Origin: Treponema sp.
GTDB lineage: Bacteria; Spirochaetota; Spirochaetia; Treponematales; Treponemataceae
Assembly (NCBI GenBank): GCA_017449265.1
Contig: JAFSJW010000081.1
Location: 1-58,627, forward strand
DNA length: 58,627 nucleotides
Direction of reading: 5' to 3'
Shown here: positions 1-58,627 of the stretch, piece after piece
Numbering within the stretch: position 1 is the stretch's first letter
Layout: every line of letters begins with the position of its first letter
Program-made: the position numbers and the translations under genes
The notes under the pieces: generated by a model
What the model saw: the letters and a program-made list of their open reading frames with translations, nothing else
Database searches by the model: none
Told to the model about the DNA's origin: nothing

Positions 1-694
1 CGCCTCCTTCTGCTCTGCCGTGAGCGTCAGGCCGTCTGCATACGGCGTTGCGCTTCCGTCGCTGAACACTATGTCGCCCACGGTTTTTGCCTCGCTAGGC
101 TCTTTCGTTCCAATCCAGCCGAATTCTGCCGTCACCGTCACATTCTTGGCAGGCATGGCGAACGTGAACTCGCGCGTTCCTGCGGTGACGGAGGCTACCT
201 GCTCCGTTCCGTCGATTTTGAGCGATTTTAGCCGCGCCGTTCCGCTCGGCTTTGCCGTGAGCGTCACGGTGCTTCCCTCAGCAACCCCCGTTGTCTTGTC
301 GGCCGTCACGCCCCCGTTGGTCGAAGTTTCCACCGTCACCTTGTACGTCGCGCTGCCCCCATCAATCCATCTGGCGTAGAGCGTGATGTTTTTCGTTATT
401 TTTGTCGTGAAGCTGAACTCGCTCGCAAGCCCGCTGTCGGCGTACCAGCCGCCGAAGTCGCAGCCGTCCTTTTTTGGGTCTTCCGGCTTCTTGGCGGTCT
501 CCCCGGCCGCCACCGTCTGCGGGTCCACCGCGCTCCCGCCGTTCGTCTCGAAGGTGACGGTGTAGCTTGTACCGCCGGAAGTTCCAACATAGCTCGTTCC
601 GCCCGAGCATGAGCTTAAGCTAAAAAGAAGCGGTACGAGAAGGAAGGCTGTTAAAAATACCCCCCCCCCGCCTATACATTTGAATAATTTTCAT
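1..694 (-). CDS. Repeat-domain lipoprotein, 5' end plus a frameshifting G10 tract; truncated by window edge
   Basis: Read on the minus strand, a good ribosome site (AGGAG, 8 bases before ATG at 694) precedes a start that encodes an Arg-Arg n-region. The downstream frame encodes a hydrophobic h-region and a lipobox ending LSSC. The two pieces are joined by ten G (660-669), which puts them one base out of register: the ATG frame ends after 24 codons. With 9 or 12 G the protein would be a normal lipoprotein. The mature part begins with an InlB/Flg_new-like repeat (TVTFETNGGS ... GWYAD ... LYARW), then a second repeat (KVTVETSTNGG ... MPAKNVTVTAEF), then a GDIVFSDGS segment also seen in the gene at the right edge. 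Codons are GC-rich (many ACG, GGC, GCG) compared with neighbours. Probable surface lipoprotein; the C-terminus lies outside the window. Either a phase-OFF allele or a homopolymer sequencing error. Confidence 0.72.
660..669 (-). repeat. Homopolymeric G10 tract in a lipoprotein signal-peptide region
   Basis: Ten consecutive C on the plus strand (G on the coding strand) lie about 25 bases after the ATG at 694. Tract length decides whether the start is in frame with the lipobox: 9 or 12 G is in frame, the 10 seen here is not. No in-frame ATG, GTG or TTG lies between the upstream TGA and the lipobox that could bypass the tract. Confidence 0.85.
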
Positions 695-1023
695 AGAATT
701 GCTCCTATAAACATAGATTTTGCGGCTGTCCTATAAGTAAGTGTCATGCTGCTCCTGAATCAAGTTCAGGATGACAGTTTCAGCATCTACTCCATCCGAA
801 GCGTTGAGATTCCGAAACGAGTTCGGAATGACACAGCTAACCGAACTTTTTGGACAGCTACCATTTTTATTTTACTTCAATTCGGGCGGTTTGTCACTGG
901 TTTTGGCGAAAATCGCACCGCGCCGCTTGGTTCGACTGGCCCCGAGAGGGCACTGCATCCCAAAACCAAGAGCCGATTGCCCGCTGGGGCGAACCCAGCG
1001 AGATTTTGCCCCCAAAAATCCTG
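695..1023. repeat. Gene-free stretch with a cluster of small palindromes
   Basis: No convincing gene is seen in these 329 bases. They hold several perfect inverted repeats: CCTGAA-N5-TTCAGG at 754-770, ATTCCGAA-N5-TTCGGAAT at 809-829 and CGCTGGG-N5-CCCAGCG at 982-1000, plus a looser TGGTTTTGG/CCAAAACCA pair around 897-970. The second unit, with its flanking AATGACA, resembles a sequence near 57860 and looks like a dispersed intergenic repeat. Open frames crossing the region have no plausible start and no coding signal. Confidence 0.55.
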
Positions 1024-2664
1024 CTAGAACTTGATTTTCCTGTCCGAACCTTTGTAATATTCCTCGCGAAGCTCGCGAACCTGAGAATCGGCCATGTAGT
1101 CATCGAACGGCATCATGCGGTCAATCACACCCTTCGGCGTAATCTCCACGATTCTGTTTGCTATCGTGGAGATGAACTCATGGTCATGGCTCGTGAACAA
1201 AATTACGCCCGGGAAGCTCACGAGAGCCTGGTTCAAGCTTTCGATTGCCTCAAGGTCAAGGTGGTTCGTAGGATCGTCAAGAATCAGCACGTTCGCGTTC
1301 GTAAGCATCATTTTTGAGAGCATACACCGGACTTTCTCGCCTCCCGACAAAACTTTCACCTTCTTCAAGGACTCGTCGCCGGAAAAAAGCATACGCCCCA
1401 AAAAGCCGCGCACATAAGCGTCATCCTGCTCCTTCGAGAACTGCTTGAGCCATTCGGTGATGTTCATGTCGTTGTCAAAATACTTGTTGTTGTCCCGCCC
1501 AAGGTAAGTGAAGCTCGTTGTCTGGCCCCAGAAATACTCTCCGTCCAAAGCCTTCTTCTCGCCCGAAACGATGTCGAACAATGAGGAGATGGCATTGTGC
1601 TCCACTCCGACGAACGCAACTTTGTCCGTGCGGTTGATTTTCAGGTCGAAATTGCTCAAAAGCTGAACGCCGTCCTCGTCCTTTGAGCACAGCTTCCGCA
1701 CCTCAAGAACATTGTTTCCAATATCGCGCTCCGGCTTGAACTGAACGAACGGGAATTTCCTGCTTGTAACTGGCAAATCCTCAAGCTCCAGCTTCTCCAA
1801 AACCTTCTTACGGCTCGTTGCCTGCCTTGACTTTGCCGCGTTTGAAGCGAAACGCTGGATGAACTCCTTGAGGTCCTTTGCCTTCTCCTCGTTCTTCTTT
1901 TTCTGGTCTTTTGCCTGTTTTTGCAGAATCTGGCTCATCTGATACCAGAAATCGTAGTTTCCTGCGAACTGTGTGATTTTTCCGTAATCAATGTCACAAG
2001 TTACCGTGCAGACCGTATTCAGAAAATGGCGGTCGTGGCTCACGACGATGACCGTGTTCGGGAAGTCCAGCAGAAAGTCCTCAAGCCAGTTGATTGACTC
2101 CAAGTCCAGACCGTTCGTCGGCTCGTCCAAAAGCAGGATATCAGGGTTCCCGAACAACGCGCGCGCAAGGAGAACACGCACTTTCTGGCTCTCGTCAAGC
2201 TCGCTCATCATTTTGTCATGGAATTTTTCCTCAAGTCCAAGCCCCGAAAGCATCTGCTCAATCTGATTTTCGGCCTCGTAGCCGCCAAGCTCGCCGAATT
2301 CAGCCTCAAGCTCCGACGAGCGGATTCCGTCCTCCTCGGTAAAATCAGCTTTTGAATAAATCGCATCGCGCTCTTTTGAAACATCGTAAAGTTTTGGAAA
2401 CCCTTGCATTACGGTATCCTTTACGCTGAACTCATCAAACGCAAAGTGGTCCTGGCTCAGGACTGCCATTCGCTCGCCGGGAGTCATAAAAATCTCACCG
2501 GTGTCACGCTCAATCTCACCGCTCAGGACTTTCAGGAAAGTTGATTTTCCGGCTCCGTTCGCTCCGATAATGCCATAGCAGTTTCCCGCCGTGAACTTCA
2601 AGTTTACATCCTTGAAGAGCGGTTTTTCGCTGAAATGAAGGCTAACATCTGAAACTGTAATCAT
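1024..2664 (-). CDS. ABC-F family ATPase (YbiT/YkpA-like), with one degenerate ATP site
   Basis: 546 aa, two ABC domains in one chain and no membrane segment: an ABC-F protein of the ribosome-associated class. Domain 1 has a clean Walker A (GANGAGKST, residues 34-42) and Walker B (LLLDEPTNGLD), but its signature is LDESQ (156-160) instead of LSGGQ. A charged linker with many Lys and Glu lies at about 245-295. Domain 2 has lost Walker A (GVEHNAISS at 353-361, no GKS/T) yet keeps a good signature (LSGGE, 439-443) and LDDPTNHLD. The one intact composite site would therefore pair Walker A of domain 1 with the signature of domain 2. Start ATG at 2664 has GGAG 10 bases upstream, directly behind a terminator. 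Role in translation is inferred from the family; substrate or antibiotic unknown. Confidence 0.9.
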   Translation of the reverse strand: MITVSDVSLHFSEKPLFKDVNLKFTAGNCYGIIGANGAGKSTFLKVLSGEIERDTGEIFMTPGERMAVLSQDHFAFDEFSVKDTVMQGFPKLYDVSKERDAIYSKADFTEEDGIRSSELEAEFGELGGYEAENQIEQMLSGLGLEEKFHDKMMSELDESQKVRVLLARALFGNPDILLLDEPTNGLDLESINWLEDFLLDFPNTVIVVSHDRHFLNTVCTVTCDIDYGKITQFAGNYDFWYQMSQILQKQAKDQKKKNEEKAKDLKEFIQRFASNAAKSRQATSRKKVLEKLELEDLPVTSRKFPFVQFKPERDIGNNVLEVRKLCSKDEDGVQLLSNFDLKINRTDKVAFVGVEHNAISSLFDIVSGEKKALDGEYFWGQTTSFTYLGRDNNKYFDNDMNITEWLKQFSKEQDDAYVRGFLGRMLFSGDESLKKVKVLSGGEKVRCMLSKMMLTNANVLILDDPTNHLDLEAIESLNQALVSFPGVILFTSHDHEFISTIANRIVEITPKGVIDRMMPFDDYMADSQVRELREEYYKGSDRKIKF

Positions 2665-2677
2665 CTATAATTTCTCC

Positions 2678-2708
2678 AAAAAAAAGAGCCGCTAACATAT
2701 AGCGACTC
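2678..2708 (-). terminator. Rho-independent terminator between the HEAT-like gene and the ABC-F gene
   Basis: On the minus strand a 9-bp stem (GAGTCGCTA with TAGCGGCTC, one G-T pair, 5-base loop) is followed by eight T. The ABC-F ribosome site begins within a few bases of the T-run, leaving no room for another promoter, so the downstream gene would depend on read-through or attenuation. Confidence 0.8.
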
Positions 2709-2735
2709 ATAAATTAGCACCGCAAAAGAACCAGA

Positions 2736-3422
2736 TTATTTTCCAGAAGACTGGAGTTTCTTAAGAAGCTCCAAAGCTCTTGTTCTTACAGGCGTAACAT
2801 AATGATAGTCCGTTGCGATTTTTGAAACTTCCTGAATAAGCTCCCTTTTGTCCTCAGTTGAGTCAGAAAGCTTCTCAAGAGCGATGATGACTTCAAGCGC
2901 AAGGCTGCTAGTCGGGTTAAGGATTCTGTTTCCTTTGTTTGCCCATACGATTGTGTTTACAACCTCATCGCCTTCGTTGATGCCGATATCTCCGAGAGAG
3001 CGAACAGCAGAAGAAAGAACCATAGGCTCGTTGTCGTTCAAAGCAATCTTAACCAAGCTGTGTTTTGCCTCTTCCGTAGCAACTTTTCCAAGCAACTCAC
3101 ACGCTTTTGCGCGGATATCAGGATAGTTGTTCATAAGGCGACCATTTTCCCTTGACTGAGAAGTAATTCCCTCACCTGCCAAAGAATCAAGCGCAGAAAC
3201 CATATCAGGCGTTACGCGTCCCTCGTTAACGGCACTCTCAAGGTACTGCAAGGCAACAAGCTTATTGTCGCGCTCATCAGATTTTGCCAACTCAGTGATG
3301 ACAACATCCTCGACGCTGCTCAAATAAGATTCCTCAACAGTTTTGTCCTTTGACTGAGCGACAGCACTAAAAGTAATGAGAGATGCACAGAAAACTCCTG
3401 CAACTTTTTTCAAAGATTTCAT
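2736..3422 (-). CDS. Exported HEAT-repeat-like protein, unknown function
   Basis: 228 aa. The first 22 residues form a Sec signal peptide (Lys-rich start, hydrophobic core, AVAQS cleavage region). The rest is helical, with repeated units of the HEAT type, for example IRAKACELLGKVAT and VLSSAVRSLGDIG, and a C-terminal VRTRALELLKKL. Such repeats usually form a curved scaffold that binds other proteins; a periplasmic location is inferred from the signal peptide. Start ATG at 3422 has a strong AGGAGG site. Probably transcribed alone or with the lipoprotein gene upstream (91-base gap), and ended by the terminator at 2678-2708. I do not recognise a named family member. Confidence 0.7.
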   Translation of the reverse strand: MKSLKKVAGVFCASLITFSAVAQSKDKTVEESYLSSVEDVVITELAKSDERDNKLVALQYLESAVNEGRVTPDMVSALDSLAGEGITSQSRENGRLMNNYPDIRAKACELLGKVATEEAKHSLVKIALNDNEPMVLSSAVRSLGDIGINEGDEVVNTIVWANKGNRILNPTSSLALEVIIALEKLSDSTEDKRELIQEVSKIATDYHYVTPVRTRALELLKKLQSSGK

Positions 3423-3512
3423 ATAAAAATCCTCCTTGCTTTATAAGAATCCATTAAGAATAACAATCAAAATGATATACCATTACAATACAATTTGCAA
3501 ATTTTATCAAGA

Positions 3513-4250
3513 CTATTTTTCAATTGGAGGAAGATGAAGCATCCATTTTCCTTTTATTTTGTTGAAATAATAGAAAACGATGTCCTCTTCGTCCTCAACC
3601 TGAACGGCCTTGACATAAGTATTCGACTCGTACCTGATTTCAGTAATCGTGCGCCCCTGCCGCGACGGAATGAACACGAACTTGAAGTAGTCCTGAAGGT
3701 TACGAATCGTAAGCCCTTTCACAGGAAGTCTTTTCTGTGCTTTCTTGAGGTTCACAGGCTTCTGCCAGTAGTCGATCGACTCAGAATCAATATATGTGAG
3801 CCAAGATTTGTAATCTTTTTCTTTCATTATAGAATCAAGCTCATCAATTATCCTGAGGATTTCTTTCTTATCTTTCTCAAAATCGTCCTTTGAGACGGAA
3901 ACACCTCCCACAGACCTTTCATATTCGTCAGCCTTGGCTTTTTCAGCCTTGACAGGCTCAGGCTCTTTTGCGGGCTTGGCAGGTTCAGGCGGCTTCACAC
4001 TCTCGGCGACGATAGGTGCCGGCTCTTCCTTTTTTGGTTCGACAGGCTTAGGCTGCGCGGGCTTTTCTGGAGCTGGCTTTTTTTCCTCAACCACAGGCTT
4101 TGGCTCTTCCTCCTTTACGAGAGGCTCTTCTATGACTTCCTCCACCTCCGCAGGAATTTGCGCCGGCTCAGTTTTTTTCTCGTTGCACGCGGAAAAAGAA
4201 AACAACATAAAGGACAGAATAAATAAATGTCCGAATTTTATTTTTTTCAT
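3513..4250 (-). CDS. Pro/Glu/Lys-rich lipoprotein, unknown function
   Basis: 245 aa with a lipoprotein signal peptide ending FSAC (Cys at about 22). Residues 25-110 are a low-complexity tract of repeated PxxP/PKPxE units typical of periplasm-spanning linkers. The C-terminal 130 residues form a compact mixed domain (KEKDYKSWLTYID, then IRYESNTYVKAVQ and a final GKWMLHLPP) that looks like an NTF2- or DUF-type fold, but I cannot name it. No Shine-Dalgarno precedes ATG 4250. A promoter TTGACT-17-TATTCT ends 8 bases before it, so the message may be leaderless. Divergent from coaD. Confidence 0.65.
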   Translation of the reverse strand: MKKIKFGHLFILSFMLFSFSACNEKKTEPAQIPAEVEEVIEEPLVKEEEPKPVVEEKKPAPEKPAQPKPVEPKKEEPAPIVAESVKPPEPAKPAKEPEPVKAEKAKADEYERSVGGVSVSKDDFEKDKKEILRIIDELDSIMKEKDYKSWLTYIDSESIDYWQKPVNLKKAQKRLPVKGLTIRNLQDYFKFVFIPSRQGRTITEIRYESNTYVKAVQVEDEEDIVFYYFNKIKGKWMLHLPPIEK

Positions 4251-4258
4251 AATTACTA

Positions 4259-4287
4259 AGAATATATCACTTGTTAGAATCAGTCAA
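4259..4287 (-). promoter_or_regulatory. Sigma-70-like promoter for the Pro-rich lipoprotein, possibly leaderless
   Basis: Minus strand: TTGACT (4287-4282), 17-base spacer, TATTCT (4264-4259). Eight bases separate the -10 from the ATG at 4250, placing +1 at about 4251-4252. No Shine-Dalgarno is present. Confidence 0.5.
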
Positions 4288-4313
4288 ATATGATATTTTT
4301 CGTGCAGGACAAT

Positions 4314-4799
4314 ATGGCAAAGGCAATTTTTCCCGGGTCTTTTGACCCGCCAACATACGGACATCTCAACATTATAGAGCGGATGAAGAATATTTTTGAC
4401 GAAATTGATTTGGTCATCGCATATAACAAGGCAAAAAAATCAATGTTCACCCCTGAGGAACGGCTCGCAATGCTCAAAGAGCTTACATCTGGCTATGAAA
4501 ATGTCTCGGTGCACCTCTGGGACAAGCTCATAGTCGATTACGCGAAGCAGTCAGGAGCAAGCGTGCTTCTGCGCGGAATCAGGAATTCGACGGACTTCGC
4601 CTATGAATTCGACTTGTCCCTTATGAACCACAACCTTTCGTCGGATGTAGAAACGCTTTTTATACCGACTGAGCCGAAATATGTTATAATCAAGTCAAGC
4701 TCAATAAAGGAGCTTGCCTCTTTCGGCGGCGACATTTCGGAGATGGTTCCTCCTCTTGTCGAAAAAGCTGTTCGCAATAAAATTCAATCGGATAATTGA
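4314..4799 (+). CDS. coaD: Phosphopantetheine adenylyltransferase
   Basis: 161 aa from ATG 4314. Catalyses transfer of AMP from ATP to 4'-phosphopantetheine, the penultimate step of coenzyme A synthesis, in the cytoplasm. The nucleotidyltransferase signature is plain: AIFPGSFDPPTYGH at residues 4-17 with the T/HxGH motif, LLRGIRNSTDFAYE in the middle, and the C-terminal YVIIKSSSIKELASFGG. Length matches the family (about 160 aa). An earlier in-frame ATG at 4290 adds eight residues not expected in the family and has no ribosome site; the chosen ATG has AGGA four bases upstream. Lies upstream of rpmF and acpP, so CoA supply, acyl carrier protein and ribosomal protein genes are clustered. Confidence 0.93.
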   Translation: MAKAIFPGSFDPPTYGHLNIIERMKNIFDEIDLVIAYNKAKKSMFTPEERLAMLKELTSGYENVSVHLWDKLIVDYAKQSGASVLLRGIRNSTDFAYEFDLSLMNHNLSSDVETLFIPTEPKYVIIKSSSIKELASFGGDISEMVPPLVEKAVRNKIQSDN

Positions 4800-4823
4800 C
4801 ACTTTACGCAAAACTGTTATAGT
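4796..4823 (+). promoter_or_regulatory. Sigma-70 promoter for rpmF
   Basis: TTGACA (4796-4801) overlaps the coaD stop codon; a 16-base spacer leads to TATAGT (4818-4823). The ribosome site and ATG of rpmF follow at 4870. Confidence 0.65.
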
Positions 4824-4869
4824 ATGAATTCCGTTATTCGGTAACAAAATATATAGTGAGGTTTTATAA

Positions 4870-5058
4870 ATGGCAGTACCTAGAGCGAAAACATCAAAAG
4901 CTCGCACACGCAGACGCCGTGGTGTCAATATGCATCTTGAAGCACCACATCTCGTAGCTTGCGGAAATTGCGGCAATCTTGTAAGACAGCATCATGTTTG
5001 CCCAAAATGTGGTTTTTACCGCGGACATCAGGTAATAACTCCTGAAGTCAACGGCTAG
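4870..5058 (+). CDS. rpmF: 50S ribosomal protein L32
   Basis: 62 aa, basic and short. It starts MAVPRAKTSKARTRRRR, the standard L32 N-terminus, and has two CxxC pairs (CGNC at about 32-35 and CPKC at 45-48) that make the zinc-binding form. Component of the large ribosomal subunit near the exit tunnel. The gene has its own promoter overlapping coaD and sits 65 bases before acpP, the usual L32-fatty-acid gene neighbourhood, though plsX and fabH are not here. Confidence 0.95.
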   Translation: MAVPRAKTSKARTRRRRGVNMHLEAPHLVACGNCGNLVRQHHVCPKCGFYRGHQVITPEVNG

Positions 5059-5069
5059 ACTAATGTGTC

Positions 5070-5092
5070 GGTTGGTCATTTTTTGACCAACC
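5070..5092 (+). promoter_or_regulatory. Perfect hairpin between rpmF and acpP
   Basis: GGTTGGTCA (5070-5078) pairs perfectly with TGACCAACC (5084-5092) around five T. It is followed by AAAAATTT rather than a T-run, so it is not a standard terminator. It may be a processing or stability element in the rpmF-acpP transcript. Confidence 0.45.
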
Positions 5093-5123
5093 AAAAATTT
5101 ATTTCCTGTAAGGAGAAAAAATC

Positions 5124-5363
5124 ATGGATGAATTGTTTGTGAAAATTCAGAAGCTTATTGCTGAGAAACTTGAGATTGAAGAAGACAAAGTAAAGCTTGA
5201 GTCTACGTTCCGTGGAGATCTCGGAGCAGACAGCCTTGATACTTACGACCTTGTTTATGCTATCGAAGAGGAACTCGGAGTTCAGATTCCTGACGAGAAA
5301 GCTAACGAGTTTGAAACTGTAAAAGATGCTTACGATTTCATTAAATCGGCAAAAGGCAACTAA
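5124..5363 (+). CDS. acpP: Acyl carrier protein
   Basis: 79 aa, strongly acidic. The GADSLDTYDLV motif around residues 34-44 carries the serine that receives the 4'-phosphopantetheine arm; the rest is the usual four-helix ACP (IEEDKVKLES, EEELGVQIPDEKANEFETV). Carries growing acyl chains in fatty acid and lipid synthesis. An AAGGAG site lies just before ATG. In most bacteria the motif reads DSLDTVELV; here Tyr-Asp replaces Val-Glu, a mild variation. A strong terminator follows. Confidence 0.95.
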   Translation: MDELFVKIQKLIAEKLEIEEDKVKLESTFRGDLGADSLDTYDLVYAIEEELGVQIPDEKANEFETVKDAYDFIKSAKGN

Positions 5364-5410
5364 TCTGACCGCTAGTTTTAGTTGAATTAAGCGATGTAAT
5401 TCGTTTACGA

Positions 5411-5457
5411 AAAGGCTGACTTCGAAAATGTAAATTTTTGGTCAGCCTTTTTTTATT
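5411..5457 (+). terminator. Rho-independent terminator after acpP
   Basis: AAAGGCTGAC (5411-5420) pairs with GTCAGCCTTT (5441-5450), continuing into a run of T. The 20-base loop is long, but the stem is perfect and GC-containing. Confidence 0.8.
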
Positions 5458-5484
5458 TTCAAAGATATTGTACACTTCTTTCAA

Positions 5485-6213
5485 ATGCTTCTTTCAAAAA
5501 AAACGCTCTCTTCGGAGAGAAAAACACAATTACAAGATTTCTGCAAGTCTCTATCGATAAAATTCAAGAACCTGAATCTTCTTGAGCTGGCCACTAAGCA
5601 CCGCTCCTATACGAACGAAGATCCAAAAAACGCGCACGAGAACAACGAGCGGCTGGAATTTTTGGGCGACAGCGTTCTTGGAGCGGCAACTGCAACTTTT
5701 CTCTACAAGGAGCTTGAGAATCATCCAGAAGGAGACCTTGCCAAGATAAAAAGCATAGTCGTGAGCGAAAAAGCCCTTGCCCCGATTGCGACTCAAATCG
5801 GAATAGACAAGCTTCTTCTGCTCGGAAGGGGCGAAGAGATGAGCGGAGGAAGAAAAAAGCCTGCGATTCTTGCCGATGCAATGGAAGCATTGTTCGGGGC
5901 GTATTATCTTGACAACGGCTATGAAAACGCCCAGAAATTCATACTGAGGTTCATCGCCCCAGAGATTGAGAAAGTTCTGAAAAACAAAGGCGCAAAAGAC
6001 TATAAATCAATCTTGCAGGAGCTGTACCAGAAAAAATACAAAATCTGCCCGCTATACGAGCTTGTAAAAAAAACAGGTCCTGACCACGACAGAACATTCT
6101 GGGTTTCAGTCCGCCTGAAAGACGAAACTTATGGTCCGGCAGAGGGAAAAAACAAGAAAGAAGCCGAGCAGAACGCCGCGAAAATGGCCCTTGAGGCTGT
6201 CGCGCAATCCTAG
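5485..6213 (+). CDS. rnc: Ribonuclease III
   Basis: 242 aa, normal length. The N-terminal endonuclease domain holds the signature NERLEFLGDSVLG (about residues 53-65) and the second acidic cluster ADAMEALFGAYY. The C-terminal third is a double-stranded RNA-binding domain (DYKSILQELYQKK ... YGPAEGKNKKEAEQNAAKMAL). It cuts double-stranded RNA in rRNA precursors and mRNAs. ATG 5485 lacks a clear ribosome site; a weak TACACT hexamer lies 8 bases upstream. It ends six bases from the convergent helicase gene. Position next to acpP is common in bacteria. Confidence 0.95.
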   Translation: MLLSKKTLSSERKTQLQDFCKSLSIKFKNLNLLELATKHRSYTNEDPKNAHENNERLEFLGDSVLGAATATFLYKELENHPEGDLAKIKSIVVSEKALAPIATQIGIDKLLLLGRGEEMSGGRKKPAILADAMEALFGAYYLDNGYENAQKFILRFIAPEIEKVLKNKGAKDYKSILQELYQKKYKICPLYELVKKTGPDHDRTFWVSVRLKDETYGPAEGKNKKEAEQNAAKMALEAVAQS

Positions 6214-6219
6214 CCCAGC

Positions 6220-8709
6220 CTAGATAAAATCCGAAACAGCCCTGGCTATATTCTCCAGCGGCTCGTATATCCTTTTTGTCATCGGAACGGAGCGCATGAA
6301 AATCTCCCCGTACCGCTTCTCGATTATGCGCCTGTCAAAAACCACTACCGCGCCCCTGTCATCCCCGCGGCGAATCAGCCGTCCGAACCCCTGACGGAAT
6401 TTTATGACCGACTCAGGAACGCTCAGCTCCATAAACGGATTTCCGCCCCGGGACTTTATTAAATCCGAGCGCGCGGCAAAAACAGGATCGCTTGGAACGC
6501 CGAACGGCAGTTTTGCGATTATGACCTGGCTCAGCGAGTCGCCCGGAACATCTATTCCTTCCCAGAAACTTTCCGTAGCAAAAAGAACGCTCGTATTGTC
6601 CGACTTGAATGAATCCAGAAGTTTTGAGCGGTCATCGTCGCCCTGTTTCAGAATCGTAATTCCCGTGGAGCGAAGCTCCGTCCTTGCAACATCGCAAGCA
6701 TGGCGAAGAGAATCAAACGATGTGAACAAAACGAGCGTCCTCCCGCCGGCAGCCCGTATCATCCTTACGCACCCCGCATCCACGAAACTCTGGAAATTAT
6801 CGTTGTCGGGAAAAGGTGCGTCTGAGGGCACTGCGAAAATCATGTTCCTGGAATAATCGAACGGAGACTTGAATTCCCCTCGGAGAACTCTTTCAGGCTC
6901 GGAGAAAGTCACACCCGTCCTTCGCTCCCAGAAATCAAATTTTCCTCCGATTCCGAGCGTGGCAGAAACACAGACGACGGAAGAGAACGGCTCGAAAACG
7001 CCCGAGTTCATCATCGGGGCTATGTCAAGCGGCGTCTGCGAGAACTGGACATAATACGGGCTTTGGTACTCCTTTGTCATGCTTTCGGGCAGCTTGTATT
7101 TTTGCATCCAGAAAACTTCCCCATCATGCTCGTCCCATGCGCGGAAATTTCCGCAAAGTGCCACGATGTCATCAAGCCGCTTGAGTACGGAGCGAGTCTC
7201 CCAGACGATGCCCTCGTCCTTGTCATCGTCGCTTATCTCGTCCATCACCTTGCGCATAAGCCCCGTGACTTTCCCAAGATGCGCCTGAACCTCACCAAGC
7301 TTGGAAAAAACCTCCGCGCACTTTTGGGCTGTAGCAGGCTGCACTCTAAGCGTAAATTCTTTTTCCAGAAGAGAATCCGCAGCCTGATCAAGAGCTTCGG
7401 CGGCAATCTTGGTCTTTGATATTTCCTCCTCAATCTGGCCGGTCCTGTCCTCTCCGCGGCTCAACGCGCTCACCGTGAACAAAAATCCAGAAACGCTCGT
7501 TTTTTTCTGTCTGTACAAAAGATTCAGCTGCTTCAAGATTTTGAATCGGTTGAGGGAATTACTGAAAAAGCTCGTTGCAGCCCCTTCGATTCCGTGGGCC
7601 TCGTCGAAAATCACCCGTTTGTACGGCGGAAGGACAGCTACATCATCATACCCCGCCCCGTTCATGCGCGACTCTATGTCCGCGAACAAAAGATGATGAT
7701 TCACAATCAGTATGTTCGCGTCAACCGCCTCTTTGCGCACTTTCATAACGAAGCACTGCTCGCGGTACTTGCACCTCATCCCCATGCAAGCGTCACTCTC
7801 AGAGTTCACGCGCTGCCAGACTTTTTCCCCAGGCATGAAGCTCAGGTCGCTGCGGCTTCCTGTAGGCGTAGTCTTTGTCCAGTCGTTAATCTTGGTGAAA
7901 GTTTCCTCATCCTCGCTGAAAAGGTCCATATCTTTCAGAACTTCGTTAAGCCGGCGGAGACAGACATAATTGTTTCTGCCCTTCACAAGCACAGCCTTGA
8001 TTTTCTTGCCGATTATTTTTTCGGCAAGCGGTATGTCTTTCTCGCACAGCTGCTGCTGCAAGTTTATAGTTCCGGTAGATATTACCACGCGCTCTTTGTT
8101 CTCAACCGCCCAAATCATTGACGGAACAAGGTACGCAAAAGATTTTCCGACGCCTGTGCCAGCCTCAAAAACTCCGATTGAGCCATTGTTGAAGCTATCC
8201 GTGATTTTTTTTACAAGCTCTATCTGAGACGGGCGTTCCTCGTAATTGGAGTAGATTTTTGCCAGCGGACCTATTTTTGAAAGAAAATACGCCGCGGATT
8301 CGGGAGGAAGTTTTACGATTGTTTTGGGCAAAATCGGCTCCACAACGACATAGACATCGTTCGCCTCGTTGTTTACGATGTAAAACCCTTGAGCCCGCTC
8401 CGAGCACCTGGCTGCAACGGCAAGGTCTGCCTCGCTCGGATACAAAAGCCCTGACGGATGATTGTGTATAAGTACTGCCGCTTCAAAGCTCTTTGATATG
8501 TTCACCGGGACTGTGTCGGAAGTTCCGCGGGAGCAAGCCTCCGCTTCAATCACAACGCCGTTCTGGTCTATCTTTCCCACAAAAAAAACTTCGTTTCCGG
8601 CTGCCAGCCTTATCTGCTTTTTGATTTCCGCCCGAACCTCTGCTGAAAAACGGTCTTGTATTTCCAAAAATTTTTCTCCCAATACTTTATTAGAGCTGTT
8701 CGGAAACAT
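6220..8709 (-). CDS. DinG/XPD-family helicase with an N-terminal JAMM (RadC-like) domain
   Basis: 829 aa. Residues 35-125 resemble the JAB/MPN domain of RadC: a candidate Glu at 40, then HNHPSG with His 82 and 84, PS and Asp 95, giving all metal ligands of a JAMM motif. Next comes a superfamily 2 helicase of the DinG type: Walker A GTGVGKS (184-190), four cysteines at 250, 308, 313 and 319 spaced for an XPD-like Fe-S cluster, the DEAH box at 369-372 and a C-terminal QGFGRLIRR motif VI. It should unwind DNA with 5' tails or D-/R-loops; the role of the JAMM domain is unknown. ATG 8709 has only a weak ribosome site and the frame is open back to a TAG about 50 bases upstream. Monocistronic, convergent with rnc. 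Confidence 0.85.
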   Translation of the reverse strand: MFPNSSNKVLGEKFLEIQDRFSAEVRAEIKKQIRLAAGNEVFFVGKIDQNGVVIEAEACSRGTSDTVPVNISKSFEAAVLIHNHPSGLLYPSEADLAVAARCSERAQGFYIVNNEANDVYVVVEPILPKTIVKLPPESAAYFLSKIGPLAKIYSNYEERPSQIELVKKITDSFNNGSIGVFEAGTGVGKSFAYLVPSMIWAVENKERVVISTGTINLQQQLCEKDIPLAEKIIGKKIKAVLVKGRNNYVCLRRLNEVLKDMDLFSEDEETFTKINDWTKTTPTGSRSDLSFMPGEKVWQRVNSESDACMGMRCKYREQCFVMKVRKEAVDANILIVNHHLLFADIESRMNGAGYDDVAVLPPYKRVIFDEAHGIEGAATSFFSNSLNRFKILKQLNLLYRQKKTSVSGFLFTVSALSRGEDRTGQIEEEISKTKIAAEALDQAADSLLEKEFTLRVQPATAQKCAEVFSKLGEVQAHLGKVTGLMRKVMDEISDDDKDEGIVWETRSVLKRLDDIVALCGNFRAWDEHDGEVFWMQKYKLPESMTKEYQSPYYVQFSQTPLDIAPMMNSGVFEPFSSVVCVSATLGIGGKFDFWERRTGVTFSEPERVLRGEFKSPFDYSRNMIFAVPSDAPFPDNDNFQSFVDAGCVRMIRAAGGRTLVLFTSFDSLRHACDVARTELRSTGITILKQGDDDRSKLLDSFKSDNTSVLFATESFWEGIDVPGDSLSQVIIAKLPFGVPSDPVFAARSDLIKSRGGNPFMELSVPESVIKFRQGFGRLIRRGDDRGAVVVFDRRIIEKRYGEIFMRSVPMTKRIYEPLENIARAVSDFI

Positions 8710-8810
8710 CAGTTTTCCGAATAGGTCTATTATGCTAGATTCTATATTTTCAGCCTGATTTCCACAACTCTATTTTTTCATAAAAAAAATAAAAAAAAGC
8801 ACAAAATTTG

Positions 8811-8839
8811 TTGACACAATTTTTTTTTTCAGATAATAT
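8811..8839 (+). promoter_or_regulatory. Promoter of tRNA-CAT
   Basis: TTGACA (8811-8816), 17-base spacer, TAATAT (8834-8839). The spacer contains ten consecutive T. The tRNA begins 15 bases after the -10. Confidence 0.75.
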
Positions 8840-8853
8840 CTTATACATCACTT

Positions 8854-8926
8854 GGGGGCATAGTCCAGCTGGTAGAACACCGGACTCATATTCCGTATGT
8901 CATAGGTTCAAATCCTATTGCCCCTA
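8854..8926 (+). tRNA. tRNA with CAT anticodon, probably elongator tRNA-Met
   Basis: Cloverleaf read by hand: acceptor GGGGGCA with TGCCCCT (one G-T pair), a D-arm with AGCTGGTAGA, anticodon loop CTCATAT, T-arm ATAGG-TTCAAAT-CCTAT and discriminator A. CCA is not encoded. The D-stem and the anticodon-stem outer pair each have one mismatch. The initiator form is unlikely because it normally has unpaired C1-A72 and three G-C pairs in the anticodon stem. tRNA-Ile2 (modified CAT) is the alternative that sequence alone cannot exclude. Confidence 0.88.
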
Positions 8927-8934
8927 AAGCCGAA

Positions 8935-8965
8935 GAAAAGCTGCTCATACGGGCAGCTTTTCTTG
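8935..8965 (+). terminator. Terminator between the tRNA and the carbamoyltransferase gene
   Basis: GAAAAGCTGC (8935-8944) and GCAGCTTTTC (8953-8962) form a perfect 10-bp stem with an 8-base loop, followed by TTG TTT. The ribosome site of the next gene starts eight bases later. Confidence 0.65.
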
Positions 8966-8980
8966 TTTACAGGAGATTTT

Positions 8981-9934
8981 ATGATTCAGCCTGAAAAATT
9001 TGATTCGCCGTTCAAAGGCCGCTCTCTTCTGACATGGGTTGACTACGAACCGGAGGAAATACTTCAGATTCTTGACTATGCTTTTCTCGTAAAAAAACAA
9101 TCGCACGAAGGAGAAATCCACCAGCGTTTTTTGGGAAAAACAATCGCGCTTATTTTCGAGAAACGGTCAACAAGAACGCGCTCGTCATTTGAAACTGCGT
9201 TCGGGGAAGAAGGCGGGCATCCAGTGTTTATGTCAACTCAGGACATCCAGCTCGGAGGAAAAGAAAGCGTTCAGGACACGGCCCGCGTACTTGGGCGTAT
9301 GTTCAGCGCGATTGAGTTCAGAGGCTTTAAACAGGAGCATGTGCGCCAGCTCGCAGAATATTCCGGCATTCCGGTAATCAACGGACTTACGGACGAATAC
9401 CACCCCACACAGGCTCTTGCGGACATTATGACGCTCAAAGAAAACTTCGGCACGCTCAAAGGTCTAAAATGGGCTTTCTGCGGAGACGGACGGAACAATG
9501 TGGCGCGCTCGCTCATGGTCATTTCTGCAAAGCTCGGAATCGATTTTGCAATTTACAGTCCAAAGGAACTTTTCCCTCCGAAAGACATTCAGGAAATCTG
9601 CAAGCCATTCTCGGAAAAAAGCGGAGCAAAAATTACAATTTCTGATGAAATTTCTGTTGTAAAAAATGCCGACTGCCTTTATACTGATGTATGGGTTTCG
9701 ATGGGCGAAGAATCGCTCATAAAAGAACGGACCCGCCTGCTTTCACCGTATCAGGTAAACGACGGGCTTATGTCGGCTACTGGAAAAGACAGCACGATTT
9801 TCATGCACTGTCTTCCAGCCGTCAAAGGTCAGGAAGTTACCGAAGATGTTTTCGAAAGTTCAGCGAGCAAGGTGTGGGATCAAGCTGAAAACAGAAAGCA
9901 TACGATAAAAGCGATAATGTTAGCGCTTATTTAG
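8981..9934 (+). CDS. argF: Ornithine carbamoyltransferase
   Basis: 317 aa from ATG 8981, which has AGGAG 6 bases upstream. Joins carbamoyl phosphate and ornithine to give citrulline, or runs in reverse in arginine deiminase catabolism. The carbamoyl-phosphate loop FEKRSTRTRSSFE (about residues 59-71), the HPTQ motif in TDEYHPTQALAD, and the HCLPA ornithine-loop cysteine motif are all present. No other arginine biosynthesis or deiminase gene is in the window, so anabolic (argF) and catabolic (arcB) roles cannot be separated from context. It follows a tRNA terminator and may be expressed by read-through. Confidence 0.9.
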   Translation: MIQPEKFDSPFKGRSLLTWVDYEPEEILQILDYAFLVKKQSHEGEIHQRFLGKTIALIFEKRSTRTRSSFETAFGEEGGHPVFMSTQDIQLGGKESVQDTARVLGRMFSAIEFRGFKQEHVRQLAEYSGIPVINGLTDEYHPTQALADIMTLKENFGTLKGLKWAFCGDGRNNVARSLMVISAKLGIDFAIYSPKELFPPKDIQEICKPFSEKSGAKITISDEISVVKNADCLYTDVWVSMGEESLIKERTRLLSPYQVNDGLMSATGKDSTIFMHCLPAVKGQEVTEDVFESSASKVWDQAENRKHTIKAIMLALI

Positions 9935-9953
9935 CGCATAAAAGGAGTTTGTT

Positions 9954-10394
9954 ATGAAAAAATCATTTATCGTTTCTGCCCTGCTTCTTGCAGCAACATT
10001 GTTCACGGCCACGGCTTTTGAAGGCGGAAAAACAGAAGCCGACTACAAGTACACATTCCAGGAATCTGGTGTCTACTACAAGAATTACACGATTTACAGA
10101 ATCCTTGACCACAAGGATGCTTATGTCATTTTGTATGCAAAGCCGCATGGAGTCGTAGGAAAAGTTTCTATTCCTAAGGCATGGTACTCAACTAACGGAA
10201 ATGCAAAGTCAAAGCTTACTTTCCGCCCTCTGCCGAAAGGAATGGCTCCTTGGATGACAGTTCTTTCAAAAGACGGAACTTTTGACCATGTTGTTCTCAC
10301 AGCTCCAGTCGCAAGAACACATGCCGCATGGGGAGTAGCATCTCCAGATGTAGACCTTGGGGACCTTTCAAAAGAGACACTTGAGCTTAAATAA
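9954..10394 (+). CDS. Small exported protein, unknown function
   Basis: 146 aa with a clear Sec signal peptide (MKKSFIVSALLLAATLFTATA) and a mature part of about 125 residues rich in Tyr and Lys that appears all-beta. AAGGAG precedes ATG 9954 by 8 bases. It lies 19 bases after the carbamoyltransferase gene and ends at a terminator, so the two are probably cotranscribed. It contains no cysteine lipobox. I do not recognise the family; a periplasmic location is inferred. Confidence 0.65.
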   Translation: MKKSFIVSALLLAATLFTATAFEGGKTEADYKYTFQESGVYYKNYTIYRILDHKDAYVILYAKPHGVVGKVSIPKAWYSTNGNAKSKLTFRPLPKGMAPWMTVLSKDGTFDHVVLTAPVARTHAAWGVASPDVDLGDLSKETLELK

Positions 10395-10419
10395 TTTTTA
10401 GGATAAGCCTTTATTTTTG

Positions 10420-10452
10420 AGAGCTGCCGCATTTCGACAGCTCTATTTTTTT
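10420..10452 (+). terminator. Terminator after the small exported protein gene
   Basis: AGAGCTG (10420-10426) pairs with CAGCTCT (10438-10444), followed by A and seven T. Confidence 0.75.
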
Positions 10453-10467
10453 CAGTTCGGAGTAAAT

Positions 10468-11448
10468 ATGCAGATTATTTCTGATGAGAGTATCGCTGAG
10501 TTCAAAAAATTCTTGGATTCCCATGAATTCTTTTTCATAATAGGCCACAAAGAACCAGACGGAGATGCAATATATAGCTGTCTCGGCATGGCAGAAATTC
10601 TTCAGAAATTGAATTTGCAATACCAGCTTCTTTCCGCAGGACCTTTCAAACGAAACGACATAAGGGACAAAGCAGGTCTTTTCACAAACACGCCAGCTTT
10701 TCTCTCGGAGCCTGAAAGGAAAAAGACAGGTCTTATTATACTTGACTGCTCGGAAATGGCCCGTTTGGGTGATATTGACGGAGATTTGCGGAATCTTGAC
10801 ACATTCATTATAGACCACCACAAAACGGCTGATGTAAAGTCAAGCTGCATAATTGATTCGTCCTCCCCTGCCACAGCCTGCCTTGTCGTTCAGCTGTACG
10901 AGAAAATTATTGGAAATTTGTCCGAAACGGCAGCAAAGAACCTTTTCTTCGGAATCTCAACGGACACAGGCTTTTTTCGCTTTCTGAACGAGGACTCGGA
11001 GAATGTGTTCGAGCTAGTTGCCAGGCTTGTCCATGCCGGCGCATCCCCCAGAAAGACATATTCAAAAATGACGGGCGGAAAGGCTTTCAGCACAAGGAAG
11101 CTTTTGGGCATTCTTCTTTCCCGCGCGGAACTATATTATAACAACAAGCTTGCCGTCACATACGAAACTATGGAGGACACAAAAAAATACGGGCAGGAGG
11201 GGCGCGACTCGGACTCCTTATATTCAACCCTTCTATCCACGGAAGGAGTGGAAGCAGTGCTTTTCGCACGCCAGGACACCGAGTTCAGCTGCACGGCAGG
11301 GCTACGCTCACTGGAAAGCGTCGATGTAAGCACAATCGCGGCAAAATTCGGCGGAGGCGGCCACAAGAACGCGGCAGGTCTTAGCGTGGAGGGAAAACTA
11401 GAAAACATCATTCCGCTTATCTGCAAAGAATTCGCAAAAGTTCTTTAA
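10468..11448 (+). CDS. nrnA: DHH-family phosphoesterase, NrnA-like
   Basis: 326 aa from ATG 10468 (GGAG five bases upstream). The DHH/DHHA1 family motifs appear in order: GHKEPDGDAI near residue 27 (motif I), ILDCSE (motif II), DHHK (motif III) and the C-terminal GGGGHKNAAG of DHHA1. NrnA proteins degrade short RNA oligonucleotides and dephosphorylate pAp, and some members cleave pGpG or cyclic dinucleotides. That matters here because a diguanylate cyclase is encoded at 36495. An upstream extension of the frame runs through the preceding terminator stem and is not real. Symbol is by family resemblance. Confidence 0.85.
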   Translation: MQIISDESIAEFKKFLDSHEFFFIIGHKEPDGDAIYSCLGMAEILQKLNLQYQLLSAGPFKRNDIRDKAGLFTNTPAFLSEPERKKTGLIILDCSEMARLGDIDGDLRNLDTFIIDHHKTADVKSSCIIDSSSPATACLVVQLYEKIIGNLSETAAKNLFFGISTDTGFFRFLNEDSENVFELVARLVHAGASPRKTYSKMTGGKAFSTRKLLGILLSRAELYYNNKLAVTYETMEDTKKYGQEGRDSDSLYSTLLSTEGVEAVLFARQDTEFSCTAGLRSLESVDVSTIAAKFGGGGHKNAAGLSVEGKLENIIPLICKEFAKVL

Positions 11449-11450
11449 GA

Positions 11451-11500
11451 AAAAATGAACTGTTCGGAAACAAGAGATTTCCAAACAGTTCATTTTTTTT
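11451..11500 (+). terminator. Strong terminator after nrnA
   Basis: AAAATGAACTGTT (from 11452) pairs with AACAGTTCATTTT, with an inner GGAAA/TTTCC extension, and ends in eight T. Confidence 0.85.
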
Positions 11501-11604
11501 ATTCGGAGCTGTCCGATAAGTTTTGAATGTGGCAGTTAGCGTTCCCAAGCTTCGCACGAGAACCTCACCCACCGCTTTTAATACTTATTTGCCAGCCTTT
11601 TTTT

Positions 11605-11655
11605 TGCATAAAAACTGCAAGATTTTGCAAGTTTTTGCAAGAAATTGCAAGATTT
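11605..11655 (+). promoter_or_regulatory. Four 10-bp repeats TGCAAG-N4, candidate activator-binding array
   Basis: TGCAAGATTT, TGCAAGTTTT, TGCAAGAAAT and TGCAAGATTT occupy 11616-11655 with exactly 10-bp spacing; a degenerate TGCATAAAAAC precedes them at 11605. The array lies about 73-112 bases upstream of the predicted start of the sigma-54 promoter, the region where enhancer-binding proteins normally sit. Phased A/T runs could also bend the DNA. Confidence 0.7.
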
Positions 11656-11701
11656 TTCTCAAAAATCTCTAAAAACACCCCCAAAAAGCATATTTTTCGG
11701 C

Positions 11702-11718
11702 TTGGCACGGAAATTGCT
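11702..11718 (+). promoter_or_regulatory. Sigma-54 (RpoN) promoter
   Basis: TTGGCACGGAAATTGCT matches the -24/-12 consensus TGGCAC-N5-TTGCW, with GG and GC 12 bases apart. The predicted +1 is near 11728, just before the GGAGG ribosome site at 11731 and ATG at 11741. Confidence 0.85.
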
Positions 11719-11740
11719 AATAGATTTTTTGGAGGCTTTT

Positions 11741-12715
11741 ATGCAAAAAATTTATCTGGAAGAAATCCCCTTCCTAGTTGAAACCAAAAAACTATCTTAC
11801 AGGGATGCCACATACATAATCTGGGAGAAGCTCTATTCAAAACCAAAGCAATTCGGGCTAAATGATTTTACCGAAGACGAGCTTAGCGATTTCTTGATTT
11901 CGTTCATCGAAAAAATAGAAACCATATTGGAAAATTTTCTGAAAAACAGAAGTCCTATTTCGTTTCAGAATTATATAAAAAAATGTATCATCAACTCAAA
12001 GCAGTCATGGTTCAGGAAAAAAATCATAAAAAAAGTAAATGACCAGTCCATAGAATCTTTCTCGCAGAATGAATCAGAAGAAGACATTCACAAATATGAA
12101 ATCAAAGAGACTTGCGAAACTTCTGTAAATGAGAGAAGAAAATTTCAGGAAACGCCTCCCAGGAAGCACAAGCATGTTGCCGAAATGGCGGCTTTAGTCC
12201 TTACGATGAAAGCCTGTCAGGATGTAAACGACTCTCTTATCGAGAAAGTCGCGGGGTTCACCGGTTTTGAAAAAGATTTCATTTACGACAAGGTTCAGGA
12301 GCTTAAAGAAAAAAACAACGAAAAAAGAAAAAGGCGTGAGCTTCTTATCCGCCGCCGGGACAATTCGTTTTATTTCCGAAGACGGTACCAGATTGAAATG
12401 TCCAGGGTAGAGGAAGGAACAAAGACACAAAATCTTCTTGAAGAAAAATTCAACATGCACGGAAAAAACTGGGAGAAAAACAACGAAATCCTCACAAGGA
12501 CAAGTTCCGCCTCCCCGTCCGCCGAACAGATTGCAGTCACGCTCGGAATACGCCCGCGACAAGTGCGTTTTTACATATCGCACATAAAGCAGCCTGAAAA
12601 CGCTGAGAAAATCAAGGACATGGTAAAAAAATCAGAGGCACTGAAAAATGACGCGCCGGAAAACAATACCGGCGGAGACATCGCTCAGAAGCCAGACGTG
12701 AGTGACGCTATGTAA
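11741..12715 (+). CDS. Unknown protein with C-terminal helix-turn-helix, sigma-54 controlled
   Basis: 324 aa from ATG 11741 (GGAGG six bases upstream). Soluble, highly charged, no signal or membrane segment. Residues 1-100 are helical, ending SKQSWFRKKIIKK. Residues 105-140 are acidic and probably disordered, and 145-250 are helical with a very basic stretch KRKRRELLIRRR (196-207). Residues 258-283 (SPSAEQIAVTLGIRPRQVRFYIS) look like a helix-turn-helix. The arrangement loosely recalls a sigma-like or other DNA-binding regulator, but I cannot assign a family. Its last 31 bases overlap the convergent DUF456 gene. The sigma-54 promoter and repeat array suggest it is made only under a specific signal. 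Confidence 0.75.
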   Translation: MQKIYLEEIPFLVETKKLSYRDATYIIWEKLYSKPKQFGLNDFTEDELSDFLISFIEKIETILENFLKNRSPISFQNYIKKCIINSKQSWFRKKIIKKVNDQSIESFSQNESEEDIHKYEIKETCETSVNERRKFQETPPRKHKHVAEMAALVLTMKACQDVNDSLIEKVAGFTGFEKDFIYDKVQELKEKNNEKRKRRELLIRRRDNSFYFRRRYQIEMSRVEEGTKTQNLLEEKFNMHGKNWEKNNEILTRTSSASPSAEQIAVTLGIRPRQVRFYISHIKQPENAEKIKDMVKKSEALKNDAPENNTGGDIAQKPDVSDAM

Positions 12716-13170
12716 ACCCAGATGAATATTCCCGCAAGGATAAGCTTGAGGCCCGTTCCAGTCAGAAAGCCCAGGAAAGCACCGAACGCGGCTTTAAGGG
12801 CTTTTTTCGTATTGGAGCTGTCGTTAATCATCTCTCCGATGAACGCGCCCACGAACGGTCCTGCGATAACGCCGACCGGCGTAAGGAAAAGCCCCACGAT
12901 AAGCCCGAGAGTGCAGCCAAGGCTTCCGAGCCTGCTTCCGCCAGACGCTTTCGTGAGGACGGACGGGAACACATAATCAAGAACGGTCACGACCGCCGCC
13001 GCAATTCCTGTCACCACAAGGGCCGGAACGCCAAGAGCCGAAAAAGCGGAGAAATGCCCCACAAAAAGCCCCGCCCATGCAATTGGCGGTCCGGGAAGAA
13101 CAGGAAGGACGGCTCCAATAAGACCGAGTATAAGAAGAAAAAATGCGATTCCTATAAAAACATAACTCAT
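12685..13170 (-). CDS. DUF456-family small membrane protein
   Basis: 161 aa from ATG 13170, hydrophobic throughout with about four to five membrane segments. The N-terminal GLIGAVLPVLPGPPIAWAGL and the repeated GxxxGPxxGAFIGE patterns are typical of DUF456. Gly-rich helices suggest a small integral inner-membrane protein; function unknown. No ribosome site precedes the ATG, and a TATAAT ends 7 bases before it, so a leaderless message is likely. The 3' end overlaps the convergent sigma-54 gene by 31 bases, which might make antisense interference possible. Confidence 0.75.
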   Translation of the reverse strand: MSYVFIGIAFFLLILGLIGAVLPVLPGPPIAWAGLFVGHFSAFSALGVPALVVTGIAAAVVTVLDYVFPSVLTKASGGSRLGSLGCTLGLIVGLFLTPVGVIAGPFVGAFIGEMINDSSNTKKALKAAFGAFLGFLTGTGLKLILAGIFIWVYIASLTSGF

Positions 13171-13177
13171 AAAATCT

Positions 13178-13207
13178 ATTATACCCCAAAATTCGACACA
13201 TTGCGAA
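13178..13207 (-). promoter_or_regulatory. Promoter of the DUF456 gene (leaderless type)
   Basis: Minus strand: TTCGCA (13207-13202), 18-base spacer, TATAAT (13183-13178), then 7 bases to ATG 13170. Its -35 lies on the same bases as the -35 of the divergent yfhO-like gene. Confidence 0.6.
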
Positions 13208-13229
13208 TCTAGCAAAAATAAATCATAAT
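13201..13229 (+). promoter_or_regulatory. Promoter of the yfhO-like gene (leaderless type)
   Basis: TTGCGA (13201-13206), 17-base spacer, CATAAT (13224-13229), six bases, then ATG 13236. No Shine-Dalgarno is present. Confidence 0.6.
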
Positions 13230-13235
13230 CTCATA

Positions 13236-15827
13236 ATGATAAATTTAAAAACATCCGCAAAGTCAAAACTTTTTTTCTCGTATTCAATTTTATTTTCAAT
13301 CGCACTATGCTTGTGCTTCGTTCCGCTTTTGCTGTCAGGACGGACTTTCGTATATGTTTCAGACGGATTCAACGAGAATCTTTCCGCATTCTCGTATTTT
13401 CTGTCAAAAATCAAAGGATTGTCTTTTTCCCAGTACGATTTTTCGCTCGGAATAGGAAGAGCGTCCACAGCCCTTTTCCAGTCATTTGCTTTTTGTGACC
13501 CGCTCAATTTGATAGGAATTCTTTTCAAAAAATCAAGTACTTTCTTCGTTTACAACCTTCTGTTCGTTATCAGGCTTTTTCTTTGCGGCCTCAGTTTTCT
13601 CATATACAGCAAGTACAGGAAATTCGATGAGTTCGCTTCAATTTTGGGCGCGCTGACATACACATTCTCAGGCATCCCCATGATTTTCGGAGTTCAGGAC
13701 CAGTCCTTCCTCTCCGCAATGATTTACATGCCGCTTCTTTGCTTCGGAATCGAACGGATTCTTGCTTGCAAAAGGCCCCTGATATTCCTAATATTCATGT
13801 TCCTAAGCTCGGTCTCAAATTTCACCTTCTTCATACCGATTTCAATATTTTCGGTCATGTACTTTCTGATAAGATTCTTCTTCGTAATCGAAAAAGAAAA
13901 CCGATGGCAGTTCTACAGATATTTTCTTGTTTTCGCATTCGCCTTCGTGCTTGGAGTTTCCCTTGCGGCATTCGCCCTTATTCCGAATTTTTTCTCAGCT
14001 GTTGCACATTTTGACACACAAAATGTAAAAGATGTTACACTCTTATACACACCATCATATTATTTCAAGTTTCTTCTCTCACTTATATCAATAACTGAAT
14101 TCGGGCCTTTGAGCGCGACAGGATTTAACCCAGTCTTTTTGATTGTACTCATTTTTGTCTTATTGAAAAACGAAATCGTTATGAAGCCAATAAAACTATA
14201 TCTTCTCATCGGAGCTATTTTCTTTGCCCTTCCGTGCTTCGCGCTTTTTTTCTCTGCGTTCCAGACCGTATCAAACACATGGAGCTTTGCGTTCTCATTC
14301 ACTGCGGCAATTTTGACGGCGCGGTTCATTCCGAATTTCTACTCCACAGAAAAGAAAATCTACCGCATTCCCCTTCTCGCCCTGATTGTACTGGGGCTTT
14401 GCGCTCTTATATACTCCTTTTTCGACACTACATTCGCAAAAGATTATGCAACATCGTTCTCAATGCTTGTTTTTTCCAGCGCGGCACTCGGATTTTTCTA
14501 TGTTTTCAAAAAAGACACAAAATTCCTGTTCGCTTTTTTGCTCCTAGTTTCAATCGTAGCAAATGCAAATTCGCGTTTTTTCACAAGAAAAGATGATTTT
14601 ATGACGATTAGTCAGAGCAAAAGATTCACATTCGAGAATTCGGAGGATTTTCCTGAAAAAATTGTCTCGGAGCTTGAGAGTGATTTTTTCAGAATCGAAA
14701 CATCGAACCTTGAGAACAAGGATTTTTCGCAGACTTCAAAATACAAATTCTTCGGAACAAAAAACGCGCGCAACGAGAATCAGTCAGTTTCCTCACCGGA
14801 GCTTTCGCTTCTGAGCGTAAAATATTTTTTTGAGCCTCGAAAACAAAAAATCCAGATGCCGTTCGGTTTTTCACAAACTTCAAACAGAACCCTTAATTAT
14901 AATTTTCTTGAGAATGACTACTTCATTCCGTTCGGCTTCACATTCAAAAAAGTCGTTCCAAAATCAATATTCCAAAAGCTGAACCTTGTTCAGCAACGAG
15001 CTGCAATCTTGGATTATGCTGTTCTTGATGACGGAATTTTCGGGGAAAACTACGAATTCAAAAACGAATTTGATTTTTCCAATGTGAAAAAACTTTCTGC
15101 CACAGTATCAAGCGATAACGAAATCTTTTACGAGAATAACAAGATTTCCGTATCAGGCGAAAACTCAAAGCTCTACCTCAAAATCTTCGCCTCGAAAAAA
15201 ACAGAAAAATGGCTTTACTTCAAGAACTTGCAAAAATCAGGAAGCGGCGCGCTTTCTGTCGTGGTAAAAACACCAGAACGCACGCATACAATAACAAGCG
15301 GCGGGGATATTCTAATAAATCTTTCATGCCTCGAACAAGACGATTTCGTAATTTCGTTCGTGTTTGAGAACGGAAACTACAGTTTTGACGAATTTTCCGT
15401 TTACGAATTTTCTTTTGACGATTTCGCGCAAAAAGTCGCGATGTTAAAAGAAAATCACCTTAAGAACCTTAAACACACGAAAAACTCCATTTCAGGCGAA
15501 ATCTCCGTGGACAAGCAGGAACTTTTGTATCTTTCAATTCCGTTTGAAAACGGCTGGAAAGCATTCGATAACGGAAAAGAAACAGAAATTCTGGCCGCCA
15601 ACGATGATTTTTCCTCACTTCTGCTCGAAAAAGGAAAGCACAATATTCTTCTTTCTTATGAAACGCCGGGGCTGCGAATCGGCAGGACGATTACAAAAAT
15701 CGCCTTGGGAATAGCTTTTCTTACGCTCCTCATTCTGTTCATACGAGCAAGAATTTCTCAGCGCGGACTTATCGCAAGAATCTGGCACAAACTCAAGATG
15801 CTCAGCTTAAGAAAACTCGTAAAGTAA
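13236..15827 (+). CDS. YfhO-family polytopic membrane protein
   Basis: 863 aa. About ten or more membrane segments occupy the first 430 residues, followed by a large extracytoplasmic domain (about 430-830) and one last membrane segment near 835 with a basic tail. The FVYVSDGFNEN and FSLGIG stretches after the first helix and the late IPFENGWKAFDNGKE motif are characteristic of YfhO, a GT-C-fold family linked in Gram-positives to glycosylation of surface polymers. In a spirochaete the acceptor is unknown; a glycolipid or other envelope polymer is an inference. Base composition is AT-richer and Phe-rich as expected for a membrane protein. It lies 36 bases before a LolD-like ATPase gene. Confidence 0.8.
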   Translation: MINLKTSAKSKLFFSYSILFSIALCLCFVPLLLSGRTFVYVSDGFNENLSAFSYFLSKIKGLSFSQYDFSLGIGRASTALFQSFAFCDPLNLIGILFKKSSTFFVYNLLFVIRLFLCGLSFLIYSKYRKFDEFASILGALTYTFSGIPMIFGVQDQSFLSAMIYMPLLCFGIERILACKRPLIFLIFMFLSSVSNFTFFIPISIFSVMYFLIRFFFVIEKENRWQFYRYFLVFAFAFVLGVSLAAFALIPNFFSAVAHFDTQNVKDVTLLYTPSYYFKFLLSLISITEFGPLSATGFNPVFLIVLIFVLLKNEIVMKPIKLYLLIGAIFFALPCFALFFSAFQTVSNTWSFAFSFTAAILTARFIPNFYSTEKKIYRIPLLALIVLGLCALIYSFFDTTFAKDYATSFSMLVFSSAALGFFYVFKKDTKFLFAFLLLVSIVANANSRFFTRKDDFMTISQSKRFTFENSEDFPEKIVSELESDFFRIETSNLENKDFSQTSKYKFFGTKNARNENQSVSSPELSLLSVKYFFEPRKQKIQMPFGFSQTSNRTLNYNFLENDYFIPFGFTFKKVVPKSIFQKLNLVQQRAAILDYAVLDDGIFGENYEFKNEFDFSNVKKLSATVSSDNEIFYENNKISVSGENSKLYLKIFASKKTEKWLYFKNLQKSGSGALSVVVKTPERTHTITSGGDILINLSCLEQDDFVISFVFENGNYSFDEFSVYEFSFDDFAQKVAMLKENHLKNLKHTKNSISGEISVDKQELLYLSIPFENGWKAFDNGKETEILAANDDFSSLLLEKGKHNILLSYETPGLRIGRTITKIALGIAFLTLLILFIRARISQRGLIARIWHKLKMLSLRKLVK

Positions 15828-15863
15828 GTTGGAAATTAGTTTTATAAAGGATATAATAGAGTA

Positions 15864-16592
15864 ATGGCAATCATTGAACTAAAAAACATCGACAAAATAT
15901 ACAAAATGGAGCAGATTCAGGTAAAGGCCGTAGACAACGCTTCATTTTCAATCAAGAAAGGCGAATTCGCCGCAATTTCAGGACCATCCGGCTCCGGAAA
16001 ATCCACGCTGCTCAACATAATCGGGCTTGTTGACACTCCTACGAACGGACGCGTTTTTGTTGACGGCATTGACATTTACGAAGGAACAAAACTCAGCATT
16101 GACTTAAAAATCACTAAAAGCCTTGACAAGAAACTAACAAAGCTGCGCCGAAACAAGCTGGGATTCATTTTCCAGACATTCAACCTAATTCCAGTCCTTA
16201 ATGTGCAGGAGAATGTGGAGCTTCCGTTGAAATTAGGTCCGTCAAAGGCAAATGACACGATGAGCCAAAAAGAGATTAAAGAATGGATTGATTTTCTAAT
16301 TGACACCGTCGGTCTTTCCCAGTGGAAAAAACACAAGCCATCCGAGCTTTCTGGCGGTCAGAGGCAAAGAGTCGCAATAGCAAGAGCTTTGGTCACGAAG
16401 GCCCCCGTAATTCTTGCAGACGAGCCAACCGCAAATCTTGACTCAAAAAACGGCGACCAGATTCTTGAGCTTATGAAAAAGCTCAACTCGGAGCTTGAGA
16501 CAACTTTCATATTCTCTACTCATGATGCAAAAATCGTCTCAATGTCCGACCACGTAATAAAAATAAGCGACGGAAAAATACTAAATCAGTAG
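15864..16592 (+). CDS. ABC transporter ATP-binding protein, LolD/MacB type
   Basis: 242 aa. Walker A GPSGSGKST (about residues 40-48), Q-loop FQTFNLIP, signature LSGGQRQRVAIARAL, Walker B ILADEPTANLD and the H-loop STHD are all intact. The closest family style is LolD/FtsE/MacB. A 20-residue insert (about 75-95: EGTKLSIDLKITKSLDKKLT) lies between Walker A and the Q-loop. Its natural partners are the two FtsX-type permeases at 18666-21419, which are on the opposite strand; the genes converge and overlap by seven bases. It likely powers lipoprotein release from the inner membrane. Confidence 0.88.
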   Translation: MAIIELKNIDKIYKMEQIQVKAVDNASFSIKKGEFAAISGPSGSGKSTLLNIIGLVDTPTNGRVFVDGIDIYEGTKLSIDLKITKSLDKKLTKLRRNKLGFIFQTFNLIPVLNVQENVELPLKLGPSKANDTMSQKEIKEWIDFLIDTVGLSQWKKHKPSELSGGQRQRVAIARALVTKAPVILADEPTANLDSKNGDQILELMKKLNSELETTFIFSTHDAKIVSMSDHVIKISDGKILNQ

Positions 16593-17872
16593 CTGACAGA
16601 GAAGCCAAGGTTCAGGCCACCTGAAATAACCGTGTCCTGACCTTCTTTGTAAGCTATGTTCGCTCCGATGTTAATTTTCGAGCCTTTGAAAACATTCGAT
16701 ATTACGAGTCCAGGAGTAATTGAGCCTCCGTCAGCTTCATAGTCATGCGTCCATGTAACGGCAATAGCCAGATGCTCATTGGCAAGTTTTGAGACTCCGC
16801 CTGTAATACCTATTTCGCTTTTTGACGGAATTCCCACTCTGTCATCGAAAAGATAATGGTACTCAACATTGAATCCGAATTTTATCTTCTCGTAATCCCA
16901 GTACTTGTAAAGCCCTGCAACGAGCTGCGTTCCGTGGAAATTCTCGCGCTCAAAGTCCTCCCTGAACGGATTGAAATTCAGAGTTCCCTGAAAATAACAG
17001 TCAGCCCCGAATATCGTTTTTCTGAGCTGGATTCCCCATGTCCACTGAGGCGACTCAGGTCCGCTTTCAGGATAAGAGCCTCCGTAATAGAAATAATTAT
17101 TGAACAAAGAAAGATCCGTGTTTCCGGTCGCGCTCTTGAATGAAGACTGCCATTTCCTGAAGAACAAGTTCACATTTGTCCTGAAAATGATGAACTCCAT
17201 GTTGAACACATAATTAATCAGCTTGGCATCATTCTCAGCCTGCGTAATCTGATCTTGGACGGTTTTCTCCGCATACTCGGAACTTGAGTCGATAAATGCG
17301 ATGTGGTACAACGCTTTTGCCGACATACTGAAACTTCCGATGGAAAAAGTTATTGAACCAGACATCGATTCCTGACTGTCAATCAGAAAATTCGTGTTGG
17401 CAGTAAAAATTTTCGCTACTGTCAAAGACCTGGCCCGTTTTCCAGCGTCTATGAAAAGATGCTGGAACGGGAGGTAATCAAAGTAGGCCTGATAGACTTC
17501 GGCTTTAAATCCGTTGTTATAAGCGACTTTTAGACCAGTCGTAATGCTAAGGTAATCCTTTGGCATTACAGTGACATTATATTTATTGTCAAAATCAAAA
17601 TATACGGACTTCCCTTTAGTTATAGGCCAATAGACAAAACCAAGCTGGGCATCAAGGCTTCCGGAAAACTTAATCGGAATGTTAAATGCCTTTGAAACCA
17701 TATTGGAAAGCTGGTCGGTTTTATCTTTCAAATTGAGCGATGAATCCTCAACGATTTTATCAACCGTTTTGTTAAAAAGCGAATCCATGTCCTCAAAATA
17801 ATCGTCTTCCCCATCTTCTGCAAAAATAGGTAATGCCAGAAGACACATCGGTATCAAAAGTAACTTTTTCAT
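16586..17872 (-). CDS. Outer-membrane beta-barrel candidate downstream of a LolA-like gene
   Basis: 428 aa. A signal peptide (MKKLLLIPMCLLALPIFAE) is followed by an acidic segment and then many alternating amphipathic strands rich in Tyr, Phe, Gly and Asn (FDFDNKYNVTV, GFKAEVYQAYFDYL, KFGFNVEYHYLF). The chain ends in a strand finishing FSVSY, with the terminal aromatic residue used by BAM substrates. The start ATG shares one base with the stop of the LolA-like gene (TAATG), so the two are translationally coupled. A role as outer-membrane partner of the Lol-like module is inferred from this coupling. No recognisable named family. Confidence 0.7.
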   Translation of the reverse strand: MKKLLLIPMCLLALPIFAEDGEDDYFEDMDSLFNKTVDKIVEDSSLNLKDKTDQLSNMVSKAFNIPIKFSGSLDAQLGFVYWPITKGKSVYFDFDNKYNVTVMPKDYLSITTGLKVAYNNGFKAEVYQAYFDYLPFQHLFIDAGKRARSLTVAKIFTANTNFLIDSQESMSGSITFSIGSFSMSAKALYHIAFIDSSSEYAEKTVQDQITQAENDAKLINYVFNMEFIIFRTNVNLFFRKWQSSFKSATGNTDLSLFNNYFYYGGSYPESGPESPQWTWGIQLRKTIFGADCYFQGTLNFNPFREDFERENFHGTQLVAGLYKYWDYEKIKFGFNVEYHYLFDDRVGIPSKSEIGITGGVSKLANEHLAIAVTWTHDYEADGGSITPGLVISNVFKGSKINIGANIAYKEGQDTVISGGLNLGFSVSY

Positions 17873-18645
17873 TATCTCATCTTAGCGGCAAACTGAACAT
17901 AATGCTTTGTGTAAACATTGTCATTCACTTTCGCAAAAGAAACATCAGAAATCGTAATCTGTGTTGTCTCATACTGCATTTTGCCTTTTATCATTTTTCC
18001 TTTTAAATTATCACGAACAACAAGAGTTGAAGGAACGGAATTCTCCCCGACAGTCTGATAGCCAACGACAGCCATAGTCCTCAAAAGCTGTCCTGAAAGG
18101 CTGTAATCCTCTTTCTTGCGAATCAGAAGGTCTTTTTCTGTCACCCACAACCTTACCTGCTGATACTCAGTTTTCTTTGACTTTGCCTTCAATGTAAGAA
18201 GAATGCAGCTTAGATCACCAAGCTTAACTTTGTCAGTCGAAACAACATCGTAATCCCTTGCGAAATGCTGGGGCGTAAAATCAGCTGTGGTAGCATTAGT
18301 TCCCTGAAATTTATTCTTTGCCTCCGTAAAGGTGAACTGGTCATCTTTCGGATCATAAAACCAAATGTCAGAGTCAAATTGAACATAACCTTTGCCTTTG
18401 TCTTTGGCAGGTCCTGTAATCAGAATAGTAAAACATGACTTTGCGTCCCTTCTGTAAATCTCAGCCTCAATGTTCGACTTGCTTTCGCCAGGCTTGCTCT
18501 GGACTATCATGTATTTAGCTGAATAATCTGTGTTTGAGAACATTGTTTTCTCATCGATTTTCTTCAAAAGTGCTTCGCTTCCGGCTTCTGAAAAAGCAAA
18601 AAAAGACAGTAAACCAAGCAATGATGCAATTATAATTCTTTTCAT
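17872..18645 (-). CDS. LolA-like outer-membrane lipoprotein-sorting protein
   Basis: 257 aa with a signal peptide (MKRIIIASLLGLLSFFAFSEA). The mature part matches the style of the LolA-superfamily sorting proteins found beside ABC permeases: GKGYVQFDSDIWFYDPKDDQF, then DYDVVSTDKVKLGD, KKTEYQQVRLWV and a final ITISDVSFAKVNDNVYTK. These form a half-open barrel that carries a lipid-anchored cargo across the periplasm. Good ribosome site (AGGAG). Follows the second permease by 20 bases and is coupled to the barrel gene. It is longer than E. coli LolA (about 180 mature residues), so cargo may differ. Confidence 0.75.
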   Translation of the reverse strand: MKRIIIASLLGLLSFFAFSEAGSEALLKKIDEKTMFSNTDYSAKYMIVQSKPGESKSNIEAEIYRRDAKSCFTILITGPAKDKGKGYVQFDSDIWFYDPKDDQFTFTEAKNKFQGTNATTADFTPQHFARDYDVVSTDKVKLGDLSCILLTLKAKSKKTEYQQVRLWVTEKDLLIRKKEDYSLSGQLLRTMAVVGYQTVGENSVPSTLVVRDNLKGKMIKGKMQYETTQITISDVSFAKVNDNVYTKHYVQFAAKMR

Positions 18646-18665
18646 AGTATTTAGCTCCTGAAATT

Positions 18666-19943
18666 TTACACAACTGCAGCAAGAGCCTCAACCGGGCTTT
18701 TAGAAATCTGCTGTCGTATTGTAAACAATATTGAAAGCAAAGTAGTAACAATAATTAAGCTGTTTACACAAAAAAGAACCGGAGCATTGAGAACAGGTTG
18801 TATATGCCCGCCCATCAAGAACATATCAAAAGCAGGGATAAAAGTAAAGTCAACGCTCGAAATAAAGAAAGTCACTATTAAAGAGAGCATTCCGCCCAAA
18901 ACAAGCCCGCCAAAAAGAACGAAAAAAATCTCGGCAAGGAAAAGATTTCTTACACTGGAAGATTTCATTCCGATTGAGCGCAAAGTCCCCGTCTCCACCG
19001 TCCGTTTTATGATTATGACCCTGTATGTGCTTCCGATTCCGACAGCAACGATTATAGTAAGGATTACGACTATGACAAGAACGACGGCATTCAGTGCGTT
19101 CGTCATCATTTTCAGCTCCTCCCTGTTCGACATAAGCGGAATAAGCGCGAATTCATCAGGTTTTTCGCCAGCATAACCAACATCGCTGTAAAAATCATAC
19201 TTGTCGCTCACAAGGTCATGCATACGGAATATTTTTCCGAGCCGCTTCTGCAAATCAAAAAGATCCCTGTTAGTCATGCGACCGAAATAATTGATTGTAA
19301 CCATTTCGATAAAATCATCAGGATAATCGAACACCTTCCGAAGACCGGCAATGTCCATGTAAACTGTATACATACCGAAAAGGCTTGAGTCCTGAAAGAT
19401 TCCGCTCAGATGGAGCTGTATCGTATTGTAGAAGCCCTCGTCAGTCCTTACGAAGAAAGTTATTATGTCGCCGACATGAACGCCGAGCTTTTTTGCCACC
19501 GGATTTGAAATCAGAACAGAGTGATACCCGTCGGCTCTCATATGATGATTTCCTTCGACAAAAGTAAAATCTTCAAAAAGATGCGTTTCGTTCTCAAAAT
19601 CAACGCCTTTCACCATTCTGAGCAAAGATGAATTCCCGTTGAAAAACAAGTTCGACTCCCAGCCCTCTTCGTTTATCCTTGAATAAACCTCAGCCCATGA
19701 AGGAACTTGCTCCTGAATTTTGTCCGCATATTCCTGTGAGAACATGAATCGCTTAGGACCAAGGAACTGAAGGTCACCGCCATAATACTGTCTTGCTTTT
19801 ACGCTCAAGGATTTTAGCATACCGGAGGAAACAGAAACAGCGGAAAAAATCACGCAGCCGACAACGACACAAACTATAAAAAGCGATTTATACTGCCTTC
19901 TTCTTGCGAATATGGACTTGAGAGCATATTTAAACAAAAACAT
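18666..19943 (-). CDS. ABC permease, FtsX/LolE-MacB type (second of pair)
   Basis: 425 aa. One membrane helix near the N-terminus (about 22-42) is followed by a large periplasmic domain and three helices near 285-310, 335-360 and 385-408, the classic LolC/LolE/MacB topology. The C-terminus ends SPVEALAAVV, matching the PVEAL motif of FtsX-like permeases; GTLRSIGMKSSSVRN is the cytoplasmic coupling helix region that contacts the ATPase. Starts three bases after the previous permease, with AAGGCGG as ribosome site inside the upstream gene. Works as a heterodimer with the 19947-21419 protein. Confidence 0.85.
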   Translation of the reverse strand: MFLFKYALKSIFARRRQYKSLFIVCVVVGCVIFSAVSVSSGMLKSLSVKARQYYGGDLQFLGPKRFMFSQEYADKIQEQVPSWAEVYSRINEEGWESNLFFNGNSSLLRMVKGVDFENETHLFEDFTFVEGNHHMRADGYHSVLISNPVAKKLGVHVGDIITFFVRTDEGFYNTIQLHLSGIFQDSSLFGMYTVYMDIAGLRKVFDYPDDFIEMVTINYFGRMTNRDLFDLQKRLGKIFRMHDLVSDKYDFYSDVGYAGEKPDEFALIPLMSNREELKMMTNALNAVVLVIVVILTIIVAVGIGSTYRVIIIKRTVETGTLRSIGMKSSSVRNLFLAEIFFVLFGGLVLGGMLSLIVTFFISSVDFTFIPAFDMFLMGGHIQPVLNAPVLFCVNSLIIVTTLLSILFTIRQQISKSPVEALAAVV

Positions 19944-19946
19944 TTT

Positions 19947-21419
19947 TTAAGAACCGCCTTGCATTGCTTTGACAGGGCTCGTCCCGAGCGCAATTCTGAC
20001 AGGATAGTACCATCCCCAGAGCGTGAGGAGTACCACAAGGATAAAGCATTGCCTTATATTACTTAAGGAAATTGAAGTTACGAGCTTAGTTCCGCCGAAA
20101 AGCAAGATTAAATACGAATTCGTGAATGTAATCGAAATCATGTTCAAAATCTTGACGAACAAAGCTCCTAGAATGCAGCCCAAAATTCCTGAAACAAATG
20201 TAAGAATCATCGTTTCAAAAAGATACTGTCCTCCGATGAAATTCCTTGAGGCTCCGATTGCCCGCATCGTGCCAGTCTCACGGATTCTATCTATAGAAGA
20301 AATAGTGAGCGTGCTGTTAACTACTATGAACCCCGTGACAAGAATAATAAAGATTCCTATGTTGAACACGAGCCTTATCCAATACAAATACTGGGCAGAA
20401 AGCCCGGCAGCCGTGCGCCAGTTTACAGCCTCAAGCGGAATGTTTGAGTCGGAGAAATATTTATTAAGCCGCAGGATAATTAGCTTTGTGAGTTTTACGC
20501 TTTCGTCCTTTACGCGGCAGATTATGTAATGCCAGTACTCGTCATCGTCATCATCCGATGCGGCGACAACCTCGGCTTTCTCAGGCAGCTCTGGCTCAGA
20601 AACAACTTCTGGCTCTGAAAAAGTCTCAGGCACGCCGTCCGAATCACAGAAAAGGCTGTCCAAATCAATATCGCTGTCAAGCAGGTTCTGGTATTCGCTG
20701 CCAATTTCCTCGATTGGAGCTGACGAATCGGCTTTTCCCATCAAATCAAGAAGAAGTTCCGAATTGACAAGGGAAATCTTGTCAAGAACTGAATTCTCCG
20801 ACTTGTACTCATAAATCGCAACCAGTTTTGCGGAGCGGATATTGTATGACATCGGAGTCTTTACGACTACCTGAATCATGTCGCCAAGCTTGACCTTAGC
20901 GTAAACATCTTTTTCCAAAAAATCAATAAAATTCTTGGACATCATTATGCAGTTTTCTTTATTGACATCTGAATATGGGATAGAGTCGATTATCCGTATT
21001 CCATCCATGACAGACAAATAATTCTCAAAGTTCACGCCGAAAAAAATAGTGGTTGTATGCTCGCCGTTAAAATTCAGGACTACAGGATGCGAAATCTGCG
21101 AAGCAGTACAACTTATCTCTGGCATGGACTCTATGAATTCTTTTACTTCCGTATACTTTTGAATATTAGGAATATCAGAAAAATCACCTGTAGCCGGTGT
21201 TTCATCTCCAAAAAGACTCAGAGGATAATCAACCTTTGGCCTTATGACTATATCGCCGGTAAAGCTTGATATAAAGGAAGATTTTATGCCTGTAGCAGTT
21301 CCGTCAAAAATCGAATTCGCAAGAATCATCATTGCGATTGAGAAAGAAATAAACAAAATTATTACAAAAGAGCTTTTTCTAGAAAGAATATTCCTGAAAG
21401 CCAATTTCAATGAAAACAC
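19947..21419 (-). CDS. ABC permease, FtsX/LolC type, with an acidic periplasmic insert
   Basis: 490 aa starting at GTG 21419. Four predicted membrane helices in the FtsX pattern (about 17-37 and three near 350-475). The coupling region GTMRAIGASRNFIGG and the C-terminal SPVKAMQGG fit the family. The periplasmic domain carries an unusual low-complexity acidic insert at about 255-300 (repeated SEPE, then DDDDDEYW) that is absent from the sister permease. No ribosome site; TTGAAA-17-TATTCT ends nine bases before the GTG, so translation may start on a near-leaderless message. First gene of a four-gene operon with its partner, the LolA-like gene and the barrel gene. Confidence 0.82.
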   Translation of the reverse strand: MFSLKLAFRNILSRKSSFVIILFISFSIAMMILANSIFDGTATGIKSSFISSFTGDIVIRPKVDYPLSLFGDETPATGDFSDIPNIQKYTEVKEFIESMPEISCTASQISHPVVLNFNGEHTTTIFFGVNFENYLSVMDGIRIIDSIPYSDVNKENCIMMSKNFIDFLEKDVYAKVKLGDMIQVVVKTPMSYNIRSAKLVAIYEYKSENSVLDKISLVNSELLLDLMGKADSSAPIEEIGSEYQNLLDSDIDLDSLFCDSDGVPETFSEPEVVSEPELPEKAEVVAASDDDDDEYWHYIICRVKDESVKLTKLIILRLNKYFSDSNIPLEAVNWRTAAGLSAQYLYWIRLVFNIGIFIILVTGFIVVNSTLTISSIDRIRETGTMRAIGASRNFIGGQYLFETMILTFVSGILGCILGALFVKILNMISITFTNSYLILLFGGTKLVTSISLSNIRQCFILVVLLTLWGWYYPVRIALGTSPVKAMQGGS

Positions 21420-21428
21420 GATTGTAAT

Positions 21429-21457
21429 AGAATACTGTTTTTCGTGTTAAATTTCAA
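21429..21457 (-). promoter_or_regulatory. Promoter of the permease-LolA-barrel operon
   Basis: Minus strand: TTGAAA (21457-21452) overlaps the stop of the DUF4340 gene; 17-base spacer; TATTCT (21434-21429); nine bases to GTG 21419. No Shine-Dalgarno. Confidence 0.5.
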
Positions 21458-22386
21458 TTAACACTTTTTTCGGAAATTCCAAGCGCGTCTTTTATTCTTC
21501 CGAAAGTCCATCCGCTTATTTCATAAGATACATTCTCAAGCATAAAGCCGAAAGAATTTTCTGGCGAATCGAAAAGGGCGGAAGGCTGAACGGTCCGCGA
21601 AAGAAAAAAATCTCCGTCAAAGGAAAAAACAGACGCGCGCACAGCCCGGCCGTTCCCGTCCTGAACGATTATCTCAAGCTCAGGCTCAGCCGGCGCAAGG
21701 TTTCTTTTGGAAACCTGCCCGTGCCGTAAACTTTCCAGCTCATGAGAAACAGTTTTGAAACGCCCGTCGCTTTCAGTGAGTTTTCCTGTGACAGAAGGCA
21801 AGCGATAAGATATTTGCACAGGGTCAGAAATCCTGTAAAAAATGCTCCCGGCCGCCCAAAAATTCATATCAAGATTAAGCATATGGAAAAAATCATCTTC
21901 GGACTCATAAAGCGTTTTTGTCTGGCTGGAGGAAAATGTAAGACGCCCAGTGAGGGAATCAGCGGAAAAAAAACTCACATCAGAAATCAGTTTTTCGTCT
22001 TTGTCAAAAAACGACACTAAAAACGGAGACACTAAGTCTGAATTATAAGACTCCGCGCGCTCAGAACCGTCAGAAATTTTATATACGCTCCGAATCTTTG
22101 AGAGCTTTTCAAGCAGCGATATTACAACGCTTTCGTCCGACAAAGCAAAAAGACCGCCCTTCTCTACCACCCAAAGCTCCCCATATTTTAGAAGCCGCAA
22201 AGTATCATCGCCGCAAGAAAAAATAATTGATTTTACTAAATCCTTGTACTTTGGGTTCAGAATGCTCGTTTCATAAGATTTTTGAGAAACTTTTTCATCT
22301 TTCCGGAATAAAAAAGAGCACACAAAAAATAAAAATGAAAAAATACAGACAATAACAAGGGCTTTATTCAATTTTTTTTCTTTCAT
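21454..22386 (-). CDS. DUF4340-type membrane-anchored protein
   Basis: 310 aa from ATG 22386, which overlaps the stop of the preceding gene as ATGA. One N-terminal membrane helix (about 8-26) is followed by an extracytoplasmic domain. That domain has the pattern of DUF4340: an early KSIIFSCGDDTLRLLKYGELWVV strand pair that recalls a repeated substrate-like hairpin, then many beta strands. DUF4340 proteins are regularly encoded with GldF/GldG-type ABC components, as here. Function unknown. An upstream extension of the frame by 26 residues is Cys/Phe-rich and lies in the previous gene, so it was not used. Confidence 0.75.
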   Translation of the reverse strand: MKEKKLNKALVIVCIFSFLFFVCSFLFRKDEKVSQKSYETSILNPKYKDLVKSIIFSCGDDTLRLLKYGELWVVEKGGLFALSDESVVISLLEKLSKIRSVYKISDGSERAESYNSDLVSPFLVSFFDKDEKLISDVSFFSADSLTGRLTFSSSQTKTLYESEDDFFHMLNLDMNFWAAGSIFYRISDPVQISYRLPSVTGKLTESDGRFKTVSHELESLRHGQVSKRNLAPAEPELEIIVQDGNGRAVRASVFSFDGDFFLSRTVQPSALFDSPENSFGFMLENVSYEISGWTFGRIKDALGISEKSVN

Positions 22387-24593
22387 TTTCTTTTGACCTG
22401 AACAAAAACAAAAAACAATATCATAACAGAAGGAAGAATCAGAAAATGAACAAAAAAGACGCAAAGTCTTGTACGGTTGAATTTCTGTTCGTCAGTGATT
22501 TTAAAAAGCTGCTTTGACTGCGCGTTTTTTTCCATTAGCAAAGCAATGTCTTCGTCTCCAGAAAGGCGCAAAAGCTCCGCCACAACAAAATCAAAATTTC
22601 TGAAATCGCCCGAGCTTTCAGATGAAATAAAGCCAGTCATTGCAGAATCCGTGAAAAGCTCTCCCGAAACAACAGTAACTTTTGCCTCAGAAACCCCTTT
22701 CTGATAAAAGCCGCTCACAGAGCCGGAAGTAGCCGAAAGAACAAAAGCTCCGCCCTGTTTTCCAGCCTCTTTCGCGGATTTTGCCACAGAAAAAGGCGAA
22801 ACAAGGAAAGGCCTTTCTTCTGAATCAGATTCTTCCTGAATCCATGCGTAGGAAGATGAACTTACGATGGGCTTTGAGTCATTGTACAAAATAAGCGGGC
22901 TTGGCCAGAAAAAAGTTCCTCCTGCGCTCATCCGTTCCTGCGGCAAAGCAGAAACCCACATCGGGTAATTCACCGTCTGGTATTCACCGTTATTGTCCGC
23001 GCTTTCAAGAACAAGCGGAAAGCACGAAATATCCTGAACGAGCGAATTTCCGAAAGCGAACCCCCACGATGTGAGCGCGGGAATAAGGTTGTCACCTCTA
23101 TTTTTTGAAACAGTCCAGCCGTTCTCAATATCCACGCTGTAGGGAGAAGTCGCAATGAACGACGGAACGCCGCGCATCACCGCCCTCTCAATTGCGGCGC
23201 ACTGCTCGCTTGAAAGAAACTTTGACCCCAGCACAACAATATTGTCGCGCACCGTGAGGCTGTCAAGGGTCTGCACCATATTCATATCAGAAAGAAACTC
23301 TGCTTTAAAACCACGCACCGAAAGCCACGGCTGAACGAAATCATACCGAGTTTCAGGCGAAAGTCCGTTTCCAAGAACAAGCCAGACTTTGCGCTCATTT
23401 CCGAAAACGAGCGTCCGCAAACGCTGGCACAAATCATACTCAAGATTTTCAATAGAGCCTGCGAACGGAATAAGGGAATTCCTGTCAAGATACTGAATAA
23501 GAACGGCCGAATAAACAGTGATATATTCAGTTTTAGTCCCTTTGTCGCTTCTGACCTGCTGCCCGCGGATTCCATGCTCCAGAAGTTTTTTCGGGTCATC
23601 GCGCGATGATATGTGCTTTACGCTGAGAGAAATATTTTTTCCTGAAAGAGAAAAATCTTTCAGGAATTCGATAACATCGGAAGCCTGCGGATAAAGTTCC
23701 GTAAGTTCACGGGAAGAAAAATAAGTTATCCTCAGAGGCTCGTCTATCTTTTCAATAAGATTTTTCGTAACGGAAGAAACAGAATACAGCTTTGATTTAG
23801 TTAAATCCCACCTGAAATAAAGACGCTCGTTTGCGAAAGATGAAAAAATCAAAATCAAAACAAGAAGAATTTTCGTAAGAGCCGGCGTTTTTTTTCCAAG
23901 TCGTCTGTTCTCGGAAATTGATGCAAGAATCAGAAAGAAAAAAGAAGCAATTATATAGAAGAAAACGGAGCGGGAATCGATTATTCCCTTGCCGAAAGAA
24001 TCAAATGCAAAAGAAAAGCTCAGTTTTCTGCACAAAAACGCCGTAACATTCCCCAAGTCAAGGTACATGGGGATTAAATCAATAAAATTAGTCACCAGAA
24101 GAAGCGCGAACGACACTATCAGAGAAAAACTCTGGGAGCTAAAAAAAGTGAACAGTAGAACTATGAGAGAAATTGCGGAGAACGAAAAAAGAAATATTCC
24201 TAAAAAGCCCGAGAGAACCTGACCTTCGTCCACAATTCCAAAAAAACTGACAAAAACAGGAACAGAAAAAAGCAAGATAACAGGAATGATAAACGCACAA
24301 AACGCCGCCAAAGAAACGGAAAGGAATTTTGAGGCCGCGGACACAGGCAAGGAATCATCTTTTATAAAATTCTTGAGCCTGAAAACAAGAAGCGGAATCG
24401 TAAAAATCGAAATATATGGAATCGCACTGAAAAAATAGCGCAAATCCGAAGTACCTGCCCCGATGACAAAAAATTTTGAGGCAAGAAAAAATCTGAACGA
24501 AACAAAAATGACCGTTAGAATCGCAGAAAAATAGAAAAGCGGATGAATCATGTAATAAAAAAGAGCCGCCTTGCAAATCGATTTCCTTATCAT
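22383..24593 (-). CDS. GldF-GldG-like fusion: ABC-2 permease plus auxiliary domain
   Basis: 736 aa from ATG 24593. Residues 1-235 contain about six membrane helices of an ABC-2 permease (GldF-like). From about 250 a new helix begins an extracytoplasmic region starting NERLYFRWDLTKSKLYSVSSVTKNLIEKIDEPLRITYFSS, the hallmark of GldG/ABC-auxiliary proteins. The chain ends with one more membrane helix near 715. GldF and GldG are usually separate; here they are one chain. An ATP-binding (GldA-like) partner is not found next to it. The ATG overlaps the radical SAM stop (ATGA), placing it in the same transcript as rodA. Cargo unknown. Confidence 0.8.
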   Translation of the reverse strand: MIRKSICKAALFYYMIHPLFYFSAILTVIFVSFRFFLASKFFVIGAGTSDLRYFFSAIPYISIFTIPLLVFRLKNFIKDDSLPVSAASKFLSVSLAAFCAFIIPVILLFSVPVFVSFFGIVDEGQVLSGFLGIFLFSFSAISLIVLLFTFFSSQSFSLIVSFALLLVTNFIDLIPMYLDLGNVTAFLCRKLSFSFAFDSFGKGIIDSRSVFFYIIASFFFLILASISENRRLGKKTPALTKILLVLILIFSSFANERLYFRWDLTKSKLYSVSSVTKNLIEKIDEPLRITYFSSRELTELYPQASDVIEFLKDFSLSGKNISLSVKHISSRDDPKKLLEHGIRGQQVRSDKGTKTEYITVYSAVLIQYLDRNSLIPFAGSIENLEYDLCQRLRTLVFGNERKVWLVLGNGLSPETRYDFVQPWLSVRGFKAEFLSDMNMVQTLDSLTVRDNIVVLGSKFLSSEQCAAIERAVMRGVPSFIATSPYSVDIENGWTVSKNRGDNLIPALTSWGFAFGNSLVQDISCFPLVLESADNNGEYQTVNYPMWVSALPQERMSAGGTFFWPSPLILYNDSKPIVSSSSYAWIQEESDSEERPFLVSPFSVAKSAKEAGKQGGAFVLSATSGSVSGFYQKGVSEAKVTVVSGELFTDSAMTGFISSESSGDFRNFDFVVAELLRLSGDEDIALLMEKNAQSKQLFKITDEQKFNRTRLCVFFVHFLILPSVMILFFVFVQVKRK

Positions 24594-27175
24594 TCGCAAT
24601 GCCCCTTGTTCAGATTCAGTTTTTCAATCAGAATTTCGTTCTGTCTTGCGATTTCTTTGTAAAGCGCAAAATAATCCGAGCATCCGCCATCAGATTTTGC
24701 GAGCGTTTTTGTTTTCGTTATATCCGCAATATCCCAGATTTTTTTTGAGAAAAATGATTCAAGTGCGTTTCTGAAAGGTCTGTCTTTCTGAAAGATAAGT
24801 TTCGCGCGGACAGTGTTCGTCTTTGGGTCAATCGTAAAATCGCATAAGCTATCAGGATTCTTAAAATCATCAGCCAATTCTGACGAAAAAAAATCGTCAG
24901 GATTCATGCCGCTTTTGAACTCGTAGATATACTGATTACCCCACAAAAGGCTGCTCAGAGACTCCCGTTTTTTTGCGTTCGTAACAGGGAAAATGAACGC
25001 TTTTTTGATATGAAGCGATTTTGGCAAAAGACTGTTCATTTTTTCGGCAAAAACATTTTCTGAAATCGGCTCAAAAAGAATCATTGAAGCAATTTCATCC
25101 TCAGATTTTATTCCAAGAGACAAAGTTGAGCCGAATTCAAGGCGCGGAAGAGGATTGAAGCCTGAAGTATACAAAACCGGAAGCCTTGACTGCATTATGG
25201 CTCGGTTGAATATTTCAATCTGCCCAAGATGCGAGAAAAACTCTCCTCCGCAGCTTTTACTGAAAGAAAAAATCACACGGTACAAAACAGGAATATTCTG
25301 CTCGCGGCTTTTTTCTGCAAAAGACATCGGAGAAGTTTTTGTACATTCTTCTGGCACGGGATTTTCGCCCGCGCTCAGCCTGACTTTTGTAGTCTTATTG
25401 CATACGCCGCAGCGATGGTCACAGTTCTCGGAGCAAACGGGCGTAAGAGTTTCGGATAGATTTTTTTCCCATTCCTTTTTGAAAAAATTCTTCGACGGGC
25501 CAAGCGAAACAGAATCCCACGGAAGGCTCTCATCTTTTGACTTTTCCCTGAGGATTTCTTTTTTTACATCCCACAAGGCCTCAGAAAAGACTTTTTCCCA
25601 TACCGGAATATCCTCACGAAGATGATTTTCCCACGCGTCAAGCCTGCAGCCATTTTTGAACGCATCGTAAATTACGCCGCCCGCCCTTTTGTCGCCACGG
25701 GAAAAAAGCCCCTCAAGATAGCCCACGGCAGTTTCATGCGTACTGACTTTAAATCCTCGTTTCGGAAGATTCTCCCTTATATAGCGAAGTTTTTTCTCCG
25801 CCTCCTCCGGGGAAATTTGTCTGACCCACTGATACGGAGTGTGCGGCTTAGGGATAAAAGTTCCCACATTTACATTGCACTGAATATGGGTTTTTTCCTG
25901 CAAATCAATAAGAAAATCAACAATTACCTTCTCTTCGGTTTTTCCATCAGTTTCAGGAAACGGAAGGCCCACCATAAAATAGAATTTAGCCTTGTTCCAG
26001 CCGCGCTTTTTCGCCTCAAAAATCAAATCGACAAGATGCTGGGCGTACACTTCCTTGTTAAGTCTGAGCTGCCACGCCTCCTCTGGAGTTTCAACGGCAA
26101 AAGTAAGCCCGCTTTTTCTGACCTCGGAAAGCTGTTCAAGAATCGGGAAAGTAAAGCTGTTCACTTTCAGGGACGGAAGCTGAAAACTCACATTCTGCCC
26201 GCTGTATTTTTCGTTCAGCTCAGAAAGAAGCTCACCGATTTTCGGATAATCGGCGGAGGAAAGAGATGTAAGAGAAATCTCCTGAAAGCCCGCTACATTC
26301 ACGAGCTTGTCAACTTCCTCAAAAATCAGTTTTTTTTCTTTTACCCTTTGCGGGCGGTAGTAAATGCCTGCGTGACAGAAGCGGCATCCGTTCGGGCATC
26401 CGCGCATTATCTCCACCACGCCGTGATTTTGGACTGTCTTTATGTTCGGAAGCGGAAAAAATGACTCCACGGATTTTTCCCTGCCAAAGTTTTCGTACAC
26501 AGCGCGAATTGCAACATCATGCCCGCAAGTTTCAACTGACATTTCCTCAGTCCAGACATGAGGATTTCTTGCAAGTTCAGAAAGGATTTCTTTTCTTGAC
26601 GCGCCGGACTTTTTCATAAGGGAAATTTTTTCTATAAGCTCAAACATTCCGCCCTCAGCCTCGCCTATGAAAGTCGCGTCAAAGAAATCTGAGAACGGGG
26701 CCGGATTCGTAGCTCCGACGCCGCCTGAAATAACGATAGGGTCTTTTTCCGTGCGGTCTTTTTTCAGAATCGGAACACGACCCGACTCAAGAATTGACAG
26801 TGCACCTGTTACGCCAAGCTCATACCCGATTGAAAAGCCAATCATATCAAGCTCATTCAGTGGCATTCCGGTTTCAAGAGTGTACAGCGGAACATTGTGC
26901 TTTTTCAGAAGCGAGTCAAAATCATCCTCCACGGCAAAAACACGCTCGCAGCGCACTGAAGCGATTTTGTTCAAGCCGTTGTAAATGATTTTTATAGCCT
27001 GATTTGACATTCCGATTGAATAGACATCAGGAAAAGCAATGGCAAAATTGAAAAGACCGTCGCTATCAGAATGAGGCTTTACAATCTGACCAATCTCGCC
27101 GCCTATGAAAGCGGCTGGGTTCTGTACAGAGCAAAGCTCCGAGCCGAACAGTTCCAAAGGATTTATAAGATTCAA
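24590..27175 (-). CDS. B12-binding-type radical SAM protein fused to DUF2344
   Basis: 861 aa with a TTG start at 27175, supported by GAGG six bases upstream and by the conserved N-terminus. Residues 40-230 resemble a cobalamin-binding-like domain. The radical SAM cluster is CPNGCRFC (Cys 260, 264, 267), followed by a TIM-barrel with LPSLKVNSF and VGLPFPETDG motifs. A cysteine knot (CSENCDHRCGVC, about 593-604) separates it from a C-terminal DUF2344 domain (about 637-850: YRVIFSFSKSCGGEFFSHLGQIE). This two-domain form is a known but uncharacterised family (TIGR03960/TIGR03936 style), suspected to modify RNA or a translation component. It begins three bases after rodA. Confidence 0.85.
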   Translation of the reverse strand: MNLINPLELFGSELCSVQNPAAFIGGEIGQIVKPHSDSDGLFNFAIAFPDVYSIGMSNQAIKIIYNGLNKIASVRCERVFAVEDDFDSLLKKHNVPLYTLETGMPLNELDMIGFSIGYELGVTGALSILESGRVPILKKDRTEKDPIVISGGVGATNPAPFSDFFDATFIGEAEGGMFELIEKISLMKKSGASRKEILSELARNPHVWTEEMSVETCGHDVAIRAVYENFGREKSVESFFPLPNIKTVQNHGVVEIMRGCPNGCRFCHAGIYYRPQRVKEKKLIFEEVDKLVNVAGFQEISLTSLSSADYPKIGELLSELNEKYSGQNVSFQLPSLKVNSFTFPILEQLSEVRKSGLTFAVETPEEAWQLRLNKEVYAQHLVDLIFEAKKRGWNKAKFYFMVGLPFPETDGKTEEKVIVDFLIDLQEKTHIQCNVNVGTFIPKPHTPYQWVRQISPEEAEKKLRYIRENLPKRGFKVSTHETAVGYLEGLFSRGDKRAGGVIYDAFKNGCRLDAWENHLREDIPVWEKVFSEALWDVKKEILREKSKDESLPWDSVSLGPSKNFFKKEWEKNLSETLTPVCSENCDHRCGVCNKTTKVRLSAGENPVPEECTKTSPMSFAEKSREQNIPVLYRVIFSFSKSCGGEFFSHLGQIEIFNRAIMQSRLPVLYTSGFNPLPRLEFGSTLSLGIKSEDEIASMILFEPISENVFAEKMNSLLPKSLHIKKAFIFPVTNAKKRESLSSLLWGNQYIYEFKSGMNPDDFFSSELADDFKNPDSLCDFTIDPKTNTVRAKLIFQKDRPFRNALESFFSKKIWDIADITKTKTLAKSDGGCSDYFALYKEIARQNEILIEKLNLNKGHCE

Positions 27176-27178
27176 AAT

Positions 27179-28507
27179 TTACCTCATAAAATCAAGCTTT
27201 CTGTAGTTTATGCTCATCAAAAGCCCCATCGCAATCATTCCCGTCCAAAGCGACGAGCCGCCGTATGACATGAAAATAAGCGGAATTCCGGTAATCGGCA
27301 TAACACCCATGACCATCCCCACATTTACGACAAAATGAAAGAACAACATTCCAAGTATGCCTGATGCAATTAACATTCCGAAATAATTCTGCGTTCCGCG
27401 GATTACAAAGAGATTTCTCACAAGGATTACCAAATAGCAGATAAAAATTCCCATACAGCCGATGAAACCCATTTCCTCAGAATAGATGCTGAAAATAAAG
27501 TCCGTGCTTCGCTCAGGAAGGAACTGAAGGTGACTCATAGACCCCTGGAGGAAGCCTTTTCCCATCAACATTCCGCTTCCTATGGCCAACTTTGACTGGA
27601 TGACATTGTAGCCACGCTTCTGCGGGTCAACATAAGGGTCAAGGAAAATGATAAGACGGCTTATCTGGTATTCTTTCAATACGAACTGACCTAGATACGA
27701 GCAGATAAGAGCAGCCCCGATTACGCCGAACACAATGGCAATCCAATAAAATACCTTCGATTCCTCAAAGTAAATCGTTCCGAAAATACCTATGACAAGA
27801 ATAGCTCCTGAAGCAAGTATGACGATAAGGCGCATCCTGAAATTAGTAAGGATATGAATCATCGGTATAGATTTCTTAACTATGACGACTTCCCAGACAG
27901 GAAGCACCATGAACACGACTGTAAGCAATCCGAAGCAGATGAACGGAACAAGGTATTTGAGAGGAATATCAGCCATGAACGCCATTACGAGCATGATTGG
28001 AATATAGACGCTGGCCGTTCCCAAATCTGGCTGAACAAGGATAAGGCCGAGCGGAATCATCATTATGGCAAGCGAAACAAAAAATCGCTCAAGCGGATTT
28101 TTGTTCTGAGAGCGGTCAAAATACCACGCAAGAAAAAAGATATACAAGATTTTGCAAAACTCAGACGGCTGAATCGTAAAAATCGGGCTGTGTCTAGGTC
28201 CGATCGCAAGCCAGCTGTTGGCGTTGTTTATGTTAAGCCCCAGGAATTTTGTGATGATAAGGATGACCACAAGGAACGCGAACAAATACGGCGAGTAGCG
28301 ATGAACCTGACGGTAATCGTACAGCGCGACGGCAATCATAACAACGATTCCCACTACGGCGAACACAATCTGCTTTATGTATTTTCTTGATACAAGAATT
28401 CCGTCAGAGTTTATGTCCGACGAATAGATGAATGTGACGCTAAACGCAATAAGTACACACACCGCAAGGAAAATAAATATATCGAATGACTTTAGGATTT
28501 TGCTCAT
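27179..28507 (-). CDS. rodA: Rod-shape glycosyltransferase RodA
   Basis: 442 aa, SEDS family, about ten membrane helices. Motifs: NSWLAIG near residue 96, IQPSEFCKI (the conserved PSE/ K region), LVQPDLGTA with the catalytic-loop Asp, GSGMLMGKGFLQGS and a C-terminal MSYGGSSLW. RodA polymerises lipid II into glycan strands of the cell wall together with PBP2. It lies four bases after mrdA, with a ribosome site inside the last codons of that gene. It is longer than E. coli RodA (370 aa) because of an extra region at about 215-280 with additional helices. Confidence 0.92.
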   Translation of the reverse strand: MSKILKSFDIFIFLAVCVLIAFSVTFIYSSDINSDGILVSRKYIKQIVFAVVGIVVMIAVALYDYRQVHRYSPYLFAFLVVILIITKFLGLNINNANSWLAIGPRHSPIFTIQPSEFCKILYIFFLAWYFDRSQNKNPLERFFVSLAIMMIPLGLILVQPDLGTASVYIPIMLVMAFMADIPLKYLVPFICFGLLTVVFMVLPVWEVVIVKKSIPMIHILTNFRMRLIVILASGAILVIGIFGTIYFEESKVFYWIAIVFGVIGAALICSYLGQFVLKEYQISRLIIFLDPYVDPQKRGYNVIQSKLAIGSGMLMGKGFLQGSMSHLQFLPERSTDFIFSIYSEEMGFIGCMGIFICYLVILVRNLFVIRGTQNYFGMLIASGILGMLFFHFVVNVGMVMGVMPITGIPLIFMSYGGSSLWTGMIAMGLLMSINYRKLDFMR

Positions 28508-28511
28508 GCTC

Positions 28512-30425
28512 TTATTCCTGACGACCTTTATAATTCTTGTTTTCTATCTCACGCAAATGCGCGCGCACATTAGGAAGCGAATTGACTGCCTCCTCGTATG
28601 TCTGGTTGGCAAAAACACCCTGAAAAATGATATTCGTGGCATAAGGAGCCCACCATTCCCATTCGTTTATTGCCTCAACAAGAACGCACACAACAATCTG
28701 GTTCTCAACTGGCGCATCGAACGGGCCGTATGCAACCATCCACGAGTGCCACGGCTGCTCTTTTTTCAAATTGTTCACTTCGGCAGTTCCTGTTTTTCCT
28801 GCCATCTTGACCACTTTGTTCTCCATAGGATATGTGGCGGTTCCGTTCGTAATCATGTAGCGCAAATCATTCTGAACTTCGCGCCAAACTGAGTTGTCAA
28901 TGCTTGAAGAGCGCAGAACCTCGCGCTCAATTTTTTCGATTACCTCGCCTGTTGATGAGTCTCTGATTTCTTTTAGTAAGTGCGGCTTGTAAATGACCCC
29001 GGCGTTTGCAACCATCGCAATCATGTTTGCGATGTGCATTGGCGTAACAGTCCAGTAGCCCTGCCCGATTGACATATTTACGGTGTCACCGCCAAGCCAC
29101 GGCTCATGGTAACGCTTGTCCTTCCACTGCGGAGTCGGAACAAGACCGCTGGCCTGTGACGGAAGGTCAATCTCAAAGCTCTGGCCGAACCCGAACTCAG
29201 TGGCATATGACGCAATCTTGTCCGCACCCAGCTTTTCAACGCCCGTAACATAGTAATAAACATCGCATGACTGGGCAAGCGCGTTTTTCAAATCAAGGTA
29301 GCCATGCCCCCAACGCTGGTGGCATCTGAAATCCCTGTTTCCGTAATTGAACTTTCCTGTACAGTCTATTTTCTCGTAAGGAGAAATTGCCTTCTCCGAA
29401 AGAAGGGCCGTTGTCATAATCGTCTTGAAAGTTGAGGCCGGCGGATAAGTTCCGTTCACAACCCGGTTCAACATAGGTTTTAGCTCATCGTTGATGAGCT
29501 TGGCGTACTCCCTGGAAGCATAGTCGCTGTTGAAAATATTCTGGTCATAGTACGGATATGATACCATAGCAAGAACTTCGCCGTTTGACGGGCTTAAAAC
29601 CACAGCCGCTCCGACACGCTTTCCAAGAGCTTTCTCGGCGAGCTCCTGAATCCTTGAGTCAATCGTAAGAACAAGGTTTTTTCCCATTTTTGGGTCCGTT
29701 ACAATCGGCTTGTCGGAAATGACTTTTCCCCTTGCGTCAACCGTGCGGCTTATCATTCCTTTCTGCCCTTTCAGAAGGCTATCGTACTGTCTTTCAATAC
29801 CCATCTTCCCGATTATGTCATTGAGCTTGTAGCCCTCATTGTACAAAACATTGTACTCATCCGTCGTTATGTTTCCGACATAACCTATGACATGAGAAAT
29901 AGAACCCGTGACGACATAGTTCCTTATTGGCTTTGAACGCCATGAGACACCAGGAAGGTCAGTTATATTCTCCGCTATTGTAGATATTTTTTCAAACGGA
30001 ACATTCACTTTTATTTCGACTGGCTTCGTCCAGCTTTTCAGAATTATTTTTTCTTTTTTCTTGTTCTCTCCGGTTGGCATCCTTGAATCAAGCTCTTTTT
30101 TCGTAATTTCCAAAATAGAAGCAAGGCGCGCCGTTACGGTATCGTAGTAGTCGGTCGGAATTTCGCTGGGAGTCAAATCAACAGCAAAAGAGTCCGCATT
30201 AATGACCATAGGAAGCGATGCCGTCCTGTCAAAAATTTCGCCACGGGGAGCCGGAATAGTCTGAGTCTGGCTTTTCACAGCATCAGCCTCTTTCCTGTAT
30301 TTTTCGCCAAACACAATCTGAAGGCGAAAAAGAAAGGCAGCGTATAATAAAAACACCAAGAAAATTATAAGAAGGAGAATAAGGACTTTTAAGTTTTTAT
30401 CGATTGATGATGAGCGCACATTCAT
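28512..30425 (-). CDS. mrdA: Penicillin-binding protein 2 (class B transpeptidase)
   Basis: 637 aa. One N-terminal membrane anchor (about 13-36), the PBP dimerisation domain starting APRGEIFDRT (59-68), and a transpeptidase domain with all three active-site motifs: STFK (331-334, nucleophile Ser), SCD (386-388) and KTGTAE (544-549). Cross-links cell-wall peptides during elongation as the partner of RodA. Length and motif spacing are normal. It is 12 bases after mreD and directly before rodA, so the Rod complex is encoded in one transcript. Confidence 0.95.
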   Translation of the reverse strand: MNVRSSSIDKNLKVLILLLIIFLVFLLYAAFLFRLQIVFGEKYRKEADAVKSQTQTIPAPRGEIFDRTASLPMVINADSFAVDLTPSEIPTDYYDTVTARLASILEITKKELDSRMPTGENKKKEKIILKSWTKPVEIKVNVPFEKISTIAENITDLPGVSWRSKPIRNYVVTGSISHVIGYVGNITTDEYNVLYNEGYKLNDIIGKMGIERQYDSLLKGQKGMISRTVDARGKVISDKPIVTDPKMGKNLVLTIDSRIQELAEKALGKRVGAAVVLSPSNGEVLAMVSYPYYDQNIFNSDYASREYAKLINDELKPMLNRVVNGTYPPASTFKTIMTTALLSEKAISPYEKIDCTGKFNYGNRDFRCHQRWGHGYLDLKNALAQSCDVYYYVTGVEKLGADKIASYATEFGFGQSFEIDLPSQASGLVPTPQWKDKRYHEPWLGGDTVNMSIGQGYWTVTPMHIANMIAMVANAGVIYKPHLLKEIRDSSTGEVIEKIEREVLRSSSIDNSVWREVQNDLRYMITNGTATYPMENKVVKMAGKTGTAEVNNLKKEQPWHSWMVAYGPFDAPVENQIVVCVLVEAINEWEWWAPYATNIIFQGVFANQTYEEAVNSLPNVRAHLREIENKNYKGRQE

Positions 30426-30437
30426 TTTTTGCCTTTG

Positions 30438-30947
30438 TCAAGAAACTGTCGTTCTCTCAAGTATGATTTTCTCGCCGAAAATGTCAAGAAACTTGAATAC
30501 AATCGGGGTGAAGATTCCGTTCGCGATAAGCTCGAAAAGGAATTCCATTGAGAACATCGGGACTCCAGGACTTACCGAAGAGAAAGTCACAGAAATCAGA
30601 ATAATCAGAAGTTTTTTCGCTACCGTAGCAACAAGAGCAAACACAACAGGAACGAAAACACCAGAAAGGTTTATTGACCTGTTGAACATTCCGGCAAGAT
30701 AGCCGATTATAGTCCGCAAAAGGCAGTGGAAGCCGAACGGTGAGGCTGTAAGAAAATCAAGAACAAGCCCCGACGAAAAGCCCGTAAGCACCCCAGTAAT
30801 TTTTCCGTTGCACGCGGAGAAATACAAGACGCAAATAAGCAGAAAATCTGGAGTCACCGGAAGAAACAATAAATTCGACAAGATTGATGTCTCGAAAAGA
30901 GCGAAACAAATCAAAATCAGTACAGAAATCATTATTGAACGAAACAT
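30438..30947 (-). CDS. mreD: Rod-shape protein MreD
   Basis: 169 aa from ATG 30947, which follows the mreC stop by one base (TAATATG). Hydrophobic with five to six membrane helices; TPDFLLICVLYFSACNGK and GLVLDFLTASPFG match the MreD signature region. It bridges MreC to the cell-wall synthases in the inner membrane. A longer frame starting at 31016 reads back into mreC and was rejected. The order mreB-mreC-mreD-mrdA-rodA is the textbook one. Confidence 0.88.
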   Translation of the reverse strand: MFRSIMISVLILICFALFETSILSNLLFLPVTPDFLLICVLYFSACNGKITGVLTGFSSGLVLDFLTASPFGFHCLLRTIIGYLAGMFNRSINLSGVFVPVVFALVATVAKKLLIILISVTFSSVSPGVPMFSMEFLFELIANGIFTPIVFKFLDIFGEKIILERTTVS

Positions 30948-30948
30948 A

Positions 30949-31827
30949 TTAATTTTCCTGGCTTCCTGCAAAAGAAGGATTAAACTCGGACAAATCAAGG
31001 ACAAGGACAGTCTCAAGCCTTGAGAAATCTATGACCGGAGTAACATCAATCTCCAGAGAAGAATCATAGTCGAATGCCCTTGCCTCAATAATCGTTCCGA
31101 CGGGAATATCACGGGGATAATTTTTGCTTTCGCCCGATGTTACGATAACTCCGCCCACCTTGACATTCTCCTTGGACCTTTTCTTTATGTACCGGAGAAG
31201 AAGGCTCGTGTCGCTGTTTCCAGCTCCTGACACAATGCCTATGTCGCGGGTGTCCTGAATACGCACTGACAAAGAGCACTTCACATCATACACCGGCATA
31301 ACAAGGCTGGTCAAAAGACCTACGGTAACAACTTTTCCGACGATTCCCACCTGCCCGTTCTGGATTGCGATTACAGGCATATTCTTCTTTATGCCCTTAA
31401 TGCTTCCCTTGTCAATCGTAAGAGCCGAATAAAGACCGTCAGGGTCACGCCCTATAATCCTTGCGGCAAAGTTTTTCTGCGGAACAGCCCTTGAAAAATC
31501 AAGCTGCTCAAGTAACCGCTCGTTCTCTTTCCTAATTTCGACATTCGTTCGCTGCATATATTCGTAGTTCTTGAGTTTCTCGACAAGAGCAGCATTCTCC
31601 TCGCGCAACTTTGACAGCTCGTTAACGGCGTTCACCGTATCAACTACGGTTGTAGCCACGGCGTTTATTCCGCGCTGCGCAGAAGAAAGCAAGGAAAACC
31701 CAATCTGCTTGAAGTTCAGGATAAAACCACCAGAACTGAACGCCAGCATTACAGACGAAAGAATGAGAAAGACAACAAAAACCATTTCCGAAAAAAATGA
31801 TTTCACGGAATATTTAGAACTTTTCAT
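30949..31827 (-). CDS. mreC: Rod-shape protein MreC
   Basis: 292 aa. One membrane helix (about 14-34) is followed by a coiled coil (about 60-110, NELSKLREENAALVEKLKNYE) and two beta-barrel-like domains with ARIIGRDPDGLYSALTIDKGS and the conserved VGGVIVTSGES ... IPVGTI ending. Periplasmic scaffold of the elongasome that activates PBP2-RodA. It begins six bases after mreB, with AGGG as ribosome site, and is coupled to mreD. Confidence 0.92.
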   Translation of the reverse strand: MKSSKYSVKSFFSEMVFVVFLILSSVMLAFSSGGFILNFKQIGFSLLSSAQRGINAVATTVVDTVNAVNELSKLREENAALVEKLKNYEYMQRTNVEIRKENERLLEQLDFSRAVPQKNFAARIIGRDPDGLYSALTIDKGSIKGIKKNMPVIAIQNGQVGIVGKVVTVGLLTSLVMPVYDVKCSLSVRIQDTRDIGIVSGAGNSDTSLLLRYIKKRSKENVKVGGVIVTSGESKNYPRDIPVGTIIEARAFDYDSSLEIDVTPVIDFSRLETVLVLDLSEFNPSFAGSQEN

Positions 31828-31833
31828 CTGGCC

Positions 31834-32880
31834 CTAACTGTTCAGGTTATTGAATATTTCACGCTCCGAAGAAATGTTCCTGAAAAGCTCGAATGATTTT
31901 CCCGCACCGAGCGCGACGCTTTCAAGCGGATTATCAACGACGAAGGTATGAACGCCTGTTTCTTTTGAAATGAGCTTTGAAAGACCTTTGAGAAGGCTTC
32001 CGCCTCCTGCCATTACAATTCCGCGCTCAACGATATCGGCGGCAAGCTCCGGCGGCGTCTCATGGAACACTTTCTTGATTTCCTCAACGACCTGGTTTAC
32101 AGGAACTTCAAGAGCCTTTCTGATTTCATCACTTCCAATCTCTTTTCGCTGCGGAAGTCCGGTAATTTTGTCAGTTCCCCTGACCTCCATCTTTTTCTCG
32201 ACATCTTTGTCCTCGTCCTGCCCGACATTTCCAATCTCAATCTTAAGGCGTTCTGCAGTAGAAAGTCCAATCCTAAGACCGAACTTGTCAAGAACATGGT
32301 TAACGATAGCCTCATCGAATTTGTCGCCGCCGACGCGGATAGAGCTTGTTACGACCATGCCGCCAAGAGAAATTACGCTTACTTCTGTAGTACCGCCGCC
32401 GATGTCACAAATCATGTGACCAGCAGGCTCGTCAATCCTGATGTCCGCCCCGATTGCGGCTGCAAGGGACTCTTCTATAACATCAACTTCCTTTGCGCCA
32501 GCTTTGAGCGCAGCCTCGATACAAGCCCTTCGCTCAACCTGAGTGATGCACGATGGAATTCCTATCTTCATTCTAGTCGATTTGAAAAACTGGTTCTTTT
32601 TCACGACTTTTGATATGAAATATTTTATCATCTTCTCGGTGCTTTCAAGGTCAGCAATTACGCCGTCCCTCAAAGGCCTGATTGCTGTAATGTTTCCAGG
32701 AGTCCTGAAAAGCATTCGTTTAGCCTCAGCCCCGACCGCGACAACCCTGTTCGTCCCCCTTTCTTTTGCGACGACAGAAGGTTCGTTGATTACGATACCT
32801 TCGCCACGGACGTAAATCAACGTATTGCAAGTTCCAAGATCAATTCCCACATCTGTGGAAAAACGGTCGAACAATCCCAT
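31834..32880 (-). CDS. mreB: Rod-shape determining actin homologue MreB
   Basis: 348 aa, normal length. Actin-fold nucleotide-binding motifs are present: VGIDLGTCNTLIYV (phosphate 1), ICDIGGGTTEVSVISLGG (phosphate 2) and IVMAGGGSLLKGL (adenosine site), with VIEESLAAAIGA between them. It polymerises along the inner membrane and positions the elongation machinery. The N-terminal MGLFDRFS may serve as the membrane-binding helix. It lies 14 bases after the TPR gene in the same transcript. Confidence 0.96.
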   Translation of the reverse strand: MGLFDRFSTDVGIDLGTCNTLIYVRGEGIVINEPSVVAKERGTNRVVAVGAEAKRMLFRTPGNITAIRPLRDGVIADLESTEKMIKYFISKVVKKNQFFKSTRMKIGIPSCITQVERRACIEAALKAGAKEVDVIEESLAAAIGADIRIDEPAGHMICDIGGGTTEVSVISLGGMVVTSSIRVGGDKFDEAIVNHVLDKFGLRIGLSTAERLKIEIGNVGQDEDKDVEKKMEVRGTDKITGLPQRKEIGSDEIRKALEVPVNQVVEEIKKVFHETPPELAADIVERGIVMAGGGSLLKGLSKLISKETGVHTFVVDNPLESVALGAGKSFELFRNISSEREIFNNLNS

Positions 32881-32894
32881 AATTTATCCCCTTA

Positions 32895-33836
32895 CTATTT
32901 GTATTCGGCTATTTTTTTCAAAGCACCAGGATGGTTGCTCTGATTTTTCAATGCGGCCCTCCACTCCGAGCGAGCCTTAACCAAATCACCCTGCTTTTCA
33001 TATATTATACCCAGATTATAGTGTGCGTCAGCAAGATGAACCTCTTTTCCAATCAAAAAATTGAATTCTTCCTCAGCTTTATCATATTTTTCCTGCTCAA
33101 TATAAATTTCGCCTAGCAAAAGATGATTTTTTATTTCAATCTGCTCGTCCTTGCAATTCTGGGAGATTCTGTGAAGATACTGTTCTGCCGCCTGATTCTG
33201 ATTTACCTTCCTGTACTGCTCGGCGATTGAAAGCAAAAGGGTGTCGGACTCGCGCAATATCAACGCTTCCGTAAAATAAGATATGCTTTCGTGATGCATC
33301 CCTAAATCCGCGTACATAAGCCCCAGAAATTCAGGAACATCATCAGATTTATATCCGTCCTCAATCGATTTCAAAAGATAATATACTGCCAAATCGGCGT
33401 AATAATATGAAGAAGTATATAGATTCCTGTAAAAATAGATTTTTCCCAGCATATATTCCAGCTGCGGAATGTTTTTTTTCTTAGCGTATATGAGCGCAAT
33501 CCTGATATTGAAAACGGCCTCGTCAAGATAATCTTGTGCCAGCATCAGGTCGGTTTCTGCCAGCGCAAGATAAAACGCAGAGAAACCGTGAAGCGTCAGT
33601 GCGAAATAATCAAATTTCTTTTTATACAAAACCTCTGAACTTAAATCGTATACGCGCTTATAGTCATAATTTTTCCAGCTTGAATTAAGAGAAAAAGAGT
33701 TTGCCTTGCCGTAAAATTTTGAATCAACAATAAAACGGACAAAATAAAAACAAAGCGAAATGACAAGGACAGCAGAAAAAACAACGACTATCCTTTTTAT
33801 TACACTTTTCTGTCTGTAAAAAACAAATTTTCCCAT
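32895..33836 (-). CDS. Membrane-anchored TPR protein at the head of the mre operon
   Basis: 313 aa. A single membrane helix at about 15-33 (VVVFSAVLVISLCFYFVRF) is followed by at least four TPR units, the clearest being HESISYFTEALI, AAEQYLHRISQ, YDKAEEEFNFLI and ADAHYNLGIIYEKQGDLVKARSEWRAAL. TPRs bind partner proteins, so an adaptor for the Rod complex is plausible from position alone; this is inference. Its ATG is only 17 bases after the 3' end of rnpB, so it may rely on transcription through or right behind that RNA. Confidence 0.75.
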   Translation of the reverse strand: MGKFVFYRQKSVIKRIVVVFSAVLVISLCFYFVRFIVDSKFYGKANSFSLNSSWKNYDYKRVYDLSSEVLYKKKFDYFALTLHGFSAFYLALAETDLMLAQDYLDEAVFNIRIALIYAKKKNIPQLEYMLGKIYFYRNLYTSSYYYADLAVYYLLKSIEDGYKSDDVPEFLGLMYADLGMHHESISYFTEALILRESDTLLLSIAEQYRKVNQNQAAEQYLHRISQNCKDEQIEIKNHLLLGEIYIEQEKYDKAEEEFNFLIGKEVHLADAHYNLGIIYEKQGDLVKARSEWRAALKNQSNHPGALKKIAEYK

Positions 33837-33853
33837 AAAGCAAACAAAAAAAA

Positions 33854-34210
33854 CAGAAAAAATAATAAGCCGAGTTCTGTATTAAGTAATCATCTATCCA
33901 TGCCGAATGTTACCATCCGGCTATAGCAGTCTACCCGCGGTGCCTACGCCTGGACTGCAACCACCGCTGCTTGACTTTGCTTCAAAAGAGGTTTGCCTTG
34001 CCAGAAATGTTACCATTTCCGCGGTAGTCTCTTACACTGCCTTTTCACCCTTACCTGCCGAAAAGCAGGCGGTATATTCTCTGTGGCACTTTCTGTCAGA
34101 ATAAAATTCTGCCCGGTTATTACCCGGCTTTTTGTCCAGTGAAGCTCGGACTTTCCTCACCGACAGGAAATTTCATTATTTCCTGCCAGCACGATTACAT
34201 ATTTTTTCTG
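33854..34210 (-). ncRNA. rnpB: RNase P RNA, catalytic subunit
   Basis: Minus strand. The universal 5' block GAGGAAAGTCCGAGCTTC (about 34160-34143) and the 3' block AGAACTCGGCTTAT (about 33879-33866) are present, along with the AAGGGTGAAAAGGCAGTG core segment and GCGGGTAGACTGC near the 3' end. The ends were set from an 11-bp P1 helix: CAGAAAAAATA at 34210-34200 pairs perfectly with TATTTTTTCTG at 33864-33854. The length of about 357 is normal for a bacterial type A molecule. It cleaves the 5' leader from tRNA precursors. Placed between the zinc-ribbon gene and the mre operon. Confidence 0.95.
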
Positions 34211-34220
34211 AAAATAAACA

Positions 34221-34261
34221 AAACAAAAAAAGAACAAGAACCGAAAAAAAGATTCTTGTCC
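34221..34261 (-). terminator. Terminator after the zinc-ribbon gene
   Basis: Minus strand: GGACAAGAA (34261-34253) pairs with TTCTTGTTC (34240-34232, one G-T), followed by seven T. It separates the zinc-ribbon gene from rnpB. Confidence 0.7.
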
Positions 34262-34270
34262 TCTCAAAAA

Positions 34271-35161
34271 CTAATCGTCAAGCCCATTCACGAACGACTT
34301 GTCGCTCTCGTCACCGAACGGAGATTCCTCAGAAGTCTCTTCATCCTCCTCAAGCATATCCTCGTCCTCCATAAGCTCGTCGTCATCGTCAACAAGGCTT
34401 CCGGTATCATCACTAGGAATATACCTGTCCTCATCCCCGTCCTCAGACTCCTGATAGAAGAGAATGCGGCTGCAATACGGGCAGAACAGAACTTTCTCAC
34501 CGTCACGAACCTCATTAGCGAACTGAGCCGGAAGAATCATGTGGCAGCCCATACAAACGCCACGCTCAACGGCAACGATACCCTCGCTATTGCGCTTTAT
34601 GATCCTCTGGAATTTATAGACAATTTCAGGGTCTTCCTTATTAAGGTCAGGCACAATTGATTCCTCTTTCTCTTTGAGTTCGTCAAGCTGGCTCTTGTAT
34701 TCGGCAACCTGCCCCTCAAGAGCATCCCTCTTTGACTTAAGCTCAGAATCAAGAGAAGCGATTGTTTCCTCATCAATTTTAAGGCTCTCGTACAAATCCT
34801 CACGCCTTTTTTCCTCTTTCAGAAGCTCAGCACGGACATTCGCCTCTTTTTCCTTAGCCTCGGTAATCTGCTTGTCCAAAGCCTCGTACTCGCGGTGCGT
34901 AGAAATCTCATCCATGTTGCGCTCGCCAGTTTCCCTCGATGTTACAGCAGCGTTAAGCTCTTCCTTAAGGTGTACGATTGACTTTTTTATTTCTTCATAA
35001 ACGGAATTCTTCTCGATATATTCTTTTCTCAGACGAGAAAGCAGCTCTTCCTGAGAATCCAGCTGTCTCGGAGACTCTTCGATTTTTTCTTCGAGAACAT
35101 ATTTCTCTGCGAGAACATCCTGAAGCTCTTTTAGTTTATCAAAAATCTCTGTATTTTCCAT
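34271..35161 (-). CDS. Coiled-coil protein with C4 zinc ribbon (DUF164/CT398-like)
   Basis: 296 aa. Residues 1-175 are an almost continuous charged coiled coil (ELQDVLAEKYVLEEKIEE ... HREYEALDKQI), the typical start of this family. A C4 zinc ribbon follows: CMGCHMILP at about 206 and CPYCSRILFY at about 230. The final 55 residues are an acidic tail (DDDDELMEDEDMLEEDEE) not normal for the family. Members are thought to bind nucleic acid or act in chaperone-like roles; function is not settled. Its location just upstream of rnpB recurs in other bacteria. The start has GGGG before ATG. Confidence 0.82.
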   Translation of the reverse strand: MENTEIFDKLKELQDVLAEKYVLEEKIEESPRQLDSQEELLSRLRKEYIEKNSVYEEIKKSIVHLKEELNAAVTSRETGERNMDEISTHREYEALDKQITEAKEKEANVRAELLKEEKRREDLYESLKIDEETIASLDSELKSKRDALEGQVAEYKSQLDELKEKEESIVPDLNKEDPEIVYKFQRIIKRNSEGIVAVERGVCMGCHMILPAQFANEVRDGEKVLFCPYCSRILFYQESEDGDEDRYIPSDDTGSLVDDDDELMEDEDMLEEDEETSEESPFGDESDKSFVNGLDD

Positions 35162-35235
35162 GATAAAACCCCAATATAAAGTAATTTGATATTATATAGA
35201 AATATTTCAATTTTGTCCACAATTCAAATTAAATC

Positions 35236-35263
35236 TTGCAATTAAAAAAAAGTATGATAAAAT
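35236..35263 (+). promoter_or_regulatory. Promoter of the TRAP-type lipoprotein gene
   Basis: TTGCAA (35236-35241), 16-base spacer ending TGA, then TAAAAT (35258-35263), giving an extended -10 (TGATAAAAT). GAGG precedes ATG 35298. Confidence 0.55.
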
Positions 35264-35297
35264 CAGAGCATTACAAAAAGTTTTGAGGTTATAAACC

Positions 35298-36308
35298 ATG
35301 ATAAAAAAATCAGCATTAATTTTGGCAACAGTACCTTTCGTCCTTTTTGCATCATGCAGAAAGGAAACTCCTGTCAAAGCGAAAGAAAGTCCGCTAAAGC
35401 TTTTCATGGCGGAAGTAAACCATGAGGATTCAATATGCGGAAAAATGGATCTGGCGTTCAAGCAGAAAGTCGAGGAGCTTTCGGACGGAAAAATCCTGAT
35501 AGACTTAAAATGTTCTGGCATTCTTGGCGATGAAGCTCAGGTTATGAAAATACTCCAGTCTGAAACCCCGACGATTCATCTGGCACGAATTTCCGCAAGT
35601 CTCGCAAAATACGGCGGAAAAAAATCAAAGCTCCTTTCGATTCCGTTCACTTTCTCAAACGCAGAGCATTTCTGGCAATTCGCATCATCGGATATAGCCA
35701 AGGAAATCATCAACGAGCCTTACGAGCTGAAGCTTGGTATGCGCGGGCTTTTCTACGGCGAGGAAGGATTCAGACATTTTTTCAGCACGGAGGAAATCAG
35801 CGGCATAGCCGACATGAAAGGAAAGAAAACAAGAGTGTCCGGACAAGTCCTGACCGATTTGGCAAAGTCACTGGGCGCAGAACCTGTTGAGATTCCTTTT
35901 ACCAATATATTTGTTTCCTTGCAGACAGGAAAAATCGATGTGGCGGAGCAGCCGCTGTCAAACTACCTTGCGGATAACTTCCATAAAGCCGCGCCGTACA
36001 TAATCCTTGACGGTCATATGCTCGGCACGGTTCAGGTCGTCATAAGCTCAAAAACATGGGACTCGCTCACCGAAAAGCAGCAGCGAATCCTGACGGCAGC
36101 AGGAAAATATGCATCGGACTACTGCAGGAAAATCGCCGCTGAGTCAGAGGAGAAAATTAAAGCGCAGCTTACGGCTGAGGGCGTAAAGATAACAACCGTT
36201 GACGACATATCACCGTGGCAGGAGGCGTGCAGGAAAATGATTTCTGAGTCTTCCAAGGACTACCCGGAGCTTTACGAAAAAATCCTGAAACTCAACAGCC
36301 AGCATTGA
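35298..36308 (+). CDS. TRAP-family solute-binding lipoprotein (DctP-like), orphan
   Basis: 336 aa. The signal peptide ends in the lipobox LFASC (Cys about 20), so the protein is lipid-anchored, unusual for DctP proteins. The mature part follows the DctP pattern: FKQKVEELSDGKILIDLKCSGILGDEAQVMKILQSETP, the GLFYGEEGFRHFF segment, MKGKKTRVSG with the substrate-binding Arg, and QTGKIDVAEQPLSNY. Such proteins bind organic acids. No DctQ/DctM membrane subunits are adjacent. The next gene is a membrane diguanylate cyclase, so it might act as a ligand sensor component; that is inference. Confidence 0.8.
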   Translation: MIKKSALILATVPFVLFASCRKETPVKAKESPLKLFMAEVNHEDSICGKMDLAFKQKVEELSDGKILIDLKCSGILGDEAQVMKILQSETPTIHLARISASLAKYGGKKSKLLSIPFTFSNAEHFWQFASSDIAKEIINEPYELKLGMRGLFYGEEGFRHFFSTEEISGIADMKGKKTRVSGQVLTDLAKSLGAEPVEIPFTNIFVSLQTGKIDVAEQPLSNYLADNFHKAAPYIILDGHMLGTVQVVISSKTWDSLTEKQQRILTAAGKYASDYCRKIAAESEEKIKAQLTAEGVKITTVDDISPWQEACRKMISESSKDYPELYEKILKLNSQH

Positions 36309-36381
36309 TTGCACAGTCGTTTTGCCTGAAAGCAAATAGTTTGTTGCGTACGATACCGGGCTGAAACGAAGCGGCAACCAC

Positions 36382-36414
36382 CATTGATGCGATGTCTTCG
36401 GCTTCGCATCAATG
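36382..36414. repeat. 11-bp perfect inverted repeat
   Basis: CATTGATGCGA (36382-36392) and TCGCATCAATG (36404-36414) flank an 11-base loop. No T-run follows, so termination is uncertain. Located between the TRAP-type gene and the diguanylate cyclase gene. Confidence 0.6.
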
Positions 36415-36494
36415 TGATTTGTCAAACCCCAACTACCGTTTTCATTCTTTTTCGATATTTCCTCTAATATTAACATTCGTTTTCCGATAATCAA

Positions 36495-37967
36495 ATGAAT
36501 AAGAAAATAGACCTGTTCGGAAACTCTTTAAGTTTACGAACACATCTAATTATGGGGAATCGAAATATGCCAGAAGAAACTACCGAAATCAGGCAACATA
36601 TCATAGAAGACGATAAAATCACCGGTATCAACATAAACCTTCTCACGACATTTTTCATAGTAATAACAGCAATCGTGTTTTTTTTCGTACTATTTATATC
36701 AAACGGCGTTATGAAAAGATTCAATGCCGTAGAGGATGCGATTGGCAAATTCATAATCTGCGAGCAAAGCTCAAAAATCATAAAAGACTCAGCTAACTTC
36801 CTTACAGAGCAGGCAAGGCTTTTCGTTCTGAACGGTGCCCCTGAGTATGCTTATGAATATTTGAAAGAAAAGAATGTGACGAAAAGAAGGGTCCTTGCTT
36901 TCACAGAGCTGCAGAACGCATGTTCTGAGCAGGACCTTGCGTACCAGCGGCTTCAAATCGCAATCGAACAGTCAGAAAGTCTTATCAATATAGAAACTTA
37001 TGCGATAAAGCTCGGCTACGAGGCCAAGAAAGACTCAATCAGCGATATTCCTGACGAAATAAAGGATTTTCCTCTCAAAGAAAGCGACAGAAAACTTTCA
37101 AAAAAAGAACTGGAAAATGCGGCTCTTGAGATGCTTTTCGGAGAAGGATACCTTCTTTACAAGACACGCGTAAACGAAAACTGCAACCTGACAGTAACAA
37201 GCATTGAGGAAGAAATCCAGAGAAACCTCCAGATAAACTCAACGGATTTGGGAGAGTATCTGCAAAGGCTGCGTTTTCTCTTTTTCGTACTGCTCGTCAT
37301 AACGGCATTCATTTTCTTTGCGATGGCATATTTTGTCCTTCACCCGCTCAAAAACTTCCTGAATTCGATAAAGAAAGACGAAAAACTGAATGTAATCGGC
37401 TCAACGGAATTCAAATATCTTGCTAAGACTTACAACGAGATTTACGAAGTAAAGGCAAAGAACGAGAAAAAGCTTATACTCAAGGCAGAATACGACAGTC
37501 TGACAGGGATTCTGAACAGGCGCGCGTTCGACAATTTGTGCCTGAATTCTGCAGAGCAGCAGAAACCAATCGCGCTTCTTCTTATCGATATAGATAATTT
37601 CAAGCACATAAACGACACATACGGACACGCAGGCGGTGACACTGCGCTTAAAGAGCTTGCACGCATACTGCAGAACACTTTCAGGAAAGACGACTATATT
37701 GCCCGCATTGGCGGAGATGAATTTGCGGCAATTCTGCCTAACTACAAAATCTCGTCGAACGAAACGATAATCAGGAAAATCGAATCTGTAAACGAGCAGC
37801 TTGCAAATATGAAAGACGGCATAAAGACTGTTTCAATAAGTGTTGGCGGAGCTTTCTCACCTACAGGCTACGACGAGGAGCTGTACAAGCGGGCCGACAA
37901 AGCGCTTTACAAGACAAAGGAGCTTGGAAAGCGCGGATGCAGTTTCTATACGGAAGATTTGGGCTGA
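36495..37967 (+). CDS. Membrane-bound diguanylate cyclase (GGDEF)
   Basis: 490 aa. Two membrane helices (about 48-72 and 261-281) enclose a helical sensor region of about 190 residues outside the cytoplasm. A HAMP-like linker (about 282-325) leads into a GGDEF domain with the intact active site GGDEF (406-410) and an I-site RKDD (397-400) five residues upstream. It should make cyclic di-GMP from two GTP and be product-inhibited. No EAL or HD-GYP domain is present. The first ATG (36495) lacks a ribosome site; ATG codons at 36552 and 36567 are alternatives that would shorten the cytoplasmic N-terminus. Confidence 0.88.
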   Translation: MNKKIDLFGNSLSLRTHLIMGNRNMPEETTEIRQHIIEDDKITGININLLTTFFIVITAIVFFFVLFISNGVMKRFNAVEDAIGKFIICEQSSKIIKDSANFLTEQARLFVLNGAPEYAYEYLKEKNVTKRRVLAFTELQNACSEQDLAYQRLQIAIEQSESLINIETYAIKLGYEAKKDSISDIPDEIKDFPLKESDRKLSKKELENAALEMLFGEGYLLYKTRVNENCNLTVTSIEEEIQRNLQINSTDLGEYLQRLRFLFFVLLVITAFIFFAMAYFVLHPLKNFLNSIKKDEKLNVIGSTEFKYLAKTYNEIYEVKAKNEKKLILKAEYDSLTGILNRRAFDNLCLNSAEQQKPIALLLIDIDNFKHINDTYGHAGGDTALKELARILQNTFRKDDYIARIGGDEFAAILPNYKISSNETIIRKIESVNEQLANMKDGIKTVSISVGGAFSPTGYDEELYKRADKALYKTKELGKRGCSFYTEDLG

Positions 37968-37973
37968 GCTGGT

Positions 37974-39209
37974 ATGTCACATATTGTTACTATAGAAAAA
38001 ATGGTCGCAGGCGGGGACTGCATGACAAAAATCCAAGGAAAGAATGTTTTCGTTCCTTATGCGATTCCAGGGGAAAAAGTTTCGGTAGATATAACTAAAT
38101 CTTTCCGCGACTATGACCTTGCCGAGATAAGAGAAATAATCGAGCCGTCCGCGCATAGGGCAAAGCCATTCTGCCCGCTCTACGGAAAATGCGGCGGGTG
38201 CAATATGCAGCACATTGATTTCGACTACCAGATTGAGCTTAGGAAGGGAATTCTGAGGGATTCTTTTGTGCGGGAGGGGCTGAAAGTTCCGGAGATTGAG
38301 GTAGTTTCAGGCGCAGAGAAAGGCTACCGCTCAAGAATCCAGCTTACGGACGGCGGCTTCAACGAAAAAGGCTCCGGCTCAGTCGTTCGCATCGACTTCT
38401 GCCCCGTCGCCACAGAAGAAATAAACTCGTACCTTGCGAAAACTCCATGGAACGAACGCCCGGCAGGAAGAACGCATATTTTCGGCGACAGGCGCGTTCT
38501 GGGGGAGAACCATGTAATAATCGCCGATGAAAAAGACAAGTCCCAGGCTCAGGAAAAAATCATCGGGGAAAGCAAGAAAAAATCAAGGCTGAAAGTAAAA
38601 AAGAACACTTACTTCAAGGGAAGCGTTCAGGACGAAAAAAACTTATGCTCAGTCGAGCTTCTCGGAAAAAGAATTGATTTCGATACGCGCGGATTCTTCC
38701 AGTCGAACCTTGAGGTGCTTGAAAAATCAATCGGTAAAATAATGCTCAACACAGGCGGAAAAAATGTCCTGGATATGTACGCTGGCTGCGGGACATTCTC
38801 CGTCTTTTTGTCCGATATTTTCGAGAAGACCACGCTCGTGGAGCATAACAGGGACGCGATTGTTTTCGCAGAAAAAAACCTGCTCGGAAAAAAGCACGAA
38901 AGCTACGGTCAGAGCGGAGAAAAATGGGTTTCCGACAACGCCCCGAAGATTCTTTGCGACAACGGCGGATTTGACGCGGTAGTCATTGACCCGCCAAGAA
39001 GCGGAATGGAAAAAGGAGTGCGCGACTGGCTTTGCAAAAACAAGACAGGGCAGATACGAAGCGTTTCATGCAACCCAAGCACGCACGCGCGCGACGCGGC
39101 TTTTCTGGTAAAATCAGGTTACTCGCTCGAAAAACTTTATCTACTTGATTTCTATCCGCAGACATCGCACATTGAAAGTCTTGCGTTTTTTGACTATTTT
39201 GATAGCTGA
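37974..39209 (+). CDS. RNA (uracil-5-)-methyltransferase, RlmD/RumA family
   Basis: 411 aa. An N-terminal TRAM domain (about 1-55, VPYAIPGEKVSVDI) is followed by a 4Fe-4S site formed by Cys 67, 73, 76 and probably 143 (CPLYGKCGGC and DFCP). The methyltransferase domain has FFQSN, the SAM-binding VLDMYAGCGTFS, VIDPPRSG and the catalytic Cys in SCNPSTHARD. It transfers a methyl group from SAM to C5 of a uridine in RNA, most likely 23S rRNA; which uridine cannot be told. It starts six bases after the diguanylate cyclase gene. Confidence 0.9.
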   Translation: MSHIVTIEKMVAGGDCMTKIQGKNVFVPYAIPGEKVSVDITKSFRDYDLAEIREIIEPSAHRAKPFCPLYGKCGGCNMQHIDFDYQIELRKGILRDSFVREGLKVPEIEVVSGAEKGYRSRIQLTDGGFNEKGSGSVVRIDFCPVATEEINSYLAKTPWNERPAGRTHIFGDRRVLGENHVIIADEKDKSQAQEKIIGESKKKSRLKVKKNTYFKGSVQDEKNLCSVELLGKRIDFDTRGFFQSNLEVLEKSIGKIMLNTGGKNVLDMYAGCGTFSVFLSDIFEKTTLVEHNRDAIVFAEKNLLGKKHESYGQSGEKWVSDNAPKILCDNGGFDAVVIDPPRSGMEKGVRDWLCKNKTGQIRSVSCNPSTHARDAAFLVKSGYSLEKLYLLDFYPQTSHIESLAFFDYFDS

Positions 39210-39211
39210 AC

Positions 39212-40960
39212 ATGAATATAAGGAAGAAATTACTCGTTATCGGCGCATTATTCTGCCAGTTTTCTTATTCACAAACACCGCTGCGCACAATCGACTTAGC
39301 GCAAGAGCAGCCCAGCTGGACTGCGGCTCTTGGCGGAGGAGCCGTCGCACAGCCTGTAGAAACATCGTACGGAATCGCGCTTCTTAGCGAAGGCCGTATG
39401 CTAAGCGGCATAACGCAGGACGGGACTGTTATGTGGCAGAAACGGGTGCGCGGCACCCCCTCCCCGTTTATGACGGCGTTCGGGGATTTTATTTATGTCA
39501 TAACGAACTCATCGACGCTGAACCTTATGAATCCGTCAGGCGTTACGCTTTGGTCGGCAGAATGTCCGTTCCAGATTATGTCAGCCCCTGTCGTGGAAAA
39601 AGACGGGCGCGTAATCGTACAAGGGCAGACAGGGCTTGCCTGCTACGGTCTTAACGGAAAGGAAAAATGGACAATCGAAACTGACATGCAGAAAAACATA
39701 CCGCTTTGCTTTATGAACGACGGAAGCATAGTGGTGTTTCTTCTGGAAGGGGCGAACGGAAAGACTACGGCGAAGCGTTTCTCACCTTTCGGAGAATTCA
39801 TCGAAGACCTTAGGTTTGCGGGGGAAGTTTTCTGCGCGAAAACCTGCAAGGAAGGAATGATAATATCGCTCACGAACGGGGCAATAGGAATATGTTCCGT
39901 TTCAGAGGGTGAAGCTGACCAGAGCTGGGTTGTAAAATCAAAATTCTCGTCGGGAGCAGCTGCAATCGCCTACTCAGAAAAGAGCGGGAACATAGCGTTC
40001 TTCTACCAGTCGGGGTCGGAGGTCACAGCTGACATCGTAAAGGCGTCAACCGGTGAGTCCATCGTCCAGATTCCAATCGGAACGATGTCGCTTTCAGATG
40101 AGATTCAGACAAAAGCAACGACGGCTGGATTTTTCATCGCGGACACACATACGGCAGTTGAATTCAGCGAAAGCGGAACAATCTTGTGGTCGTGCGGAAT
40201 CTTTGACAAATCAAAATGGAACTATATGATTTACACGGACGACAACAGCCTTACCTTTTCTATGTCGAACTGGATAATCAACTCGTACAAAATGACGCAG
40301 AATCTTTACGCAAAAACAAAGCCCGTGTACAAGAAAACAAACGATTCGTTCGTAAAAGTCAGAACAAGGTCGGTTTTTGAGAAAGCCGCCGGATTACAGT
40401 TTTTGACGCAGGACGACATGACGGAAATCGAGAAGAAACTTGAGGAAGGCTCGTTAGGAGCAGAAGAGTCCGCGATTCTGTCAGACATAAAATCAGAAGC
40501 ATACGAGTACTTGCAATCTCTTACAACAATAGACCAGTTCGGCATTGAACCGAGTTTTTTCGGGGCAAACCCCGCATACACAGAAAAACTTATCAGAATA
40601 ATGTCAAAGACTGGGACAGCTGAATTTTCGCATATATTCGCAGAACTTTTGAAAAACGAAAAGGACAGAAATTATCTGGCTCTCATAATAAAATACGCTG
40701 GCGAACAGAAATTTGACCCTGACGGAGAAATACTATCCGCGTTCGAGTTTATAATGCAAAGGCGGTTCGTAGCGCGTGACAACGAAGTTCTAAAAAACAT
40801 ATGCGACGCAACATACGAAATATGCAGGTTCATGGGAAGACCGTCATTAATCAGGCAGGGAAAAGGAGTAATCGCGCGGCTTTTTTTCCCTCAGTACAAC
40901 CAGGCAGCGAGGGATTATGCAAGGGAAACTTTTGACAGAATTAAATATATTGAAAAATAG
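39212..40960 (+). CDS. Exported PQQ-type beta-propeller protein
   Basis: 582 aa. A Sec signal peptide (MNIRKKLLVIGALFCQFSYSQ) precedes repeated propeller blades: ITQDGTVMWQKRVRG, MNPSGVTLWSAECP, YGLNGKEKWTIE, SESGTILWSCGI, each with the W of the PQQ/quinoprotein-like blade. From about 370 the chain becomes helical, with HEAT-like stretches. It is probably periplasmic and binding rather than enzymatic, since PQQ ligands cannot be identified. It starts two bases after the methyltransferase stop and is followed by the P83/100 gene, which has its own promoter. Function unknown. Confidence 0.75.
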   Translation: MNIRKKLLVIGALFCQFSYSQTPLRTIDLAQEQPSWTAALGGGAVAQPVETSYGIALLSEGRMLSGITQDGTVMWQKRVRGTPSPFMTAFGDFIYVITNSSTLNLMNPSGVTLWSAECPFQIMSAPVVEKDGRVIVQGQTGLACYGLNGKEKWTIETDMQKNIPLCFMNDGSIVVFLLEGANGKTTAKRFSPFGEFIEDLRFAGEVFCAKTCKEGMIISLTNGAIGICSVSEGEADQSWVVKSKFSSGAAAIAYSEKSGNIAFFYQSGSEVTADIVKASTGESIVQIPIGTMSLSDEIQTKATTAGFFIADTHTAVEFSESGTILWSCGIFDKSKWNYMIYTDDNSLTFSMSNWIINSYKMTQNLYAKTKPVYKKTNDSFVKVRTRSVFEKAAGLQFLTQDDMTEIEKKLEEGSLGAEESAILSDIKSEAYEYLQSLTTIDQFGIEPSFFGANPAYTEKLIRIMSKTGTAEFSHIFAELLKNEKDRNYLALIIKYAGEQKFDPDGEILSAFEFIMQRRFVARDNEVLKNICDATYEICRFMGRPSLIRQGKGVIARLFFPQYNQAARDYARETFDRIKYIEK

Positions 40961-40977
40961 AATTATCATAAGAATTG

Positions 40978-40986
40978 TGTTATAAT
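40978..40986 (+). promoter_or_regulatory. Extended -10 promoter of the P83/100 gene
   Basis: TGTTATAAT, a perfect TGn-TATAAT element, lies 31 bases before ATG 41018. No good -35 is seen 17 bases upstream. GGAGG is the ribosome site. Confidence 0.55.
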
Positions 40987-41017
40987 ATAATCTATTATTC
41001 CTAATGGAGGATAAAAA

Positions 41018-42880
41018 ATGATTAGCAGAAAAAGTTTCTGTGCGGCATTCGCACTTTTTGCCGCTCTTTCTTCGTTTGCTATTGAAGTAAACAGGTCAGA
41101 AATTGAAAGTGCTGGAAATTCAGATGCCGTCGTTTTTAAAAACTACGCCGGCCCGCACACAGTAATCAATACTGTAGAGCAAATCCGGGGAATCGGCTCC
41201 GGAGTCGGAGCATCGATTGCGGCTAATGTTGACAACTTCACGACAGCCGGAACACAGAACCGCTACTATGCGATTCACGCAATCGATCCGCAGGAACAGG
41301 GAAAACTTGACGCAGACATTTTCATCATTGGAAGTAATGCGACCGTTGACCATGTAACGAACTTGAGAAGAATCATCTCAGCATACCTGTCAACCGTCTA
41401 CGGCTACAGCAGGTCAGATGCGGATGTACTCGCCACATTCGTCACGGTTTACAACGCAGTTTACCGCGGAAACATCAATTATTTCAGCGGAAAATACAAA
41501 AAAATCGTAATGGACAATATTTCTGCCGACAAAGTGGGACTTGACCTCAACTACGAGAACTGGCCTGGAAAAACACAGCTCGTAATTCCGCTCAACGATG
41601 TTCGCGGCGGTTTGAGCGCGGTTGATACCTCCGTAATCAGCGACAAGAATGTTATCAAGCAGATGCAGGATGACGATGACAAAAACCTTGACGCGCGCAA
41701 GGGCATGGTTGACATTAAGGAGCGAGAGTCTGACTACGCTTCCGTAGAAGCCCAGGAGTCACAGAAAGAGGCAGCAGCAGAATCTGTCAAGCTCAAAGGA
41801 GAGCAGCAGAAATCAGCCGAAGCGAACAAAGAGGCTACAGCCGCTCAGAACGAGGCAACAAGAGCCGAGAAAGCAGCTGAGGATGCAATAAAGGCGGCTG
41901 AGGCGGCTCAGAAAGCAGCCGAAGCGGCTCAGAAAGCAGCTGAGGAAGCTCAGAAAGCAGCTCAGGCAGCTCAGAAAGCAGCTGAAGAGGCTTTGAAAGC
42001 AGCTCAGGAAAATCCTAACGACAAAAAAGCCCAGGACAACGCCGCCCAGAAGCAGGCTCAGGCTGAAAAGCAGCAGGCTCAGGCAGAGCAGAAGCAGGCT
42101 GTAGCCGAGCAGAAGAAAAATGATGCCGAGCAGAAAAAAAATACTGCCGAGGAAAAGAAGACCGTAGCTGAGGAAAAAAAGACCGTAGCCGAGGAGAAAA
42201 AAGCAGATGCGGCAAAGCAGGCCGAAAAGACAGCGGCTCAGGCTGAAAAAACTGCCGCAGCTCAGGACAAGGCTGCCGAAAAACAGGCTCAGGCTGACAA
42301 AAAGCTCAACGAAGCTCAGGGAGAGCGTTCTGAAATCGCAAAAGACCAGCAGGAAATCATCAAGAACGAAACTGCCGTAGCCGAGGACAAAATCGCATAC
42401 GGTCTTATCACGATTGATGAAATCGGCGCGATGAGCGAAATCGTCCGCGTTAACTCTGAGACAGGTGCTTTGATTAAGGCTTCTCCAGTTTCCGTAATCA
42501 GAAGCAGAACGGTTTACGAGGATGTTGACAACTTCGTTGCAATTGCCGGAACGAACATCGGAAACGGTGCCGTAAAGCTCGTCCTCATTGACAAGGACAA
42601 AATGGAAATCATCAAAGAGAGCAACGAGTCAATCTCCGAGACATCAGTTCTCGTTGAAGCTGACGGAAGCTACTACTGCGTAATAAACGACAACGGAGGA
42701 AACTTCTATGTAGGAAGATTCAACGAGAAGGCAGAGCTTCAGCTTAAATCGCCTGTCGCAGTAAAAGCCGCAACACCAATCACAATCACTTCAAAAGGAG
42801 TGCTTGTCACTGGCAACAACGGAAAGCCGGTCTTGCTCAACATAAAGGATTTGACTGAAATCAAAATCTCAGGAAAATAA
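41018..42880 (+). CDS. P83/100-family antigen
   Basis: 620 aa. A Sec signal peptide (residues 1-21) is followed by the N-terminal domain typical of Borrelia P83/100 and its treponemal relatives: GPHTVINTVEQIRGIGSGVG (about 45-64), ISAYLSTVYGYSRSDADVLATFVTVYNAVYRG and FSGKYKKIVM. Residues about 235-455 are an Ala/Lys/Gln/Glu coiled coil built of tandem heptads such as KAAEAAQ and TVAEEKK. The last 160 residues form a beta-rich domain (GLITIDEIGAMSEIVRVN ... VLVTGNNGKPVLLNIKDL) with propeller-like features. In spirochaetes these are abundant periplasmic or surface-associated antigens of unknown function. A strong ribosome site suggests high expression. Confidence 0.88.
   Translation: MISRKSFCAAFALFAALSSFAIEVNRSEIESAGNSDAVVFKNYAGPHTVINTVEQIRGIGSGVGASIAANVDNFTTAGTQNRYYAIHAIDPQEQGKLDADIFIIGSNATVDHVTNLRRIISAYLSTVYGYSRSDADVLATFVTVYNAVYRGNINYFSGKYKKIVMDNISADKVGLDLNYENWPGKTQLVIPLNDVRGGLSAVDTSVISDKNVIKQMQDDDDKNLDARKGMVDIKERESDYASVEAQESQKEAAAESVKLKGEQQKSAEANKEATAAQNEATRAEKAAEDAIKAAEAAQKAAEAAQKAAEEAQKAAQAAQKAAEEALKAAQENPNDKKAQDNAAQKQAQAEKQQAQAEQKQAVAEQKKNDAEQKKNTAEEKKTVAEEKKTVAEEKKADAAKQAEKTAAQAEKTAAAQDKAAEKQAQADKKLNEAQGERSEIAKDQQEIIKNETAVAEDKIAYGLITIDEIGAMSEIVRVNSETGALIKASPVSVIRSRTVYEDVDNFVAIAGTNIGNGAVKLVLIDKDKMEIIKESNESISETSVLVEADGSYYCVINDNGGNFYVGRFNEKAELQLKSPVAVKAATPITITSKGVLVTGNNGKPVLLNIKDLTEIKISGK
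41890..42250 (+). repeat. In-gene tandem heptad repeats in P83/100
   Basis: Near-identical 21-base units encode (E)AAQKAA heptads at about 41890-42005, and a second set encoding AEEKKTV lies at about 42140-42210. Such repeats can change copy number by recombination or slippage without breaking the frame. Confidence 0.65.
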
Positions 42881-42905
42881 ATTTCGGGGGTAAACTGCCC
42901 CAAAC

Positions 42906-42958
42906 GCAACAAAAAAGGCTGATTTTCGGAAAACTCTGGAATCAGCCTTTTTTGTTGC
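42906..42958. terminator. Bidirectional-looking terminator after P83/100
   Basis: A 19-bp perfect inverted repeat from GCAAC-A6-GGCTGATT to its complement, with a 15-base loop. Six T follow the GC-rich core on the plus strand. Confidence 0.85.
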
Positions 42959-42997
42959 AAGATTTAGTACAACACTTTTACATTTTTTACTACCTTA

Positions 42998-43026
42998 TTG
43001 ATTATGCACCAAAATTCCCTCATAAT
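42998..43026 (+). promoter_or_regulatory. Promoter of the exported protein gene at 43053
   Basis: TTGATT (42998-43003), 17-base spacer, CATAAT (43021-43026), then AAGGAG and ATG 43053. Confidence 0.55.
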
Positions 43027-43052
43027 AGGCCAGTTCTAACAAGGAGTAATCC

Positions 43053-43748
43053 ATGCTTAAAAAAATTCTATCCGCAACCGTCTGTACCGCAGCTTTTTCA
43101 ATCGCACTGTCCGCGCAAAATATTTCTTCTGGAAACATCTTTCCAGAAATCTGGGAAGGCGAAAAATCACTTAGAACAGAATCCGACTGCACAAAAGCCG
43201 AAGGCGACTTCAATAATGACGGAATCAAAGACATTGTCGTAATTGCCACGCCGAAGAATCCAGAGTTTATGCGCGCACGCGACGACGGATATGTTTACAA
43301 TTTTAATAAGCCTGTGCTGGCAATTTTTTTCGGGCAGAAAAGCGGCAAGCTCAAGCTTTTTAGCGAATACAAAAACACGATTCCAGGCGATGATGCCGAA
43401 AACGAGGACTGTTTCCATGAAACAGAAATGTCCGTAAGCAGCAAAGGAGTTCTCAGCATATCAGTAAGTGAGTTTTACTCGCAAGGAGGCTCCGACGCTC
43501 CAAAAACCGAGTATGTATTCCGATACCAGAAAGGTGATTTTTATCTGATTGGAAAAAACTACGACTCGTTCTCACGCTACTCGGGCGACGGCGAGAAAGT
43601 GAGCGAAAATTATCTTACGCGAAAAAAAAAGACCGTTAGCTACAATGTTTTCGATGAAAGCGTTCCTGAAAAAGAAACATGGAGCAAACTTCCTTCCGCA
43701 CCTTTGCAAAGGCTCGGCGAAAAACTGCTTGCTGTGTTTGAAGAATAA
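43053..43748 (+). CDS. Exported protein with an FG-GAP/VCBS-like start, unknown function
   Basis: 231 aa. A signal peptide (ends IALSAQ) is followed by AEGDFNNDGIKDIVVIATP, a calcium-binding-like DxNxDGxxD motif of the FG-GAP/VCBS type near residue 47. The remaining beta-rich part includes VLAIFFGQKSGKLKLFSEYKN and KTEYVFRYQKGDFYLIGKNYDSFSRY, resembling small secreted proteins of gut bacteria. Good ribosome site (AAGGAG, seven bases before ATG). Monocistronic, flanked by terminators or inverted repeats. Location is probably periplasmic. Confidence 0.65.
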   Translation: MLKKILSATVCTAAFSIALSAQNISSGNIFPEIWEGEKSLRTESDCTKAEGDFNNDGIKDIVVIATPKNPEFMRARDDGYVYNFNKPVLAIFFGQKSGKLKLFSEYKNTIPGDDAENEDCFHETEMSVSSKGVLSISVSEFYSQGGSDAPKTEYVFRYQKGDFYLIGKNYDSFSRYSGDGEKVSENYLTRKKKTVSYNVFDESVPEKETWSKLPSAPLQRLGEKLLAVFEE

Positions 43749-43758
43749 GAGAGCTGAA

Positions 43759-43812
43759 AGTTGGGAGTGAAGAACTGAAAGTTGAAAAACTTTCAGTTCT
43801 TCACTCCCAACT
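43759..43812. repeat. 25-bp perfect inverted repeat with a 4-base loop
   Basis: The left arm (43759-43783) and the right arm (43788-43812) are exact reverse complements around GAAA. The arms are built of AGTTGGGAGTGAAG and AACTGAAAGTT. No T-run follows, so it is not a classical terminator. It may be a mobile palindromic repeat or a strong RNA-stabilising hairpin. Confidence 0.85.
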
Positions 43813-44001
43813 CCCATACTATAAAGCTGTTACTCGCCTATCTTATAGGTTTTATCCCATACGACATTACCTACAAAGAACATTTTTCCTCCGTCAACAC
43901 AGGAAGCGACTGCCGCGAAGGACTAAACATAGTCGCAAAGATTATGCGCGCATATGCGCAAGTTCAGAGTTCTGCTGACAATCCGATGTTTTTTCTATAG
44001 A
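43813..44001 (+). pseudogene. Possible gene remnant in front of xseB
   Basis: After the inverted repeat an open frame of about 58 codons begins without a usable start. It encodes a short hydrophobic stretch (KLLLAYLIGFIPYDITYK) and then a polar part ending DNPMFFL at TAG 43999-44001. Codon use looks partly coding-like. The nearest usable start is a TTG inside the palindrome. I do not recognise it; it may be a decayed gene or chance. The xseB promoter lies over its 3' end. Confidence 0.2.
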
Positions 44002-44003
44002 AT
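43975..44003 (+). promoter_or_regulatory. Promoter of xseB-mutL (leaderless type)
   Basis: CTGACA (43975-43980), 17-base spacer, TAGAAT (43998-44003), six bases, then ATG 44010. The predicted +1 coincides with the A of the start codon, and no Shine-Dalgarno is present. Confidence 0.6.
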
Positions 44004-44009
44004 GAAAAT

Positions 44010-44306
44010 ATGAAATCATTTGAAGAAAACCTTTCCAGGCTCGAAGAGCTTACGAATAACATCAGAAAACCAGACATTTCAATTGAAGAAGCCCTTTCAA
44101 ACTTTGAGGAAGGAATCAAGCTCGCAAAGACGCTAGAAAAAGACATAAGCAAAATCGAAGGAAAAATCCAGATATTGATGAACCAGCCCGTGAGCGCAAA
44201 GGAATCCCCGAATCAGAAAGAAATTCAGCCCGAGTTCGACTTGTTCAGCGGCGCGGATGCAATGACGGGAACAGCAGGCGCACCAAAAGAAGGACTCCGC
44301 CAGTAA
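44010..44306 (+). CDS. xseB: Exodeoxyribonuclease VII small subunit
   Basis: 98 aa. Residues 1-60 match the family: MKSFEENLSRLEELTNNIRK, then DISIEEALSNFEEGIKLAKTLEKDIS and KIEGKIQIL, two long helices that bind the large subunit. The enzyme degrades single-stranded DNA to short oligonucleotides. The tail after 65 is extra and Pro/Gly-rich. The large subunit xseA is not adjacent, unlike in many bacteria. The stop shares one base with the mutL start (TAATG), coupling it to mismatch repair. Confidence 0.88.
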   Translation: MKSFEENLSRLEELTNNIRKPDISIEEALSNFEEGIKLAKTLEKDISKIEGKIQILMNQPVSAKESPNQKEIQPEFDLFSGADAMTGTAGAPKEGLRQ

Positions 44307-46213
44307 TGGAAGCAAGACTACGCCGCCCTGTCAGAAAACTGTCCGTCGATGTGGCTCGGAAAATCGCTGCGGGCGAAGTCATAGACCGCCCGGGCGCAAT
44401 CGTGCGCGAGCTTATGGATAACGCCGTTGATTCTGGCGCGGACTCAATCACCGTGGAAATTTCAGGCGGCGGAATAGAAAAAGTGCGCGTGAGCGACAAC
44501 GGCTCAGGAATGACCGAAGATGACCTGAAAAACTGCGCACAGCCCCATGCCACAAGCAAAATTATTGATGCAGACGACTTAATGCATCTTACCACGCTCG
44601 GTTTCAGGGGCGAAGCACTTGCCTCAATCGCGGCGGTGAGCCGTCTTTCAATTATGAGCGGAAACGCAAAAATGACGGCAAGAGTCGGAGATGCGCACAA
44701 AATACAAACAATCGCACCAGTCCAAAACGGAGTCGGAACAATAGTCCAAAGCGAGAATTTGTTCGAGGATTTCCCTGCCCGCCGCAAATTCTTGAAACGC
44801 CCTGCAAGCGAAACAATGTTCTGCCGCGAAACTTTCGTGGAAAAGGCACTTCCCCGCACGGACATTTCGTTCAGGCTCATAATAGACTCAAGCGTCCGCT
44901 ACGACCTCCCGAAAAACCAAACGCTCGCGGAACGGTTCGTAAAATCGCTTGAGATGAAAGATTCAGCCACACTCTTTTCTGAAATCAAAAACGAAGGCTT
45001 TGAGGCAGACGGAAAGACAAAATGGAGCTTCACCCTCGTCATCGGCTCGCCTTCCGTCTACAGAAACGACCGCAAGCAGATTTTCATCTATGTGAACGGG
45101 CGCAAAGTGCAGGAATTCTCGCTGGTGCAAGCAATCGAATACGGCTGCCAGGGATTTTTCCCAAACGGAGTGCATCCTGTCGCAGCCCTATTCGTGCAGG
45201 TTGACCCGAGCCTTGTCGATTTCAACATTCATCCCGCAAAAAAAGAAGTGCGGTTCAAGGACATAGCCTCGGTTCACCACGGTGTCAGCTCCGCAACAAA
45301 GAATTTTTTCCGCTCATATGGAATAAAATCTACACTTGAGGAAGAAAAAAAGAATGAATCAGAGAGCAAAGAAATTTCAGTGCAAAAAGAGCTTTTTTCA
45401 ATAAGCACTCCAGTTCAGAAAGTTGCGGAACGAGCGGAGACATTCTCATCGCATATTCCGAATTCGACTGTATCTTTCCACAAAAACGATTTTTCATCAA
45501 TTTCGGCACGGCTAAAAAATTACGACTCGGAAAAAAGCCAGTCCGCATCTTACGATATAAGCCACACTACAAAGACTCTTGCAGAAAAAGCACTGGGACT
45601 TGAAAAAATCAGTACGCCTGCGGAAAGAAAAATCTCGGACAGTACGGAAGAAAAAAAATCAGTGCGATTCATCGGAACTGCACTGGGAACATTCCTGCTT
45701 GCCGAAGCGGACGGAGAGCTTTATTTCATTGACCAGCACGCGGCGCACGAGCGATTTTTGTTCGACAAGCTGATGGCAACGAAAGGCACGAAGCAGAATC
45801 TTCTTCTTCCCGTGGTGATTGAAACAGATTCCGATGAGGACGATGCGTATATTGAAAGCCAGCTTTCTGAGCTGGAGGCAGTGGGATTCACCGGGAAAAA
45901 AGTCCGGGACGGGCGTTTTGAGTTTTCCACGATTCCCGCGCGTTGGAACGGTTCTGAGGAAAATCTGCGGGAGCTTTTGCTTGACGAAAGACTTTCTCCA
46001 AAAGACCTTGTTTACAAAATTGCGGCCATGACAGCATGCAAAGCGGCGGTAAAAGACGGAACTCTCCTTGACAGGCAGCGGGCGGAGGAGCTTGTGCATG
46101 AGGCACTGGCACTTCCAGACCCGCACTGCCCTCACGGACGCCCGGTCTGGACAATCTTCACGAAAGAAAATCTTTTTGCCCGCGTGCGCAGAACTATGAT
46201 GAAAGATTCTTGA
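44306..46213 (+). CDS. mutL: DNA mismatch repair protein MutL
   Basis: 635 aa. The N-terminal GHKL ATPase has IAAGEVIDRP (20-29), RELMDNAVDSGA, DNGSGM, HATSKI and GFRGEAL. A Ser/Lys/Glu-rich linker runs from about 340 to 440. The C-terminal dimerisation domain carries the endonuclease motif DQHAAHE (476-482), followed four residues later by Asp instead of the usual Glu, plus ACKAAVKDG (about 577) and CPHGRP (608-613). So this is a nicking-type MutL, expected where MutH is absent. It connects MutS mismatch recognition to strand removal. Coupled to xseB. Confidence 0.94.
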   Translation: MEARLRRPVRKLSVDVARKIAAGEVIDRPGAIVRELMDNAVDSGADSITVEISGGGIEKVRVSDNGSGMTEDDLKNCAQPHATSKIIDADDLMHLTTLGFRGEALASIAAVSRLSIMSGNAKMTARVGDAHKIQTIAPVQNGVGTIVQSENLFEDFPARRKFLKRPASETMFCRETFVEKALPRTDISFRLIIDSSVRYDLPKNQTLAERFVKSLEMKDSATLFSEIKNEGFEADGKTKWSFTLVIGSPSVYRNDRKQIFIYVNGRKVQEFSLVQAIEYGCQGFFPNGVHPVAALFVQVDPSLVDFNIHPAKKEVRFKDIASVHHGVSSATKNFFRSYGIKSTLEEEKKNESESKEISVQKELFSISTPVQKVAERAETFSSHIPNSTVSFHKNDFSSISARLKNYDSEKSQSASYDISHTTKTLAEKALGLEKISTPAERKISDSTEEKKSVRFIGTALGTFLLAEADGELYFIDQHAAHERFLFDKLMATKGTKQNLLLPVVIETDSDEDDAYIESQLSELEAVGFTGKKVRDGRFEFSTIPARWNGSEENLRELLLDERLSPKDLVYKIAAMTACKAAVKDGTLLDRQRAEELVHEALALPDPHCPHGRPVWTIFTKENLFARVRRTMMKDS

Positions 46214-46281
46214 AAACCTTGTAATTTTTCGCAAATAGTAGCAATATTTTCTATAACACTCAAAATAATCGAAAACAGCAA

Positions 46282-46298
46282 CGGGCTAAAAAAGCCCG
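46282..46298 (+). promoter_or_regulatory. Small hairpin directly before the SulP ribosome site
   Basis: CGGGCT (46282-46287) and AGCCCG (46293-46298) enclose five A. The ribosome site GGAG follows at 46301. There is no T-run. It could affect translation or mRNA stability. Confidence 0.35.
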
Positions 46299-46311
46299 AT
46301 GGAGTTCTATT

Positions 46312-48006
46312 ATGTTCAAACCAGAGCTTATCAACAGTTTGAAGTCCTACAACGGGAAGACATTCGCAAGTGACTTGATTGCAGGAATCGTAGTCGGAAT
46401 CGTCGCGCTCCCGCTCGCAATCGCATTCGGAATCGCATCGGGGGTTCCTGCGGAAGCCGGTATTTTCACCGCGATTTTCGCCGGATTCTGCATTTCGGCA
46501 TTCGGCGGCTCAAAAGTCCAGATTGGCGGACCGACAGGCGCGTTCACGGTAATCGTCTACAGCGTCGTCATGCAGTTCGGCGTGGCGGGGCTTGCAACGG
46601 CTACTTTGATGGCAGGAATCCTTCTTATCCTTCTGGGCGTGTTCAAGATGGGAGGTCTTGTCAAGTTCATCCCCTACACGATTGTCACGGGCTTCACCGC
46701 AGGAATCGCCGTCACCATCGCGGCAGGACAAATCGGAAATTTCTTCGGGCTTTCCCCCGATTTCTCAACCCCGCTCTCAATCTTAGGCGAAGAGTATTCA
46801 AAAATGCCAGGAGACTTTCTTCCTAAAGTCATTGTCTACGGAAAATTCTTCCACACGCTCGATGTCTACACATTCCTGATGTCGGCAGTTTCGCTCGCTT
46901 TTATTTTCATCTGGGGACGGTTCGTAAAGAAAATTCCAGGCTCGCTCATCGTAATCGTGGCGGCAACAGTGCTGAACGTGGTGCTGGCAAAGAACGGATT
47001 TGAAGGAGCCGCGAACACGGCGACAATCGGAGAAATACCAACATCCCTTCCAAAGCCGACTCTTCCTGATTTCAGCCTAAAGACGATAACGACTCTTTTC
47101 CCGACGGCAGTTTCAATCGCTGTCCTCGCCGCAATCGAGTCCCTTCTGAGTGCGGCAGTAGCTGACGGTATGACTGGCTCCAAGCACGACTCGGACACAG
47201 AGCTTATCGGGCAGGGAATCGCGAACATTGTTTCCCCGCTCTTCGGCGGAATCCCGGCAACTGGCGCAATCGCCCGCACGGCAACGAACATCAAAAACGG
47301 TGGAAAAACACCAGTCGCAGGAATAGTCCACGCAATCACGCTCCTTTTGATTCTTCTCTTTCTCGGAAAATTCGCATCGTTCATTCCTATGGCTGCCCTT
47401 GCCGCCGTTCTGATAAATGTTGCATGGAATATGGCAGGCTTTCCGGCAATCCGCGCCCTTGTCCACGGTCAGAAATCGGACACGGCCGTATTTGCGGTAA
47501 CATTCCTTATCACCGTATTCGTTGATTTGACCGTTGCTATTGAAGTTGGTCTGGGCTTGGCGGCATTCTTCTTCATAAAGAAGATGATAGAGCTTTCGGA
47601 AGTCCAAAACCAGCGGGAAGCACTCACCTCAGGAATCCATACTGATATGCCAGACGAGAATCTTGATTTGCCAAAAGGTGCGATGGTTTATGAAATTGAA
47701 GGTCCTCTCTTTTTCGGTACGGTCAGAAAATTTGAGGTTGCCGTGGAAAAAGCCGGCGTTGATTACAAAGTGCTTGTTTTGCGAATGAGAAGCACAATCT
47801 ACCTTGATGCAGGCGGAATTCGCGCCCTTGAGCAGGCAAAAGCCGCCTGCGACAGAAAAGGAATCACGATTGTCCTGAGCGGAATACACACACAGCCATA
47901 TATGCTGCTTGAAAAAACAGGCATGGCTGATAAAATCGGACGCGAGAACATATGCGCGAACATAGACATGGCTCTTGTACGCGCCAGAAAGATAGTCGGA
48001 GAGTAA
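46312..48006 (+). CDS. SulP/SLC26-family anion transporter with STAS domain
   Basis: 564 aa. The first 420 residues hold 12-14 membrane segments with SLC26 signatures: LPLAIAFGIASGVPAEAGIFTAIFAG and IGGPTGAFTVIVY near residues 30-80. The cytoplasmic STAS domain (about 440-560: GAMVYEIEGPLFFGTVRKFE ... LRMRSTIYLDAGGIRALE) has the usual conserved loop. Family members carry sulfate, bicarbonate or dicarboxylates; the substrate cannot be read from sequence. Good GGAG ribosome site. Monocistronic between mutL and rpmE. Confidence 0.9.
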   Translation: MFKPELINSLKSYNGKTFASDLIAGIVVGIVALPLAIAFGIASGVPAEAGIFTAIFAGFCISAFGGSKVQIGGPTGAFTVIVYSVVMQFGVAGLATATLMAGILLILLGVFKMGGLVKFIPYTIVTGFTAGIAVTIAAGQIGNFFGLSPDFSTPLSILGEEYSKMPGDFLPKVIVYGKFFHTLDVYTFLMSAVSLAFIFIWGRFVKKIPGSLIVIVAATVLNVVLAKNGFEGAANTATIGEIPTSLPKPTLPDFSLKTITTLFPTAVSIAVLAAIESLLSAAVADGMTGSKHDSDTELIGQGIANIVSPLFGGIPATGAIARTATNIKNGGKTPVAGIVHAITLLLILLFLGKFASFIPMAALAAVLINVAWNMAGFPAIRALVHGQKSDTAVFAVTFLITVFVDLTVAIEVGLGLAAFFFIKKMIELSEVQNQREALTSGIHTDMPDENLDLPKGAMVYEIEGPLFFGTVRKFEVAVEKAGVDYKVLVLRMRSTIYLDAGGIRALEQAKAACDRKGITIVLSGIHTQPYMLLEKTGMADKIGRENICANIDMALVRARKIVGE

Positions 48007-48302
48007 TCATATTGTGGTGACAGGCTGCGAAGTTCTCAGGACACCCCCGTGGAACTTCGCAATATTTATATCCAGAGCTGCCCTTCGCTTTTAGTTGAAG
48101 CATATTTTGCTGCGGCATCGAACTCGGGCAATTTATGCAACTACATTTGCAGTTTTTAAGTTGACCAAAACGGTATATATTTATACAATAGAAAAATATT
48201 CTTGTGATATTGTCTTGATTGGTAACGGTGAGGGAATGATACAGTTTTTGTAGGGCTGACCGGCTTTTCTACAGTATCGGGCAAGAAATAAGGAGTTATT
48301 TT
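48007..48302 (+). other. Gene-free stretch with a SulP-distal hairpin and the rpmE leader
   Basis: TGCGAAGTTC (48026-48035) and GAACTTCGCA (48052-48061) form a perfect 10-bp hairpin that may end the SulP transcript, although the following ATATTTATAT is a weak U-tract. A weak promoter candidate (TTGATT-16-TGATAC, near 48215-48245) precedes rpmE. Before the AAGGAG of rpmE the leader can fold GTAG/CTAC around 48252-48280, perhaps an L31 control element; no known class is recognised. Confidence 0.4.
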
Positions 48303-48515
48303 ATGAAAGCTGGAATTCACCCAGAGTACAAACTGACAAAAATTACTTGCGCATGCGGTAATGTTATCGAAACCCGTTCTACATCATCAAACATCAATGT
48401 AGAAATTTGCTCTGCCTGCCACCCGTTCTACACTGGCAAGCAGAAACTCGTAGACACTGCAGGACGCATCGAAAGATTCAACAAGAGATTTGGAATCAAA
48501 ACGGAAAACAAATAA
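48303..48515 (+). CDS. rpmE: 50S ribosomal protein L31, zinc-binding form
   Basis: 70 aa. It starts [11 protein letters not shown] and has the zinc-binding C+ pattern: Cys at about 16 and 18 (CACG), then [12 protein letters not shown] with Cys 37 and 40. The C-terminal [10 protein letters not shown] is standard. Part of the large subunit bridging to the small one. AAGGAG precedes the ATG. The zinc-binding type is usually the one replaced by a Cys-free paralogue under zinc starvation; no such paralogue is in the window. Confidence 0.96.
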
Positions 48516-48524
48516 CTTTCCGAA

Positions 48525-48557
48525 AAAAAAACTGAGGTTAAACCTCAGTTTTTTTTT
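48525..48557. terminator. Bidirectional terminator between rpmE and tRNA-Arg
   Basis: An AAAACTGAGGTT palindrome with its complement (stem CTGAGG/CCTCAG) is flanked by runs of A on the left and T on the right, so it can stop both convergent transcripts. Confidence 0.85.
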
Positions 48558-48564
48558 GCAGTTC

Positions 48565-48638
<74 letters not shown>

Positions 48639-48647
48639 AATCAAGTT

Positions 48648-48676
48648 TTGATTTTATCATTCTACTGAAATTCAAT
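48648..48676 (+). promoter_or_regulatory. Possible maf promoter (leaderless type)
   Basis: TTGATT (48648-48653), 17-base spacer, TTCAAT (48671-48676), nine bases, then ATG 48686. Both boxes match at only 4 of 6 positions. Confidence 0.35.
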
Positions 48677-48685
48677 AAAAAATCA

Positions 48686-49303
48686 ATGGCAAAACGAATT
48701 GCCAACCTGAAAAAGAATATGAAAAAACTTCTGCTTGCATCATCTTCACCAAGAAGACAAGAAATTCTGAGAAAACTAGGAATTTCTTTTGAAGTAATAA
48801 AGCCCGAGTGTGACGAGAATTACCCCAAAAACATACGCGGGGCAAAGATACCGGTCTATCTTGCGGAAAAAAAAATCTTGTCAATACTAGAATCCAAAAA
48901 AGAACGGAATGATTACCTGATTGCTGCCGACACCGTAGTTATCTTCAAAGGCCGCGTCATGGGAAAGCCATCCGACAGAAACGAAGCGTTCAGATTTTTA
49001 AAACAAATGCAGGGAAAGACGCATCTTGTCGTAACGGGACTTTCATTCTACTCCCCAAAAACCAATTATATAGAAAAAACTTTTGCAAAAACAAAAGTCA
49101 CTTTCAGAAAACTTTCTGACGGAGAAATAAACTGGTACCTCGGAACAGACGAATGGAAAGATGCGGCCGGCGGCTACAAGATTCAGGAGAAAGGAGCTTT
49201 CCTTGTAAAAAAAATCTGCGGCAGTTATAGCAATGTGGTGGGATTGCCTATTTCTGAACTTTATGATATTCTTTTTTCACATGGTTTCATGTCGGAGGCA
49301 TAG
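48686..49303 (+). CDS. maf: Maf-family nucleoside triphosphate pyrophosphatase
   Basis: 205 aa from ATG 48686, or 194 aa from ATG 48719. Motifs of the Maf/YhdE fold: LLLASSSPRRQEIL, the ADTVV strand with catalytic Asp, MGKPSDRNEA, GKTHLVVTG, and the C-terminal DAAGGYKIQEKGAFLVKKI ... SYSNVVGLPI that fits dTTP/UTP-type members. It hydrolyses non-canonical or excess nucleotides to monophosphates. Family alignment favours the second ATG, but neither has a ribosome site, and the -10 candidate supports the first. Upstream of rpsB. Confidence 0.85.
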   Translation: MAKRIANLKKNMKKLLLASSSPRRQEILRKLGISFEVIKPECDENYPKNIRGAKIPVYLAEKKILSILESKKERNDYLIAADTVVIFKGRVMGKPSDRNEAFRFLKQMQGKTHLVVTGLSFYSPKTNYIEKTFAKTKVTFRKLSDGEINWYLGTDEWKDAAGGYKIQEKGAFLVKKICGSYSNVVGLPISELYDILFSHGFMSEA

Positions 49304-49321
49304 CCTCTGTAATCCTCCGGG

Positions 49322-49384
49322 TCTGTTTTTACAGATTACGAGAAATAGAGTTTGGTGGAAAGCAGACGCTTTCCTGTGAAGGAG
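49322..49384 (+). promoter_or_regulatory. rpsB leader with two hairpins
   Basis: TCTGT-TTTT-ACAGA (49322-49335) and GGAAAGC-AGAC-GCTTTCC (49357-49374) precede the AAGGAG of rpsB (49379-49384). This could be an S2 autoregulatory leader; it is not recognised as a described class. Confidence 0.35.
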
Positions 49385-49391
49385 TACTCAA

Positions 49392-50246
49392 ATGGCTGTA
49401 GTTACCATGAAGAGTTTGCTTGAATCTGGCGTACATTTCGGTCACCAGGTTAAACGTTGGGATCCGCGCATGAAGAAATATATCTTCGCAGAGCGCAATG
49501 GAATTCATATCATCGACTTGCAGAAAACAATTGCTGCAATCAAAGACAGCTACGAAGCTGTAAGAAAGGTTGTTTCTTCAGGAAAATCAGTTCTTTTCGT
49601 AGGAACGAAGAAACAGGCTCAGCAGGCTATCGCAAAAGAAGCAGAAAGATGCGGAATGTACTATGTAAACAGCCGCTGGCTTGGCGGTATGCTCACAAAC
49701 TTCTCTACAATTAAGAAATCACTTCAGAGACTTAAGAAAATCGAGAAAATGGAGATTGACGGAACTTTCGCAAATCTCACAAAGAAAGAAGTTTCAGGAC
49801 TCCAGAAAGAAAGAGCAAAGCTTGAGAAGAACCTCGGCGGAATCAAAGAGATGAAAGAGCTTCCAGGAATCATCTTCATCATCGATACTCACAAAGAGCA
49901 GATTGCCGTTGCAGAAGCTCACCGCATGGGAATTCCGGTCATCGCAGTTGTTGACACAAACTGCAATCCTGAGGGAATCGACTATCCTATCCCGGGAAAC
50001 GACGACGCTATCCGTGCTATCAGCCTTTTCACATCAATCATAGCCAACGCTGTCGTTGAAGCTGACAATGAGCAGGGACTCAAAATCATTGAGAGCCTTA
50101 ACGATGACGATGATGTTTCAACAGACGCTTCAACAAGAAAAGATGATGAAGAAATCGTTGACTATTCTAATTACGAGCCAACAGAGGCAAAAGAGGAAGA
50201 TACAGCCGCTGCTGAAGTTGACCTCGAAGAGAAATTCACAAAATAA
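49392..50246 (+). CDS. rpsB: 30S ribosomal protein S2
   Basis: 284 aa. Starts [32 protein letters not shown], with the S2 signature [19 protein letters not shown] near residue 95 and [24 protein letters not shown] near 197. The final 50 residues are an acidic tail ([21 protein letters not shown]) beyond the common core. Component of the small subunit. First gene of rpsB-tsf-frr-uppS-cdsA-dxr. Confidence 0.97.
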
Positions 50247-50260
50247 GACTGGAGTTGACA

Positions 50261-51100
50261 ATGGCTGGATTTAAAGCTGCTGATGTAAAAGCGCTTCATG
50301 ACAAAACTGGCGCGGGAATGCTTGACTGCAAAAAAGCACTTACCGATGCTAACGGCGATGTTGCTGAAGCTGAGAAAATTTTGAAAGAAAAAGGACTCGC
50401 CGCCGTTGCAAAGCGCGCGGAAAGGGCTACTAGCGAAGGACGCATTTTCATCCGTCAGGTTGGAAACAAAATCGCAATCGCAGAGCTTACTTGCGAAACA
50501 GACTTCGTTGCAAAGAACTCTGATTTTATTGCAACCGGAGAAAAAATCCTTGACTTGATTTTCGAGAAAGGATACACGAAGGTTGAAAAAGAGCTTGAGG
50601 ATATCGTTGTTGAAGCCGCAGGAACAAAACTCCGCGAGAATATGACGCTCAGAAAGGTTGATGTTGTTGAAGTTCCGGCAGGTTCTGCATCCGCATACTA
50701 TGTTCACTCAGACTTCAAAACAGCCGCAATCGTTGTGATTGGAGGTTCAGAGGCTGATGATGTAAAGACTTTCGCAAAAGACTGCTGCTTGCATCTTGCA
50801 GCATTCACACCGGCATACATCAAGAAAGAGGATGTGCCTGAAACATATGTCAACGAACAGAAGGAAATCTTTCAGGCTCAGATGGCAGCCGACGAGAAAA
50901 TGGCTTCAAAACCAGAGAACGTGAAAGCTGGTATCCTTCAGGGAAAAATCAACAAGCACTTGGCTGAAATCTGCTTCGTTGACCAGGCTTTCGTAAAAGA
51001 CGACAAAGTTACCGTAGCAAAGAAACTTGACGAAGTTTCAAAAGCAGCGGGCGCAAAGCTCTCTTTTGAAAAAATCGTTCTTTATGTTCTTGGTAAATAA
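50261..51100 (+). CDS. tsf: Elongation factor Ts
   Basis: 279 aa from ATG 50261 (GGAG six bases upstream). The UBA-like N-terminus VKALHDKTGAGMLDCKKAL and the EF-Tu contact TCETDFVAKNSDF (about residues 73-85) are intact. Two core subdomains and a C-terminal LSFEKIVLYVLGK follow. It exchanges GDP for GTP on EF-Tu. Fourteen bases after rpsB. A TTG two codons upstream is in frame but not needed. Confidence 0.96.
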   Translation: MAGFKAADVKALHDKTGAGMLDCKKALTDANGDVAEAEKILKEKGLAAVAKRAERATSEGRIFIRQVGNKIAIAELTCETDFVAKNSDFIATGEKILDLIFEKGYTKVEKELEDIVVEAAGTKLRENMTLRKVDVVEVPAGSASAYYVHSDFKTAAIVVIGGSEADDVKTFAKDCCLHLAAFTPAYIKKEDVPETYVNEQKEIFQAQMAADEKMASKPENVKAGILQGKINKHLAEICFVDQAFVKDDKVTVAKKLDEVSKAAGAKLSFEKIVLYVLGK

Positions 51101-51110
51101 CTTTGCCTAA

Positions 51111-51142
51111 AAAACGGTCAGAGTTAATCTGGCCGTTTTTTT
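51111..51142 (+). terminator. Terminator or attenuator between tsf and frr
   Basis: AAACGGTCAGA pairs with TCTGGCCGTTT (one G-T), loop GTTAA, followed by T. It lies inside an otherwise continuous operon and may reduce expression of the downstream genes. Confidence 0.75.
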
Positions 51143-51167
51143 ATAATTTTATTCAGGAGATACAAAA

Positions 51168-51710
51168 ATGGCTTTCGATGCTACTTCTAAAATGGAGAAA
51201 ACGCTTTCATCTCTCAAGGATGAATTCAACACAATTCGTACCGGCCGCGCTTCAGCAGCAATTTTTGACAAAGTGCGCGTTGATTATTACGGAAACAAGT
51301 CGCCGTTGAATCAGGTTGCCCAGATTTCAATTCCTGAAGCGCGCACAGTTCTGATTTCACCATTTGACAAATCGCTCATTTCTGAGATTGAGAAAGCAAT
51401 TCAGGTTGCGGATTTGGGACTTAATCCTTCAAACGACGGGAAAGTCATCAGAATCTCAATTCCTGCTCTTACAGCGGACAGAAGAAAGGAACTTGTAAAA
51501 CAGGCAAAAAACACGGCCGAGAATTACAGAACTACTATCAGGAATATCCGCCGAGATGGAAATGATGATTTGAAAAAACAGCAGAAAGCCGGTGAACTGA
51601 CTGAGGATCAGCTCAAAAAAGAGACTGATGATCTCCAGAAACTGACGGATAAATATATCGCAGAAATTAACAAAGTGTACGAAGCAAAAGAGAAAGAAAT
51701 TTTAGCATAG
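51168..51710 (+). CDS. frr: Ribosome recycling factor
   Basis: 180 aa, within the normal range (about 185). EFNTIRTGRASAAIFDKVRVDYYG (about 16-39), then INPE-like region TVLISPFDKSLISEIEKAIQ and RISIPALTADRRKELVKQAK. The last 60 residues are the long helix of domain I. It splits post-termination ribosomes together with EF-G. CAGGAG lies before ATG. It follows the attenuator-like hairpin after tsf. Confidence 0.96.
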   Translation: MAFDATSKMEKTLSSLKDEFNTIRTGRASAAIFDKVRVDYYGNKSPLNQVAQISIPEARTVLISPFDKSLISEIEKAIQVADLGLNPSNDGKVIRISIPALTADRRKELVKQAKNTAENYRTTIRNIRRDGNDDLKKQQKAGELTEDQLKKETDDLQKLTDKYIAEINKVYEAKEKEILA

Positions 51711-51715
51711 CTTTT

Positions 51716-52447
51716 ATGACAGAAAATAATATAAAACCCGACCTTCTTCCCGTTCATGTCGGAATAATCATGGACGGAAACGGTCGGTGGGCAAAAAAGA
51801 GAGGCTTGCCACGAAGCGCAGGGCATAAAGAAGGTCTTACGGCCGCAAAAAATATTGTGGCAGCGGCAAGCTCCCTTGGCATAAAATATATAACTTTATA
51901 CACATTCTCAACTGAAAACTGGAAACGAACCCAAGAAGAAGTCGGATATTTGATGGGATTAGTAAAACTTCATCTTAGGGCTGAATTTGATTTCTACAAA
52001 AAGAACGGAATAAGAATCGATTCTGTCGGGGACTTGGACGGACTGCCACCCGATGTAAAAAATGAGATAATAAACGCAAAGAACGACACCCGCGACTTTA
52101 CGGGAACAACATGTATACTTGCAATAAATTACGGCTCCCGTGATGAAATCGTGCGGAGTGTCAGAAAAATTATACAGGCAGGTACTTCCGCCGCTGATGT
52201 AACAGAGAATACTATAAAAGATTCTTTGGATATGCCCGGGCTGCCTGATGTGGATTTATTGATACGGACAGGCGGCGAAAAAAGGCTGAGCAATTTTCTT
52301 TTGTGGCAATGTGCCTATGCGGAATTTATTTTCAGCGATACGCTCTGGCCTGAATATGGCAAGGAAGAGTTTTTTAATGCCATAATGCAGTTTCAAAACC
52401 GAAACCGCCGATTTGGTGCGGTTCCTGATGACGAAAAGGCAAATTAA
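51716..52447 (+). CDS. uppS: Undecaprenyl diphosphate synthase (cis-prenyltransferase)
   Basis: 243 aa. HVGIIMDGNGRWAKKRGLPRSAGHKEG (about 14-40) holds the catalytic Asp and the IPP/FPP site; TLYTFSTENWKR, NYGSRDEI and the C-terminal DLLIRTGGEKRLSNFLLWQCAYAEFIFSDTLWPE complete the family. It makes the C55 lipid carrier used for peptidoglycan precursors. Starts five bases after frr without a ribosome site of its own, so coupling is likely. Confidence 0.96.
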   Translation: MTENNIKPDLLPVHVGIIMDGNGRWAKKRGLPRSAGHKEGLTAAKNIVAAASSLGIKYITLYTFSTENWKRTQEEVGYLMGLVKLHLRAEFDFYKKNGIRIDSVGDLDGLPPDVKNEIINAKNDTRDFTGTTCILAINYGSRDEIVRSVRKIIQAGTSAADVTENTIKDSLDMPGLPDVDLLIRTGGEKRLSNFLLWQCAYAEFIFSDTLWPEYGKEEFFNAIMQFQNRNRRFGAVPDDEKAN

Positions 52448-52464
52448 AAAAAGGAATTTATTAT

Positions 52465-53337
52465 ATGAATAATAAGATAGTTCAGCGGCTTTTAGTTTTT
52501 TTCATTGGGCTGCCGGTCATAATCGGAGTCGTATATTTCAAACAGCTAAATCATATCGCACTGCATATACTTATCGTATTCATGTCGCTTATGGGCGCAA
52601 ACGAGCTTTACACGCTCCTTTCGCGAAAGTACAAGATGCAGCCGAAGCCGCTCGTGCTTGCAATGAATATAGTTCCGCCTCTTTTTGCCGCAGTATGCGC
52701 TGTTTTTAACATTCAGTTCACATTCAATGACTTCAATGGTATTGATTTTTCGCTTCTTGCCGCCGTTATGGTCTGTATGGCTTATGAAGTCCTTGCGATG
52801 AAAACATTTGAGAATGCTCTGAGCCACATTCTCACTTCTATTTTTATAATTCTCTACACAGGTTTTTTCATTACATTCCTGTCAAGAATGACTGTCTGTG
52901 ATTACTCGCGCGAATATATCTCAATTTTTCTCCTCATGGTCTTTCTCTGCGACTCTGCGGCATGGTTTTTCGGAAACTTGTTCGGAAAAAACAACAAAGG
53001 CTTCATCAAAGCAAGCCCGAACAAAAGCATTGCAGGATTTTGCGGCGGAATCTTGGGTTCGGTTGTCAGCGGTCTGCTCGGCTGGCAATTTCTTCCAGGT
53101 GCGTTCCCTACAACGCTTCCAAAAATCATTTTTTTCGGAATAGCCATTTCTATTTTTTCGATTCTTGGCGATTTATTTGAATCAGTAATAAAACGCTCCG
53201 TTGAAATAAAAGATTCAGGAACGCTTATTCCAGGGCGCGGCGGCGTTTTGGACTCAATCGATTCAGTAGTATTCGCAGTTCCGGTCTTTTATCTCGGAAT
53301 CAATTTTCTGTTCGCATCAAATTTCGTAAATCAGTAA
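52465..53337 (+). CDS. cdsA: Phosphatidate cytidylyltransferase
   Basis: 290 aa with about eight membrane helices. The CdsA signature lies near the C-terminus: IKRSVEIKDSGTLIPGRGGVLDSIDSVVFAVP, with the Lys/Asp/Gly-rich core, and SPNKSIAGFCGG upstream. It converts phosphatidate and CTP to CDP-diacylglycerol. AAGGAA precedes ATG. The order uppS-cdsA-dxr is common. Confidence 0.93.
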   Translation: MNNKIVQRLLVFFIGLPVIIGVVYFKQLNHIALHILIVFMSLMGANELYTLLSRKYKMQPKPLVLAMNIVPPLFAAVCAVFNIQFTFNDFNGIDFSLLAAVMVCMAYEVLAMKTFENALSHILTSIFIILYTGFFITFLSRMTVCDYSREYISIFLLMVFLCDSAAWFFGNLFGKNNKGFIKASPNKSIAGFCGGILGSVVSGLLGWQFLPGAFPTTLPKIIFFGIAISIFSILGDLFESVIKRSVEIKDSGTLIPGRGGVLDSIDSVVFAVPVFYLGINFLFASNFVNQ

Positions 53338-53338
53338 A

Positions 53339-54457
53339 ATGAAAAAAGTTCTTATTTTAGGCGCGACTGGCTCTATCGGAAAAAGTTCCGTTGAAATTTT
53401 ACGGAGCGAAAAGGAAAAATTCACGGTTTGCGGACTCACTTCTTTCTCCAAGCGCGATGAGCTGGAATCATTGGGAAAAGAATTCAATTGCCCCACAACA
53501 TTAGTTTCAGAAGAAGGTGCAGACAGCATAAAACGGCTCATAGACAAAACGAAGCCAGACATTGTAATCAACGGCATTGCGGGGAGCGCAGGATTATTGC
53601 CCAGTGTTTTTGTCCTTGAGGCAGGAATAAATCTTGCCCTTGCGAACAAAGAAAGTGTCGTTATGGCATGGCCTGTAATCTCAGGCATTGCAAAAAAAAC
53701 AGGCTCTCAAATTCTTCCCGTGGATTCGGAACATTCCGCAGTTTTCACGCTGATAAACAAATTCGGAAAAGCGAATCTTGATAAAATCATAATAACTGCA
53801 AGCGGAGGTCCGTTCAGGACTTTTCCGCCTGAAAAGCTTCTGACAGTAACAGTGAACGATGCCCTAAAACATCCCACATGGAACATGGGGAAGAAAATAA
53901 CGATTGATTCTGCTACTCTTGGAAACAAAGGGCTTGAAGTAATCGAAGCCTGCCGTCTCTTCGACGCAAAACCCGCTGACATTCAGGTTGTAATTCACCC
54001 GCAAAGCGTTGTTCACTCGCTTATCAGAACGAAAGACGGAATCGTGTACGCCCAGCTCTCAGAGCCAGACATGAAGCACCCTATCCTTCAGGCTTTGGAA
54101 TGGCCTGAAATTACAGGAAATTTTATGCGCCCGTTTGATTTGACCGACGAGCTTATACTTGGAATAGAAGGAAAAAGAACGCTAACTTTTGAACGGCCCC
54201 GCTTCAAAGATTTTCCTATGCTTTCTATTGCATACATGGCCGCAGAGAAAAACAAAAGTTTCACGATTGCCTATAACGCCGCAAACGAAGTGGCAGTTCA
54301 GGCGTTCATCGACGGCAGGCTATCTTTCCCAGGAATCTCGGAGACTGTAGGAAAAGTCCTTTCCAGCGACTGGTCAGGCGAAGTGCGCGACTTGAAAGAT
54401 GTTTTTGAGGCTGATAAAAAAGCCCGTGAATGTGCAGAAAGTTTTTGTTGTAAATAA
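53339..54457 (+). CDS. dxr: 1-deoxy-D-xylulose 5-phosphate reductoisomerase
   Basis: 372 aa. NADPH-binding ILGATGSIGKSSVEIL at residues 5-20, LANKESVVMAW, the metal-binding PVDSEHSAVF, the GPFRTF loop, HPTWNMGKKITIDSATLGNKGLEVIEA and the NAANEVAVQAFIDG ending. First committed enzyme of the MEP isoprenoid pathway, which feeds UppS two genes upstream. It starts two bases after cdsA. The site-2 protease gene rseP, frequent at this place, is missing. Confidence 0.96.
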   Translation: MKKVLILGATGSIGKSSVEILRSEKEKFTVCGLTSFSKRDELESLGKEFNCPTTLVSEEGADSIKRLIDKTKPDIVINGIAGSAGLLPSVFVLEAGINLALANKESVVMAWPVISGIAKKTGSQILPVDSEHSAVFTLINKFGKANLDKIIITASGGPFRTFPPEKLLTVTVNDALKHPTWNMGKKITIDSATLGNKGLEVIEACRLFDAKPADIQVVIHPQSVVHSLIRTKDGIVYAQLSEPDMKHPILQALEWPEITGNFMRPFDLTDELILGIEGKRTLTFERPRFKDFPMLSIAYMAAEKNKSFTIAYNAANEVAVQAFIDGRLSFPGISETVGKVLSSDWSGEVRDLKDVFEADKKARECAESFCCK

Positions 54458-54500
54458 ACAAATTTGCGCTTATAATTTTAAATACATACTGGAGATAAAT

Positions 54501-55220
54501 ATGAAAGTTCATAACATAATGGAAGAAATTGTTTGTCAACATATAAACGCAATTTATGATTTATTGGCGGAAACCAATTCTTCTTGGTTGACTTGTGACT
54601 GCGAGAACTGCCGCTTTGATGCAACCAGCTATGTTTTAAACAGAATACCGCCAAAATATGTAGTCTCAGGCCGAGGTGTAACACACAGTATAAATCTCAT
54701 CGAAAACGACTTTCAGCTTAAAGCCGATATAGACGCTTTATGCAACGAGGGCATAAGACTCATAAGCTCCACAAAACGCCCGTTCCACTCGCTCCCACGA
54801 AAAGACTGCGAGATTGGTCAGCCAAAAATTCCAGTATTCAACTTCCCTACTTTGACCGGGCTTATTTTGGATGGAACAACATTCGAGCCTGTGATAGGCG
54901 CAAAAGTCACGCTGAAATGCGACGGCAAGGAAGCCGAGATGATTGATAAAACCTGGGCAAATCCTGCGAAAACATACCAGTCAACAAAAGGCTCGTATTC
55001 ATTCTGGATAAAGCCGATTCCTGTAGAAAAGGAAGGAGTAAGCAAGAAATTCAATTTCAACATTGAAGTTACTGCCCAAGATTACGAGCCGCTGATTTAC
55101 TCGCTGGAAATTCCAATCGTAAGCGATGATTATGTAAAGGCAGAGCTGGACTCAACATACTCACTGAAAGTCAAGGATTTGATTATATTCAAAAAATCAG
55201 TCCATAACGACATGGAATAA
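54501..55220 (+). CDS. ComFB-domain protein with C-terminal beta-sandwich
   Basis: 239 aa from ATG 54501 (GGAG six bases upstream). Residues 1-62 match ComFB: HNIMEEIVCQHINAIYDLL, then the cysteine cluster CDCENC (32-37, with Cys 12 as a possible fourth ligand) and YVLNRIPPKYVVSGRG. Some ComFB proteins have been described as cyclic dinucleotide receptors. Residues 113-239 (LTGLILDGTTFEPVIGAKVTLKC, GSYSFWIKP, FNFNIEVTAQDYEPL) look like a carboxypeptidase-regulatory/Ig-type sandwich. No signal peptide, so cytoplasmic. It may belong to the dxr transcript (43-base gap) and ends at a terminator. Confidence 0.82.
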   Translation: MKVHNIMEEIVCQHINAIYDLLAETNSSWLTCDCENCRFDATSYVLNRIPPKYVVSGRGVTHSINLIENDFQLKADIDALCNEGIRLISSTKRPFHSLPRKDCEIGQPKIPVFNFPTLTGLILDGTTFEPVIGAKVTLKCDGKEAEMIDKTWANPAKTYQSTKGSYSFWIKPIPVEKEGVSKKFNFNIEVTAQDYEPLIYSLEIPIVSDDYVKAELDSTYSLKVKDLIIFKKSVHNDME

Positions 55221-55354
55221 GTAGCAGAAATCGATATTTTTAAAAATACGGTCTACGAGCTTGTGGAAATCATCACCTTGGAAAAACAAAGTCAGCTGCG
55301 TTTTGCAACAAGCCCGAAAATCCGTTATTTATGTCATTCAAACATTTCTGAATG

Positions 55355-55383
55355 TGCCTGTCTTTCCGACAGGCATTTTTTTT
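55355..55383 (+). terminator. Terminator after the ComFB gene
   Basis: TGCCTGTC-TTTCC-GACAGGCA (55355-55375) followed by eight T. Confidence 0.88.
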
Positions 55384-55391
55384 GTTCTGGA

Positions 55392-57713
55392 TTAGTGTAT
55401 CTCAGAATCGAGCGCATTCTTAGTAACTACAAGCTTTCCGCCAGCAAGAAGATTTTTTCCGGCCACCTGAACTTTACCGCCAACAGCATTAATCTGAATG
55501 CAGAAAAATTCATCGCCGGAAATCTCGGCTTTTTTTGCCGCGCCAGCATCGCTTCCTTCAAGAACGACCTTAGTCCCTGGCTCTGCCCACGGCACCTCAA
55601 TCACTTCGACGCAATCCTTTCCGTCCGCGCTTTTGTAGTCGCCGGCAAGGAGCATTCCGCGGCTCTCAACGCCGCGCATAGTGCGCGGGGCAAGGTTCGA
55701 TGCGATTACGACATGCTTTCCGAGCAAATCCTCTTCTTTTAGGTACATACGAAGCCCAGACTGAATCGTTCTTGGAGTTCCGCTTCCGTCATCAAGCGTT
55801 TCTATGAAAAGTTTTTCTCCATCAGGATTCGGCTTTACATCAACAATCTTTGCAACCGTAAGCTCAATATTCTTGTTGAAGAACTCAGCCTGCTCGGAAA
55901 CAGGCAGAACCAAAGGCTCTTTTTTCGGCTTCTTCTTGTCCTTTTTGTCGGATTTTTTCTCATCTGCCCTGTCAGACTGCTTTCCTGAGAATTTCGCGCG
56001 GAACGCATCCGTAGTCTTATTGTCAATCGGAGTGAAATAAACAGAAGTCTCGCTTATAGAATCAAGCCCCTCCATTTTTCCAAGGTCATCCCATGTAAGG
56101 TCTCCGTCCTTTTTCTCAACCCCGAATTTCGTGTTTATTATTGATTTTCCAAGATAGCCTGCCACAACCTGCGAATATTTGGGAAGGTACGGCTGAATCA
56201 TAATCATAAGGTCTTTTATGATGTATGCAAGATTATAAAGAACATTGTCAGAAACTTCCTTGTTCTCCTTGATTGCCTTCCACGGCTCGGCAGACTGGAA
56301 CGCCTTGTTGCACAGGTCAGAAATCTCAAGGATTGTATGAAGGGCATCTTTCAGCTCTGCCCACTCAAGAAGCTCCGTAACCTTTTTCTCTTTTTCGATT
56401 ACGGCATTCCACAAAGCCTCGTCCTTCTTTCCCGCAGGAATTTTTCCGCCATAGTTCTTGTTGATAAAAAGAAGCGTCCTGTTAACAAGGTTTCCGAGAT
56501 TTCCGATAAGCTCCTTGTTGTATTTCTCCTGAAAATCCTTCCAGGTAAACTGATAGTCCTGATTCTCAGGGCGGTTGTAGTAGATGTAGAACCGCCAGGC
56601 ATCGCTAGGAATTCCTGACTCCTTAGCGTCAGAGCCGAACACACCGACTCCCTTGGACTTGGAGAATTTTCCGTCCTCATAGTTCAGGAATTCTGTTGAA
56701 CTCATGTGGTAGAGCTTTGTGAAATCAGTTTTGCTACCTAGCTCCGAGCACGGGAAAACAACCGTGTGAAACGGAATGTTGTCCTTTCCGATGAACTGGA
56801 AGAGCTTTATGTCGCGGTTTGAATCGTTCTGAACCCACCAGTCCCGCCAGTCGAAGCCTGGCTTTCCTTCTGCCTTAATCTCGTCCTCAAGCTGCTTGGT
56901 AATTGACATATACCCGATAGGCGCGTTGAACCACACATAGAAGACCTTGTTCTCGTAGCCGGCCTTGGGAACCGGGATGCCCCACTTCAAGTCGCGCGTG
57001 ATTGCACGCTCGTTGAGGCCGTCGCGAATCCATGCCTTCGTCATCTGAATTGCGTTGGGCGCCCATTTTCCCTCCACGCTCGCCTTTTCCATCCATTTTT
57101 CAAGCCGAGGCGCGATTTTCGGAAGGTCAATGTACAAGTGGCGCGTCTCGCGAACCTCAGGAGTGGCACCGCAAGTATGACACCTAGGCTTAACGAGCTG
57201 CGTGGGGTCAAGAAGAGTTCCGCACGAGTCGCACTGGTCGCCCCTGGCATCCTCCGCGCCGCATTTGGGGCAAGTTCCGTCAACATAGCGGTCAGCAAGG
57301 AACATATTGCAGTTAGGGCAGAAAAGCTGCTTCGTCGTATGCTCGGTAATAAATCCGTTCTCGTCAAGCTCGGTGAAAATCCGCTGGGTGATTTCGGTAC
57401 ATTCCTCGTTCGATGTGCGCCCGAACTTGTCGAACGCAATGTCGAACCACTCGTATATGTCCTTGTGGATTGCATAATAGTAATCACAAAGCTCGCGCGG
57501 AGTCTTTTTCTCCTGCAAAGCCTTTGTCTCGGTGGCAGTTCCGTACTCATCAACGCCACATACATACATGGTCTCATATCCGCGTGAGCGGCAGAAACGC
57601 GCGAACACGTCCGCAGAAAGCATCTGGATAAGATTTCCGAGATGGGGAATATTGTTCACATACGGCAGAGCCGATGTAATAAGCCGTTTTGTCTTGATAT
57701 TTTTCATTTCCAT
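55392..57713 (-). CDS. metG: Methionyl-tRNA synthetase with C-terminal tRNA-binding domain
   Basis: 773 aa from ATG 57713; ATGs at 57719 and 57707 are alternatives. Class I HIGH-type motif PYVNNIPHLGNL near residue 17, a zinc knuckle with three CxxC pairs (CPNC, CPKC, CDSC, about 138-175), and KFSKSKG as KMSKS motif near 355. After about 590 a Lys/Asp-rich linker (SDKKDKKKPKKEP) joins an EMAP/Trbp111-like OB domain (VDVKPNPDGEKLFIETLDDG ... GMLLAGDYKS). It charges tRNA-Met. None of the ATGs has a ribosome site. TATAAT ends nine bases before 57713, and that promoter would start downstream of 57719, which argues against the longest form. Confidence 0.93.
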   Translation of the reverse strand: MEMKNIKTKRLITSALPYVNNIPHLGNLIQMLSADVFARFCRSRGYETMYVCGVDEYGTATETKALQEKKTPRELCDYYYAIHKDIYEWFDIAFDKFGRTSNEECTEITQRIFTELDENGFITEHTTKQLFCPNCNMFLADRYVDGTCPKCGAEDARGDQCDSCGTLLDPTQLVKPRCHTCGATPEVRETRHLYIDLPKIAPRLEKWMEKASVEGKWAPNAIQMTKAWIRDGLNERAITRDLKWGIPVPKAGYENKVFYVWFNAPIGYMSITKQLEDEIKAEGKPGFDWRDWWVQNDSNRDIKLFQFIGKDNIPFHTVVFPCSELGSKTDFTKLYHMSSTEFLNYEDGKFSKSKGVGVFGSDAKESGIPSDAWRFYIYYNRPENQDYQFTWKDFQEKYNKELIGNLGNLVNRTLLFINKNYGGKIPAGKKDEALWNAVIEKEKKVTELLEWAELKDALHTILEISDLCNKAFQSAEPWKAIKENKEVSDNVLYNLAYIIKDLMIMIQPYLPKYSQVVAGYLGKSIINTKFGVEKKDGDLTWDDLGKMEGLDSISETSVYFTPIDNKTTDAFRAKFSGKQSDRADEKKSDKKDKKKPKKEPLVLPVSEQAEFFNKNIELTVAKIVDVKPNPDGEKLFIETLDDGSGTPRTIQSGLRMYLKEEDLLGKHVVIASNLAPRTMRGVESRGMLLAGDYKSADGKDCVEVIEVPWAEPGTKVVLEGSDAGAAKKAEISGDEFFCIQINAVGGKVQVAGKNLLAGGKLVVTKNALDSEIH

Positions 57714-57722
57714 AAGCATAGG

Positions 57723-57751
57723 ATTATACTGATTTTAAGCCAGTTGCTCAA
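57723..57751 (-). promoter_or_regulatory. Promoter of metG (leaderless type)
   Basis: Minus strand: TTGAGC (57751-57746), 17-base spacer, TATAAT (57728-57723). Predicted +1 near 57716, three bases before ATG 57713. Confidence 0.65.
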
Positions 57752-57880
57752 TGTGATGAGTCTGGGACGGAAAAAAGAATGGCAGTCCGATATATTCGGA
57801 ACACAAAGAAACTTTGAATGTGTTTCAAAAGGTATGCAGATGTTACAAGCCTGTCATTCCGAACTTGATATAGATAGCTG

Positions 57881-57928
57881 CACCATGCGGCTTTGCCGCA
57901 TGGTGGCCACCTTCGCAAAGCGAAGGTG
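57881..57928. repeat. Two adjacent perfect hairpins after the right-edge gene
   Basis: CACCATGCGGC-TTT-GCCGCATGGTG (57881-57905) and CACCTTCGC-AAA-GCGAAGGTG (57908-57928). Next to them (57860-57877) is CTGTCATTCCGAACTTGA, resembling the repeat at 809-835. They may stop transcription of the minus-strand gene, although a T-run is lacking. Confidence 0.65.
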
Positions 57929-57935
57929 CAAATTG

Positions 57936-58627
57936 TTAAAAAGCCCGAACAGCGCAGACCCTATTCGTAGCGAGCTTGCTGATGCTGTCGAGAGGGCCCG
58001 ACCCGAAATAGACGTCCCACGCTTTGTGGCTGTTGAAAGCGTTCTGACTGGACGACCAATACGCACTACTAGTAGACAATTGTGTAGCACCTGTAATTTT
58101 GTTTAGTGCGTTGTTCACATTCCCGTTTGTTACCCCCTGATACAGCTTGCAAAGCTCCGCTATGCTTGGCATATACCAGCCACTTGTGTAAGTGCCTGTA
58201 AGTCCTGCAGTTGTGGCATAATTCTCAACAAAGTCCCATGCAGGGTAGTTTGTCGCGTTATAGTCCGTAATACTAGCATCGTTTTTCAGAGTCGTAAGGC
58301 TTCCGCTTCCGTCAGTCGTTCCTGTGAATGTGACTGTCGTATCCCCTGCCTTTCCTGCACCTGATGCACTCGGAGTACATACAAGCCCCGCTATGCTGTT
58401 GCTGTAGCCATCTGCTTTGTCAGAGCTGCTTGTGTATTTTGCCCATGCAAGGCCCGTCCCCTGCACAAGCCCCACGCCCTTCTTGCTGCTGCCACTTACA
58501 TCAAAGATAACTGCAACTGCTGTCTGAGTGAGCTGCTCGCTGTATTTTTCATAATTCGTAGCCGTGATATATTTTCCGTCCGAGAGAACTATGTCGCCTA
58601 CAAGCCCCGTGCTGTACGGATTGACGA
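57936..58627 (-). CDS. DUF1566/Lcl-like protein of a repeated lipoprotein family; 5' end outside window
   Basis: At least 229 codons, open through the right edge. The visible part starts with GLVGDIVLSDGKYITATNYEKY and AVAVIFDVSG, then GVGLVQGTGLAWAKY, GWYMPSIAELCKLYQG, a segment TSSAYWSSSQNAFNSHKAWDVYF and the ending NRVCAVRAF. These are the marks of DUF1566 (Lcl C-terminal) domains, which resemble the C-type lectin/formylglycine-enzyme fold. The GDIVLSDG segment is shared with the gene at the left edge (GDIVFSDG), so both belong to one paralogous family, probably lipoproteins exposed at the surface. The signal peptide is not visible. Confidence 0.78.
   Translation of the reverse strand, partial: VNPYSTGLVGDIVLSDGKYITATNYEKYSEQLTQTAVAVIFDVSGSSKKGVGLVQGTGLAWAKYTSSSDKADGYSNSIAGLVCTPSASGAGKAGDTTVTFTGTTDGSGSLTTLKNDASITDYNATNYPAWDFVENYATTAGLTGTYTSGWYMPSIAELCKLYQGVTNGNVNNALNKITGATQLSTSSAYWSSSQNAFNSHKAWDVYFGSGPLDSISKLATNRVCAVRAF

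Follow-up and report, generated by a model that had tools for sequence, protein, structure and literature searches.

A likely RpoN-to-sigma relay in Treponema: a conserved sigma-54 promoter ahead of a divergent sigma-70-like gene with a phased repeat array

Which regulatory step is encoded where a sigma-54-type promoter element, a set of evenly spaced repeats and the gene of a poorly classifiable DNA-binding protein lie together in a Treponema genome? The window, i.e., the whole stretch of 58,627 nucleotides analyzed here (contig JAFSJW010000081.1), belongs to a 3.02-Mb assembly of 111 contigs that is 86% complete, and the gene in question encodes the protein P0001 (Table 1). A first-pass annotation had proposed that RpoN controls a secondary regulator at this locus and that the repeats serve as the enhancer. 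The neighboring upstream gene is nrnA-like; a homologous reading frame precedes the orthologue on the same strand at 94 loci, out of 145 for which 400 bp or more of upstream DNA is available. The hairpin that follows it is absent from the listing of the terminator scan. On the other side, the next open reading frame is convergent and overlaps the end of the P0001 gene, which therefore appears to stand alone. The closest named homologue of P0001, from Treponema sp., is 65% identical.

Table 1. Features of the P0001 locus, in window coordinates.
Feature	Position	Strand	Basis
Upstream gene, nrnA-like DHH phosphoesterase	10468..11448	+	ORF list
Imperfect hairpin with a trailing T run, likely terminator of the nrnA-like gene	11456..11500	+	read from sequence
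Four TGCAAG words in exact 10-bp steps (11616, 11626, 11636, 11646), helically phased	11616..11651	+	
Sigma-54 promoter element TGGCACG-N4-TTGCT (-24/-12), TGGCACGGAAATTGCT	11703..11718	+	pattern match, 0 mismatches
GGAGG, likely ribosome-binding site	11731..11735	+	sequence
P0001 CDS, divergent sigma-70-like protein, 324 aa (ATG 11741, stop 12715)	11741..12715	+	
Sigma region 2-like domain, residues 4-100	11750..12040	+	predicted fold, profile-profile match
First helix-turn-helix, sigma region 4-like, residues 145-205	12173..12355	+	
Second, C-terminal helix-turn-helix, sigma region 4/LuxR-like, residues 258-303	12512..12649	+	

The -24/-12 element, described early on as near-perfect, is indeed the sole match without mismatches to the sigma-54 pattern in the window; the remaining six matches have two mismatches each and occur in the number expected by chance. 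The element has the form TGGCAY-N5-TTGCW at a fitting distance from the gene, beginning 38 bp ahead of the start codon, and predicts a transcription start near 11729. Members of the P0001 family were found in 41 of 59 genomes in a genus-weighted search and in 137 of 145 genomes of the taxonomic family in a profile search, usually as one strong locus. Upstream DNA was fetched for 144 distinct orthologues, and for 150 after six more had come from the array search. Among the 148 with at least 100 bp of upstream DNA, a box of the pattern TGGCAY-N5-YTGCW with at most one mismatch lies within 150 bp of the start in 121 (103 with none, 18 with one), as compared to 0 and 0.6 for shuffled upstream regions and 0 of 148 for reversed sequence. 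The other 27 have no box in this range, and four of them (L023, L147, L150, L151) have a strict box farther out. The strict pattern is present near 94 of 144 orthologues, with no occurrence on the opposite strand or for the reversed pattern, and is found elsewhere in the fetched orthologue loci three times in 308 kb. The median distance between box and ATG is 54 bp. Three close, T. denticola-sized genomes, counted among those with one mismatch, have an altered GG (TTGCAC-N5-TTGCT); in their sister L161 the GG is intact. The gene rpoN itself, for which the first-pass annotation had asked, is present in the source genome and in 141 of the 145 family genomes, and the four misses are genomes that are 59-82% complete. 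Because the box is conserved, the P0001 gene is likely transcribed by RNA polymerase with sigma-54 (RpoN), which would thus stand above P0001 in a relay of sigma factors.

Some loci at the margins of this distribution deserve mention. In L016 (G028:C4, ~74.8-75.8 kb) the orthologue is broken by stop codons, and its upstream sigma-54 box and TGCAAG words persist. G078, a T. pallidum-sized genome of family g39 (1.1 Mb, 99% complete), has kept rpoN and has no match to the P0001 gene. Outside the family, a strict sigma-54 box lies upstream of two of the 11 distant relatives that were read (L271, L275), a hint that the sigma-54 wiring may predate the family.

The protein was initially thought to match no family, a view that does not hold, since P0001 resembles sigma-70-type proteins. 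An accompanying hunch of sigma-70 likeness was right in kind and misplaced in position: the likeness had been sought at residues 150-300, but the region 2-like domain comprises residues ~4-100. The predicted fold of residues 1-104 is like that of sigma region 2, an assignment that rests on the fold and on a profile-profile match and not on a curated sequence cut-off. A Pfam match to region 2 is obtained for one of 32 family members (best E 0.0021), and the cut-off of TIGR02937 (42.9 bits) is reached neither by the best member (38.4) nor by P0001 (15.6). The two helix-turn-helix candidates score 82% and 94% against ECF sigma4, although matches of this motif are easily generic. No match to RpoS or RpoD models was found at E<=1 in NCBIfam or at E<=10 in Pfam; P0001 is not RpoS. 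Compared to ECF (group 4) sigmas such as E. coli RpoE, P0001 has the same domain order, with a region 4-like helix-turn-helix after the predicted region 2 fold. However, its 324 residues exceed the plain sigma2 plus sigma4 layout (about 200 aa) by about 120 residues, with a second helix-turn-helix and long helices; it stays below the family cut-offs, its gene has a sigma-54 box, and the next reading frame is convergent. Used here were 19 of the 20 fetched ECF loci (L243 masked), and the protein alignment was made without L016 (broken), L032 (unsure start), L010 (identical to P0001) and P0006 (fragment). A scan of genome contigs with peptide patterns of P0001 matched 50 stretches, none of which was confirmed. 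Searched against PDB sequences, the family profile gives weak matches, with RhlR first (E 0.0072), homeodomains among them and sigma-A at E 0.5; a fold search with full-length P0001 returned uninformative coiled-coil matches.

The same features could be read differently: P0001 might have kept a sigma-like fold without being a sigma factor, acting as a sigma mimic or, with its two helix-turn-helix domains, as an ordinary regulator that binds DNA, under the control of RpoN. In favor of this are the rapid divergence, the family scores below cut-off and a length that exceeds that of the ECF sigmas in related genomes by ~120 residues. Moreover, weak matches link two members to the PhyR sigma-like model (best E 0.013) and six to the LuxR/GerE model (best 0.0015). 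However, the region 2 stretch is covered by many weak, phylum-wide matches, the sigma2 and sigma4 matches are collinear, and D46 of a putative core-binding motif is invariant in 32 of 32 aligned members. We therefore regard the mimic or regulator as unlikely and consider it probable that P0001 is a sigma-70-type, ECF-like protein and a predicted alternative sigma with RpoN above it. The box and its family-wide conservation, the presence of rpoN, and the profile and predicted-fold matches of the N-terminal domain to region 2 all point in this direction.

What is the role of the repeats? The four TGCAAG-N4 units at exact 10-bp intervals are as first described: the array fits the 36-bp phased pattern without mismatch, and shuffles yield no match even when three mismatches are allowed. 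A partly matching fifth unit, TTGCATAAAA, lies just 5' of it (11604-11613), and the array spans from 87 bp to 52 bp upstream of the -24 element. In the source assembly, pairs of TGCAAG spaced by 10 or 11 bp amount to three within the array and two single pairs elsewhere, and a degenerate triplet with at most two mismatches is found solely at the P0001 array; these searches rule out a dispersed genome repeat. Triplets of TGCAAG in 10/11-bp steps are found in 10 of 200 genus genomes and adjoin the P0001 gene in nine, the source genome included; in the exception, G171, the triplet falls within an open frame of 179 aa, and G226 has one more array at a different place in its genome. For TGTTGG, triplets were found in 3 of 196 genomes, in every case at the P0001 gene. 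The second TGTTGG site in one of them, G023, probably marks the opposite edge of a single contig break: contigs C170 and C199 are probably separated within the array of the P0001 locus, and arrays may therefore be under-counted in draft genomes.

On a quick phylogenetic tree (149 of 150 rows), arrays were scored in 12 of 16 members of the clade of the window and in a separate clade of four, in which the word is inverted. The expectation that the repeats are kept upstream of orthologues thus holds for a set in two clades and fails at most box-bearing orthologues. The 10-bp unit fitted to 15 arrays (L189 left out) is TTG[CT][AT][AG]GATT, most constrained at its two Gs, with 133 steps of ten and 31 of eleven among 172, although the penalties of the fit favor such steps. 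Support independent of the fitted motif comes from the exact-word genome searches and from a word statistic, by which 21 of 146 upstream regions reach p about 0.01, the lowest value that 100 shuffles allow, and 35 reach p<=0.05, with the upstream region in the window at 0.02; several of the lower rows are probably due to chance. In a simpler lag test, p falls below 0.01 in 13 of 92 and below 0.05 in 26 (the upstream region in the window, 0.005). The repeats are real and specific to this locus.

A slippage-prone minisatellite without function would account for the near-identical tandem units of some species (e.g., L058 and L011). However, it would not be expected to sit at one locus in nine of 10 and three of three genomes, to mix 10- and 11-bp steps with varying spacers, or to persist across a deeply divergent clade, which makes this explanation quite improbable. 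Phased A/T tracts might instead form a static bend that aids looping, with the G-containing words being incidental. In the main clade, A-tracts are indeed phased (p<=0.05) in 10 of 11 arrays and words in all 11, so that a bend is possible there. However, in the four-member clade A-tracts are phased in none and words in three, 7 of 25 control upstream regions pass the A-tract test against two for the word (the word itself stems from these arrays, and the test omits L189), and the fitted unit is most constrained at the two Gs. DNA shape as the main function of the array is therefore unlikely.

The array could also be an enhancer bound by the sigma-54 activator itself, as the first-pass annotation held. 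Its distance from the -24 element, its helical phasing and the inversion of the word in one clade, which enhancers allow, are in line with this; the position is a normal place for a control site, which need not be an enhancer. However, no TGCAAG array was found at the two other well-placed sigma-54 boxes of the source genome, at an RpoS-like and an Hsp20 gene, both of which would be expected to depend on the same small set of activators. The array occurs once in this genome, and most box-bearing orthologues have no clear array. The repeats are thus unlikely to be the general activator site or the enhancer that drives the promoter, and probably constitute an accessory control site. A LytTR regulator, AtcR, was dropped as the array binder because AtcR is described as limited to T. 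denticola and T. putidum (PMC12070737).

A single site at a protein's own gene is typical of autoregulation. From the sequence, the most likely arrangement would be an accessory regulator that binds the array cooperatively, possibly P0001 itself, which would then possibly regulate its own gene. MraZ-type proteins, which bind 10-bp direct repeats, offer an analogy and nothing closer: several half-sites would lie on one helical face, and the repeat unit differs.

Candidates for the upper part of the relay are present; the first-pass annotation had suggested looking for an enhancer-binding activator gene. Two proteins of the source genome, L002 and L003, have a sigma-54 activation domain with GAFTGA/GAYTGA. 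L002, an NtrC-type activator with a paired kinase, would be the likeliest driver. L003 (1147-2208, G000:C52) is an activator-type AAA protein in which a DNA-binding domain was not detected, and it lies downstream of a reading frame resembling an ABC-transporter substrate-binding protein. L004 was rejected as an activator: the match to its AAA domain is split in two, and no GAFTGA loop is visible in its sequence.

The source genome contains six strict boxes. Three are well placed, at the P0001 gene, a group-2 sigma gene and an Hsp20 gene, and the rest either fall within reading frames or have no evident gene behind them. The group-2 sigma gene, L218 (1006-1848, G000:C106, ~33.8-34.3 kb), is RpoS-like and has a sigma-54 box of its own; it encodes 281 aa with Pfam regions 1.2, 2 and 4 above and region 3 just below the cut-off, and matches RpoD/RpoS models below the equivalog cut-offs. 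In the comparison of sigma loci (29 of 30, without L226), the box is present at the group-2 gene in all seven genus genomes with the locus fetched, at none of 10 RpoD-sized and none of four FliA-sized loci. Among eight other sigma loci in order-level genomes, two have a strict box, two a weak one and four none. The small heat-shock gene is L046 (1501-2012, G000:C22:8504), with its strict box upstream.

This wiring is reminiscent of Borrelia, where RpoN drives RpoS together with Rrp2 and BosR binds direct repeats at the box (PMC3037356 and PMC12655853); Rrp2 is reported to act without an enhancer in the title of a work cited in PMC3037356. For T. denticola, PMC12070737 describes Rrp2 as a predicted and unstudied sigma-54 activator. 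Both systems are found in spirochaetes and would place a sigma-70-type sigma gene behind a sigma-54 box with an NtrC-type activator, and the direct-repeat site bound by BosR, TAAATTAAAT, lies beside a sigma-54 box as well. They differ in that P0001 is a divergent, ECF-like protein and not RpoS, that a match to P0001 is absent in the seven listed genomes of one family, f7, whose size is Borrelia-like (1.0-1.8 Mb; identity presumed), that the RpoS-like sigma of Treponema is a second, parallel target, and that the repeat unit and the helical array are different.

A likely RpoN-to-sigma relay, resembling yet distinct from that of Borrelia, can thus be outlined. ATP hydrolysis by an L002-type NtrC activator, which is paired with a sensor kinase, would open the promoter in the manner of Rrp2 in Borrelia; P0001 would then bind core polymerase via its region 2 and use one helix-turn-helix domain or both to recognize promoters. 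A group-2 sigma gene with the same box would likely form a parallel arm, and the phased array would most likely serve a regulator, possibly P0001, that binds cooperatively to it as an accessory site. The arrangement in Treponema appears to follow the Borrelia plan, with a pair of downstream sigmas of which one is new. The proposed RpoN-to-secondary-regulator cascade stands as the likeliest wiring, and the array is unlikely to be its enhancer. A bolder idea, speculative and unlikely as a whole, is a class of sigma factors confined to spirochaetes and switched on by sigma-54, with two helix-turn-helix modules that read DNA; the extra C-terminal module would read the array at its own gene, a one-sided ruler of 5 to 25 units, so that the factor would count its own concentration, in parallel to the RpoS-like arm.

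Neither an account of an RpoN regulon in Treponema nor a description of the P0001 family or its promoter was found among the open-licence PMC texts searched. Since the RpoN-to-sigma relay as such is known from Borrelia, the new part would be the second sigma-like protein with its phased array. The conserved boxes at the P0001 gene and the RpoS-like sigma gene provide a small, concrete regulon to test, and the phased arrays vary naturally from 5 to 25 fitted sites, all on a single face of the helix. Together, these observations suggest that wiring RpoN to a downstream sigma factor is an old spirochaete habit, with second sigmas that are lineage-specific.
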